Source of the DNA: Thermoclostridium caenicola | Lineage (GTDB): Bacteria; Bacillota; Clostridia; DSM-8532 | DNA: 43,572 bases | Assembly (NCBI RefSeq): GCF_900142095.1 | Contig: NZ_FQZP01000017.1 | Location: 1 to 43,572 of the forward strand | Direction: 5' to 3' | Shown: positions 1 to 43,572 of the stretch, one piece after another | Layout: each line of letters starts with the position of its first letter | How positions within the stretch are numbered: position 1 is the first letter of the stretch | The notes under the pieces: model-generated | Databases searched by the model: none | Seen by the model: the letters and a program-made list of their open reading frames with translations, nothing else | What the model was told of the DNA's origin: nothing | Translations under genes and position numbers: made by a program

Positions 1-46
1 GCCCTTTATTTTATCGATTTTGGGCTATATTTTTGATATTTCAAAG

Positions 47-84
47 AAAACAGGCATTCTCACCCACGTGAAAATGCCTGTTTT
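47..84. terminator. Bidirectional intrinsic terminator
   Basis: A 12-bp perfect inverted repeat (AAAACAGGCATT at 47-58 against AATGCCTGTTTT at 73-84) has T-rich sequence on both outer sides. It can end the minus-strand MFS transcript and whatever enters from the left edge. A second stem without a T-tract on the minus strand (96-103 with 110-117, GGCGGCCT type) lies between it and the MFS stop codon. Confidence 0.75.
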
Positions 85-134
85 TCGACAATCTGAGGCC
101 GCCTTTTCAGGCGGCCTTTTCAGATCCGGCCATA

Positions 135-1343
135 TTATCCGCGCGTCCCTTTGCGGACATATACCCTGTACGCGGCGCCCATTGCCAGGCAGGCAAGAAA
201 CATGTATGCCGATACGCCCATCAGGACGCGGGATGCCATGAACTCCGGCATGACCACGGCAAAGACGCTGCAGAAGAGAATGCCATAACCGCCGAAGGCC
301 AGGGAGAACAACGAATGAACGGTCGCACGGCCCTGCTCTTCGATCTTCTGCTGCAGCCAGTCTTCCACAAGGACCTCGGCCGATGCCATCATCAGGTAGA
401 ACAAACCGTAAAGGGGCAGCAGAAGCCATGAAGGCCGAAGGCCGAAAATGCCCATGCAGATTGCTGATACGATCGAAAGCGTCCATATGACCCCAAAGAT
501 GTCCCCGAAGCGAAGCCTGCCGGCCAGACCCTTCACGCGCCAGGCGATCCGGCTGCCCAACGCACCCAGCAGCAAGCGGCAGCCTTCCCATATGCCTATC
601 CAGGTAAGATCCAGACGAAAGCTTTCGGCGATCAGCGGATCGTACTCATCAATAATGTTGGCAATGCCCACGATGAAGATGCCGGCCAGGGCCACCAGCA
701 GGATTTTGTGCTGGCCTGTAAGGAACAGGGCAGCCTCTTTCAGGGTTTTCATCCCCTGCCTCAAACCCTGTTTCTTTCCGGTTTTGCTGTGATAGTAGTT
801 GACTTCCTTCAGGAAAAAGGATACCAGGAAGCCTCCCATAACGCTCAGGACCGACAGCAGGAGGGCGTTGCCCATACCCAGCGCGGCGGACAGAAAGCCG
901 CCGGTGAACATGGAAATAGCCATGCTGATACCGGCAAAGAAATTCGCCCTGCCATAGATCCGATCAAACTCATCCTCCTTGCCGCATGCTTTCAGGGTAT
1001 CGAATAAAAGGCCCTCGAAGGTTCCCGAGAAAAACGACTCGCTGATGCCCCACAGGATAAAGCCCAGGGCGAAAAGGGCGAAACCTTCTGAAAAATACCA
1101 CAGCATAAAGCCTGCGGCATTGAGCAAAAAGCCAAGGGTCAGCATATGCTTCCGGTTCCAGTTGTCGGCAAGGATGCCCGTGGGTATTTCCAGCACAACG
1201 GCGGGAACGGCCCAAATGGCAAGCAAAAGGGAAATTTCCCCCAGTGAAAGTCCCTTGGACTGGAACAGCAAAACATAAACCGGACAGATGGGTATCAGGT
1301 TTCTCAAAAAGTTCAGGATGTAAAAAAGCTTGATGTTTTTCAT
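135..1343 (-). CDS. Major facilitator superfamily transporter
   Basis: The protein is 402 residues and almost entirely hydrophobic, with about twelve predicted membrane spans, the usual size for an MFS permease. The N-terminus reads MKNIKLFYILNFLRNL, and the first loop contains a typical MFS stretch (PTGILADNWNRK, a variant of the GxLaDrxGrk loop between spans 2 and 3). The start at 1343 is preferred over an upstream ATG at 1415 because GGAGG sits six bases before it and the upstream codons look non-coding. The substrate cannot be read from the sequence; sugar or drug export are both possible for this branch. It is a lone gene, divergent from yyaC, with a leader region that may control its translation (see the 1354-1480 entries). 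Confidence 0.85.
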   Translation of the reverse strand: MKNIKLFYILNFLRNLIPICPVYVLLFQSKGLSLGEISLLLAIWAVPAVVLEIPTGILADNWNRKHMLTLGFLLNAAGFMLWYFSEGFALFALGFILWGISESFFSGTFEGLLFDTLKACGKEDEFDRIYGRANFFAGISMAISMFTGGFLSAALGMGNALLLSVLSVMGGFLVSFFLKEVNYYHSKTGKKQGLRQGMKTLKEAALFLTGQHKILLVALAGIFIVGIANIIDEYDPLIAESFRLDLTWIGIWEGCRLLLGALGSRIAWRVKGLAGRLRFGDIFGVIWTLSIVSAICMGIFGLRPSWLLLPLYGLFYLMMASAEVLVEDWLQQKIEEQGRATVHSLFSLAFGGYGILFCSVFAVVMPEFMASRVLMGVSAYMFLACLAMGAAYRVYVRKGTRG

Positions 1344-1353
1344 GCGGATCCTC

Positions 1354-1401
1354 CAATACTTGTGTTCTGATGAGTGACGGGCACGACGAGCGCAAGTATG
1401 G
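1354..1401 (-). promoter_or_regulatory. Hairpin abutting the MFS ribosome binding site
   Basis: Read on the minus strand, ATACTTG (1399-1393) pairs perfectly with CAAGTAT (1362-1356). The pairing extends by a CC/GG pair past one mismatch, into the first G's of the GGAGG site at 1354-1350. Folding would partly cover the ribosome binding site of the MFS gene. The loop is about 30 nt, so stability on its own is modest. Confidence 0.35.
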
Positions 1402-1422
1402 GGGACCTCGGGCAAGGATGTG

Positions 1423-1461
1423 TTACTGGCCTGTATCCCAGAAATCCAGGAAAACGAGCAT
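1423..1461 (-). CDS. Possible 12-residue leader peptide upstream of the MFS gene
   Basis: A short frame reads MLVFLDFWDTGQ and stops 80 nt before the MFS start. Its ATG has a strong ribosome binding site, AAAAAGGAGG, nine bases upstream, better than that of many real genes here. A short well-initiated frame followed by a hairpin over the next ribosome binding site is the arrangement known from translational attenuators of resistance genes. No similarity to a named leader peptide is claimed; expression is inferred from the site alone. Confidence 0.35.
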   Translation of the reverse strand: MLVFLDFWDTGQ

Positions 1462-1501
1462 TCCTGAGAACCTCCTTTTTATTTGGTCACATAATACCAT
1501 C

Positions 1502-1531
1502 ATTATAGCCGACGGCACGGGAGAATGAAAA
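1502..1531 (-). promoter_or_regulatory. Possible promoter of the MFS transcript
   Basis: On the minus strand, TTTTCA (1531-1526) and TATAAT (1507-1502) are separated by 18 bp. The -10 is perfect and the -35 matches the consensus at four of six positions. It would give a leader of about 150 nt that includes the short leader frame. Confidence 0.4.
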
Positions 1532-1676
1532 GCCTTTTCAGGGGATTTTTTCCGTGGTTCCGGCCGCGGACAGGCATGCGCAATCAGCCCAAAAGCGTGA
1601 TGATATGCAATTTCGCGGCCTTCGGGAAAATGGTTTTGAATAGTATATTGGGACAGGCTGCGGGAATACTTATGTA

Positions 1677-2318
1677 ATGAGTACGGATATTGGAAAGTTG
1701 CGTGTGGATTTGGACACAAAAGGCTATTTCAGGTCAGATGATAAATTTGCCGCATTCAAGATAGCACGGGCGGTGTCCGAGCTGATGACCGCTGCCGGCT
1801 TGAAAAACAAAACGGAGCCTGGTCTTAAGCGGCCCGTGGTGGTGATGTGCATCGGCACCGACAGGTCAACGGGAGATTCCCTGGGTCCGCTGGTGGGCGA
1901 CATGCTGAGCAGGTGGAGGCTGCCGGGGATCCATGTGCTGGGCACCCTTGACGAGCCGGTTCATGCCAAAAACCTGGAGGAAGTGCTGATCAAAACGGCC
2001 TACCAATATCCCTGCGCCTTTATTGTGGCGATCGATGCCTCGCTGGGCATCCTGGAGCATGTGGGCAGCATCTCGGTCGGGCGCGGCCCGCTCAAGCCGG
2101 GCGCAGGGCTGAAAAAGGATCTCCCGCCGGTGGGGGATATGCATATCACCGGCATCGTCAACACAGGCGGATTCATGGATTTCCTCGTGCTTCAGAGCAC
2201 CAGGCTGTCGGTGGTCATGCGCATGGCCGACATCATTGCCCGCGGCATGTATATGGCCTTCAACGAGTTTATCACCTTGCCCATCCGCGATAACCTGACC
2301 CTGTCCAAATTTAATTGA
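1677..2318 (+). CDS. yyaC: Sporulation protein YyaC (GPR-like, DUF1256)
   Basis: The protein is 213 residues. It matches the YyaC/DUF1256 family, a relative of the germination protease GPR found in endospore formers. Typical blocks are visible: CIGTDRSTGDSLGPLVG (about residues 60-76), the LGTLDEPVHAKNL segment, an AIDASLG strand-loop, and VGDMHITGIVNTGGF near the C-terminus. The acidic residues in the first and third blocks correspond to positions conserved with GPR. Its exact substrate is not established. It is a single gene, divergent from the MFS transporter. The ribosome binding site before the ATG is weak. Its presence is the best evidence that the organism forms spores. Confidence 0.93.
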   Translation: MSTDIGKLRVDLDTKGYFRSDDKFAAFKIARAVSELMTAAGLKNKTEPGLKRPVVVMCIGTDRSTGDSLGPLVGDMLSRWRLPGIHVLGTLDEPVHAKNLEEVLIKTAYQYPCAFIVAIDASLGILEHVGSISVGRGPLKPGAGLKKDLPPVGDMHITGIVNTGGFMDFLVLQSTRLSVVMRMADIIARGMYMAFNEFITLPIRDNLTLSKFN

Positions 2319-2445
2319 TCCCGTCGCTGGTTTTTCTTTTCCCGGAAAGGGTATATATTCATTGTTCAGGCAATACCATAATTGAGTATGCCGCCATTGG
2401 CGGAGCCGTTATTGTCAAATTGCCGTTTCAGAAAGGAGTATGGGT

Positions 2446-2604
2446 ATGGAAAAATGGGTTTGCACGATCTGCGGTTATGTTTATGATCCTGAAGTGGGTG
2501 ATCCCGATAACGGGATAGCGCCCGGAACACCTTTTGAAGAGCTTCCTGACGACTGGGTATGTCCCGACTGCGGTGTGGGCAAGGACATGTTTGAGAAGGA
2601 ATAA
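2446..2604 (+). CDS. Rubredoxin
   Basis: This 52-residue protein reads [19 protein letters not shown] and so on, with the two knuckles CTICG (Cys6, Cys9) and CPDCG (Cys39, Cys42) that hold one iron atom. The aromatic core (Trp4, Tyr11, Tyr13, Phe30, Trp37) and the [19 protein letters not shown] linker are typical of the family. It is a small cytoplasmic one-electron carrier, in anaerobes usually linked to oxygen or peroxide detoxification. An in-frame ATG at 2440 also exists, but AAAGGAG ends at 2438, so the ATG at 2446 has the right spacing. It is followed by its own terminator. Confidence 0.95.
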
Positions 2605-2655
2605 AGCTTTATCAGGATGCAGCCCGTGCCTAACGGCGGGCGAGGAATGTTGCGG

Positions 2656-2705
2656 AAACCCCGGCTGGGCGCCTGACTGGGTTCAGCGCTTCAGCCGGGT
2701 TTTCG
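2656..2705 (+). terminator. Terminator after rubredoxin
   Basis: CCCGGCTG (5' arm, 2656-2667 with the flanking A's and one bulge) pairs with CAGCCGGG (2692-2700), followed by TTTT and further T-rich sequence. Confidence 0.7.
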
Positions 2706-2848
2706 TGTTTCTTTGACATCATCCGCCGCCTGGGGGACGGGCACGGGCAGGGGGCAAAGGCCTTTTCCGGACGGCCTTCTGCCGGCGGAAACGTACAAGG
2801 GGAGCCAGGTTAGGATAAAAAAGGCTAAAAAATTTTTGATTTTCCGTA

Positions 2849-2877
2849 TTGACAGGATGCCTAGGATTTTGTATACT
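2849..2877 (+). promoter_or_regulatory. Strong promoter of the tRNA cluster
   Basis: TTGACA (2849-2854) and TATACT (2872-2877) are exactly 17 bp apart, about 50 bp before the first tRNA. The rest of the 2706-2848 stretch shows no gene. Confidence 0.85.
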
Positions 2878-2928
2878 GATAAAGCGCCGTCGGTGATACG
2901 AAAAAGTAACGGCGGAACCTTGAAAGAT

Positions 2929-3004
2929 GGGAATATAGCTCAGCTGGGAGAGCACCTGCCTTACAAGCAGGGGGTCATAGGTTCGATCCCTATTGTTCCC
3001 ACCA
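2929..3004 (+). tRNA. tRNA-Val (anticodon TAC)
   Basis: This is a 76-nt cloverleaf. GGGAATA pairs with TGTTCCC in the acceptor stem. The anticodon stem CCTGC/GCAGG carries loop CTTACAA with TAC at 2962-2964. The T-arm contains GGTTCGATCC. The 3' CCA is encoded. Confidence 0.97.
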
Positions 3005-3008
3005 TTAT

Positions 3009-3085
3009 GGCCCGGTAGTTCAGATGGTTAGAACGCTAGCCTGTCACGCTAGAGGCCGAGGGTTCGAGTCCCTTCCGGGTCGCCA
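3009..3085 (+). tRNA. tRNA-Asp (anticodon GTC)
   Basis: This is a 77-nt cloverleaf. Acceptor GGCCCGG pairs with CCGGGTC, the anticodon loop is CTGTCAC (GTC), the T-arm is GGGTTCGAGTCCC, and CCA is encoded. Confidence 0.97.
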
Positions 3086-3123
3086 CTCAATCCATAGAAG
3101 GCAGCGCTTTCTGTGGATGATTT

Positions 3124-3199
<76 letters not shown>

Positions 3200-3233
3200 G
3201 GGATTTTTGTTGCAACAACAGAAATCCATACCT

Positions 3234-3308
3234 GCGGGATTAACTCAGTGGTAGAGTGTCACCTTGCCAAGGTGAAAGTCGCGAGTTCGAATCTCGTATC
3301 CCGCTCCA
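3234..3308 (+). tRNA. tRNA-Gly (anticodon GCC)
   Basis: This is a 75-nt cloverleaf. Acceptor GCGGGAT pairs with ATCCCGC, the anticodon arm CACCT/AGGTG encloses TTGCCAA (GCC), the discriminator is T, and CCA is encoded. Confidence 0.97.
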
Positions 3309-3417
3309 AAAGATAATTGCCGCAGAGAGTATATCGCGGGAGATGTATTTTCTGCGGCTTTTCATCATTAATAACTCGATCATGGCTGATGGCTGCAAAG
3401 CAGGCCGGATCGCATTT

Positions 3418-3492
<75 letters not shown>

Positions 3493-3498
3493 AGGAAG

Positions 3499-3540
3499 AA
3501 ATCCCTGAAAGCTTTGTGATATAGCTTTCAGGGATTTTTG
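3499..3540 (+). terminator. Terminator of the tRNA operon
   Basis: A 15-bp perfect stem (AAATCCCTGAAAGCT at 3499-3513 with its complement at 3523-3537) has a 9-nt loop and ends in a run of T's. Confidence 0.9.
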
Positions 3541-3618
3541 CATGATTTGGGGGTCAGGCCGGACGTCCGGCGTTTGCCCTTCGGCCTTCAAATGCTGCCA
3601 AGCCTATTGCGGCGCAAC

Positions 3619-3660
3619 AGAGGAGCTGTTTCAAGTGTACCTTGAGACAGCTCCTCTTTT
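3619..3660 (+). terminator. Intrinsic terminator with no gene before it
   Basis: AGAGGAGCTGTTTCAAG (3619-3635) pairs with CTTGAGACAGCTCCTCT (3641-3657) with one wobble, and T's follow. No gene lies between it and the tRNA terminator 80 bp upstream. Confidence 0.8.
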
Positions 3661-3728
3661 CATGTAAAGCGCAGAAAGCTCGCCCGTCCTGTCTTATGGC
3701 GCCTATGTTTACGATGTCATGAGGAAGT

Positions 3729-3757
3729 TTGAGATTTTCAAAGAGGAATATTACAAA
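3729..3757 (+). promoter_or_regulatory. Possible promoter of the sugar locus
   Basis: TTGAGA (3729-3734) and TACAAA (3752-3757) have 17-bp spacing, about 80 bp before the binding-protein start. Each hexamer has at least four of six consensus bases. A weak core fits a promoter that needs the activator encoded in the same locus, but no operator is recognised. Confidence 0.35.
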
Positions 3758-3837
3758 AGTCATGTCATTGTCATTACAGAAGGCAGGTGAAAATAAATGC
3801 CCGAAGGAATATGCTAAAGAAAAAAGGAGGGATCCGA

Positions 3838-4878
3838 ATGAAAAGGTTACTTAGTGTGCTGCTGTGTACTGCATTGGTTCTCTGTTTACTGCTGACCGGC
3901 TGCGGTCAGTCGCAGCAGGCGACCGGAAGCAATGTCACCCCGACCCCCGCTCCGAGTGCGGGTACGACAGGCTCTTCACAAGAGCAAAAGCAGGCAGGGC
4001 CCCTTGGAGAGAGGCCGGCAGGCGGATGGACTTTCGGTTACACCTGTATGGATGGTACAAACCCGTTCTTTGTCATTCTTGAAGAAACCATCCGAAAAGA
4101 AGTGGAAGCAAGAGGGGATAAGCTGATCACCACTGACCCTGCCAATGATGTTACCCGTCAGATTACACAGATTGAGGACATGATCACGCAGGGAATCGAC
4201 GCCATCTTCCTGAACCCCGCCGAAGCCGAAGGTATTCTGCCCGCCCTTGACATGCTGAAGGAAGCCGGAATACCCATCCTCAATTTTGACACGGAAGTGG
4301 CCGATCTGTCCTATTGCTTCTCATACGTTGGTTCGGACAACTATAATGCCGGTTACGTATGCGGCGAGGACCTCGTCAAGAAGGTGCCGGGCGGCGGCAA
4401 AATCATCATCCTCGATTCTCCCACAATGAACTCCATTAACGACAGGGAAAGAGGCTTCAAAGACGCCATTGCAGGAAAGGGCTTTGAAATTGTCGCAGAA
4501 CAGGATGCCAAGGGTAACCTTGAAGTGGCAATGGGTATCGCGGAAGACCTGCTGCAGGCACACAGCGACGTAGTGGCAATCTTCGGCGGAAATGACCCGA
4601 CCGCACTTGGTGCCCTGGCAGCAGCCAATGCCGCAGGACTTAAGGATGTGCTCATTTACGGTGTTGACGGTTCCCCTGACATCAAGGCCGAGCTTGCCCG
4701 CGGAGATTCCCTGATTGAAGGTACCGGCGCCCAGTCTCCCATCAATATAGCCAAGATCTCGGTAGAAGTGATGTATAAGTATCTGGCCGGTGAGAAAGTG
4801 GATGCCAGGTATCCTGTTCCAACCTTCCTTATCACATCTGAGAATGTGAAGGAGTTCGGCATAGACTCCTGGCAATAA
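3838..4878 (+). CDS. Sugar ABC transporter substrate-binding lipoprotein (ribose/xylose-binding type)
   Basis: The protein is 346 residues. Residues 1-22 form a lipoprotein signal ending in LLTGC, with Cys22 as the lipid anchor, followed by a Ser/Thr/Pro/Gln-rich linker to about residue 55. The rest is a Peripla_BP_4-type two-lobed binding domain. Marks are TCMDGTNPFF in the first strand, DMITQGIDAIFLNP, the AGIPILNFDTEV hinge strand, GSDNYNAGY, and FGGNDPTALGALAA near the ligand pocket. It would capture a sugar outside the membrane and deliver it to the ATPase/permease encoded next. The start is set by AAAGGAGG seven bases upstream. A terminator directly after the gene should make this the most abundant product of the locus. 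The ligand is not decidable from sequence; the isomerase downstream hints at lyxose or mannose. Confidence 0.93.
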   Translation: MKRLLSVLLCTALVLCLLLTGCGQSQQATGSNVTPTPAPSAGTTGSSQEQKQAGPLGERPAGGWTFGYTCMDGTNPFFVILEETIRKEVEARGDKLITTDPANDVTRQITQIEDMITQGIDAIFLNPAEAEGILPALDMLKEAGIPILNFDTEVADLSYCFSYVGSDNYNAGYVCGEDLVKKVPGGGKIIILDSPTMNSINDRERGFKDAIAGKGFEIVAEQDAKGNLEVAMGIAEDLLQAHSDVVAIFGGNDPTALGALAAANAAGLKDVLIYGVDGSPDIKAELARGDSLIEGTGAQSPINIAKISVEVMYKYLAGEKVDARYPVPTFLITSENVKEFGIDSWQ

Positions 4879-4889
4879 TTCCTCAATGT

Positions 4890-4953
4890 GGGCTGTTGCA
4901 AAACGTACTGCATATCCATTTACTGTCGGGCGTTTTGCAACGCCCTGTTTTTT
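4890..4953 (+). terminator. Leaky terminator between binding protein and ATPase
   Basis: GGGCTGTTGCAAAACG (4890-4905) pairs with CGTTTTGCAACGCCC (4931-4945), 15 bp with one bulge, then TGTTTTTT. Its position inside an ABC operon fits partial read-through that keeps binding protein in excess over the membrane parts. Confidence 0.8.
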
Positions 4954-4970
4954 AAAAAAGTCGGAGGAAA

Positions 4971-6467
4971 GTGGGTGATCGGTTGGCTAACGGTGTATTG
5001 CTGCAAATGAAGAACATACATAAAACCTTCCCCGGCGTTTATGCATTGAAAGCGGTCGATTTTGAGCTCAGAGCGGGCGAAGTTCATGCCATTCTTGGCG
5101 AAAACGGTGCCGGGAAATCCACGCTGATCAAAATATTGGGCGGCATCTATACCGCCGACCAGGGAGAAATATATATTGAAGGAAAGAAAGTGGACATCAG
5201 GGAAGTCCACGACGCGCAAAAATACGGGATATCCATTATCCACCAGGAACTGGTGCTGGTCCCTTACATGACAGTGGCTGAAAACATTTTTCTGGGCCGG
5301 GAACCCGTGAAGGGGGGGCTTGTGAATGCTGCCAGGATGTATGAGGAGGCGCAGCGGTTAATTGACAGCTATGGCGTCAACATCAGTGCCAAATCCATGA
5401 TTCGGGATTTGACGATTGCGCAGCAGCAACTGGTGGAGATCATCAAAGCCATATCCTACAATTCAAAAATCCTTGTCATGGACGAACCGACCTCTTCCAT
5501 TTCCGAAAAGGAAGTCAAGTTCCTTTTTGAAACCATGCGCAATCTTACCGCCAAGGGAGTAGGCATTATCTATATTTCACACAGAATGAGCGAACTTGCG
5601 GAAATCTGCGACCGGGTGACCGTCATGCGCGACGGTTCGTATATCGGAACAAAGGTGGTCAGGGAAACCACCAATGACGAGCTGATAGCCATGATGGTGG
5701 GCCGCGAGCTGAAGAATTACTATACCAGGGATTTCAAAAAAGACGGGGAAGTCATCTTAAAATGTGAAAACATCTCCGACCGTAAAATGGTCAAGGGTGT
5801 CAGCTTTGAAGTCAAAAAGGGAGAAATCGTCGGTTTTGCAGGACTGGTGGGCGCCGGAAGAAGCGAACTGATGAAATGCCTCTTTGGCCTTACCAGGGAA
5901 TATACCGGAGATATTTATATCGATGGCAAAAAGGTGGTCATCCGATCGCCTGCCGACGCCATAAAACAGGGGATAGCCCTGGTGCCTGAGGATCGCAAAC
6001 TTGAAGGGCTGTTCCACGTGCAGAGCGTCAGGTTTAATTCAACCATTGTGGTGCTTAAGGAGTTTATCAGGGGTATTGCGGTCAATCGCAGGAAAGAAGA
6101 AGAAATTACACAGGCATACATTGACCGGATGTCTACAAAAACGCCTTCCATGGAACAGGCGATAGGAAAGCTTTCGGGCGGAAATCAGCAGAAGGTGATG
6201 ATTGGCAGATGGCTGGCCACTTCTCCCAAAATATTGATCCTGGATGAACCGACCAGGGGCGTGGACGTAGGCGCTAAATCGGAGATATACGCTATCATGA
6301 ATGACCTTGCAAAATCGGGTATGGCCATTATCATGATATCTTCTGAAATGCCTGAGCTCATCAACATGAGCGACCGGATCTACGTGATGTGCGAGGGAAG
6401 GATAACAGGGTGCCTCAACCACGAAGAGGTGACGCAGGAAAAAATCATGAGGCTGGCGGCAAAATAG
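4971..6467 (+). CDS. Sugar ABC transporter ATP-binding protein (MglA/RbsA/XylG type)
   Basis: The protein is about 498 residues with two fused nucleotide-binding domains, the usual design of CUT2 carbohydrate importers. The first domain has Walker A GENGAGKST (residues 43-51), a signature region reading LTIAQQQLVEI and Walker B ILVMDEPTSSI. The second has the relaxed Walker A GLVGAGRSE, the signature LSGGNQQKV and Walker B ILILDEPTRGVDVGAKSEIY, all family norms. It powers sugar import from the cytoplasmic face. The start is uncertain: the GTG at 4971 lies only three bases after GGAGG, and an in-frame TTG at 4983 is an alternative. The domain itself begins near residue 12 with MKNIHKTFPGV, so function is not affected. 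Confidence 0.94.
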   Translation: MGDRLANGVLLQMKNIHKTFPGVYALKAVDFELRAGEVHAILGENGAGKSTLIKILGGIYTADQGEIYIEGKKVDIREVHDAQKYGISIIHQELVLVPYMTVAENIFLGREPVKGGLVNAARMYEEAQRLIDSYGVNISAKSMIRDLTIAQQQLVEIIKAISYNSKILVMDEPTSSISEKEVKFLFETMRNLTAKGVGIIYISHRMSELAEICDRVTVMRDGSYIGTKVVRETTNDELIAMMVGRELKNYYTRDFKKDGEVILKCENISDRKMVKGVSFEVKKGEIVGFAGLVGAGRSELMKCLFGLTREYTGDIYIDGKKVVIRSPADAIKQGIALVPEDRKLEGLFHVQSVRFNSTIVVLKEFIRGIAVNRRKEEEITQAYIDRMSTKTPSMEQAIGKLSGGNQQKVMIGRWLATSPKILILDEPTRGVDVGAKSEIYAIMNDLAKSGMAIIMISSEMPELINMSDRIYVMCEGRITGCLNHEEVTQEKIMRLAAK

Positions 6468-6487
6468 TCTGTTTAAGGAGGAGAGGT

Positions 6488-7507
6488 ATGGAAAGAGCGG
6501 CAAGCAGCAAAAAAAGCAACGTTGCCTATTTGGCAAATGGTATTAAGCATTGGTTTAAAGACAATCTGGGAATCATTATCGCCCTTTTGGTGCTGTGCGT
6601 GGCGCTGTCCGTAAATCCGATTACTGCGAAAACATTCCTGACCGTAAAAAATATTTTTAACGTGCTGAGACAGATTTCAACAAACCTGTTTCTGGCTTGT
6701 GGGATGACAATGGTCATCATCCTGGGCGGAATCGATCTGTCGGTGGGTTCGATCATTGCCTTGTCAGGCTGCCTTGCTGCAGGTGCGGTTGTGCGATATA
6801 ATCTGCCCCTTGGCGTTGCGCTGCTGATAGGCGTACTGGTAGGTTTAACCATCGGCCTCTTTAACGGCGTGGTCATTTCCAGGACAACAATTCCTCCTTT
6901 TATTGTCACATTGGCCACCATGAATATCGCCAAAGGCCTGGCCTATGTTTACACCGGGGGCTCACCCGTAAGGGTTGTCACGAAAGAATGGCAATTCCTC
7001 GGAGCAGGTTACATCGGTTCCGTTCCGACGCCGGTCATCATCCTGATAGTCGTTCTGATCGTAACGGCAATCATTATGAACAAGACCAGAATGGGCCGGT
7101 ACATATATGCGGTGGGTGGCAACGCGCAGGCAGCCGAATTTTCGGGTATAAAAGTGTCGCGGGTCAAGTTCTTCGTCTATGCCTATTCCGGCTTGATGGC
7201 AGGGCTTGCGGGAATCGTCCTGGCCTCCAGAATGTACTCCGGTCAGCCAACTGCGGGCGAAGGTGCTGAAATGGATGCCATTGCTGCCGTTGTCGTCGGC
7301 GGAACCAGCATGGCAGGCGGTTACGGTAAAATTGGCGGTACTATCATCGGCGGCTTGATCATAGGCATACTCAATAACGGATTGAACCTTTTGAACGTGA
7401 ACTCTTTCTGGCAATACGTTATCAAGGGTGCCGTCATCCTGCTGGCTGTATTCATTGATTACCTCAGGCAGGAAAATAAAGACAGAATCAAGGTCAGCGT
7501 AAAGTAA
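6488..7507 (+). CDS. Sugar ABC transporter permease (RbsC/XylH type)
   Basis: The protein is 339 residues and belongs to the branched-chain/ribose permease family (BPD_transp_2). It has eight to ten hydrophobic segments and the conserved cytoplasmic motif region GRYIYAVGGNAQAAEFSGIKVSRVK, which couples to the ATPase. The segment GGIDLSVGSIIALSG is typical of CUT2 permeases. The ATG at 6488 follows AAGGAGGAGAGGT and comes 20 bp after the ATPase stop, so the two are translated from one message. The longer upstream frame to 6389 overlaps the ATPase gene and lacks a ribosome binding site. It probably works as a homodimer, as only one permease gene is present. Confidence 0.94.
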   Translation: MERAASSKKSNVAYLANGIKHWFKDNLGIIIALLVLCVALSVNPITAKTFLTVKNIFNVLRQISTNLFLACGMTMVIILGGIDLSVGSIIALSGCLAAGAVVRYNLPLGVALLIGVLVGLTIGLFNGVVISRTTIPPFIVTLATMNIAKGLAYVYTGGSPVRVVTKEWQFLGAGYIGSVPTPVIILIVVLIVTAIIMNKTRMGRYIYAVGGNAQAAEFSGIKVSRVKFFVYAYSGLMAGLAGIVLASRMYSGQPTAGEGAEMDAIAAVVVGGTSMAGGYGKIGGTIIGGLIIGILNNGLNLLNVNSFWQYVIKGAVILLAVFIDYLRQENKDRIKVSVK

Positions 7508-7578
7508 TCTGTCGATAGATGCACCGTACATGTTATGATAAAGGTAGAGACGGCCATCGGAACAAGAGGTATGGACAG

Positions 7579-8547
7579 ATGCTGAAAAAGGTTAGCGGGA
7601 AGCTTTTGCTGTTTATTGTGTTCATATCCGTTGCCCTCATCGCTTTACTGGGATATATCGAACTGTTCTATCGTGTCCAGAAATCAAGCAACACCCCAAG
7701 AAAATTCGGCGCAACCTACATGACCATGAACAATCCATACTTCTCGATACTTAACGGCGGCATCAACGAGGTGGTGGAGGCAAACGGGGATTTCTTAATC
7801 ACCAGAGATCCTGCCCAGGATCAGGAAAAACAGAACAGCCAGATATATGAGATGATCGAGGAAGGGGTTGCGGCCATTTTTCTGAACCCCGTTGACTGGA
7901 AAAAAGTCGAACCTGCTCTGATTGCCTGCAAGGAAGCGGGTATTCCCGTATTTAACGTAGACACCATGGTTTACGACAAGGAATATGTCGTATCCATCAT
8001 TGCATCGGACAACTATAATGCCGGAGTCCAGTGCGCCCTGGACATGATGTCAAAGCTGGACTCCGCGGAAATTGTCATATTGGACCAGCCCATCATCAAC
8101 TCCATTACCCAAAGGGTGCAGGGGTTCCTGGATACCATTAAGGGGAATGACAATTACAAAGTCGTCGTCCAGAAAGCCGCCGGCGGGGAACTGGAGATTG
8201 CGATGGAAGTGATGGATGACATTATCGAATCCGGAGTATCCTTCAATGTGGTATTGGGAGGCAACGATCCGACGGCTTTGGGCGCGCTGGCTGCGCTGGC
8301 ATCCCATCATATGACCGGCGATATTCTCATATACGGCATTGACGGCTCTCCCGACGGAAAAATGATGATCAAGGAAGGATACCTGGAAGGCACGAGCGCC
8401 CAGTATCCCCATCAAATGGGAAAGATTGCGGCGGAAGTGGCCTATGCGTATTTAAACGGGGAAGAAATCGAGACAAACATCGTTGTTCCGGTGACTCTGA
8501 TAACAAAAGAAAACCTGGATGAGTTTTCAATTGACGGATGGCAATAA
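7579..8547 (+). CDS. Membrane-anchored sugar-binding protein, paralogue of the transporter's binding protein; probable sensor
   Basis: The protein is 322 residues. An N-terminal hydrophobic segment (about residues 9-31) has no lipobox Cys and no evident cleavage site, so the protein is likely held in the membrane with its binding domain outside. The domain matches the lipoprotein at 3838 closely in order and sequence: NPYF, LITRDPAQD, AAIFLNPVDW, AGIPVFNVDT, SDNYNAG, GGNDPTALGALAA, LIYGIDGSPD and a C-terminal DGWQ. It sits directly before a histidine kinase gene. This arrangement resembles the known XylFII-LytS xylose sensing complex of Clostridium, in which a non-lipidated binding protein signals to a kinase. 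A sensing role is inferred. The ATG at 7579 has only a modest site (AGAGG, about ten bases upstream). Confidence 0.88.
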   Translation: MLKKVSGKLLLFIVFISVALIALLGYIELFYRVQKSSNTPRKFGATYMTMNNPYFSILNGGINEVVEANGDFLITRDPAQDQEKQNSQIYEMIEEGVAAIFLNPVDWKKVEPALIACKEAGIPVFNVDTMVYDKEYVVSIIASDNYNAGVQCALDMMSKLDSAEIVILDQPIINSITQRVQGFLDTIKGNDNYKVVVQKAAGGELEIAMEVMDDIIESGVSFNVVLGGNDPTALGALAALASHHMTGDILIYGIDGSPDGKMMIKEGYLEGTSAQYPHQMGKIAAEVAYAYLNGEEIETNIVVPVTLITKENLDEFSIDGWQ

Positions 8548-8571
8548 GGCGATTTGATCGAAGGGCGGTTT

Positions 8572-9891
8572 ATGCAGGCGAAAAAGTTTACATATTTTAA
8601 AGTATTGCTGATAGCCATCAACTTAATAGCTGTACTGTTTGTAACCGCATTCATCTATATCACCACCCAGAAGATATGCAATAACTTTATTGCAAGGGAA
8701 TTTCTCGGCAGTGTCAGTGCTTTGCCGTGGAAGCCGTACGTCAATATTTACCTGTCGGTCGGCTTGTTCGGCATACTGATATTGACTTTTATTGTCCGTG
8801 AATTCATCTATCCGAACAACGGCAGGATAGTATACCTTACACTGCTTATCGATTTTATCCTCAGTATTGTCATTGTCTCTGTTCTGAATTTTAACTATAA
8901 CGGAATACTTTTCCTTGTCATTGCCAATATCATCGCCTATACAAAGGGGACAAGGGGAAAGTATGTCCTGATGTTTATCTCGGTTCTGAGTATTGTTATT
9001 ACTGATTATGAGATGCTCTCAATCAATTTCAGGCTGTACTCCATCAACGATTATATCAGCTTTTATGATGCCATGACGCAGCAGTACCTGCTGGGATTCT
9101 ACAACATCGTTGTTTCTACCAATATACTGATTTTTATTGTCTATTGCATCTATGTGATCCAAAACCAGAGAGGAACCATCGATGAGGTCAACAGCCTGTA
9201 CGAGCAGCTGAGAAAGGCCAATGAGGACCTGCAGAAAGCCAATGAGCAGCTCAAGGAGTATTCCAGGCTCATGGAAAAGATGGGTGAAACAAAGGAACGC
9301 AACCGCCTTGCAAGGGAAATCCATGACACCATAGGGCATACCCTCACCGGCATATCGGCGGGGATTGACGCATGCATTACCATGGTTGAAAAAAATCCTC
9401 AGGAAACCAAAAAGCAGCTTGAGATGATCTCAAAAGTGACAAGGGAAGGCATCAATGAAATACGCCGATCGGTGAATAAGCTTAGGCCCGACGCCCTGGA
9501 AAGGCTGAATCTGGAGTCGGCCATTCATCAGATGATCATTGAAACCGAATTGATGACAAACACCCATGTGTACTTTGAAACCGATGTCAATCTGCATTTT
9601 GCCCCGGATGAAGAAGATGCCATATACCGGGTCATACAGGAAAGCCTGACCAACGCCATCCGCCATGGCAAAGCCTCTCAGATATGGGTAAACATCAAAA
9701 GCGGGGAAGGTGAAATAATACTTACAGTCAGGGACAACGGCATCGGCTGTAAGGATATGAAAAAAGGATTTGGTACAAGGCATATCATGGAAAGAATAAA
9801 AATGCTCAATGGTACTGTTGAATTTGACGGTACGAATGGTTTCACGGTAACTGCGCGGATACCGATAAGGTGGGGTGAGGAATATGATTAA
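8572..9891 (+). CDS. Sensor histidine kinase, HisKA_3 (NarX/DesK) type
   Basis: The protein is 439 residues. About six hydrophobic spans (near 9-31, 57-78, 86-106, 111-124, 130-146 and 176-196) are joined by short loops; the longest outer loops are near 30 residues, so there is no extracellular ligand domain. A coiled coil (about 202-240, rich in NEDLQKANEQLKE) leads to the H-box ERNRLAREIHDTIGH with His251. The HATPase_c domain follows, with N-box YRVIQESLTNAIRHG and G-box DNGIGCKDMKKGFGTRHI. It should phosphorylate the regulator encoded next, which starts within its last codons (8-bp overlap). Because the kinase lacks its own sensor domain and follows an anchored binding protein, that protein is the probable signal input. 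The start at 8572 follows AAGGGCGG. Confidence 0.93.
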   Translation: MQAKKFTYFKVLLIAINLIAVLFVTAFIYITTQKICNNFIAREFLGSVSALPWKPYVNIYLSVGLFGILILTFIVREFIYPNNGRIVYLTLLIDFILSIVIVSVLNFNYNGILFLVIANIIAYTKGTRGKYVLMFISVLSIVITDYEMLSINFRLYSINDYISFYDAMTQQYLLGFYNIVVSTNILIFIVYCIYVIQNQRGTIDEVNSLYEQLRKANEDLQKANEQLKEYSRLMEKMGETKERNRLAREIHDTIGHTLTGISAGIDACITMVEKNPQETKKQLEMISKVTREGINEIRRSVNKLRPDALERLNLESAIHQMIIETELMTNTHVYFETDVNLHFAPDEEDAIYRVIQESLTNAIRHGKASQIWVNIKSGEGEIILTVRDNGIGCKDMKKGFGTRHIMERIKMLNGTVEFDGTNGFTVTARIPIRWGEEYD

Positions 9892-10564
9892 AGTATTGGT
9901 TGCTGATGACCAGGAACTCATTCGTACAAGCCTGCAGATTGTCCTGAATAACCAGGAGAACATCGTGGTCACCGATGTTGTTGCAAACGGGCAGGAAGTT
10001 ATCCAAAGCATACGTAAAAAAAGACCCGATGTCATCCTGATGGATATCCGCATGCCCAAGATGGACGGCGTGCAGTGCACCAAGATCATCAAAGAAAACT
10101 ATCCCGATATCAAAATCATCATATTGACGACCTTTGATGACGACGAATATGTCTATAACGCCTTGAAATACGGCGCGAGCGGCTATCTTCTGAAAGGCGC
10201 TTCAATAGATGAACTGGTAAAAGCAATCCATACGGTATACAGCGGCAGGGCGATGATCAATCCCGACATCGCAACCAAGGTGGTCAAATTATTCTCTCAG
10301 ATGGCCAAGGGCTATTATCCCATTGAGGTAGGCAAACAGGACATAGAGGAATTGACAAAGACCGAATGGAAGATCATTGAACAGGTTGTTTACGGGCTTT
10401 CCAACAAGGAAATCGCCGATACGCTCAACTTGTCCGAGGGAACGGTTAGAAATTACCTCAGCACCATATTGAGCAAACTGAAATTAAGGGACAGGACCCA
10501 GCTTGCCATCTGGGCGATCCAGTCAGGCGTTGGGAAAGTAAAGATGGAGCATCACTATGAGTAG
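9884..10564 (+). CDS. Response regulator, NarL/LuxR type
   Basis: The protein is 226 residues. The N-terminal receiver has Asp8-Asp9, phospho-acceptor Asp54 in ILMDIRMPKMDG, Thr82/Thr83 and Lys104. The C-terminal LuxR-type helix-turn-helix (about residues 163-226) reads LTKTEWKIIEQVVYGLSNKEIADTLNLSEGTVRNYLS. Overlap of 8 bp with the kinase gene upstream and 8 bp with the next gene downstream indicates coupled translation of all three. It most likely activates the sugar locus. No binding site could be identified, and nothing else in the window is an obvious target. Confidence 0.95.
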   Translation: MIKVLVADDQELIRTSLQIVLNNQENIVVTDVVANGQEVIQSIRKKRPDVILMDIRMPKMDGVQCTKIIKENYPDIKIIILTTFDDDEYVYNALKYGASGYLLKGASIDELVKAIHTVYSGRAMINPDIATKVVKLFSQMAKGYYPIEVGKQDIEELTKTEWKIIEQVVYGLSNKEIADTLNLSEGTVRNYLSTILSKLKLRDRTQLAIWAIQSGVGKVKMEHHYE

Positions 10565-11867
10565 GCGCAAATACATAATCATAACAGCCATATTGGCTGT
10601 GCTGGCACTTGCTTCAGGTTTATATTTCCATGCCGGGACCCGGACCATTGTTCTTGAATTCGGGATGTTTGCCGGCAGCAATTGGGATGTGGCCAATGCC
10701 AACAGCTATGTCATTATTGACAAGGCCATCCAGCTGTTCGAGCAGAAGCATAAAAATGTGAAAATTCATTATTACAGCGGCATTCTCAAGGACGATTACT
10801 CGGAATGGCTTTCCAAGCAGGTGCTGCTTGGGAAAACCCCAGATGTCTTTATGATACTGTCGGACGATTTCAACCAGTTTGCTTCGCTGGGAATATTAAA
10901 GAGCCTGGATGAACTGATAGAAAAAGATGCATCCTTTGACAGAGACAAATATTTCAAAACGGCCCTGATATCGGGCGAATACCATGGCATTCAATATGCG
11001 CTTCCCTATGAAACGGTTCCCACCCTGATGTTTGTCAACAAGACGCTGCTTGAAAAGGAAGGAATCGGTGTGCCAAGCAGCGACTGGACATGGGATGATC
11101 TGTACGATATATGCCAAAAAGTCACAAAGGATATCGACGGCGACGGGATTCTGGACCAGTTCGGCATCTATAATTACGATTGGCTGGATGCGGCATGCAC
11201 CAACGGAGCCGCCCTGTTTGATGAAGATGACATGAAAATCGATCTTTCCGATGATAAAGTGGTGGATGCCGTAAAGTTTATCAAAATGCTGTATGATCTG
11301 AACAATAAACAGAATGTTACGCAGGAGGACTTCGACAAGGGAAATGTCGTGTTTATGCCCCTTTCCTTTGCGGAGTACCGGACGTACAAGACCTATCCGT
11401 ACAAGATCAAGAAGTATCTTAATTTCCAATGGGACTGCATCACGTTTCCGGCCGGCAAGGACGGCGGGAACATCTCCGAAGTCAATACGCTCTTGATGGG
11501 GATAAGCAGCAAAACGGCCCATGAAGAGCTGGCCTGGGAGTTTCTGAAGCTCCTGACCTATGATGAGGAAATCCAGATGGATATCTTCCGGTATTCCCAG
11601 GGCGCATCGGTATTGAAAAAGGTGACCAGCTCAAGGGAAGCCGAGTTGATCCTGCAGGAAGACATGGAAGAAAGCGAAAAGGTTATCGACAAAGTCCTGC
11701 TGAGCAGGGTGATCGAGGAAGGGACCGTCGCTCCCAAAATCCTGAAATACAACGAGGCCATTGCCATAGCCAACGGGGGCATCCAGGAGATCATCCGATA
11801 TGATAAGAATGTCGAAAGTTCCCTGAAGATACTGGAAAGAAGGATCAATCAATATCTGAAACAATAA
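10557..11867 (+). CDS. Orphan family-1 extracellular solute-binding protein, membrane-anchored
   Basis: The protein is 436 residues and belongs to the SBP_bac_1 family (maltose-binding type), which normally serves CUT1 importers. The N-terminus has one hydrophobic span (about 5-24) without a lipobox Cys, so it is probably anchored rather than released. Typical features are LFEQKHKNVKIHYYSG, the GKTPDVFMI strand, YALPYETVPTLMFVNKTLLEKEGI, and a late AWEFLKLLTYDEEIQ segment. No CUT1 permeases are nearby, and the only transporter here is of the CUT2 type. Its start codon lies within the regulator gene (8-bp overlap), which ties it to the two-component system. An accessory sensor for a second ligand is the best guess; a transporter subunit working with permeases elsewhere is the alternative. 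Confidence 0.87.
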   Translation: MSRRKYIIITAILAVLALASGLYFHAGTRTIVLEFGMFAGSNWDVANANSYVIIDKAIQLFEQKHKNVKIHYYSGILKDDYSEWLSKQVLLGKTPDVFMILSDDFNQFASLGILKSLDELIEKDASFDRDKYFKTALISGEYHGIQYALPYETVPTLMFVNKTLLEKEGIGVPSSDWTWDDLYDICQKVTKDIDGDGILDQFGIYNYDWLDAACTNGAALFDEDDMKIDLSDDKVVDAVKFIKMLYDLNNKQNVTQEDFDKGNVVFMPLSFAEYRTYKTYPYKIKKYLNFQWDCITFPAGKDGGNISEVNTLLMGISSKTAHEELAWEFLKLLTYDEEIQMDIFRYSQGASVLKKVTSSREAELILQEDMEESEKVIDKVLLSRVIEEGTVAPKILKYNEAIAIANGGIQEIIRYDKNVESSLKILERRINQYLKQ

Positions 11868-11889
11868 AAAGCAGGAGGAGGTGGGGGCT

Positions 11890-12486
11890 ATGGAAAGGGG
11901 CATTTCAATAGCAGGCACCATAACGGTGGACTATAACAAAGTCATCGATCGCTATGCCGAGAAGGGCATGTTAAGCAATATCCTGTCATGCACAAGAAGT
12001 GTGGGCGGCTGTGTGCCCAACACCCTTATCAACCTTTCAAGGATGGATCCTGCCATTCCGCTTTATGCCTACGGCGGCATCGGCAACGATGAAAACGGTG
12101 AGTTCGTATTAAGCGTTCTTAAGGCACACGGGATTCACACAGAGGGCATCAAAGTATTTGACGGGGAACTGACCGCGTTTACTGACTGCATGACCGTCGA
12201 ATCTACGGGGGAGAGGACCTTCTTTTTTGCCAGGGGCGTGAGCAGGCGTTTTTCCATGGAAGATATGGATTTTGACGCCATTGAAACGGATATGTTCCAT
12301 ATGGGATATGCGCTGCTGATGGAACCTTTTGACAGGGAAGAGGGTGAGGAATTATGCTGGTCAATTTACAGGCAGTTATGGCTTATGCCGAAAAAAATCG
12401 CTGCGCGGTCGCAGCCTTCAATACCCCTAATCTGGAAAGCATTATGGCCGTCTTGCAGAATGCTGAAACTTATCAGGTTCCGGTGA
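11890..12486 (+). pseudogene. Truncated PfkB-family sugar kinase (N-terminal half only)
   Basis: The first about 153 residues are a clear PfkB/ribokinase-type N-terminal half: the opening strand GISIAGTITVDY, SVGGCVPNTLINLSRM (the substrate-binding GG...N block near residues 38-51), YGGIGNDENGEFV, and a middle strand with FHMGYALLMEPFDREEGE. After about residue 153 (base 12348) similarity stops and the frame runs as junk through the start of the aldolase gene, which is in another frame. The family is normally about 300-340 residues. The missing half carries the ATP site and the catalytic Asp of the GAGD motif, so no kinase activity is expected. The start at 11890 follows GGAGGAGGTGG. An internal deletion that joined the kinase to the aldolase leader is the simplest explanation; an assembly error cannot be excluded. 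Confidence 0.82.
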
Positions 12487-13205
12487 TCATTGCCCATGCA
12501 CAGGTCCATGAAAGCGTGATGCCCCTGGAAACCATTGGCCCCATCATGGTGCTTTGCGCCCAAAAAGCCAGGGTTCCGGTATGCGTTCACCTGGATCACG
12601 GGGAATCGCTGGATTATATCGAAAAAGCTTTGGAGCTGGGATTTACTTCGGTGATGTATGACGGTTCAAGGCTTGCTTTTGATGAAAATGTGGAGAATAC
12701 CCTGAAGGTGGTCAGGATGGTCAGAAAATGCGGCGCAGGCATCGAAGCTGAAATCGGGGTAATGGGTTCGGGTTCCCACAGCAGTGAAGGTGCCGGTGAA
12801 AAAAAGGGGGTTTATACCGAGCCCGAAGTGGCAAAAAGGTTTGTGGAAATGACGCATATCGATGCCCTTGCCGCTTCTTTCGGGACAGTCCATGGCATCT
12901 ATACGGAAAAACCCAACCTGGATTTTGAGCGGATCGGGAAAATCAAGGAACTGACCCGAATTCCCCTGGTCATGCACGGCGGTTCGGGCCTGAGCCGTGA
13001 AGATTACATGGCGGCAATCAACAAGGGCATCCGCAAGATCAACTACTACACTTATATGTCAAAAGCGGCTGTGCATGCGGCCAGGGAACTGCTTGACGGA
13101 AAGGAAAGCGTACTGTTCCACGATGTTGCCCTCGCCGCGCTGGAAGCCATGAAAAAGGATTCCGAAAAAGCGATGAAAGTCTTCTATGGCAATGTTCTGG
13201 GCTGA
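12354..13205 (+). CDS. Class II fructose/tagatose-bisphosphate aldolase family protein
   Basis: The protein is 283 residues, normal for the family, a zinc-dependent TIM barrel. Visible active-site parts are HLDHGES (Asp81 catalytic, His82 zinc), FGTVHGIY (His180 zinc) and VMHGGSGL (His208 zinc plus phosphate-binding Gly/Ser). The usual KINVNTE phosphate/substrate strand reads KINYYTYM, so the substrate may differ from fructose bisphosphate. It would cleave a ketose phosphate into dihydroxyacetone phosphate and an aldehyde in the cytoplasm. The start has GGGTGAGG upstream, which overlaps the end of the truncated kinase. With the isomerase downstream it forms the catabolic end of the locus. Confidence 0.92.
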   Translation: MLVNLQAVMAYAEKNRCAVAAFNTPNLESIMAVLQNAETYQVPVIIAHAQVHESVMPLETIGPIMVLCAQKARVPVCVHLDHGESLDYIEKALELGFTSVMYDGSRLAFDENVENTLKVVRMVRKCGAGIEAEIGVMGSGSHSSEGAGEKKGVYTEPEVAKRFVEMTHIDALAASFGTVHGIYTEKPNLDFERIGKIKELTRIPLVMHGGSGLSREDYMAAINKGIRKINYYTYMSKAAVHAARELLDGKESVLFHDVALAALEAMKKDSEKAMKVFYGNVLG

Positions 13206-13265
13206 ATTGTCCGGGAAAGCCTGAGTCCCGAATCGAAATGGCATGAAAGAAAGGGTGTGTGATCC

Positions 13266-13949
13266 ATGAAACGTTCGGAGATCAACAGGATTATTCAGGA
13301 CGGCATCGAATTTTTCAAGGCACACCATTTTGCATTGCCTCCCTTTGCTTTCTGGTCTCCCGAAGAATGGCGCTCCAGGGGGAAGGAGTATGACGAAATC
13401 AGGGATAACCACCTGGGATGGGATATCACCGATTTCGGAAGCGGGGATTATCAGCATACGGGTTTGTTCCTTTTCACCTTGCGAAACGGAAATATCAACA
13501 TACCCAAATACCGGAAGACCTATGCCGAAAAAATCATGATTGTAGGTGAAAGCCAGGTTACCCCGTTCCATTTCCACTGGAAAAAGACCGAGGATATCAT
13601 CAACCGTGGCGGCGGGAACCTGATGATTCGGCTGTTTAACGCAACAAGTGACGGGGAATTTGCAAATACTCCGGTAACGGTACATAGCGATGGAAGGGAA
13701 TACCAGGTACCGGCAGGTGCAACCATAAAACTGGTGCCCGGAGAAAGCATCACCCTCTATCCCGGCCAATACCATTCGTTCTGGGGAGAACCCGGCAAGG
13801 GCCGCGTACTGGTTGGCGAAGTTTCGGAGTGCAATGACGATTACACCGACAACCGCTTCCATGAGGAAATCGGAAGGTTCCCGACCATTGAGGAAGACGA
13901 GCCGCCCCTGTATTATCTTGTGAATGATTATCCGGAAGCATCCGAATAG
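13266..13949 (+). CDS. D-lyxose/D-mannose isomerase family protein (cupin fold)
   Basis: The protein is 227 residues, matching the D-lyxose ketol-isomerase family (PF07385). The metal site is visible: His102 and His104 in TPFHFHWKKTED, Glu109 in the same block, and His170 in LYPGQYHSFWGE. Known members convert D-lyxose to D-xylulose and D-mannose to D-fructose using Mn2+. Preceded by AAAGGGTGTG, it is the last gene of the sugar locus and is closed by a terminator. Its place suggests that the imported sugar is lyxose, mannose or a related aldose, but this is inferred from family membership. Confidence 0.92.
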   Translation: MKRSEINRIIQDGIEFFKAHHFALPPFAFWSPEEWRSRGKEYDEIRDNHLGWDITDFGSGDYQHTGLFLFTLRNGNINIPKYRKTYAEKIMIVGESQVTPFHFHWKKTEDIINRGGGNLMIRLFNATSDGEFANTPVTVHSDGREYQVPAGATIKLVPGESITLYPGQYHSFWGEPGKGRVLVGEVSECNDDYTDNRFHEEIGRFPTIEEDEPPLYYLVNDYPEASE

Positions 13950-13965
13950 GACTTCATTCTGACAT

Positions 13966-14013
13966 AAAAAAGGGTTGCCCCGAAAGCAGCATAACTCCGG
14001 GATAGCCTTTTTT
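13966..14013. terminator. Bidirectional terminator between the sugar locus and the chemoreceptor gene
   Basis: AAAAAAGG...CCCG (13966-13982) pairs imperfectly with CCGGG...CCTTTTTT (13997-14013). A and T runs on the outer sides serve both converging genes. Confidence 0.75.
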
Positions 14014-14035
14014 GGTTTTGCATACGTCGATGTCC

Positions 14036-16117
14036 TTATACCCTGAACACCGACACAGCCTCCATGAGCTTGTCTGCGCTTTCCTTCACCGTCTTGACCT
14101 GCTCCAGCACTTCGCTTGCCCTGGAGGCCACCAGGTTTGCTTCATTGGCCATATCCATGGTATCGGAAGCACCGTCCACGGCCGCCTGCGAAACATCGTT
14201 GATGGCCTTGAGGATGCTCTGGACCGAAGCGTAAAGCTGTTCGGAAGTGGCGCTGAATTCGGTAACCATATCGTCAATCATGCGGGCATCCCTGTTGTAC
14301 TGCTCGCCCGTCTGTACCAGCATGTCATAGTCTTTCGCAACCTTATTGTCCAGGAATTGCAACACTTGCTCGGAGCATTCGGACAGGTGCTGCACCGACT
14401 CCAGGACCTGCTGGGTCACGTTTTGGATCTCTGTGGCGGTTTCCTTGGAATTCTCGGCCAGTTTCCGGATCTCTTCAGCCACAACCGCAAAGCCCCTGCC
14501 CGATTCGCCTGCCTGCGCGGCTTCTATGGAAGCGTTCAGGGCCAGCAGGTTGGTTTGGGTGGCTATCTCCAGGATGGCGTCCGAGAGCAGGTGGATGCGC
14601 TCAACGGCCCTGGATTTCTCGATGGCCTCCCTGAGCTTGGCCGAATTGTTCCTGCGGATGTCCTGGGCGCTTCTCTGGGATTCCTCTGCGTTGTGCTTCA
14701 ACTCCTGTGCCCTGTGGCTCACTTCGCTGGCTGATTCCGCCCCTTCCTGGGCTTTATGGGCAATTGATTCTATGGCGGCCTCGATTTCGGTAGTGGTGGC
14801 GTTCATCTCTTCAGCCATGGCCGATGTTTCCTGCATTTTTGAAGACAGGGCCTGTGTGATGGAGGCGATGACATGGATTTCCTCGGTCAGTTTGGCCATG
14901 TTTTCGCCGGTTACCGAATTGGCGTGATCCACGCTCCTGGCTTCCTGGACAACTTTCCGGATGATTTCGGCCACATTGTCGTTAATCTTTTTGAATCCCC
15001 TGGCCAGGGCGCCTATCTCATCGCGCCGGCTGGCATATTTATCATTTGTCATGGGCGTAAAGTTACCTTCGGACATGGTCAGGCACTGATTTGTTAAATC
15101 TGTAACAGGCTTGGATATATTTTTTCCCATGAAGAAGGCTACCAATATGCCGGCGATCAGGAAGAAACCGGATATACCCAGGGTTGCGCTTTTCAGCTTA
15201 CCCAGTGAGGCCATGAATTCATCCTGGTCTACCGATATGGCAATAGACCAGCCATAGCCTGGAATGGGCGCAAAACCGGTCAGTTTGGTGATGCCGTTGT
15301 ACTTGTATGTATCAAAGCCTGTTTGCCCTTCGGTCATTTTTTTCTGCACATCGGCAAAATTCTCGAATCCCAGATCATTGCCGTCCAGTTCCCTGATGGT
15401 TGCGGAGGTCATGCTGTCCACATCATCTGATGAAAGAACCTGGGTGGCTCCGGTTGTGGCGTCTGCCGAACGGTTTGTGATGATGCCCAGCAAAAGTTGT
15501 GTATCCGCATGGGCGATGGTTCGCCCCTGCCTGTTGATGATGAAGGCTTCGCCCGTCTGTCCAAATTCGATCCGCCGGGCGAACTCGCTGAGTTCCAGTC
15601 CGTCACGGATGGCCATCAGCACGCCTGAAACAGCATTATTGGCCATCACCGGAACAGCGTAGGTCATCACGATATCGGTTCCGCCGCTTTCGCGGTGCGG
15701 ATCGGAGACGACGCTCCTTCCCGAGAGCGCTGCCTGGAACAGGGGATCGTCTTTCATGTCCAGGATATCGCCGGTGTTAGTGACAGCCTTTCCGTTCCTG
15801 TCGATCAGGATCATCCGGAGATGTCCTGCCCTCTTGGATTCCTCATCCAATGCTGATATAATGTTGCTGTAATCGTCATCGGATAATGCTTTGCTGATTG
15901 TATCCAATGAGGCTACCAGACTCAGTACATTGAGATGGCTATGGATGCTGTCTTCAATGGTTAATGCTGCTTCGGTTGCGAATTTGGGCATGGTTTCGTC
16001 AAGAACGCTGTTCAGCGCCCTGGCCGACGTTATATAGGATGCCGACCCAAGGCCCATGCCGATAAACAGGATCAGGATGCTGAACGATACGATGATACGT
16101 GAGCTGATACTTCTCAC
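14036..16117 (-). CDS. Methyl-accepting chemotaxis protein with double Cache domain
   Basis: The protein is 693 residues from a GTG at 16117. This start is chosen because GAAGGGGGG lies upstream and the first membrane span begins a few residues in; an upstream ATG at 16201 would fall at the predicted transcript start. Order: span 1 (about 8-28), extracellular dCache_1-like domain (about 30-300, ending in [12 protein letters not shown]), span 2 (about 310-332), HAMP linker, then the long signalling coiled coil. The tip reads [43 protein letters not shown], the CheA/CheW contact. It senses a small molecule outside and controls the flagellar motor. No C-terminal CheR-binding pentapeptide is seen. 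It stands alone, convergent with the sugar locus; whether it responds to the same sugar is unknown. Confidence 0.94.
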
Positions 16118-16200
16118 AGAGCCGTTCCCCCCTTCGCAGGTACATGAATGGTGTAAGTCTGTTGCAATACCATTTTTAAATACGAGTACAATCAAATACA

Positions 16201-16230
16201 ATTATAATTGATATAATAAGTTCGACGCAA
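16201..16230 (-). promoter_or_regulatory. Possible promoter of the dCache chemoreceptor gene
   Basis: On the minus strand TTGCGT (16230-16225) and TATAAT (16206-16201) have 18-bp spacing. The -10 is perfect and the -35 keeps only TTG. It would start the message near 16194, supporting the GTG at 16117 as start codon. Confidence 0.4.
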
Positions 16231-16281
16231 TTAAAGAATATCCTTGTTGCAGTTTTAAGGTTTTTGTCATAATATTTATGA

Positions 16282-16309
16282 TATTGTTTTTCAGCGAAGA
16301 GGCCGATAT
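16282..16309 (+). promoter_or_regulatory. Possible sigma-D (motility) type promoter before the GGDEF-EAL gene
   Basis: GCCGATAT at 16302-16309 is identical to the -10 element of sigma-D/sigma-28 promoters. The -35 position 16 bp upstream reads TATT rather than TAAA, a two-of-four match. It lies about 70 bp before the start codon of a c-di-GMP protein and beside a chemoreceptor gene, a sensible setting for motility control. Confidence 0.45.
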
Positions 16310-16378
16310 TATCTATAGTTTAGCTGAGTCCTTGCCATATACATAAAGATAAAAGGGTTCATTCAAGGTGAGACCGAC

Positions 16379-19300
16379 ATGAAGCTTGCTGTACAGAAGG
16401 CAAAGTCATTCATGGCGCTGCGAACGATCATGAGCCTCATCGGGCTTTTGTCCTTTATCGCCCTTATGGCGACAAGCATCGCCATGACCGCTGAAGTAGA
16501 TAATGCTGCGCTTTGCAGAATTGTGATCATCGTTTGCGCCATATTGTATGTCGCAAGCTTCTGCTTTGAATTTGCCATGTCACGAAAAACGGCCAGGGAG
16601 CTGGAGGATCTGGCGAGAATCCTTTCGGACATCGGGGGCGAGATCGGGGTATCCCTTGAACGGGACGAAGGGACACAGGCTGTCACGGTTTTGTCGGACA
16701 TGCTCAACCGGTCGCTGAAGTTCCTGGATGAGAAAAACCTCCGGCTGGAATCGGAGCTCAAACGGAACGAGCGGCTTTCGGAAAGCATCTCTGATTTTTA
16801 CAGCCAGATGAGAACCCTTAAGGAGACCGGGGTAAGGATTGACTTTTTCGAATATGATTATGTCCATCGGATCTTTGTCTTCGCCACCGGGTTGTTTACC
16901 TTCCTTGAGGATAATGAGGACATTTTCGAAATCACCGCCGATGATCTGTTCGAGCGGTTCAGTTTCAGCATCTCCAAAGAGACATTCGAACAGCTGGTCA
17001 ACAGGTGCGTCAGCCATCAGGAGCCGCTGGATCTTGAATTCAGCGTGGCGCGGGAGGATGGGAAAATCCGCTGGCTGAAGCTCTGGGGGCGGTTGAGCGC
17101 CGATGGCGCCCGCATTACAGGAGCCATTATGGACATCACCCGCGAGGTGGTTCAGCGCAACCTGGAAAAGGAACGGGCCATCCGCGACAATATGACCGGG
17201 TTCTACAACCGGAACGCCCTCACCGAGGTGGCGGGCAAAGCCATGGCCGAGTGTGCGGATGGGGAAATGGTGGCCTTCGTCTATATCGGACTGACGGGCT
17301 ACCAGGAGTTCCAGGAAAGATACGGCATGATCGCCGGCAACTCCTATATCCGGGTCTGTGCCGAGGTGCTCAGGAAATTCCTGACCCCTTGCCTGATTCC
17401 GTTCAGATGGCTGGGGGCCGATTTCCTGCTGCTGGCTACCCATGTCAGAAGCCTGGAATCCTTCCGGGAAGAGATGGAGGGGATCATCCAGAAGGTTCAG
17501 AAGTACATGGGCGATGTGGACGGCATTGCGGTGAGCTTCCAGCTTGCCGTGGGATATGCCCTCTCGGGCATCGACGGGGATGTGCCGGCGGACCTTTTGG
17601 AGTACGCGTCCTTTGCCGAGAATGAGGTCTTAAGGGGGGAAAGGGAAAGCCCCAACCCGTTCAACCGGGAGCGCTACGAGGAAGCCAAGCGGGCAGCCCT
17701 GCGCCGCACGTTCATCAAGGATATCATCGACAGAAACCAATTGAGCATTGTCTTCCAGCCCATTGTTTCCCTTAAGACCGGTGAATTGTACGGTTTTGAG
17801 GCCCTCTCCAGGCCGACAAATCCCATATACCGGAACATCGAGGAGCTCATCGAGGATGCCGAGGCGACGGGCCATTATGCCATCCTTGAAAAACGGATGG
17901 TGTACAATGCGCTGGATGCCTATATGCTGCGCGATGAACACTTCCGTGACCATTATCTTTTCATCAACACCGCGCCTTTTGCCACCCTGGAGGAGCAGGA
18001 CTACAACGACATCCGCGATCGCTATTTCGGCCATATGAAGGTTGTTTTCGAGGTCATGGAAAGAAAGCGGATGGATCCGGACGCGATCAACCTGAGAAAG
18101 TCCATCGTGATCAAAGCGGGCGCAAAATTCGCCCTGGACGATTTCGGCTCAGGCTATTCCAATCACCTGGCCCTGCTGGCCCTTGAGCCCGATATCATCA
18201 AGATCGACAAGGAACTCGTGCGCGGAGTCAATTCAGATCTACGCAAGCAGCATATGATAGAGGACATCATCAGCTATGCCCGCTACAGGGGAACGCGGGT
18301 CCTGGCCGAGGGCATTGAAACCAGGGAAGAACTGGAGACCCTGTGCAGGATGGGAATTGACTATGCCCAGGGCTATTTCCTGGGCATGCCCTCCAGTGAG
18401 CTGACAGAGCCCTACGAACAGGCCCGGGAGATCATCCGGGCTATGGGGAAGCACCAGTTGGTGGGTCTGGGGAACCTGCTCATTCTGCTCAGGGAATCCA
18501 TGGCCGGCGTTGACTCTGAAATGGCGTGCCATGCGGCCGTAACTGCCTATCTGGTCCTGAAGATGGGCCTGAAACTCAGGATCAGGGGAGAAAGGCTGGC
18601 AGGCCTCATTACGGCGGCCATGCTGCGCGATATGGGAACCCTTTCCGGCGAATCCGATGGGTGGAGGAACCCGGGCAGGCGGGGAATACCCGGTCACAGC
18701 CTGTATGCCTGCCTGGTCATGAAGGAATATTATCCGTACGACCGGTGCCCCGAGGCGGTCCTGTACCACCACCTGCCCTGGTCTGAAAGGGGTGCCGCCC
18801 TTGAAGCCATGGATTATCCCGACGAGGCGGATATTTTGTCGCTTGCGGACGAAGCGGCATGTCTCATCCTTGACGATCCCGGAACCTGCATGGAAGAGGA
18901 AATGGTACAACGGCTGGAAAGTTCGGGACATGACAGCCGCAACGTATCCGTGTTTGCGGAGCTCTGCAGGGCGGGTATTCTGAAAAAAGCGGCTTCCGGC
19001 GATTTCATGCAGAACCTTCTGAACGTATCGGGCAGGCTCCATGTGGGCAGGTCCGAGATCGAAGGCATCATCAGGACCTATGTCTATACCCTGCTTTTCC
19101 GAATGCCCCATCTCTATGCCCATGCGCGGGTGATGGAGACCCTGGCCCGTTTCCTGGCAAGGCTGACCAAGCAGAACTGGAAGCTGGTGGATATGCTGGG
19201 CCTTGCGTCGCTGATCTATAATCTGGGCAGGCTGCCCCGGCCAGGTGAAGGCCCGGTAACGGCGGATAACGCCTATGAGGAGCACCTCTTGATCCGCAGC

Positions 19301-19690
19301 AGGCTGAAAACCGTTGCGCATATCCTGAAGGAAGCCGGGCTGGGCGATATCATGAACATGATGCATGCGGCCTGCGGGACCGAAGGCGAGGTATCCGGAA
19401 ACCACATGCTCATGGTCAGGGATATCGCGAGCGGGGCCAGGATTCTCAATATAGCCGACATTTTCGCCAGCCTCCTGGAAGAACGGCCGGGGAGGCCGGC
19501 CATGAACTGCACGGAGGCGGTTTACGAACTGGCCGGACTGGTCAGGGCGGAAGAGGGATACCTTCCCATCGTGGAAACCATGCAGGAATACGTGGATGAC
19601 ATCGAAAGCCGGATCCAGACAGCCAAGGCTGAGATTGAAAAGCGTTACCGCAGCATCATGGATACCTGGGCAAGGCTCCAGGCCGAATAG
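16379..19690 (+). CDS. Membrane GGDEF-EAL protein with two C-terminal HD-GYP-like domains
   Basis: The protein is 1103 residues. Two membrane spans (about 15-37 and 45-67) are followed by a coiled coil, a PAS-like region (about 150-260) and a GGDEF domain (about 270-430). That domain opens normally (RDNMTGFYNRNALTEV) but has GADF at 346-349 in place of GGDEF, so no cyclase activity is expected. The EAL domain (about 445-690) keeps the catalytic set: GFEALSR (Glu474), FIN, VFEVME, DDFGSGYS (Asp587-Asp588), IIKIDK, AEGIET and AQGYFLG, so it should cleave c-di-GMP. Residues about 700-860 and 905-1085 each resemble degenerate HD-GYP domains. The first has YHHLPW (796-801) and SLADEA but RD for HD; the second has ARILNIADIFASLL and RPGRPAM with no HD. 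Start: ATG after AAGGTGAG. Confidence 0.88.
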   Translation: MKLAVQKAKSFMALRTIMSLIGLLSFIALMATSIAMTAEVDNAALCRIVIIVCAILYVASFCFEFAMSRKTARELEDLARILSDIGGEIGVSLERDEGTQAVTVLSDMLNRSLKFLDEKNLRLESELKRNERLSESISDFYSQMRTLKETGVRIDFFEYDYVHRIFVFATGLFTFLEDNEDIFEITADDLFERFSFSISKETFEQLVNRCVSHQEPLDLEFSVAREDGKIRWLKLWGRLSADGARITGAIMDITREVVQRNLEKERAIRDNMTGFYNRNALTEVAGKAMAECADGEMVAFVYIGLTGYQEFQERYGMIAGNSYIRVCAEVLRKFLTPCLIPFRWLGADFLLLATHVRSLESFREEMEGIIQKVQKYMGDVDGIAVSFQLAVGYALSGIDGDVPADLLEYASFAENEVLRGERESPNPFNRERYEEAKRAALRRTFIKDIIDRNQLSIVFQPIVSLKTGELYGFEALSRPTNPIYRNIEELIEDAEATGHYAILEKRMVYNALDAYMLRDEHFRDHYLFINTAPFATLEEQDYNDIRDRYFGHMKVVFEVMERKRMDPDAINLRKSIVIKAGAKFALDDFGSGYSNHLALLALEPDIIKIDKELVRGVNSDLRKQHMIEDIISYARYRGTRVLAEGIETREELETLCRMGIDYAQGYFLGMPSSELTEPYEQAREIIRAMGKHQLVGLGNLLILLRESMAGVDSEMACHAAVTAYLVLKMGLKLRIRGERLAGLITAAMLRDMGTLSGESDGWRNPGRRGIPGHSLYACLVMKEYYPYDRCPEAVLYHHLPWSERGAALEAMDYPDEADILSLADEAACLILDDPGTCMEEEMVQRLESSGHDSRNVSVFAELCRAGILKKAASGDFMQNLLNVSGRLHVGRSEIEGIIRTYVYTLLFRMPHLYAHARVMETLARFLARLTKQNWKLVDMLGLASLIYNLGRLPRPGEGPVTADNAYEEHLLIRSRLKTVAHILKEAGLGDIMNMMHAACGTEGEVSGNHMLMVRDIASGARILNIADIFASLLEERPGRPAMNCTEAVYELAGLVRAEEGYLPIVETMQEYVDDIESRIQTAKAEIEKRYRSIMDTWARLQAE

Positions 19691-19799
19691 GCCTGCTGCC
19701 TGGCGCGCCGCCTGCTGGTATGATTTTCTGACCGGTGGGATAAAATAGTAGTGTCCCGCGGGAACCCCTGATGCAAACTACTGGTACAGCATGCTGTTT

Positions 19800-19828
19800 T
19801 TGACTTTTGAAAGGCCATATAGTATACT
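19800..19828 (+). promoter_or_regulatory. Promoter of carD
   Basis: TTGACT (19800-19805) and TATACT (19823-19828) have exactly 17-bp spacing, about 130 bp before the carD start. The 19691-19799 stretch shows no gene. Confidence 0.8.
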
Positions 19829-19956
19829 ATACCTAAGGCCTATTCATGGAATGGCACAAATGCATGCATGGGCGCTTTCATACATAATATTGCGCCTGCT
19901 TCCCGCGTGTCGGGCATGAGCAGGCGGATGATGTATGAAAAAGGAGCTGTTGATCT

Positions 19957-20436
19957 ATGTTCGCAATAGGGGATAAGATTGTTTACCCTATGCATGGCGC
20001 GGGTATCATTGAGGCCATTGAGGAGAAGGAAATCCTCGGAGAACGCAAACAGTATTACGTGATGAGAATACCCGTAGGAGACATGAAGGTCATGATACCC
20101 ATCAACAACGCGAGCTGTATCGGAATCAGGGGCATCATCAACCGTAAAGACGCCGATGCTGTATTCAAATCTCTCGAAACCAAGTCTCACGAAGAAAACA
20201 CCAACTGGAACAAGCGATACCGCGAAAACATGAACAAAATCAAGAGCGGTAATGTTTTTGAAGTAGCTGATGTCGTCAAGAGCCTCATGTTAAGGGAAAA
20301 AACAAAGGGCCTTTCCACCGGGGAAAGAAAAATGCTCAACAGCGCCAAGCAGATACTCATCAGCGAACTGGTGCTGGCGAAGAACATGAGCCCGATGGAT
20401 GTGGAAGCTCTCATCAATACCATGATTTCAACCTGA
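19957..20436 (+). CDS. carD: CarD/CdnL family transcription regulator
   Basis: The protein is 159 residues, the normal size. The N-terminal RNA polymerase-interacting domain begins MFAIGDKIVYPMHGAGIIEAIEEKEI and is followed by the PINNASCIGIRGI strand region. The C-terminal helical domain has the SLMLREKTKGLSTGERKML block that contacts promoter DNA near the upstream edge of the bubble. CarD proteins stabilise open promoter complexes, especially at rRNA promoters. A ribosome binding site AAAGGAG is ten bases upstream of the ATG. It heads a cluster with yacL and ispD, an order common in Firmicutes. Confidence 0.95.
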   Translation: MFAIGDKIVYPMHGAGIIEAIEEKEILGERKQYYVMRIPVGDMKVMIPINNASCIGIRGIINRKDADAVFKSLETKSHEENTNWNKRYRENMNKIKSGNVFEVADVVKSLMLREKTKGLSTGERKMLNSAKQILISELVLAKNMSPMDVEALINTMIST

Positions 20437-20510
20437 TTCATTGAAAATGAGACTGCTGGATCAGCAGCTTTCCATAGAACTCCGATAATACGCTTTTCTG
20501 GGGAGTTTGC

Positions 20511-21587
20511 ATGCTGGACAAGATTATAAAATGCGCGTTCGGGCTGACCGGCGCACTGACGGGCATGACGCTCGTCCGATTTCTTTTCATACAAAACGGC
20601 ATGACCGAATATCTCACCTCGGTATCGGGCATCGGGATCATTGTGTTCGCATCCCTTGCGTTCGGCATCTTCCTCTATGTGATCGGCGGAAAGATTATAC
20701 GCATCACCCTTGCTACGGTGGAACGCCTGGAACGCGCGCTGCAGAACCTTACCCTCTACGAGCTGCTGATCGGCGCGGCGGGCCTCATCGTCGGGCTGAT
20801 CATCGCCAACCTCATTTCCATTCCCATCGTCAAGATCCCGGTCATCGGTGTTCTCCTGTCCATCATGATCAACATCTTCTTCGGGATATGCGGCGTCTAC
20901 TTTGCTTTGCTCAAAAGGCACGACAGCATTTTCCCGATTCCTTTCAGGGGGGACGGGACGGATCGGTCAAGGATTAAAATCCTTGACACAAGCGCCATCA
21001 TAGACGGCCGTATCCTGGACATCAGCCGTACCGGTTTCCTGGAAGGCGAAATCGTGGTCCCGGGGTTTGTCCTGGAGGAACTCCGCCACCTGGCCGATTC
21101 CCATGATGATATTGTGCGGGCCAAGGGCAGGCGCGGCCTGGATGTTCTGAACACCATGAAATCCGATCAGAAGTTCCCCATAAGAATCGGCAAGGAGAAC
21201 AGGGATCCCAACCTTGAGGTGGATGAGCAGCTTTTGAACCGGGCCAGGGAGCTCAAGGCCAAGATCATCACCAACGATTTCAACCTGGGCAAGGTAGCCC
21301 GGCTCAAGGGGATTCCCGTGCTGAACATCAATGATCTGGCAAACGCCTTGAAACCATTGGCGGTTTCCGGCGAGGAAATGACCATCCGGGTGGTCAAGGA
21401 GGGCAAGGAAAACGGACAGGGCATAGGCTATCTGGAAGACGGCACCATGGTCGTGGTGGAGGGCGGCAACAAGTTCAGGAACCAGCTTATCGACGTGGTG
21501 GTGACCAGCGTTCTCCAGACATCTGCCGGCCGCATGATCTTTGCCCGCTTTAAAACCGTCCATTTTCCCGTGGCCAAGATCAACTGA
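20511..21587 (+). CDS. yacL: PIN/TRAM domain membrane protein (YacL family)
   Basis: The protein is 358 residues. About four membrane spans occupy roughly residues 8-135. A PIN domain then begins at IKILDTSAIIDGRI, with acidic residues typical of metal-dependent RNases (DTSAIIDG, VLEEL, and TNDFNLGKVA further on). A C-terminal TRAM domain (about 290-350: GEEMTIRVVKEGKENGQGIGYLEDGTMVVVEGG) binds RNA. The family is well conserved in Gram-positive bacteria but its target RNA is not settled. A GGGGAG site precedes the ATG. It lies 74 bp after carD and 41 bp before ispD, so one operon is likely. Confidence 0.94.
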   Translation: MLDKIIKCAFGLTGALTGMTLVRFLFIQNGMTEYLTSVSGIGIIVFASLAFGIFLYVIGGKIIRITLATVERLERALQNLTLYELLIGAAGLIVGLIIANLISIPIVKIPVIGVLLSIMINIFFGICGVYFALLKRHDSIFPIPFRGDGTDRSRIKILDTSAIIDGRILDISRTGFLEGEIVVPGFVLEELRHLADSHDDIVRAKGRRGLDVLNTMKSDQKFPIRIGKENRDPNLEVDEQLLNRARELKAKIITNDFNLGKVARLKGIPVLNINDLANALKPLAVSGEEMTIRVVKEGKENGQGIGYLEDGTMVVVEGGNKFRNQLIDVVVTSVLQTSAGRMIFARFKTVHFPVAKIN

Positions 21588-21628
21588 CCAACAGGACGGG
21601 CATGACTTAAATAAAGGAAAGGATACAT

Positions 21629-22339
21629 ATGCAAAGAAATAGGGACATGAACAATGAAGGCGCTGTAAGCGCCATTATTGTTGCCGCCGGCAGGGGAAGC
21701 CGGACCGGCCTGGGATACAACAAGGTACTGGCCGAACTGGGCGGCATCCCCATGCTGGAAAGGACCATCCGCGCTTTTATCGGGAGCGGCCTGATCCATC
21801 ATATCATCCTGGTGATCGGAAAGGATGACGAGGAGCAGGTGAAGGCGATCATTCAGAAGCTCCCATGGGACATCCGATGGACCTATGGCGGAAGCGAGCG
21901 CCAGGAATCGGTGTATAACGGCCTGAAGCTGCTTTCGGAGGATACGGCGATCGTCCTGATTCATGACGCGGCCAGGCCCTTTGTGGATGAAGCCATCATC
22001 AGAAGGAGCATCGAGGGCGCAAGGGAATACGGTGCCGCCTGTGTGGGCATGCCGGTAAAGGATACCATCAAGCAGGCGGACCAGGAAGGCTACATCCTCC
22101 AGACCCCGGATCGCACGCTGCTCTGGAGCGCCCAAACCCCCCAGGCCTTCAGAAAGGAGATCATCCTTAAGGCCCATGAGCATGCCAGGCAAAGCGGTAT
22201 CATGGGAACCGACGACGCCATGCTGGCTGAACGCATCGGCATAAGGGTGAAGATGGTTGAGGGCAGCAGCAGGAATATCAAGATCACCTCGAAAGAAGAC
22301 CTTTTGTGGGCTGAAGCCATCCTGAGGAACCCGGACTGA
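21629..22339 (+). CDS. ispD: 2-C-methyl-D-erythritol 4-phosphate cytidylyltransferase
   Basis: The protein is 236 residues. It joins CTP and methylerythritol phosphate in the MEP route to isoprenoids. The nucleotide-binding start AIIVAAGRGSRTGLGYNK is present (family form AAGxGxRMG.. followed by K), then GGSERQESVYNGL and the family signature VLIHDAARPFV, and late GTDDAMLAE. The ATG at 21629 follows GGAAAGGAT. An in-frame ATG at 21647 is possible, because the first six residues are not conserved. The usual partner ispF does not follow; the next gene is an EF-G paralogue behind its own promoter. Confidence 0.95.
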   Translation: MQRNRDMNNEGAVSAIIVAAGRGSRTGLGYNKVLAELGGIPMLERTIRAFIGSGLIHHIILVIGKDDEEQVKAIIQKLPWDIRWTYGGSERQESVYNGLKLLSEDTAIVLIHDAARPFVDEAIIRRSIEGAREYGAACVGMPVKDTIKQADQEGYILQTPDRTLLWSAQTPQAFRKEIILKAHEHARQSGIMGTDDAMLAERIGIRVKMVEGSSRNIKITSKEDLLWAEAILRNPD

Positions 22340-22504
22340 GGGCCGGGAGGAAGGCCCGGGTCGCGTAAAAACCGGTCTTGCCCGGTTGGTGGCGTGCGTT
22401 TTGCAGTGCCAGTTTTATGGCTTGACAGCATCGATCTTTGTCAAGCAATACGATTTTCGCGGCGGGATTGCCATAAAAATTTGTGTACTTGGACTAAAAT
22501 CTGA
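22340..22504. other. Gene-free stretch with an inverted repeat
   Basis: No gene is seen. GCTTGACA (22420-22427) and TGTCAAGC (22439-22446) form a perfect 8-bp inverted repeat with an 11-bp loop, about 60 bp before the EF-G promoter. It could be an operator or a weak stem. GC-rich stems at 22341-22360 and 22371-22385 lack T-tracts and are not convincing terminators. Confidence 0.35.
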
Positions 22505-22510
22505 TATAAT
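22481..22510 (+). promoter_or_regulatory. Promoter of the EF-G paralogue
   Basis: TATAAT (22505-22510) is perfect, with TTGTGT (22481-22486) 18 bp upstream. It gives a leader of about 140 nt in which no riboswitch or hairpin was recognised. Confidence 0.6.
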
Positions 22511-22657
22511 AGAACTTGCTTTGATCGCGTTAGGGCAACCCGTGTTTTTTCAGGCATTTTAAAGCAAAACCATGCTGCTTGCGGACACACCTGTTTAGGG
22601 AAATAAATCAACTGGGCAGGAGATGTCGAGTCAGCTACCAAAAGGGGGAATGTGTAT

Positions 22658-24736
22658 ATGAAAGACTATAGTGCGGACAAAGTGCGCAATGTCTGCCTGC
22701 TGGGCCATGGAGGCTCGGGAAAGACAACACTGGCCGAGGCGATGCTTTTCATTTCCGGCGGCACCGACAGGTTTGGCAGTGTTGTGGACGGTAACACGGT
22801 CATGGACTTCGACGCTGAGGAAATCAAAAGAAAAATCTCCATTTCAACCGCATTGGCGCCTGTTGAATGGAAGGGCATGAAGATCAATGTCATCGATACG
22901 CCCGGCTATTTTGACTTCGCCGGGGAAATGCTTGAGGGGCTCGCGGTTGCAGATGGCGCGGCCATTCTGGTTGGCGCAAAGGACGGTTTGCAGGTCGGAA
23001 CCGAAAAGGCATGGGAAGCCGTAGAGCAGAAAAAGCTGCCCAGAATGTTTGTTATCAGCAAGCTTGACGAAGAAAACTCAGACTTTTCCAAAGTCTTTGA
23101 TCAGCTTAAGGATAAATTCGGAAAGAGCGTCATTGCACTCCAGATACCCTATGTTGAAAACGGCAAGGTTGCCGGTATCATCAATGTTCCCAAGATGAAG
23201 GTCGTCACCTTCAACGGCAAGGAATATCAGGAAAAGGATGTTCCCGACAATCTGAAGGGCGAAGTGGAGTCATACAAGGAAGGCATTTTCGAGGCCGTTG
23301 CGGAAACCAGCGAGGAATTGATGGAAAAATACTTTGCCGGTGAGCCTTTCACCGACGAAGAAGTCGCTCAGGGGATCAAGCTGGGTGTCAAGGCCGGCGA
23401 AATTACGCCCGTCCTGTGCACCACCGCCGTTCAGAAGCTGGGTGTCCGCCTCTTCCTTGATGCCGTGCTGGACTATATCCCGGCTCATATCGAAAAGGAA
23501 ACCGTATCGGCAAGGAACGCCAACAATGAGGCTGTTACCCTCAAGACCAGCGAATCGGAAGCCCTGGCGGTCCAGGTCTTCAAGACCATTGTCGATCCGT
23601 TCGTCGGCAAGATCTCCTTCCTGAAGGTTATTTCCGGTACGCTTTCCGCCGATACCACCGTATACAATCCCAAGAAGGACAAGACCGAAAAGATCGGAAA
23701 CCTGTTCGTCATGAAGGGCAAACAGCAGCTGAATGTGAGCAAACTGGCCTGCGGTGATATCGGTGCGGTGGCCAAGCTGACCGTGACCGAGACCAACGAT
23801 ACCCTCTGCACCAAGGAAAAGCCGGTCATCCTCGAGGAGATCAAGTTCCCGCAGCCCATGCTGGGTATGGCTGTCATGCCCAAGGCAAAGGGCGATGAAG
23901 AGAAGATCGGCAGCGGTCTGCAGCGCCTGCTGGAAGAAGATCCGACCTTCAAGATGGAACTGAACGCGGAGACTAAGCAGACCCTGATCTATGGTCTCGG
24001 TGATCAGCACCTGGATGTGATCACCAGCAAGCTTAAGAATAAATTCAAGGTTGATGTTGAGCTTGTCACGCCCAAGACGCCTTACCGCGAAACCATCCGC
24101 AAGAAGGTCAGAGTGGAAGGCAAGCACAAGAAACAGAGCGGCGGCCATGGCCAGTTCGGCGTTGTCGTGATCGAGTTTGAACCCGGCGAATCCGAGGATC
24201 TGACCTTTGAAGAAAAGATCTTCGGCGGTGCCGTTCCCAAGCAGTACTTCCCGGCCGTTGAAAAAGGTCTCCGTGAAAGCATGCAGAAGGGCGTGCTGGC
24301 AGGCTATCCCGTGGTGAACCTGAAGGCGACCCTCGTGGACGGTAAGTACCATGAAGTCGACTCTTCGGAAATGGCCTTCAAGATCGCAGCCAGCCTTGCC
24401 TACAAGGAAGGCATGAAGCAGGCCAATCCGGTGCTGCTCGAACCCATCTGCCATGTGGAGGTTGTGGTTCCCGACAGCTACATGGGCGATATCATCGGCG
24501 ACCTGAACAAGCGCCGCGGCCGTGTGCTGGGTATGAATCCGTATGGCAACGGGCTCCAGCAGGTGGTTGCCGAGGTACCCCAGGCCGAGATGCTCCGCTA
24601 CGCCACCGACTTAAGGTCCATTACCCAGGGCAGGGGCAGCTACACCATGAAGTTTGAGCGTTATGAAGAAGCGCCTCCCCACGTGGCCGAGAAGGTCATT
24701 GCCGAGGCTGCCCGGGAGAATGCGGATGAAGAATGA
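22658..24736 (+). CDS. Elongation factor G paralogue (EF-G2-like translation GTPase)
   Basis: The protein is 692 residues with all five EF-G domains. The GTPase part has P-loop GHGGSGKTT (16-24), DTPGYFDF (80-87) and SKLD in place of NKMD. It differs from canonical EF-G in the P-loop (usual AHIDAGKTT) and in switch I, where the RGITI motif reads KISIS (residues 59-63). These are marks of the EF-G2/FusA2 class, a second copy found in many bacteria with weak or unclear translocation activity. Domain IV has HKKQSGGHGQFGVV and domain V GDIIGDLNKRRGRVLGM. A canonical fusA should sit in the str operon elsewhere. An in-frame GTG at 22652 is an alternative start; AAAGGGGG precedes both. Single gene with its own promoter and terminator. 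Confidence 0.9.
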   Translation: MKDYSADKVRNVCLLGHGGSGKTTLAEAMLFISGGTDRFGSVVDGNTVMDFDAEEIKRKISISTALAPVEWKGMKINVIDTPGYFDFAGEMLEGLAVADGAAILVGAKDGLQVGTEKAWEAVEQKKLPRMFVISKLDEENSDFSKVFDQLKDKFGKSVIALQIPYVENGKVAGIINVPKMKVVTFNGKEYQEKDVPDNLKGEVESYKEGIFEAVAETSEELMEKYFAGEPFTDEEVAQGIKLGVKAGEITPVLCTTAVQKLGVRLFLDAVLDYIPAHIEKETVSARNANNEAVTLKTSESEALAVQVFKTIVDPFVGKISFLKVISGTLSADTTVYNPKKDKTEKIGNLFVMKGKQQLNVSKLACGDIGAVAKLTVTETNDTLCTKEKPVILEEIKFPQPMLGMAVMPKAKGDEEKIGSGLQRLLEEDPTFKMELNAETKQTLIYGLGDQHLDVITSKLKNKFKVDVELVTPKTPYRETIRKKVRVEGKHKKQSGGHGQFGVVVIEFEPGESEDLTFEEKIFGGAVPKQYFPAVEKGLRESMQKGVLAGYPVVNLKATLVDGKYHEVDSSEMAFKIAASLAYKEGMKQANPVLLEPICHVEVVVPDSYMGDIIGDLNKRRGRVLGMNPYGNGLQQVVAEVPQAEMLRYATDLRSITQGRGSYTMKFERYEEAPPHVAEKVIAEAARENADEE

Positions 24737-24787
24737 TCATGGCATGGATGATGCATTCATATCCTGCTTATCCATAAGGTTGTCCTG

Positions 24788-24821
24788 AAGATACCCCGCT
24801 ATAACCAGCGGGGTATCTTTG
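24788..24821 (+). terminator. Terminator after the EF-G paralogue
   Basis: A perfect 13-bp stem, AAGATACCCCGCT (24788-24800) with AGCGGGGTATCTT (24807-24819), has a 6-nt loop and a short T run. Confidence 0.75.
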
Positions 24822-24886
24822 CCTGGACGGCAAAGTCGGGCATGGCGCGGACCTGCCTGAATAAACGGCGCGGGAGTTGGCCATAC

Positions 24887-24932
24887 TTGAAAAGATCAAG
24901 GGGATGCGTTATAATAGTCAGAGATAGTCAAA
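24887..24932 (+). promoter_or_regulatory. ctsR promoter with CtsR operator
   Basis: TTGAAA (24887-24892) and TATAAT (24910-24915) are 17 bp apart. Directly after the -10 comes a CtsR box, AGTCAGA-GAT-AGTCAAA (24916-24932), close to the published heptad repeat GGTCAAA-NAN-GGTCAAA. Repressor bound there would block the start site, so the operon should be autoregulated and induced by heat or other protein-damaging stress. Confidence 0.92.
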
Positions 24933-24953
24933 TTGATACAAAGGGGTGATGGA

Positions 24954-25415
24954 ATGGCAAGGCTCAGTGATCTCATTGAAGAATTTATCAAGTCAATGAT
25001 AAACGATATGGACGGTGCGATTGAAATACAGCGCAACGAGCTTGCCAGCCGGTTTAACTGCGTGCCCTCCCAGATAAATTATGTCATATCCACACGGTTT
25101 ACCAACGAGAAAGGCTATTATGTCGAGAGCCGACGCGGAGGCGGCGGGTATATCAGCATCCGCAGGCTGAATACCAATTCTGCCGCAGATTATATCATGC
25201 ATATTATTACATCGATAGGGGATAAGATTTCACAGCATACCTGTGAGGTTTTCATCAACAACTTCGTGGACTACAACATCATCAGCAACAGGGAGGCCAT
25301 GCTCATGCGGGCTGCAACATCGGACAAGGCTCTCATGGAGGTCCCGATGGATAGAAGGGATGATGTCAGGGCCATGATATTGAAGAATATGCTCACGAGT
25401 CTGACGGTGATATAG
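24954..25415 (+). CDS. ctsR: CtsR, repressor of class III stress genes
   Basis: The protein is 153 residues. It starts MARLSDLIEEFIKSMI, with a winged helix covering about residues 1-70 (RNELASRFNCVPSQINYVISTRFT) and the glycine-rich wing ESRRGGGGYI that serves as thermosensor in the B. subtilis protein. The C-terminal half is the dimer/McsB-interaction domain. The start at 24954 follows AAGGGGTG at five bases; an upstream in-frame ATG is not conserved in the family. First gene of ctsR-mcsA-mcsB-clpC. Confidence 0.97.
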   Translation: MARLSDLIEEFIKSMINDMDGAIEIQRNELASRFNCVPSQINYVISTRFTNEKGYYVESRRGGGGYISIRRLNTNSAADYIMHIITSIGDKISQHTCEVFINNFVDYNIISNREAMLMRAATSDKALMEVPMDRRDDVRAMILKNMLTSLTVI

Positions 25416-25457
25416 GGTTCTGTATCACCGGCGCGTCGCTAGAAGGGAATGGTGGTT

Positions 25458-25952
25458 ATGCCGATTTGTCAGGTTTGCAAAAAAAGGGAAGCAACGGTTT
25501 TCCTGACACAGATCATCAATGGCAAGAAAACCGACATGTACATGTGCCGCCAGTGCGCCGGAGAGGGATACAAGATTGATTTGAACACGCTGATATCAGG
25601 CCTTTTGGGCCTCAGCTGGGGAGACGAGGAGATAGGAACCGCCACCCAGGTTGCCTGCGACCGCTGCGGGATGACGGTGGAGGAATTCAACAGAACGGGA
25701 AAGATGGGCTGCAGCCATTGCTACGATGTCTTCCGCGAGCCCATGAAGGTTCTGCTGAAACGCATCCAGGGAAATACGAGACACCAGGGAAAGGTTCCCG
25801 AAAGCTATGCGGCGGCCCACGCTGCCGAACTGGAGGTTGAAAAGCTGCAGCGGGAGCTTAGGGAATGCATCAGGGTGGAAAACTATGAAAGGGCCGCAGA
25901 GATCAGGGACAGAATCCGCCAGTTGCAATCAAGAAGGGGTGGACGGCAATGA
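25458..25952 (+). CDS. mcsA: McsA, activator of the McsB arginine kinase
   Basis: The protein is 164 residues. Four CxxC pairs (CQVC, CRQC, CDRC, CSHC) form zinc sites in the first half. A C-terminal UVR motif (EVEKLQRELRECIRVENYERAAEIRDRIRQL) can contact ClpC. McsA stimulates McsB and helps inactivate CtsR under stress. Start choice: ATG 25458 (MPICQVC) is ten bases after AGAAGGG; ATG 25449 is also in frame but sits almost on the site. The last bases overlap mcsB (ATGA, 4 bp). Confidence 0.95.
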   Translation: MPICQVCKKREATVFLTQIINGKKTDMYMCRQCAGEGYKIDLNTLISGLLGLSWGDEEIGTATQVACDRCGMTVEEFNRTGKMGCSHCYDVFREPMKVLLKRIQGNTRHQGKVPESYAAAHAAELEVEKLQRELRECIRVENYERAAEIRDRIRQLQSRRGGRQ

Positions 25953-26995
25953 AGCGGTGGTATATCGATAAGGGACCTGATTCCGATGTGGTGGTGAGCA
26001 CCAGGGTCCGGCTGGCGCGCAATTTCGAGGAGTATCCGTTCCCTTCCAGATGCAGCCGGGAACAGCAGCGGGAGATCATCCGAAAGACCGTGGAGGCCTT
26101 AACGGGGGATGACGCGGAGTTCAGAAGAGGCTTCACGGTGATAGATTTCAAGAACATGGACCTGAACGAGCGGCTGGTCTATGTGGAAAAGCGCCTTGTC
26201 AGCAAGGAGCTGGCTGCCTCGGACCAGGAAGTGGGGCTGATCCTGAGCAACGATGAACAGATCAGCATCATGATCAATGAGGAGGATCACCTGAGGATAC
26301 AGTGCCTGGCTGCGGGCATGCAGCTGGAAAAGGCCTCCGAGATATGCAACTATATCGACAACCTGTTGTCCCAGAAGATTGACTTCGCTTTCGACGACAC
26401 CTTCGGTTTTCTCACCAGTTGTCCCACCAATATCGGTACGGCCATCCGGGCATCCCTGATGCTGCATCTTCCCGCCCTCACCATGACGGGGCATATCAAC
26501 GCCCTGCTGGAGAATTGCGGGAAACTGGGCCTTTCGGTGAGAGGGCTGTATGGGGAGAATACGGAGGCACGCGGGTGCCTGTACCAGCTGTCAAACCAGA
26601 TCACCCTGGGCAAGAGCGAGCAGGATATCGTGATGAGCATGAAGACCATCGCATACCAGGTTACTGAGCAGGAGCGGCTTTTGCGCAGGGAGATGATGCA
26701 GCGGAACGGCCTGCAGATGGAAGACAAGATCATGCGATCCTACGGCATTTTGAAGTATGCCCGCACGCTGAGTTCCGAAGAAGCCATGGAAAGGCTTTCG
26801 GATGTGCGGTTCGGGATTTTTGCCGGATTGATCACCAACCTGGATGAGACCGATGTGAACGAAATGATGCTCCGGATTCAGGCGGGCAGCCTTCAGAAGT
26901 TCGCCGGGAGATCCCTGCGATCCGATGAAATGGAAGCTGTTCGCGCAAGTTATATCCGAAACCATATAGCCAAGAAGGATAAACGGTTTGATTGA
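25949..26995 (+). CDS. mcsB: McsB, protein arginine kinase
   Basis: The protein is 348 residues, with the guanido kinase catalytic fold. VVVSTRVRLARNFEEYPFP (about 14-32) binds phosphates, NDEQISIMINEEDHLRIQ (101-118) holds the catalytic acidic residues, and Cys158 in FLTSCPTNIGT is the conserved active-site cysteine. It phosphorylates arginine residues on damaged proteins, including CtsR, marking them for ClpCP. The start overlaps mcsA by 4 bp, so translation is coupled. Confidence 0.96.
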   Translation: MKRWYIDKGPDSDVVVSTRVRLARNFEEYPFPSRCSREQQREIIRKTVEALTGDDAEFRRGFTVIDFKNMDLNERLVYVEKRLVSKELAASDQEVGLILSNDEQISIMINEEDHLRIQCLAAGMQLEKASEICNYIDNLLSQKIDFAFDDTFGFLTSCPTNIGTAIRASLMLHLPALTMTGHINALLENCGKLGLSVRGLYGENTEARGCLYQLSNQITLGKSEQDIVMSMKTIAYQVTEQERLLRREMMQRNGLQMEDKIMRSYGILKYARTLSSEEAMERLSDVRFGIFAGLITNLDETDVNEMMLRIQAGSLQKFAGRSLRSDEMEAVRASYIRNHIAKKDKRFD

Positions 26996-27016
26996 TATTT
27001 ACAAAGAGGTGAAATC

Positions 27017-29464
27017 ATGATTTTCGGAAAATATACGAAAAAGGCGGAAACCGCGCTCATGCTGGCAAGGGAATGCGCTCTGTCCCTTGGCCATTCCTAT
27101 GTGGGAACCGAACATGTCCTGTGGGGACTGGCCAAGGAAGGGACCGGCATAGCCGCCAGCGTGCTGAGCCTCAATAATGTGACCCCCGAGGGCATCGGCC
27201 AGAAGATCCTGGAGCTCATAGGCCGGGGGGACGGTTCGACTGGTCCGGTTACCTACACGCCGAGGACCAAGAGGGTGCTGGAACTCAGTTATGCCGAGGC
27301 CAGGCGCATGGGTCAGAATTTCATCGGCACCGAGCATATCCTTATCGGGATCATGCGCGAGGGGGAGAGCGTGGCCGTCAGGATTCTCAATGAGCTGGGT
27401 GTGGATATCCGCAAGCTCTACGAGAGCATTATCTCCATGCTGACCGAGGACACTCCGGCAGCGGTCAATGCCAACAGACCGAAGGCCGTGGATGTGGAAA
27501 CGCCCACCCTGGATCAGTTCGGAAGGGATCTCACCGTCCTGGCCAGGGAAGGAAAGGTGGATCCGGTCATCGGCAGGGACAAGGAGATTGAACGGGTTAT
27601 CCAGATCCTAAGCCGCAGGACCAAGAACAACCCCTGCCTCATCGGCGAGCCCGGCGTGGGCAAAACGGCCATCTGTGAAGGCCTTGCCCAGAAGATCGTG
27701 GAGGGCAATGTGCCGGAGACCTTGAAGAACAAGCGGGTTGTGACCCTTGACCTTTCCTCCATGGTGGCCGGCGCAAAATACCGGGGTGAGTTCGAGGATC
27801 GCCTGAAGAAATCCATTGAGGAGATACGCAATGCCGGAAACGTGATCCTGTTTATCGATGAGCTGCATACCATTGTGGGTGCCGGCGCGGCGGAAGGCGC
27901 CATCGATGCCGCCAATATCCTCAAGCCCCTTCTGGCAAGGGGTGAAATCCAGATCATCGGCGCCACCACGCTGGATGAATATCGTAAGCATATCGAGAAG
28001 GATGCGGCCCTGGAGAGAAGGTTCCAGCCCATCACCGTCGGGGAGCCCACCGAGGAGGAAGCCATCGAAATCCTCAAGGGCATCCGCGACAAGTATGAAG
28101 CCCACCATTCGGTGAAGATAACCGACAAGGCCATTGAGGCGGCCGTCAGATTGTCTGCACGGTATATCAGCGATCGTTTCCTGCCGGACAAGGCCATTGA
28201 TTTGATCGATGAGGCTGCGTCCAAGGTAAGGCTCCGCTCCTTTACCGCACCGCCTGAGCTTAAGGAACTGGAAAGAAAGATGGAAGAGATCCACCAGATG
28301 AAGGAGGACGCCATCATCAGCCAGGAATTCGAGAAGGCGGCAGCCCTGAGGGATGAGGAAAACAAGCTGAAGGACGAGCTCAATTCCCGCATGGAAGCCT
28401 GGAAGATGAAGAACCAGCGGGATACCCAGGTGGTGACCGAGGACGAGATCGCCGAAATCATTGGTTCCTGGACCGGCATTCCGGTGGCCAAGCTCGCCCA
28501 GCAGGAGAGCGAACGGCTGAAGAACCTGGAAAGCGTCCTCCACCAGCGGGTGATCGGCCAGGAAGAGGCCGTGCGCGCCGTAGCCCGGGCAATCCGGCGG
28601 GGGCGTGTGGGATTGAAGGATCCCAAGCGTCCTGTGGGTTCCTTTATCTTCTGCGGACCCACCGGTGTGGGTAAGACCGAGCTGTCCAAGGCCCTGGCGG
28701 AAGCCCTGTTCGGGGACGAAAACCAGATGATCCGGATCGATATGTCCGAGTACATGGAAAAGCACAGCGTCTCGCGCCTGGTCGGTTCGCCGCCGGGTTA
28801 TGTGGGCTATGACGAGGGCGGACAGCTCACTGAAAAGGTGAGAAGAAAGCCCTACACGGTGGTCCTGTTTGATGAGATTGAAAAAGCCCATCCCGATGTT
28901 TTCAACATGCTCCTGCAGATCCTGGATGACGGCAGGCTTACCGATTCAACCGGCAGGACCGTTGACTTCAAGAACACGGTCATCATCATGACCTCCAATG
29001 TGGGTGCCAGGGATATTGTGGAGCCCAAGAAGGTGGGCTTCGGCGCAGCAGAGGAGAATGCTGCCAAGGACTATGAGGACATGAAGAAGAATGTGATGGG
29101 CGAGCTCAAGAAGACCTTCCGTCCGGAGTTTTTGAACCGCGTGGACGAGATCATCGTCTTCCATCCGCTGAACCGCGATGAAATCAAGCGGATTGCCCAA
29201 TTGATGCTGGATGAAGTCGCCAAGCGGATGAAGGGCAGAAACATCACGGTCACCTATACCGAAGCCGCGAAGGATTATATTGCGGAAAAAGGCTATGACA
29301 AGACATATGGTGCCCGCCCGCTGAAGCGGACCATCCAGGAGATGGTGGAGGATAAGCTGGCCGAGGAGATCCTGGACGGCAAGGTCAAGGAAGGCGATAC
29401 GGTGAACCTGGATTTCGAGAATGGCCAGTTGGTCTTCAGAATTCCGGGGGCAGCGACCTTCTGA
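27017..29464 (+). CDS. clpC: ClpC, AAA+ unfoldase
   Basis: The protein is 815 residues. The double Clp N-domain (about 1-145) starts [19 protein letters not shown]. The first AAA+ module has Walker A GEPGVGKT (about 209-216) and sensor-region [15 protein letters not shown] middle domain with a UVR-like helix ([20 protein letters not shown]) is the McsA/MecA docking part. The second AAA+ module has GPTGVGKTE (about 548) and [16 protein letters not shown]. It unfolds substrates, including arginine-phosphorylated ones, and feeds them to ClpP. A site AAAGAGGTG precedes the ATG; 21 bp separate it from mcsB. Confidence 0.97.
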
Positions 29465-29499
29465 TGTTATCCTGTAACGACTGGTTTGAAAAATGAAAG

Positions 29500-29545
29500 G
29501 ACGGTTTCCGCCGTTCACAGCAACAGCGGGAACCGTCTTTTTTTA
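29500..29545 (+). terminator. Terminator of the ctsR-clpC operon
   Basis: A perfect 12-bp stem, GACGGTTTCCGC (29500-29511) against GCGGGAACCGTC with one wobble-type pair (29526-29537), is followed by seven T's. Confidence 0.92.
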
Positions 29546-30113
29546 TTTGCATGTCATTGCCGGCGTGTCAGCGCAGCGCGGCAATCTCATTACGCCCGCA
29601 AGCCGTACCTTTGTTGTCATTGCGAGTCATGCGTAAGCGATGCGAGGTAATCTCTGTGGCCGGGAGCCCGTAAAGCCCGGCCGCTGTGCTGCACGGCTGC
29701 AAAACATCTGCTGTTCGAATGGGGGTCGGCTGAACTCGCTTCGCTCAAACAGCAGCCGCCCTGATCCCATTCTCACAGGATGTTTTGGCGCCTTATCGCA
29801 ATGCGTCCTTAACCTTTACGGGCTCCCTTCGATCAGGTGTCATTGCGAGCAAGCAAAGCAAGCGTGGCAATCTCATGACACCCGCAAAAGTCATACCTGT
29901 TCTGTCATTGCGAGCACCGCGCAAGCGGGGCGTGGCAATCTCTATATGCCTATGGTTAGCCCAGGAAGCCACTTGGATTGCTTTGTCGCTGGCGCTCCTC
30001 GCAATGACTCAAAAGCCATAGCCCAGCGGGATTATACCATGGCATTGCGAGTGGAGCGTCAACGCAGCGGTAATCCTGCGGGCAATGGCATAGGATAGGA
30101 CGGAGGTGATGAC
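29546..30113. repeat. Gene-free cluster of short dispersed repeats (CATTGCGAG type)
   Basis: Six copies of a 35-40 bp imperfect palindromic repeat are packed into about 530 bp. Each runs from GTCATTGCGAGC-like to GCGTGGCAATCTC-like ends. By eye they lie at 29553-29590, 29616-29655, 29839-29875, 29904-29943, 29975-30009 (inverted) and 30042-30076 (diverged). Similar CATTGCGAG...GCAATC repeats occur in many unrelated bacterial genomes as short non-coding palindromes. No believable gene lies here; the frames that cross it are made of the repeat itself. A long foldback sits between copies 2 and 3. Confidence 0.8.
29662..29827. repeat. Long imperfect foldback (166 bp)
   Basis: Nested complementary blocks meet in order around one centre. 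GGGAGCCCGTAAAG (29662-29675) pairs perfectly with 29814-29827, AAAACATC (29701-29708) with GATGTTTT (29779-29786), AATGGG (29718-29723) with CCCATT (29766-29771), and CGGCTG (29727-29732) with CAGCCG (29753-29758). This order is what a MITE-like element or one long structured RNA would show. No transposase is present. Confidence 0.7.
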
Positions 30114-30311
30114 ATGTACAAGCCCAAATACCAGGAGGAATATGAGAAGGAAATGGATCGGGAATACGCCCGGGCAGCGGCCAGGGATGCCATAGAGGCG
30201 GAGAAAAGCAGAAAGAAGCAGGAAAAGCAGACAAAACTGGCTCTCATTCAGACCGTTGTGTTCGGGATCTGCCTGCTCATCGGTTATCTCGTGATAAGGA
30301 GCTTCTTCTGA
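30114..30311 (+). CDS. Small C-tail-anchored membrane protein, unknown function
   Basis: The protein is 65 residues. It starts MYKPKYQEEYEKEMDREYARAAARDA, a highly charged, probably helical stretch to about residue 40, and ends in one membrane span (about 42-63, LALIQTVVFGICLLIGYLVI). The ribosome binding site GGAGGTGATG is near perfect, so it is likely made. No family is recognised. It sits alone between the repeat cluster and the rplM promoter, with no clear promoter of its own. Confidence 0.7.
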   Translation: MYKPKYQEEYEKEMDREYARAAARDAIEAEKSRKKQEKQTKLALIQTVVFGICLLIGYLVIRSFF

Positions 30312-30423
30312 TAGGGCCTGAAACGAAAAATGGAACGGCAAACGAAATCGGGAGAGAATAACAGAAAAAAAGAGATATTGAGTGAGCTAGAGAGAGATAT
30401 ATGAAAATTAACGGGTATAGTTC

Positions 30424-30452
30424 TTGACAAGCTGGAACCGCCTGTATAAAAT
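30424..30452 (+). promoter_or_regulatory. rplM-rpsI promoter
   Basis: TTGACA (30424-30429) and TAAAAT (30447-30452) are 17 bp apart, about 115 bp before rplM. The leader that follows contains a small CGGG-ATAA-CCCG stem (about 30527-30538) near the ribosome binding site. Firmicute rplM genes often carry an autoregulatory L13 leader; whether this one fits that RNA family needs a covariance search. Confidence 0.75.
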
Positions 30453-30458
30453 ATAAAA

Positions 30459-30483
30459 CGCCGCCTGTTGCGGCGGTTTTTTT
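30459..30483 (+). terminator. Hairpin with T-tract at the predicted rplM transcript start
   Basis: CGCCGC (30459-30464) pairs with GCGGCG (30470-30475), then seven T's (30477-30483). It can end transcripts from the small upstream gene. Because the predicted rplM start point falls on its 5' arm, it would be incomplete in rplM messages started there. Confidence 0.7.
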
Positions 30484-30565
30484 GCGTAAATGACGGGCAG
30501 ATCCCCTGGTGTTATCGTTAAACGAGCGGGATAACCCGAAAATATAGGAATAGGGAGGGTAACTC

Positions 30566-31000
30566 ATGAAGACATTTATGGCAAAAGCGGGAGAGGTCGA
30601 GAAGAAATGGTATGTAGTCGATGTCCAGGGCAAGGTTCTCGGCCGCGCTGCCAGCGAGGTTGCGAAGATTCTTCGCGGAAAGCATAAGCCGCAGTATACG
30701 CCCCATGTTGATACGGGTGATTATGTCATCGTGATCAATGCAGACAAAGTGGTATTGACAGGAAAGAAACTGGATCAGAAGGTCTACAGGCGCCATACCG
30801 GCTGGATAGGCAATCTGAAGGAAATCAAATACAGACGTTTTCTGGAAACCAGGCCTGAACGCGTATTTGAACTGGCAGTCAAGAGAATGCTTCCCAGCAA
30901 CAGCCTGGGGCGGAAAATGTTCAAGAAACTCAAGGTTTATGCCGGAGACAAGCACAACCACCAGGCTCAGAAACCCGAAGTGCTTGAGCTCAACATATAA
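30566..31000 (+). CDS. rplM: 50S ribosomal protein L13
   Basis: The protein is 144 residues, full length. It begins [27 protein letters not shown] and contains [24 protein letters not shown], the [11 protein letters not shown] turn and the late [21 protein letters not shown] block, all L13 hallmarks. It binds 23S rRNA early in large-subunit assembly. The ATG follows AGGGAGG. It is paired with rpsI 22 bp downstream, the universal order. Confidence 0.98.
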
Positions 31001-31022
31001 TGGATGAGGGGAGGATTCTTTA

Positions 31023-31415
31023 ATGGCTAAAGTACAGTATTACGGCACAGGCAGAAGAAAGAAGTCCGTTGCCAGGGTCAGGCTTGTTCCGGGCAATGGT
31101 AATTTCACCATAAATGACAGAAACATTGATGATTACTTCGGACTGGAGACCCTTAAGGTTATCTGCAACCAGCCCCTGGTTCTGACCGAAACCGTTGGCA
31201 AGTTCGATGTGCTGGTTAACGTTAAGGGTGGTGGATTCACCGGTCAGGCCGGCGCAATCCGTCATGGTGTTGCCAGAGCTCTGCTCAAGGTGGATGAAGC
31301 CTACAGGTCGGCGCTCAAGAAGGCCGGTTTCCTGACCCGCGATCCGAGAATGAAGGAAAGAAAGAAGTACGGTCTCAAAAAGGCCCGTCGCGCTCCCCAG
31401 TTCTCCAAGAGATAA
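31023..31415 (+). CDS. rpsI: 30S ribosomal protein S9
   Basis: The protein is 130 residues, full length. It starts [21 protein letters not shown], has [20 protein letters not shown] in the middle and ends with the basic tail [12 protein letters not shown], whose last residues reach the tRNA anticodon in the P site. AGGGGAGG precedes the ATG. It shares the rplM message and is closed by a terminator. Confidence 0.98.
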
Positions 31416-31441
31416 CGGGTATTCAGGCAAATATGCATGGA

Positions 31442-31468
31442 AGAGCTGCAGAAATGCGGCTCTTTTTA
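31442..31468 (+). terminator. rpsI terminator
   Basis: AGAGCTGCA (31442-31450), GAAA loop, TGCGGCTCT (31455-31463) with one wobble pair, then TTTT. Confidence 0.85.
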
Positions 31469-31480
31469 GTTTTATATCAA

Positions 31481-31539
31481 ATTCTTCAATAAATGTTGGG
31501 ATGCCGAAGGATGAAAGCTTCGGATTCCAACATTTTTTT
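31481..31539. repeat. Hairpin repeat, copy A (similar to 43149-43208)
   Basis: AAATGTTGG (31491-31499) pairs with CCAACATTT (31527-31535), and an inner CCGAAG pairs with CTTCGG. The same stem, loop layout and flanks (TTCT...ATAAATGTTGGG...CTTCGGA..CCAACATTTTTT) recur at 43149-43208 just before the ISL3 transposase. It may be an IS end, a MITE, or a mobile terminator. Confidence 0.7.
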
Positions 31540-31631
31540 ATCAGACAAGAATGCCTGGTATTTGAATCCAACCGTCATAGGTTCAAGTACCTTTGGTGGT
31601 TTTCATAGGTGCAAAAATCAATGGCAAACGC

Positions 31632-31661
31632 TGGAAAGAGAATGCCTTTCCGTTGTATAAT
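31632..31661 (+). promoter_or_regulatory. Possible promoter of the lipoprotein at 31740
   Basis: TATAAT (31656-31661) with TGGAAA (31632-31637) 18 bp upstream, about 80 bp before the start codon. Between this promoter and hairpin copy A the 31540-31631 bases show no gene. Confidence 0.55.
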
Positions 31662-31739
31662 ATGTCTGATCCCATGAAACAAGCTTCAGGAGCGGGTTTA
31701 ATGGAAATTCATAAAATTTTATGACAAGGAAGTGAGTCT

Positions 31740-32891
31740 ATGCATCTGAGGAAAATTGCAGCTGTTTTGCTTGGTTTATCCATGTTGCTGACGGGCTGTT
31801 CGGAAGAACCCGCGGCAAAGGCTGATTCCATGGAGGAAGCGTCTGCAGGTGTCCAGACCGAAGCCCAGGAGCAGGAATCAACCGCAGAACCCGTCACTGA
31901 CGGCGTTTCCGACGGGGGCAATATTTCTGAAAATGCGGATGATACGCCTGTACCGGAGATTGCTGCCGAAGCGGCCGGAGAAGAGGCGGGCAGCGGTGTG
32001 ATAGAGTTTATCCCGATGGCCCAGCTGCCGGATCTCAATATGGACCCACAAACGCCGTTTACCGTAAACGACATTTATTACACCAGCATCCTCACCCCGG
32101 TTTATCATGAGAACTACAGGTATCAGATCCGGGAGTTTACCAAGCGCCCGGCCAGGCTGGTCATCGACATCGGCAACACGGGAAGCACCGATCTTGTCAT
32201 AACCGATGAAAACATGTTCTACTCCATTTTGGATGAAGAAGGCAATGAGGCTGCCGGATCCAAGGTGCAGGGAGCCCCTGTCACCATTGCCCCCGGCGAG
32301 ATCAGGCGCGTGGTTGTAACCGCTCAACACCCGGATGCGGGCCTTGTATTCCTGGATTTCGGCGGCATGTCCCACACCGTCGGCCATCCCTTCTATTTCC
32401 CCACCCTGGATGATGCCGTGGATGTGACCGACACCACCCCATACTACAAGTACGGATACATCTTGGAAGATGAAAACGGCAATCCTTTCCGCATAGCCCA
32501 GCATTTCAAGCAGGTCATTGGTAACGGGAAAGCCAAGATGACAGCCTGTAACCTGATGATCCTGGAAAACGGGAAGATTGGCCCTATCGACAAGGGTGAC
32601 GGTTTCCTGGCGGCGGTCAAGGTCAAGATAGCCAATACCTCCGATGAGGTTATGACCATCGACCAGCTGCTCGTCTCCGGGGGCGGGCTCTCCGGCGTGG
32701 AGTTCACTGAGAAGGATATGGCCCTTCTGGGTGACAGAGCCCTGCCTTATACCATCGAGCCCAGAACTATTGTGGAAGGATGGATTCCCTTCAGGGTCAG
32801 GGATGGACGGGATCCTTACGGCATCGTCTTCCGCACCAGCCACGGCGGTTTCGTTCTGGAAGCCATGCATAGTTACCCTGTTTACTATTAA
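31740..32891 (+). CDS. Lipoprotein of unknown function with two beta-sandwich-like regions
   Basis: The protein is 383 residues. Signal peptide MHLRKIAAVLLGLSMLLTGC places the lipid on Cys20. An acidic, low-complexity linker (about 22-85, rich in E, A, T) leads to two segments that look like immunoglobulin-type sandwiches. One has RLVIDIGNTGSTDLVITDENMFYSIL plus ITIAPGEIRRVVV-like strands (about 140-210). The second (about 245-380) has AAVKVKIANTSDEVMTIDQLL and WIPFRVRDG. The pattern resembles DUF4352/DUF5067-type exported proteins, but no confident family is assigned. Start: ATG after AAGGAAGTGAG. Single gene with its own promoter and terminator. Confidence 0.8.
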   Translation: MHLRKIAAVLLGLSMLLTGCSEEPAAKADSMEEASAGVQTEAQEQESTAEPVTDGVSDGGNISENADDTPVPEIAAEAAGEEAGSGVIEFIPMAQLPDLNMDPQTPFTVNDIYYTSILTPVYHENYRYQIREFTKRPARLVIDIGNTGSTDLVITDENMFYSILDEEGNEAAGSKVQGAPVTIAPGEIRRVVVTAQHPDAGLVFLDFGGMSHTVGHPFYFPTLDDAVDVTDTTPYYKYGYILEDENGNPFRIAQHFKQVIGNGKAKMTACNLMILENGKIGPIDKGDGFLAAVKVKIANTSDEVMTIDQLLVSGGGLSGVEFTEKDMALLGDRALPYTIEPRTIVEGWIPFRVRDGRDPYGIVFRTSHGGFVLEAMHSYPVYY

Positions 32892-33043
32892 ACGGGCATT
32901 CAGCTTCCCGCTCGCCCAAATCCCATACGTTTCTGTTACCAGGACGATGCTCCAGGCCAGCGGGCAGGGTTCATATCATGCATGCGCATGTTTTGGCTGG
33001 ACGGGAAGGATAAGCGCTCATTAATGGCGTAAAGGCAGAATTT

Positions 33044-33080
33044 GAAAGCCGCTTGCCGGAAAAGGCAAGCGGCTTTTCAT
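33044..33080 (+). terminator. Terminator downstream of the lipoprotein gene
   Basis: GAAAGCCGCTTGCC (33044-33057) pairs with GGCAAGCGGCTTTTC (33064-33078) around a 6-nt loop, with T's inside the 3' arm. A-rich sequence on the other side lets it serve the converging deacetylase gene too. The 32892-33043 stretch shows no gene. Confidence 0.8.
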
Positions 33081-33148
33081 TAATATTCCGAGTTATTTGA
33101 TGCGGCAGGAAATGGCTTTACAGGCTACCGGAAATGGATGCGCGCGGC

Positions 33149-33988
33149 TCACGCGATCTCCAGGGTTTCACCCGGGCCTATCTCATAGAGCCTGCCGTCG
33201 CATTCAAACCAGAGCCTTCTTGCGCCGGGATTCCTGACGCGTGTGCTCTCCACACTGAACTGGAGCCGGTTGAAATCATCCACATAGTCATATACCTCGA
33301 TATTGGTAGCGTACCAGATGTCCTCCCGGCCGCCCATGTAGGAAGCGAACTCCTCTATGACATGCCAGTTGTTGTTGGCCTCAAACTCATAGCTGTGTCC
33401 CCACAGGTAAAAGAGCCAGGGGGCATGGCGGGGACTTTCTTCGGCAAACTGCTTCGCCAGGGGCATCAGCGCTTCGGAATCATGGTGGCAGGTTGGTTTA
33501 AGCCGCAGCCAGTCCGTTGGCAGATTGAAACTGTGGGAAGATTCCACGGTCCTGGCATAGACGATGCCGCATGCTTTAATGGTTTCCACCACGCTGTCGC
33601 TGTATGTACCGTAGGGATAGGCCATGCCGCGGACAATGGTACCAAACTGCCTTTCCAGATTTTCCCTGTCCTTGATGATCTCCCTGGCCACCATGGCCGG
33701 AGGCAGCTGCTCGAGAAAGGGATGGGTCAGGGCATGGACCGCTATCTCTTGCCCGGAATTCAGGAATGTTTCGGTGACCTGCCTTTCTGTCATCCTGCGA
33801 TGGATCTGGCCTTTGGGATAGACTGTGCCTTCCGGGGCATACAGTCCGCTGTTGAGGTTAAAGGTGCCCTTAAGTCCGTGCCTGTTCATGATTTCAACCA
33901 GGCGCATATCCTGCTCCACGCCGTCGTCATAGCTAAGGGTAAGAGCCTTTGCCCTGCCCTGAGGGAACCTGAGAAAAATGCTGGCCAT
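33149..33988 (-). CDS. Polysaccharide deacetylase (NodB) family protein
   Basis: The protein is 279 residues. It has the NodB catalytic set: Asp21-Asp22 in LTLSYDDGV, the metal-binding His85 and His89 in EIAVHALTHPFL, and RGMAYPYGTYSD. NodB-fold enzymes remove N-acetyl groups from chitin, peptidoglycan or similar sugars using a metal. There is no signal peptide or membrane span, so it is probably cytoplasmic, unlike most cell-wall deacetylases. The last about 60 residues form a beta-rich C-terminal region (LQFSVESTRVRNPGARRLWFECDG). The ATG at 33988 follows AAAGGGGG. Lone gene. Confidence 0.9.
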   Translation of the reverse strand: MASIFLRFPQGRAKALTLSYDDGVEQDMRLVEIMNRHGLKGTFNLNSGLYAPEGTVYPKGQIHRRMTERQVTETFLNSGQEIAVHALTHPFLEQLPPAMVAREIIKDRENLERQFGTIVRGMAYPYGTYSDSVVETIKACGIVYARTVESSHSFNLPTDWLRLKPTCHHDSEALMPLAKQFAEESPRHAPWLFYLWGHSYEFEANNNWHVIEEFASYMGGREDIWYATNIEVYDYVDDFNRLQFSVESTRVRNPGARRLWFECDGRLYEIGPGETLEIA

Positions 33989-34016
33989 CTGTCATTACCC
34001 CCTTTATGCCAACTCT

Positions 34017-34046
34017 GTTATATCAATTGCTTTTTAGCCATGTCAA
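34017..34046 (-). promoter_or_regulatory. Promoter of the NodB-family gene
   Basis: On the minus strand TTGACA (34046-34041) and TATAAC (34022-34017) have 18-bp spacing, just 29 bp before the start codon. Confidence 0.75.
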
Positions 34047-34121
34047 GCAGGGCCGAACAGATATCCGGCACCGGATGCGACAATATTCGACAAAGATACT
34101 CAGGAAACGACATTGCCTGTA

Positions 34122-34150
34122 TTGTGGGGCCATAGGTGTTATCGTATAAT
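34122..34150 (+). promoter_or_regulatory. Promoter of the second chemoreceptor gene
   Basis: TTGTGG (34122-34127) and TATAAT (34145-34150) with 17-bp spacing, 50 bp before the start codon. No sigma-D type element was found here. Confidence 0.6.
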
Positions 34151-34199
34151 GGAAACATCAAGTTGCTTCACAGTTACAGCAAGCCAAGGGGGGGCTGAT

Positions 34200-35888
34200 A
34201 TGAAACTGAAAGGCAAGCTCATGACCATTTTTCTTGTTACACTTCTCATCTTCTCGACGCTTGTTTCTCTTCTCATGACGGACGGCATGCGAAAAGCCTT
34301 TGAAAAGCAGATGCTTGAAAGTGCCGCAGAATTGAACCGGTTGGGTCTTTTGATGTTTGATGCCAAACATCCCGGACCATGGAGAGTGGAGGGGGACGCT
34401 CTCTATAAGGGTGATACCCCGGTTAATGATTACCTGGATTTGCTCGATTCACTCATCGCGAGTAAAGACTTTACTGCCACGCTGTTCCGCGGTAACACAG
34501 GTGTTGTGACCACTTTTACGGATGAGCATGGCAACCGGATTGTCGGCATCGAAGCTTCGCCGGAGGTTTCACAGGCTGTCCTTGGAAGAGGAGAAACCTA
34601 CTCCGGGGAGGCCAAAGTGGCGGGGAGAACATACATCGCCTATTATACCCCGCTGCTGGATGAAGCAGGGCAGCCTGTTGGCATGTGGTATGTAGGCTAT
34701 GACAAGGAAAAATTACGGAGCATGGTAAACGCCAATCTGGTGAGTACCTGGGTACACCAGACCATAGCGTTGTTGGTCGCATCTGCCGTCGTTTACCTTT
34801 TTGGTTCACGTTTTGTCAGGCCTTTGAACGCTGTGACCACACATCTTGTCAGGATTTCAGAAGGCCGTTTTGATCTGGAGATACCGGATACCCGGCTGAA
34901 GGATGAGATTGGAGATATCGTCAAGGCTTCAAAAACCATGCAGCAATCCACGCGCAGCATGGTAAAAACCATTCTTGAAGAGTCAAAAAATATTGAAGAT
35001 GTCCTCGTGGAGACCGTAAAAGATATGGAGGCACTCAAGGGGGATATGGAAGATGCCTCCGCAACCACCCAGGAACTTTCTGCCGGTATGCAGGAAACCG
35101 CTGCTTCCCTTGAGGAAATGAATGCGACATCGACCCAGATCGAAGCGGCTGTGGCGCATATGGCCAAGCGCGCTGAAGAAGGAAGCAGGACAGCGGATAA
35201 AATCAAAAAGCGTGCGGCTGACCTCAGGCAGAAAGCCATCGCGTCAAAACAGTCCGCCCTTGAGCTTCTGGGTCAGAGCCAGAAACAGCTGGAAGCGGCC
35301 ATTGAGCGTTCCAGATCCATCGGTCAGATCCAGATACTGTCCGATGCGATCCTGGAAATAGCCGCCCAGACCAACCTGCTTTCCCTGAATGCCGCCATAG
35401 AAGCATCACGGGCAGGCGAATACGGCGCCGGATTTGCGGTGGTGGCCGATGAGATCAGAAAGCTCGCGGAAGACTCCAGGCGAACCGTGGAAGAAATCCA
35501 GACGGTAACCGGTTCGGTAACCGAGGCTGTCAGCAACCTGGCCAGAAGCTCGGAAAACATCCTGGATTTCATCAGCGGCAGGGTGGTCCACGACTACGAC
35601 AACCAGGTAAAAATCGGTGAGCAATATGATCTGGATGCCCAGTACGTTAACAATATGATGCAGGAGATCAGCGCCACATCCGAACAGCTCATGGCCTCCA
35701 TCAGCAATCTGATGCAGGCGATTAATGATGTGTCCAGGGCAGCCAACGAAGGCGCTTCAGGTGCGTCATCCCTCGCGGAAATGGCCACCCGCGTATCCGA
35801 CAAGAGCAATCTTGTTCTTGAAATGGCGGAAAAGGCCAACAGAAGCGTTGTGACCCTGAAGGAATATGTCCAGAAATTCACCATATAA
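34200..35888 (+). CDS. Methyl-accepting chemotaxis protein with single Cache-type domain
   Basis: The protein is 562 residues. Span 1 (7-27), an extracellular region of about 150 residues of single-Cache type ([21 protein letters not shown], then [24 protein letters not shown]), span 2 (about 185-203), HAMP (about 204-257, [21 protein letters not shown]), and a signalling coiled coil with tip [43 protein letters not shown]. The start at 34200 ([12 protein letters not shown]) follows AAGGGGGG; the longer upstream frame runs through the promoter. No CheR pentapeptide. Its coiled coil closely resembles that of the receptor at 14036, while the sensor domains are unrelated by eye, so the pair likely share one signalling array but read different ligands. 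Confidence 0.94.
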
Positions 35889-35940
35889 AGGGCCGGTTCA
35901 GGCCGGGGGATGCTGACACCGGCACCTGACGGTTCAGAAA

Positions 35941-36003
35941 GCATGCCATGGACGCGTGAATGGTCCTGCGCAGCCATCCTGTCCATGGACATGCCGGCTT
36001 TTT
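35941..36003 (+). terminator. First of two terminators after the chemoreceptor gene
   Basis: GCATGCCATGGAC (35941-35953) pairs with GTCCATGGACATGC (35981-35994) with one bulge; a T run follows at 35999-36003. Confidence 0.6.
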
Positions 36004-36006
36004 CAA

Positions 36007-36041
36007 GGCACATGGCAGATCATCCCATGTGCCGTTTTTTG
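36007..36041 (+). terminator. Second terminator after the chemoreceptor gene
   Basis: GGCACATGG (36007-36015) pairs with CCATGTGCC (36025-36033), followed by GTTTTTT. Confidence 0.85.
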
Positions 36042-36046
36042 ATCTG

Positions 36047-36075
36047 TTGATTTCCGTACATATGTTCGGTATAAT
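36047..36075 (+). promoter_or_regulatory. uvrA promoter
   Basis: TTGATT (36047-36052) and TATAAT (36070-36075) are 17 bp apart, 70 bp before uvrA. No LexA (DinR) box of the GAAC-N4-GTTC type was seen between them and the start codon. Confidence 0.75.
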
Positions 36076-36144
36076 GGGTATGGTTTATGGAAGGACCGAA
36101 AGGATGCATAATAAACCTAAAGCGATATAAAGGAAGAATGCGCC

Positions 36145-38973
36145 ATGGAAAACTGCATCAGAATTAAAGGTGCCTGTGAGCATAATCTGAAAAACATAGA
36201 TCTGGAGATACCCCGGGACAAGCTGGTTGTGATCACCGGGCTCAGCGGTTCGGGAAAATCGTCCCTGGCCTTCGACACCATCTACGCGGAAGGCCAGAGG
36301 CGTTATATGGAATCCCTTTCGTCCTATGCCCGACAGTTCCTGGGCCTGATGGAAAAACCCGACGTGGAGTCCATAGAAGGCCTGTCGCCGGCCATCTCCA
36401 TCGATCAGAAGACCACCTCCAGGAATCCCCGATCCACAGTAGGAACGGTTACCGAGATCTACGACTATTTCAGGCTCATGTTTGCCAGGATAGGCGTACC
36501 CCATTGTCCCGAATGCGGCAGGGAGATCGCCCAGCAGACGGTGGACCAGATGGTGGACGCGGTAATGGCCCTGGAGCAAGGCACGCGCATTCAGGTCCTG
36601 GCCCCCGTTGTCCGGGGAAGAAAGGGCGAGTACACAAAGCTCATCCAGGATGCCAGGAAGAAGGGCTTTGTCCGTGTCCGCATCGACGGGGAAGTCATGG
36701 AGATCCAGGATGACATCCGCCTGGACAAGAACAAAAAGCATACCATTGAAATTGTTGTGGACAGGCTCATCATCCGTGAAGATATTCAAAAACGCCTGAC
36801 CGATTCCATAGAAAGCGCCCTGAACCTGGCCGGCGGCCTTTTGGTCATCGATGTCATCGGCAAGGAAGAAATGCTGTTCAGCCAGAACTATGCCTGCCCC
36901 GATTGCGGGATCAGCATTCCGGAGCTGACACCGCGGATGTTTTCTTTCAATAATCCTTATGGGGCATGTCCCGAATGCAGCGGTCTGGGCGTGCTGTTCA
37001 AGATGGACCCGGACCTGATCATTCCTGATAAAACCAAATCCCTGGCTGAAGGCGCCGTTACGGCAGCCGGCTTCAATTTTTCCAGCGAGGATGCCTACGG
37101 GAGAATGTACCTGGACGCCATGGCCAGGCATTATGGCTTCAGCGTGGACACGCCCGTAAAGGATCTGCCTGAGGACATACTCGACAAAATCCTTTATGGC
37201 ACCCGTGGAGAGAAGATCAAGGTCGAGTATAACAAGGAATATGGCAGCGGCACCTTCATGAGCTCCTTCGAAGGCATCATCAACAGCCTGGAGAGGCGCT
37301 ACCGGGAAACCAAGTCCAACGGCATGAAGGAGTATTACGAATCCTTCATGAGCCAGACGCCCTGCCCGGTGTGCCAGGGCAAGCGCCTGAAGAAGGAAAG
37401 CCTGGCTGTTACCGTGGGCGGGAAGAATATCCATGAAATATGCCTCATGTCGGTGCGGGAGTGCATGGCATTCTTCCACAACCTGGAGCTTAAGCCCAGG
37501 GATGCGGCCATTGCCGCGCAGATCCTTAAAGAGATCCGTGCACGGCTGAAGTTCCTGATGGATGTGGGGCTGGACTACCTGACCCTGTCCCGGGCTGCAG
37601 GCACGCTGTCCGGCGGTGAAGCGCAGCGGATCCGGCTGGCCACCCAGATAGGCTCGGGGCTCATGGGTGTCCTGTACATCCTCGACGAGCCAAGCATAGG
37701 CCTCCACCAGCGGGACAACGAGCGCCTCCTCGCAACCCTAAAGCGGCTGCGGGATCTGGGGAATACGCTCCTGGTGGTGGAACATGATGAGGACACCATG
37801 TATGCGGCGGACCACATCATCGATATGGGCCCGGGCGCAGGCGAACAGGGCGGAAGAGTGGTGGCCCAGGGCACCGTTGAGGACATCAAGAAGAACCCCA
37901 ATTCCATTACGGGAAAATACCTAAGCGGCGCTATCCGCATCGAGGTGCCCGAAAAGAGAAGGGAATACAATGGCAAGGTTATCCGGATCCTGGGGGCCCG
38001 GGAAAACAACCTGAAGGATATCGATGTGGATATCCCGCTGGGCGTCTTTACCTGCGTGACAGGGGTATCGGGTTCCGGCAAGAGTACCCTGGTGAATGAG
38101 ATCCTCTATAAAAAGCTTGCCGGCAAGCTGAACCATGCCAAGACCAAGGCCGGCCTGCATCGCGACATGCTGGGCCTTGAGCATCTGGACAAGGTGATCA
38201 ACATCGATCAGTCCCCCATCGGCCGGACCCCGCGATCCAACCCGGCCACCTATACCGGTGTGTTCGACCTGATCCGAAGCCTGTTCGCCGAAACGACGGA
38301 TGCCAAGATGAAGGGGTATTCCGCGGGACGGTTCAGCTTCAACGTGCGCGGCGGAAGATGCGAGGCCTGTGCCGGTGACGGCATCATCAAGATCGAGATG
38401 CACTTCCTCCCCGATGTTTATGTTCCCTGCGAGGTCTGCAAGGGACGGCGTTACAACCGCGAAACGCTGGATGTCAAATACAAGGGTAAGAACATTGCCG
38501 ATGTGCTGGACATGACGGTGGATGAGGCCCTGAAATTCTTCGAGAACATACCCAGGATCCAGAAAAAGCTGCAGACCCTGCATGAGGTGGGCCTGGGTTA
38601 TATCCGCCTGGGACAGCCGGCCACCACCCTTTCGGGCGGCGAGGCCCAGCGGGTCAAGCTGGCCACCGAGCTGTCCAGAAAGGCCACCGGCAGGACCATG
38701 TATATCCTGGACGAGCCCACCACCGGCCTTCATATGGCCGATGTCCACAAGCTCATCGAGGTCCTGCACCGGCTGGTGGATGCCGGCAACACGGTGGTGG
38801 TCATAGAGCATAACCTGGACGTGATCAAAACAGCCGATCACATCATCGATCTGGGTCCGGAAGGCGGTGACCGCGGCGGACAGATCGTGGCCTGCGGAAG
38901 ACCGGAAGAGGTCGCCCAGGTTAAGGAATCCTATACGGGCCAATTCCTGAAAAAACTTTTGCCCGGCTGCTGA
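36145..38973 (+). CDS. uvrA: UvrA, excinuclease ABC subunit A
   Basis: The protein is 942 residues, full length. Two ABC-type ATPase halves are present. The first has Walker [10 protein letters not shown] (32-40), zinc pairs CPECG and CPDCG/CPECSG, and signature [19 protein letters not shown]. The second has [18 protein letters not shown] with CEVCKG, and [16 protein letters not shown] followed by [10 protein letters not shown]. It scans DNA for bulky lesions and loads UvrB. uvrB is not in the window; uvrA stands alone here with its own promoter and terminator. The ATG at 36145 follows AAGGAAG. Confidence 0.98.
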
Positions 38974-39040
38974 AGCGCGGAAATGTTTTCTGATTTGCCT
39001 TTGGATTGATACAGTCAGAAATACGCTTTTGAAAGCCTTG

Positions 39041-39089
39041 ACCGGCTTGCCATGCACCTTTGAAGGGATATTTGGCAGGCCGGTTTTTT
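39041..39089 (+). terminator. uvrA terminator
   Basis: ACCGGCTTGCCA (39041-39052) pairs with TGGCAGGCCGGT (39073-39084), nearly perfect, then six T's. Its arms resemble the leader stems at 39196 and 41166. Confidence 0.88.
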
Positions 39090-39195
39090 GCAGGCTTTTG
39101 TGCCATGCAGGAGGGTACCTGATATATAAAGTGATCATATCCTTTCTTTGGCATGGATCTTTATGGTACAATCAGTTCATATATTTGACGCCCTG

Positions 39196-39230
39196 GCCGA
39201 CTTGCCGTGTGCCTGCAGGCCGGCTTTTCT
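39196..39230 (+). promoter_or_regulatory. Terminator-like stem in the leader of the first WG-repeat gene
   Basis: GCCGACTTGC (39196-39205) pairs with GCAGGCCGGC (39215-39224) with one mismatch and a wobble, followed by TTTTCTT. It lies between a weak -10-like TACAAT (39167-39172) and the ribosome binding site, so it could attenuate the gene. The promoter itself lacks a good -35. Confidence 0.45.
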
Positions 39231-39247
39231 TAAGCGGGGGAAAAGCT

Positions 39248-41125
39248 ATGAAGCGCGGATCATACGCTATTTTGGTTTTTTTATTGGTCATGGCTCTGAC
39301 ATTTGCGGGATGCGGAAGGTATGAAGTGCCTGATAATGTGCCCGTAAATGCAGAGCAAACAGACACTGTCACACCGGTGCCGAGTGCCGAAACACCTGAG
39401 CCTGCGGACGGGTCCGGGACGGCCGGGGATTTGCTCCCCTTTTCCGAAAGCCGGGGCTTTCAACGGCTTTACGGTTATATGGATCAGGACGGCAACGTTG
39501 TGATCGAGCCCCGGTTCGGCAGTGCAGAACCCTTCCATGCATGCGGTCTGGCTGTTGTGAAGGACACCAACGGCAAAGCGGGGCTTATTGACAGGACCGG
39601 GAAGTTCCTGGTGAAACCCGAGGCTGACAGCATCAGTTACAGCGATGGTGTTTTCATTGTGCTGATCCACGGCGAGGAGACCGTTTCACGCGCCTATGAT
39701 GAAAACGGCACGCTGCTTTTTGAGCACGATTATATTTATCCGTTCAGCGAGGGCCTTTCCCGGCGGTATTCAGACGTAACCGCGGGCTATATCGACAAAA
39801 CGGGAAAACTGGTGCTGGAGGTCCCCTACAAGAGCATAGACAATTTCTATGACGGCATCGCCCTGGTGTCCATGAGATATGACGGGCCTTCCCTTTACAT
39901 TGACAAGCAGGGAAACGATCTGACCGATACCATCTCTTCAGGGCTGCGCATGTTTAAGGATGAAACGTCCGGCCTTTTCGGCTATGAGGACAAGGACGGC
40001 AACAGGGTGATTGAACCGCAGTATTACAGCGCCACCCCCTTCAGGGACGGGCTGGCCATTGTGTGTGTGAACGACAGCGGCGACCTGTTATACGGTATCA
40101 TCGATACGCGGGGGAATTACGTGCTGGCACCTGAATACTGCGATATCAGGAGGATGCGGAACGGTTCCTTTGCCGTGGGCGAGAAAATACCCGAAGATGT
40201 CTTTGTCTCGTCCATGTATGCGAATTACAGCCGAAAAGCCCTCTTCAGCAAGGACCTGAAAAAACATACCGAATGGATTTATTTCGAACTGGACAATTTT
40301 GATGCAAACTACACCTGTGCCAGTGACGGGACGAAGATCATCTATCTGGACGCCCAGCTGAATCCGGCAACCGATCTGCCGCAATTTGAGGGCCGAGGGC
40401 TCATGTTGGCTGACGGCTCCCTGCTGAGGGGAAAGATAAACGGTCAGCTGACGGTGGCCGATCGGCAGGGCAACATCCTGGTGAGGGATGAAAAGCTGAC
40501 ATTGTTGGGAAACGGCGTGACAGCCCGGTCGGTCACCCGTTATCCCCATGACTATACCACTGTCATGTACCCGGTCCTGGATGGACTGGAGGATGTCTGG
40601 ATTGAGGATCAGCTGAACCGGTTTATCCGGGAGCAGGCGGAAAGTTACGTGAGCTTTGACGGGACATATGCCGAAGAGGACCATTATTTCTTCCCTATAA
40701 CCGATATCCAGTGCTCGGTGAACATCATCAAGAACCTCTTGCACATCGAACTGTCGGTGGATGAATACTGGATAGGCGCAGCCCATCCGGGGTATGACTG
40801 GAGCAACGAATACATCAGCCTCATCGATGGCAGGCGATACGCCATCGACGACCTCTTCAAATCGCCCGATGAAGCGCGGCAACGCCTGTGTGAAAAGGTG
40901 AACGACCAAATTGCGGAGCTGGCTGAAGAATTCTATGATTTCTATGACAAGGTGGTGCCAGAACAGATACAGCGTTTCCACCTGGAGGATGACGGGCTCA
41001 CCATCTACTTTGCCCAGTATGAAATTGCCCCATATGCTGCCGGAATGCCCATGTTCCATATTCCCTATTCGGAGATCATGGATCTGATCGATACGGAAGG
41101 TAATTTCTGGAAAGCATTCAATTAA
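39248..41125 (+). CDS. WG-repeat lipoprotein with C-terminal DUF3298 (RsiV-type) domain, copy 1
   Basis: The protein is 625 residues. Signal peptide MKRGSYAILVFLLVMALTFAGC gives lipid-bearing Cys22. A Pro/Thr/Glu-rich linker (about 30-65) precedes six or so WG-type beta repeats (about 70-330). Examples are YGYMDQDGNVVIEPRF, AGLIDRTGKFLVKPE, AGYIDKTGKLVLEVPY, FGYEDKDGNRVIEPQY and YGIIDTRGNYVLAPEY. The C-terminal part (about 430-625) is DUF3298-like: AHPGYDWSNEYISLIDGRRYAIDDLF and YFAQYEIAPYAAGMPMFHIPYSEI. It should face the outside of the cell. Its role is unknown; RsiV-type domains bind lysozyme in Bacillus, but the anti-sigma part of RsiV is absent. Start: ATG after GGGGG; the longer frame from 39029 crosses the uvrA terminator. 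Tandem duplicate of the next gene. Confidence 0.88.
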   Translation: MKRGSYAILVFLLVMALTFAGCGRYEVPDNVPVNAEQTDTVTPVPSAETPEPADGSGTAGDLLPFSESRGFQRLYGYMDQDGNVVIEPRFGSAEPFHACGLAVVKDTNGKAGLIDRTGKFLVKPEADSISYSDGVFIVLIHGEETVSRAYDENGTLLFEHDYIYPFSEGLSRRYSDVTAGYIDKTGKLVLEVPYKSIDNFYDGIALVSMRYDGPSLYIDKQGNDLTDTISSGLRMFKDETSGLFGYEDKDGNRVIEPQYYSATPFRDGLAIVCVNDSGDLLYGIIDTRGNYVLAPEYCDIRRMRNGSFAVGEKIPEDVFVSSMYANYSRKALFSKDLKKHTEWIYFELDNFDANYTCASDGTKIIYLDAQLNPATDLPQFEGRGLMLADGSLLRGKINGQLTVADRQGNILVRDEKLTLLGNGVTARSVTRYPHDYTTVMYPVLDGLEDVWIEDQLNRFIREQAESYVSFDGTYAEEDHYFFPITDIQCSVNIIKNLLHIELSVDEYWIGAAHPGYDWSNEYISLIDGRRYAIDDLFKSPDEARQRLCEKVNDQIAELAEEFYDFYDKVVPEQIQRFHLEDDGLTIYFAQYEIAPYAAGMPMFHIPYSEIMDLIDTEGNFWKAFN

Positions 41126-41161
41126 TCCCGGTAATTCAAATCCTCTCGGAGAGGTTAAGGG

Positions 41162-41194
41162 TATAATCGGCTTGCCGCGCCGGAGCAGGCCGGT
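41162..41194 (+). promoter_or_regulatory. -10 element and leader stem of the second WG-repeat gene
   Basis: TATAAT (41162-41167) has no good -35 at the right distance. ATCGGCTTGC (41166-41175) pairs with GCAGGCCGGT (41185-41194) through two wobble pairs. Compared with the stem at 39196, the sequence is similar but the T run is lost. Confidence 0.4.
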
Positions 41195-41219
41195 ATTTGC
41201 ATCAAGGAGGTAGACATCT

Positions 41220-43106
41220 ATGCTGCGAAGAGCAAAAAATCTTGCAGGGTTAATGCTGGCATTCACCCTGATCGTATCGGGCTGCGGCCGGTACGCAGAG
41301 ACTGTGGAAAAGCCTGCTGGCGAAAAACCTGTTGCCACGGAAACTCCGAAGCTTTCTGTTGAGACCCCTGCTCCCCAAAAGGAGCCGGAACCCAGGGAAC
41401 TGGTTCCTTTTGCTGAGAGCCGGGACTTTGAACGGCTCTACGGGTATATGGACCAGGCCGGGAATATAGTGATTGAACCCCGGTTTGGCAGCGCTGAGCC
41501 TTTCTATGCATGCGGCCTGGCCATAGCGGGTGATGCAAACGGCAAGCTGGGGCTTATCGACAGGAGCGGGAAATTTGTGGTCAGCCCCGAGGCCAACATC
41601 ATCACATACAGCGATGGGGTGTTCATCGCGCTGATCTATGACGGGAACAGACGTGCCCGTGCCTACGACGAAAACGGCGCATTTCTGTTTGAGCAGGCGG
41701 ACTGGATTTACCAGTTCAGCGATGGGCTGTCCAAAATCTCTGCAAACGGAAAAAGCGGTTATATTGATAAAACCGGAAAGATAGTGCTGGAGGTTCCCTA
41801 TAAGAATACAGGCGAATTCTGCGACGGCATTGCAGAGGTTGCCATGGAATACGGCGGGCCTTCCGTGCTCATCGACAAACAGGGGAATGATCTGACCGAG
41901 AAGGTTTCCTCAGGCCTTCGCATGATAAAGGATGCACAAACCGGCCTTTTCGGCTATGAGGACACCAGCGGGAAAAGGGTGATTGAACCCAGATTCATTA
42001 CGGCTTCTCCCTTCAGGGATGGCCTGGCCATTGTGGGGGTTGAGGGCGGCACATACGACGAATACCTGGTTTATGGCATCATCGATACCCAGGGCAGTTA
42101 CGTGCTGGAGCCTGAATACATCAGTATCAGAAGGATGCGCAACGGCTCCTTTGCTGTGGGAGAGAAACTGCCTGAAGATGCCTTTTTCCCTTCGATGTAT
42201 GTGGAATACTGCAAGAAGGCACTTTTCAGCAAGGATCTGAAACAGCATACCGATTGGGTCTTCCTGGAGCTGGACGATCTTGACGCGAGCTACACCTGTG
42301 TCAGCGATGGAAAGAAGATTTACTATTTGGATTCCCGGCTGAACAGGGCGACGGATCTGCCGGAATTCGAGGGCCGCGGGCTCATGCTGGCAGACGGTTC
42401 CCTGCTCAGGGGAACCATTAACGAGCAACTGACGGTTGCCGAGCGGTCAGGCAAGATCCTTTCAAAGGATGAAAAACTGACCCTGCTGGAAGGCGGCATA
42501 AAGGCCCGGTTTGTCACCCAATATCCCCACGATTACACCACCATCATCTATCCGATCCTGGAAGGCCTGGAGGATGCCTGGATTGAGGAACAGCTGAACC
42601 GGTTCATTCAGCAGGAGGCTGAAAGCTATGTGAGCTTTGACGGTACATATGCCGAGGTGGATCACTATTTCTTCCCGGATACGAGAATCAACTGCTCTGT
42701 GAACATCATAAAGGATTTATTGCATATCGAACTGAATGTCAGCGATTATTGGCTGGGTGCAGCTCACCCGGGATATTACTGGATCAATCTGTACGTCAAT
42801 ATCCAGGATGGCAGAAATTTTGAAATTGACCACCTTTTCAAATCACCGGAGGATGCCCGCAGGCGCCTGAGCGAAAAAGTGAACGAAGCTGCCCGTAAGC
42901 TTAACGAGGAGTCCTACGATTATTATGATACCGTCGAGCCGCATCAAATCAGGAATTTCCAACTGGGAATGGACGGGCTTACCGTTTACTTCAGCCTTTA
43001 TGAAATTGCCCCCTATGCGGCCGGAATCCCCGAGTTTTATATCCCCTATTCCGAGATCATGGACCTGATCGATACCGAGGGCGATTTCTGGAAGTCCTTC
43101 CACTAA
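41220..43106 (+). CDS. WG-repeat lipoprotein with C-terminal DUF3298 domain, copy 2
   Basis: The protein is 628 residues and collinear with copy 1 from end to end. Signal peptide MLRRAKNLAGLMLAFTLIVSGC (Cys22) and the next residues GRY match copy 1. The repeats read YGYMDQAGNIVIEPRF, LGLIDRSGKFVVSPE, SGYIDKTGKIVLEVPY, FGYEDTSGKRVIEPRF and YGIIDTQGSYVLEPEY. The C-terminal domain ends YEIAPYAAGIPEFYIPYSEIMDLIDTEGDF. The linker after the lipid differs most, and the repeats and DUF3298 domain least, which suggests both copies are under selection. AAGGAGG gives it a better ribosome binding site than copy 1. Function unknown; a surface sensor or binding protein is the best guess. Confidence 0.88.
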   Translation: MLRRAKNLAGLMLAFTLIVSGCGRYAETVEKPAGEKPVATETPKLSVETPAPQKEPEPRELVPFAESRDFERLYGYMDQAGNIVIEPRFGSAEPFYACGLAIAGDANGKLGLIDRSGKFVVSPEANIITYSDGVFIALIYDGNRRARAYDENGAFLFEQADWIYQFSDGLSKISANGKSGYIDKTGKIVLEVPYKNTGEFCDGIAEVAMEYGGPSVLIDKQGNDLTEKVSSGLRMIKDAQTGLFGYEDTSGKRVIEPRFITASPFRDGLAIVGVEGGTYDEYLVYGIIDTQGSYVLEPEYISIRRMRNGSFAVGEKLPEDAFFPSMYVEYCKKALFSKDLKQHTDWVFLELDDLDASYTCVSDGKKIYYLDSRLNRATDLPEFEGRGLMLADGSLLRGTINEQLTVAERSGKILSKDEKLTLLEGGIKARFVTQYPHDYTTIIYPILEGLEDAWIEEQLNRFIQQEAESYVSFDGTYAEVDHYFFPDTRINCSVNIIKDLLHIELNVSDYWLGAAHPGYYWINLYVNIQDGRNFEIDHLFKSPEDARRRLSEKVNEAARKLNEESYDYYDTVEPHQIRNFQLGMDGLTVYFSLYEIAPYAAGIPEFYIPYSEIMDLIDTEGDFWKSFH

Positions 43107-43120
43107 GGCAAACCAACGAG

Positions 43121-43148
43121 ACCGGAAGCTCAGCTTCCGGTTTTTTTG
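43121..43148 (+). terminator. Terminator after the WG-repeat pair
   Basis: ACCGGAAG...CTTCCGGT (43121-43141), a tight stem with a short loop, is followed by seven T's. Confidence 0.9.
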
Positions 43149-43208
43149 GGTTCTATAATAAATGTTGGGGTGCCGAGGGACAGAAACTTCGGAACTCCAA
43201 CATTTTTT
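43149..43208. repeat. Hairpin repeat, copy B; possible left end of the ISL3 element
   Basis: AAATGTTGG (43160-43168) pairs with CCAACATTT (43197-43205). The block TTCTATAATAAATGTTGGGG...CTTCGGA.CTCCAACATTTTTT matches copy A at 31481-31539. It starts directly after the WG-gene terminator and lies about 80 bp before the transposase start, where a left IS end would be expected. Confidence 0.6.
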
Positions 43209-43285
43209 GCAAATAAAGAGAGCATGGAGTGAAATCTCTAGTAAAATGTAGTTACTCACACCATCATTTTAAAGGAGAATCAACC

Positions 43286-43572
43286 ATGCTCTACAAAGAT
43301 TATACGCGAGAATTTATTGGATTTGAAGATGTAACCGTTACCTTCGCAGAAAGAAAGGACAATCAGTTCCACATTTATATGAGAATGAAGCGAAAAGCCC
43401 ATGAGTGTCCCCGCTGTGGTCGGACTACGGACAAGATTCACGATTACAGAGAACAACAAATTAAGGATATATCTTCGTTTGGAAGCTATACTTTCATACA
43501 TCTGCGGAAACGACGCTATGTATGTCCTTCATGCAATAAAAGGTTTTATGAAGAGGTACCTTTCCTGCCAAG
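43286..43572 (+). mobile_element. ISL3-family transposase, N-terminal part, cut by the window edge
   Basis: The open frame of 95 codons runs off the end of the window. It starts MLYKDYTREFIGFEDVTVTF after AAAGGAG. A zinc-finger-like pair, HECPRCGRTTDKIHDY and YVCPSCNKRFYEE, is the N-terminal DNA-binding part of ISL3 transposases, and the linking IKDISSFGSYTFIHLRKRRY is also typical. The catalytic DDE domain would lie beyond the edge. Lower GC than the neighbours agrees with recent arrival. Whether the element is intact cannot be seen. Confidence 0.88.

Follow-up and report, generated by a model that had tools for sequence, protein, structure and literature searches.

A putative EAL phosphodiesterase of Thermoclostridium caenicola joined to a tandem HD/HD-GYP tail that is predicted to be catalytically inactive

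EAL and HD-GYP domains are unrelated solutions to one reaction and are normally found on separate proteins. In the EAL-HDOD proteins YuxH and CdgJ, the EAL domain is followed by a catalytically dead domain with an HD fold. According to reviews, inactive domains often act as receptors or partners (PMC10333796). The metal-free HD-GYP domain of DvhD binds c-di-GMP and moves its helical stalk (PMC13090378).

The window considered here, that is the whole stretch of DNA that was analysed, covers 43,572 nucleotides of the 2.9 Mb Thermoclostridium caenicola genome (125 contigs). An open reading frame at 16379–19690 of the forward strand, with exact frame and coordinates, encodes a protein of 1103 amino acids. 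The first-pass annotation had claimed that this single protein carries both fold classes of c-di-GMP phosphodiesterase, and sequence profiles bear this out. Taken together, it is probably a membrane-anchored, PAS-controlled EAL phosphodiesterase with an acquired tandem HD/HD-GYP tail that now serves as a non-hydrolysing dimerisation or allosteric module.

Domain organization and identity of the tail

The domain plan may be read as a transmembrane region, a helical linker, and PAS-like, GGDEF, EAL, HD and HD domains, all encoded on the forward strand. It is shared by 13 other genomes, with some copies ending at contig ends, and the orthologues begin at the same residue as the window reading frame (MKLxVQK). 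Since these 13 genomes carry the same fusion, the possibility that two genes were merged by a sequencing or assembly error was rejected. Two hydrophobic helices at residues ~14–66 (16418–16576) are predicted from the sequence to form the membrane anchor, and the full-length model presents helices at residues 2–37 and 43–91 (local pLDDT = 60–78). The helical linker (residues ~99–149, 16673–16825) was modeled as a helix from 99 to 149 with low confidence. A PAS-like sensor domain (residues ~150–255, 16826–17143) was identified from its order of strands and helices, with a local pLDDT of up to 86 and a weak PAS_3 match (E 0.03). The GGDEF domain (Pfam PF00990, E 3e-14) spans residues 267–413 (17177–17617) and the EAL domain (Pfam PF00563, E 9e-43, above cutoff) spans residues 450–671 (17726–18391). 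A dCache-HAMP-MCP chemoreceptor gene (14036–16201, reverse strand) adjoins the fusion gene divergently and is conserved as a neighbour in genomes of the same genus.

In the tail, Pfam HD covers residues 718–825 (18530–18853) and HD_5, the HD-GYP model, covers residues 908–1051 (19100–19531). The HD_5 match is above cutoff (E 1e-9 to 1e-10). The HD match is below cutoff in the window (E 0.004–0.035), and the same segment passes the cutoff in orthologues (E 2.2e-9, 2.5e-8 and 1.3e-6). When a profile of the 14 tails was compared by hhalign with four free-standing tandem HD proteins of the host family (425–453 aa), the alignment extended over 393 columns with a probability of 99.5 and an E value of 2.5e-23. 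Given the HD and HD_5 matches of the orthologues and this profile alignment, the presence of two real HD domains is, at the level of sequence, well beyond chance. The tail, which comprises the last ~415 residues, is collinear end to end with the ~430-aa tandem HD/HD-GYP proteins that occur commonly in Clostridia as free-standing chains, both domains being in order, and half-models match N-halves to N-halves and C-halves to C-halves in free-standing proteins from other members of the class. Among solved structures, the tail profiles best matched the tandem protein V-cGAP3 (PDB: 5z7c, E 7e-7) and DvhD with its dead HD-GYP domain (E 4e-6). Searched by itself, the first HD segment had no match in the PDB. 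The tail closes with a long helix (residues ~1059–1102, 19553–19684) that is conserved in the sequence of every fused copy and helical in both models.

The structure prediction of the tail that the first-pass annotation had proposed gave a mean pLDDT of 50, and that of the whole protein 41.5, with six sequences each, a confidence too low for the models to serve as evidence of the HD folds. Fold searches with the tail model (pLDDT = 50) gave HD-GYP and HD entries (PA4781, PmGH, PgpH and DvhD) mixed with unrelated helical proteins, at scores not above background.

An EAL domain followed by a non-catalytic HD fold is also the known EAL-HDOD plan of YuxH and CdgJ, and a single orthologue has a sub-threshold HDOD match (E 0.023). 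However, the tails match HD_5 in 14/14 cases, HD in 10/14 and HDOD in 1/14, and the collinearity with tandem HD-GYP proteins extends across two domains. The profile search with HD-GYP and HDOD models that the first-pass annotation had proposed matched the HD-GYP type, with no HDOD match for the window at E 10. An HDOD identity of the tail was rejected on the profile counts and is extremely unlikely.

The combination of EAL and HD-GYP folds had been called unusual, and neither the sampled genomes nor the literature searched yielded another example. When 291 genomes from the class and 398 from the phylum were searched with the tail profile, no fusion was present outside the family among the matches listed; apart from the window, the phylum matches listed are reading frames of 219–470 aa. 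Among 45 non-family HD-GYP reading frames of 700 aa or more that were retrieved, being part of those listed, none contains EAL and 18 contain GGDEF. No description of EAL plus HD-GYP in one protein was found in the literature searched, the coverage of which excludes most subscription journals. A GGDEF protein of 857 aa (L110:2828-5398) is joined to an intact tandem HD/HD-GYP unit, making a second fusion type of that unit. Elsewhere a GGDEF-EAL gene adjoins a GGDEF-HD-GYP gene on the same strand (L114:1-4236 and L113:161-5000), which places both phosphodiesterase classes side by side.

Distribution, history and selection

The fusion is present in 14 of the 32 genomes of the host family and is confined to two genera. 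In both, it is found upstream of the carD, PIN/TRAM and ispD genes on every contig that extends so far. The orthologue from another genus that serves as the outgroup (G013) lies about 3.2 kb from carD in a matching gene neighbourhood and ends shortly past EAL. A genome nested inside the second genus (G016, support 76–93) has at the locus an orthologue that also ends shortly past EAL. Since both of these tail-less orthologues retain EAL, the tail is an add-on outside the catalytic core, and the two provide a ready comparison at the same locus. The most parsimonious history would be a single gain that preceded the split of the two genera, followed by a single loss; the outgroup is a single genome, so a loss in G013 is possible.

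A free-standing tandem HD protein occurs in none of the fusion-bearing genomes and in 5 of the 18 other genomes of the family, which is only suggestive (one-sided Fisher about 0.04, calculated by hand and uncorrected for kinship). In genome G020, a further copy of the fusion gene (L091:4773-7085) is truncated at the contig end. Between L025:944-4264 and L026:3667-6987, dS is 0–0.02 in the tail but 0.2–0.3 in the GGDEF and EAL domains of the same genes, and the near-identical tails would reflect either recent recombination of the tail or a chimeric assembly.

The dN/dS of the tail is about 0.04–0.24, compared to 0.03–0.15 for GGDEF and EAL, as quoted from the pairs with usable dS; in several pairs dS is near saturation. 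With ratios in this range, the tail is maintained, though faster-changing, and is under continued purifying selection. Residues that are specific to the fused copies and invariant in all of them include KQNW 931–934, R917 and E920, together with H915. That the tail is functionless evolutionary debris in a gene heading for loss would agree with the tail-less orthologue of G016 inside the second genus and with the low tail identity between genera (30–37%, against 55–64% for the GGDEF-EAL part). It is nonetheless quite unlikely given a dN/dS well under 1 in each of the two tail domains, no internal stop codons in the tail among the other carriers, and strongly conserved new motifs such as HxRxME and KQNW.

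Catalytic state of the domains

The first-pass annotation had described the EAL domain as catalytically complete and the GGDEF domain as degenerate, and both descriptions hold. All nine EAL residues are found in the window (E474, N530, E558, E561, D587, D588, K608, E644 and Q664). The site is complete in 16 of the 17 copies compared, one tail-less copy among them, and has Q replaced by H in the most distant, outgroup copy. From these residues, the EAL domain should be an active phosphodiesterase. The GGDEF signature reads LGADF in the window and WGSDF in the second genus, departing in both from the GG(D/E)EF of an active diguanylate cyclase, and residue alignment identified no RxxD inhibitory site in the window domain.

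The tail had been described as two HD-GYP-like segments without the HD metal pair. The pair is indeed broken in both segments, but the two domains differ in that the first is short of one residue only. In the window, the first HD domain retains H718, D751, H773, H797–H798 and D824, and has lost only the histidine of the HD dyad, now R750. In the second domain only H915 and D1027 remain, with Y947–N948 in the position of HD and neither HH nor GYP. Relatives of the same genus keep the HD dyad of the first domain but have N in place of H718. At least one metal residue is missing from the N-terminal domain in each of the 14 fused copies. In the C-terminal domain, HD, the third His, HH and GYP are gone in 14/14 while the equivalents of H915 and D1027 persist. 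In contrast, in 11/11 of the free-standing relatives that were checked, each domain has H, HD, H, HH and D and the second also has GYP; the HD-GYP enzyme signature of the C-terminal domain (HD, third His, HH, GYP) is thus present in 0/14 fused and 11/11 free-standing proteins. One GGDEF-tandem protein is likewise complete in both domains, including the GYP of the second. Because of the missing metal residues, both HD domains of the tail are predicted to be catalytically inactive. For the first HD domain of the window, where a single histidine of the metal set is missing, we infer from sequence that activity has been lost.

It is hardly probable that the first HD domain still hydrolyses some substrate in some members of the family. 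Its metal residues are mostly retained in one genus and in L029, and several fused copies have HD, H, HH and D and are missing only the first His, as the window is missing only the H of HD. Against this, a complete metal set is present in no fused copy and the second genus shows further decay of the domain (HE, HG; HN, QN).

Among the matches listed from outside the family, the nearest free-standing relative (G098, E 4e-42) retains an intact HD-GYP site, so the catalytic loss may be dated after the fusion; this fits a tail that was joined first and lost its catalytic residues later. Five free-standing tandem HD proteins of Clostridia (L037:9466-10734, L038:161-1450, L039:10156-11424, L041:9350-10624 and L109:8000-9253) have every metal residue in the N-terminal HD domain as well, and such proteins may possess two active sites each. 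Their N-terminal domains mostly have HHxxW instead of HHE...GYP, and the aligned N-terminal domain of V-cGAP3 reads KD. Another free-standing tandem HD gene (L040:9329-10746, genome G029) is broken into two overlapping frames by a frameshift or an assembly error.

Proposed role of the tail and comparison with known systems

In the reading that we consider probable, a membrane-anchored and PAS-controlled EAL phosphodiesterase would have gained a complete tandem HD/HD-GYP protein at its C-terminus. EAL would be the only catalytic site, converting c-di-GMP to pGpG, and would be controlled by the PAS domain, the GGDEF domain and the tail. The degenerate GGDEF domain would serve as an allosteric or structural domain. 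The tail, without hydrolysis, would serve as a dimerisation or allosteric module that sets the activity or the location of EAL. An HD-GYP sequence that is selected after its chemistry was erased would amount to a natural experiment on the non-catalytic roles of HD-GYP domains.

As a tentative alternative, the tail may serve in the manner of DvhD as a receptor that binds cyclic dinucleotides without metal, with bound substrate, product (pGpG) or another dinucleotide tuning EAL in a self-metering fashion. DvhD offers a precedent since it binds c-di-GMP without metal, with HD changed to SQ and HH to MN (PMC13090378), and it ranks first among the solved structures matched by the genus-level tail profile. 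Of the former pocket, 14/14 fused copies retain H915 and D1027 and, in alignments read by eye, R1036 lies at DvhD R650 and R951 at DvhD K582 in the window genus. However, the GYP loop (DvhD Y621) is gone along with the metal residues, the equivalent of DvhD Y652 is G or N, and the second genus has M or L in place of R951. With these losses, the pocket is not conserved across the family as a c-di-GMP site, and the loss of the GYP loop and of the DvhD aromatic contact disfavours simple c-di-GMP binding by the C-terminal domain. The wider proposal, in which a dead tandem HD-GYP module from the rival phosphodiesterase class would gate the EAL active site of the same chain by binding a dinucleotide, cyclic or linear, so that substrate or product would be measured, is slightly more doubtful. 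Since R1036 is kept but the counterparts of the GYP tyrosine and of Y652 are missing, a structural or allosteric dimerisation module is preferred over a nucleotide sensor.

Among known systems, the DosP-type GGDEF-EAL phosphodiesterases are the best solved matches to the GGDEF-EAL core and share its complete EAL site, but are without an HD tail, unlike the window protein. The EAL-HDOD proteins YuxH and CdgJ have one domain of the HDOD family, whereas the window protein is of the tandem HD/HD-GYP type. DvhD (PMC13090378, PDB: 9rbz) is likewise a membrane protein and combines a PAS domain with an HD-GYP domain without metal residues; it differs in having a single HD-GYP domain that keeps the Y of GYP, and no EAL, while the fused tail has no GYP loop. 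The free-standing tandem HD/HD-GYP proteins of Clostridia (~430 aa) and V-cGAP3 (PDB: 5z7c) are like the tail in their two HD domains, in the order and spacing of these, and in aligning over the full length. They have an intact C-terminal HD-GYP site and no EAL joined to it, whereas the fused tail has lost metal residues in both domains.
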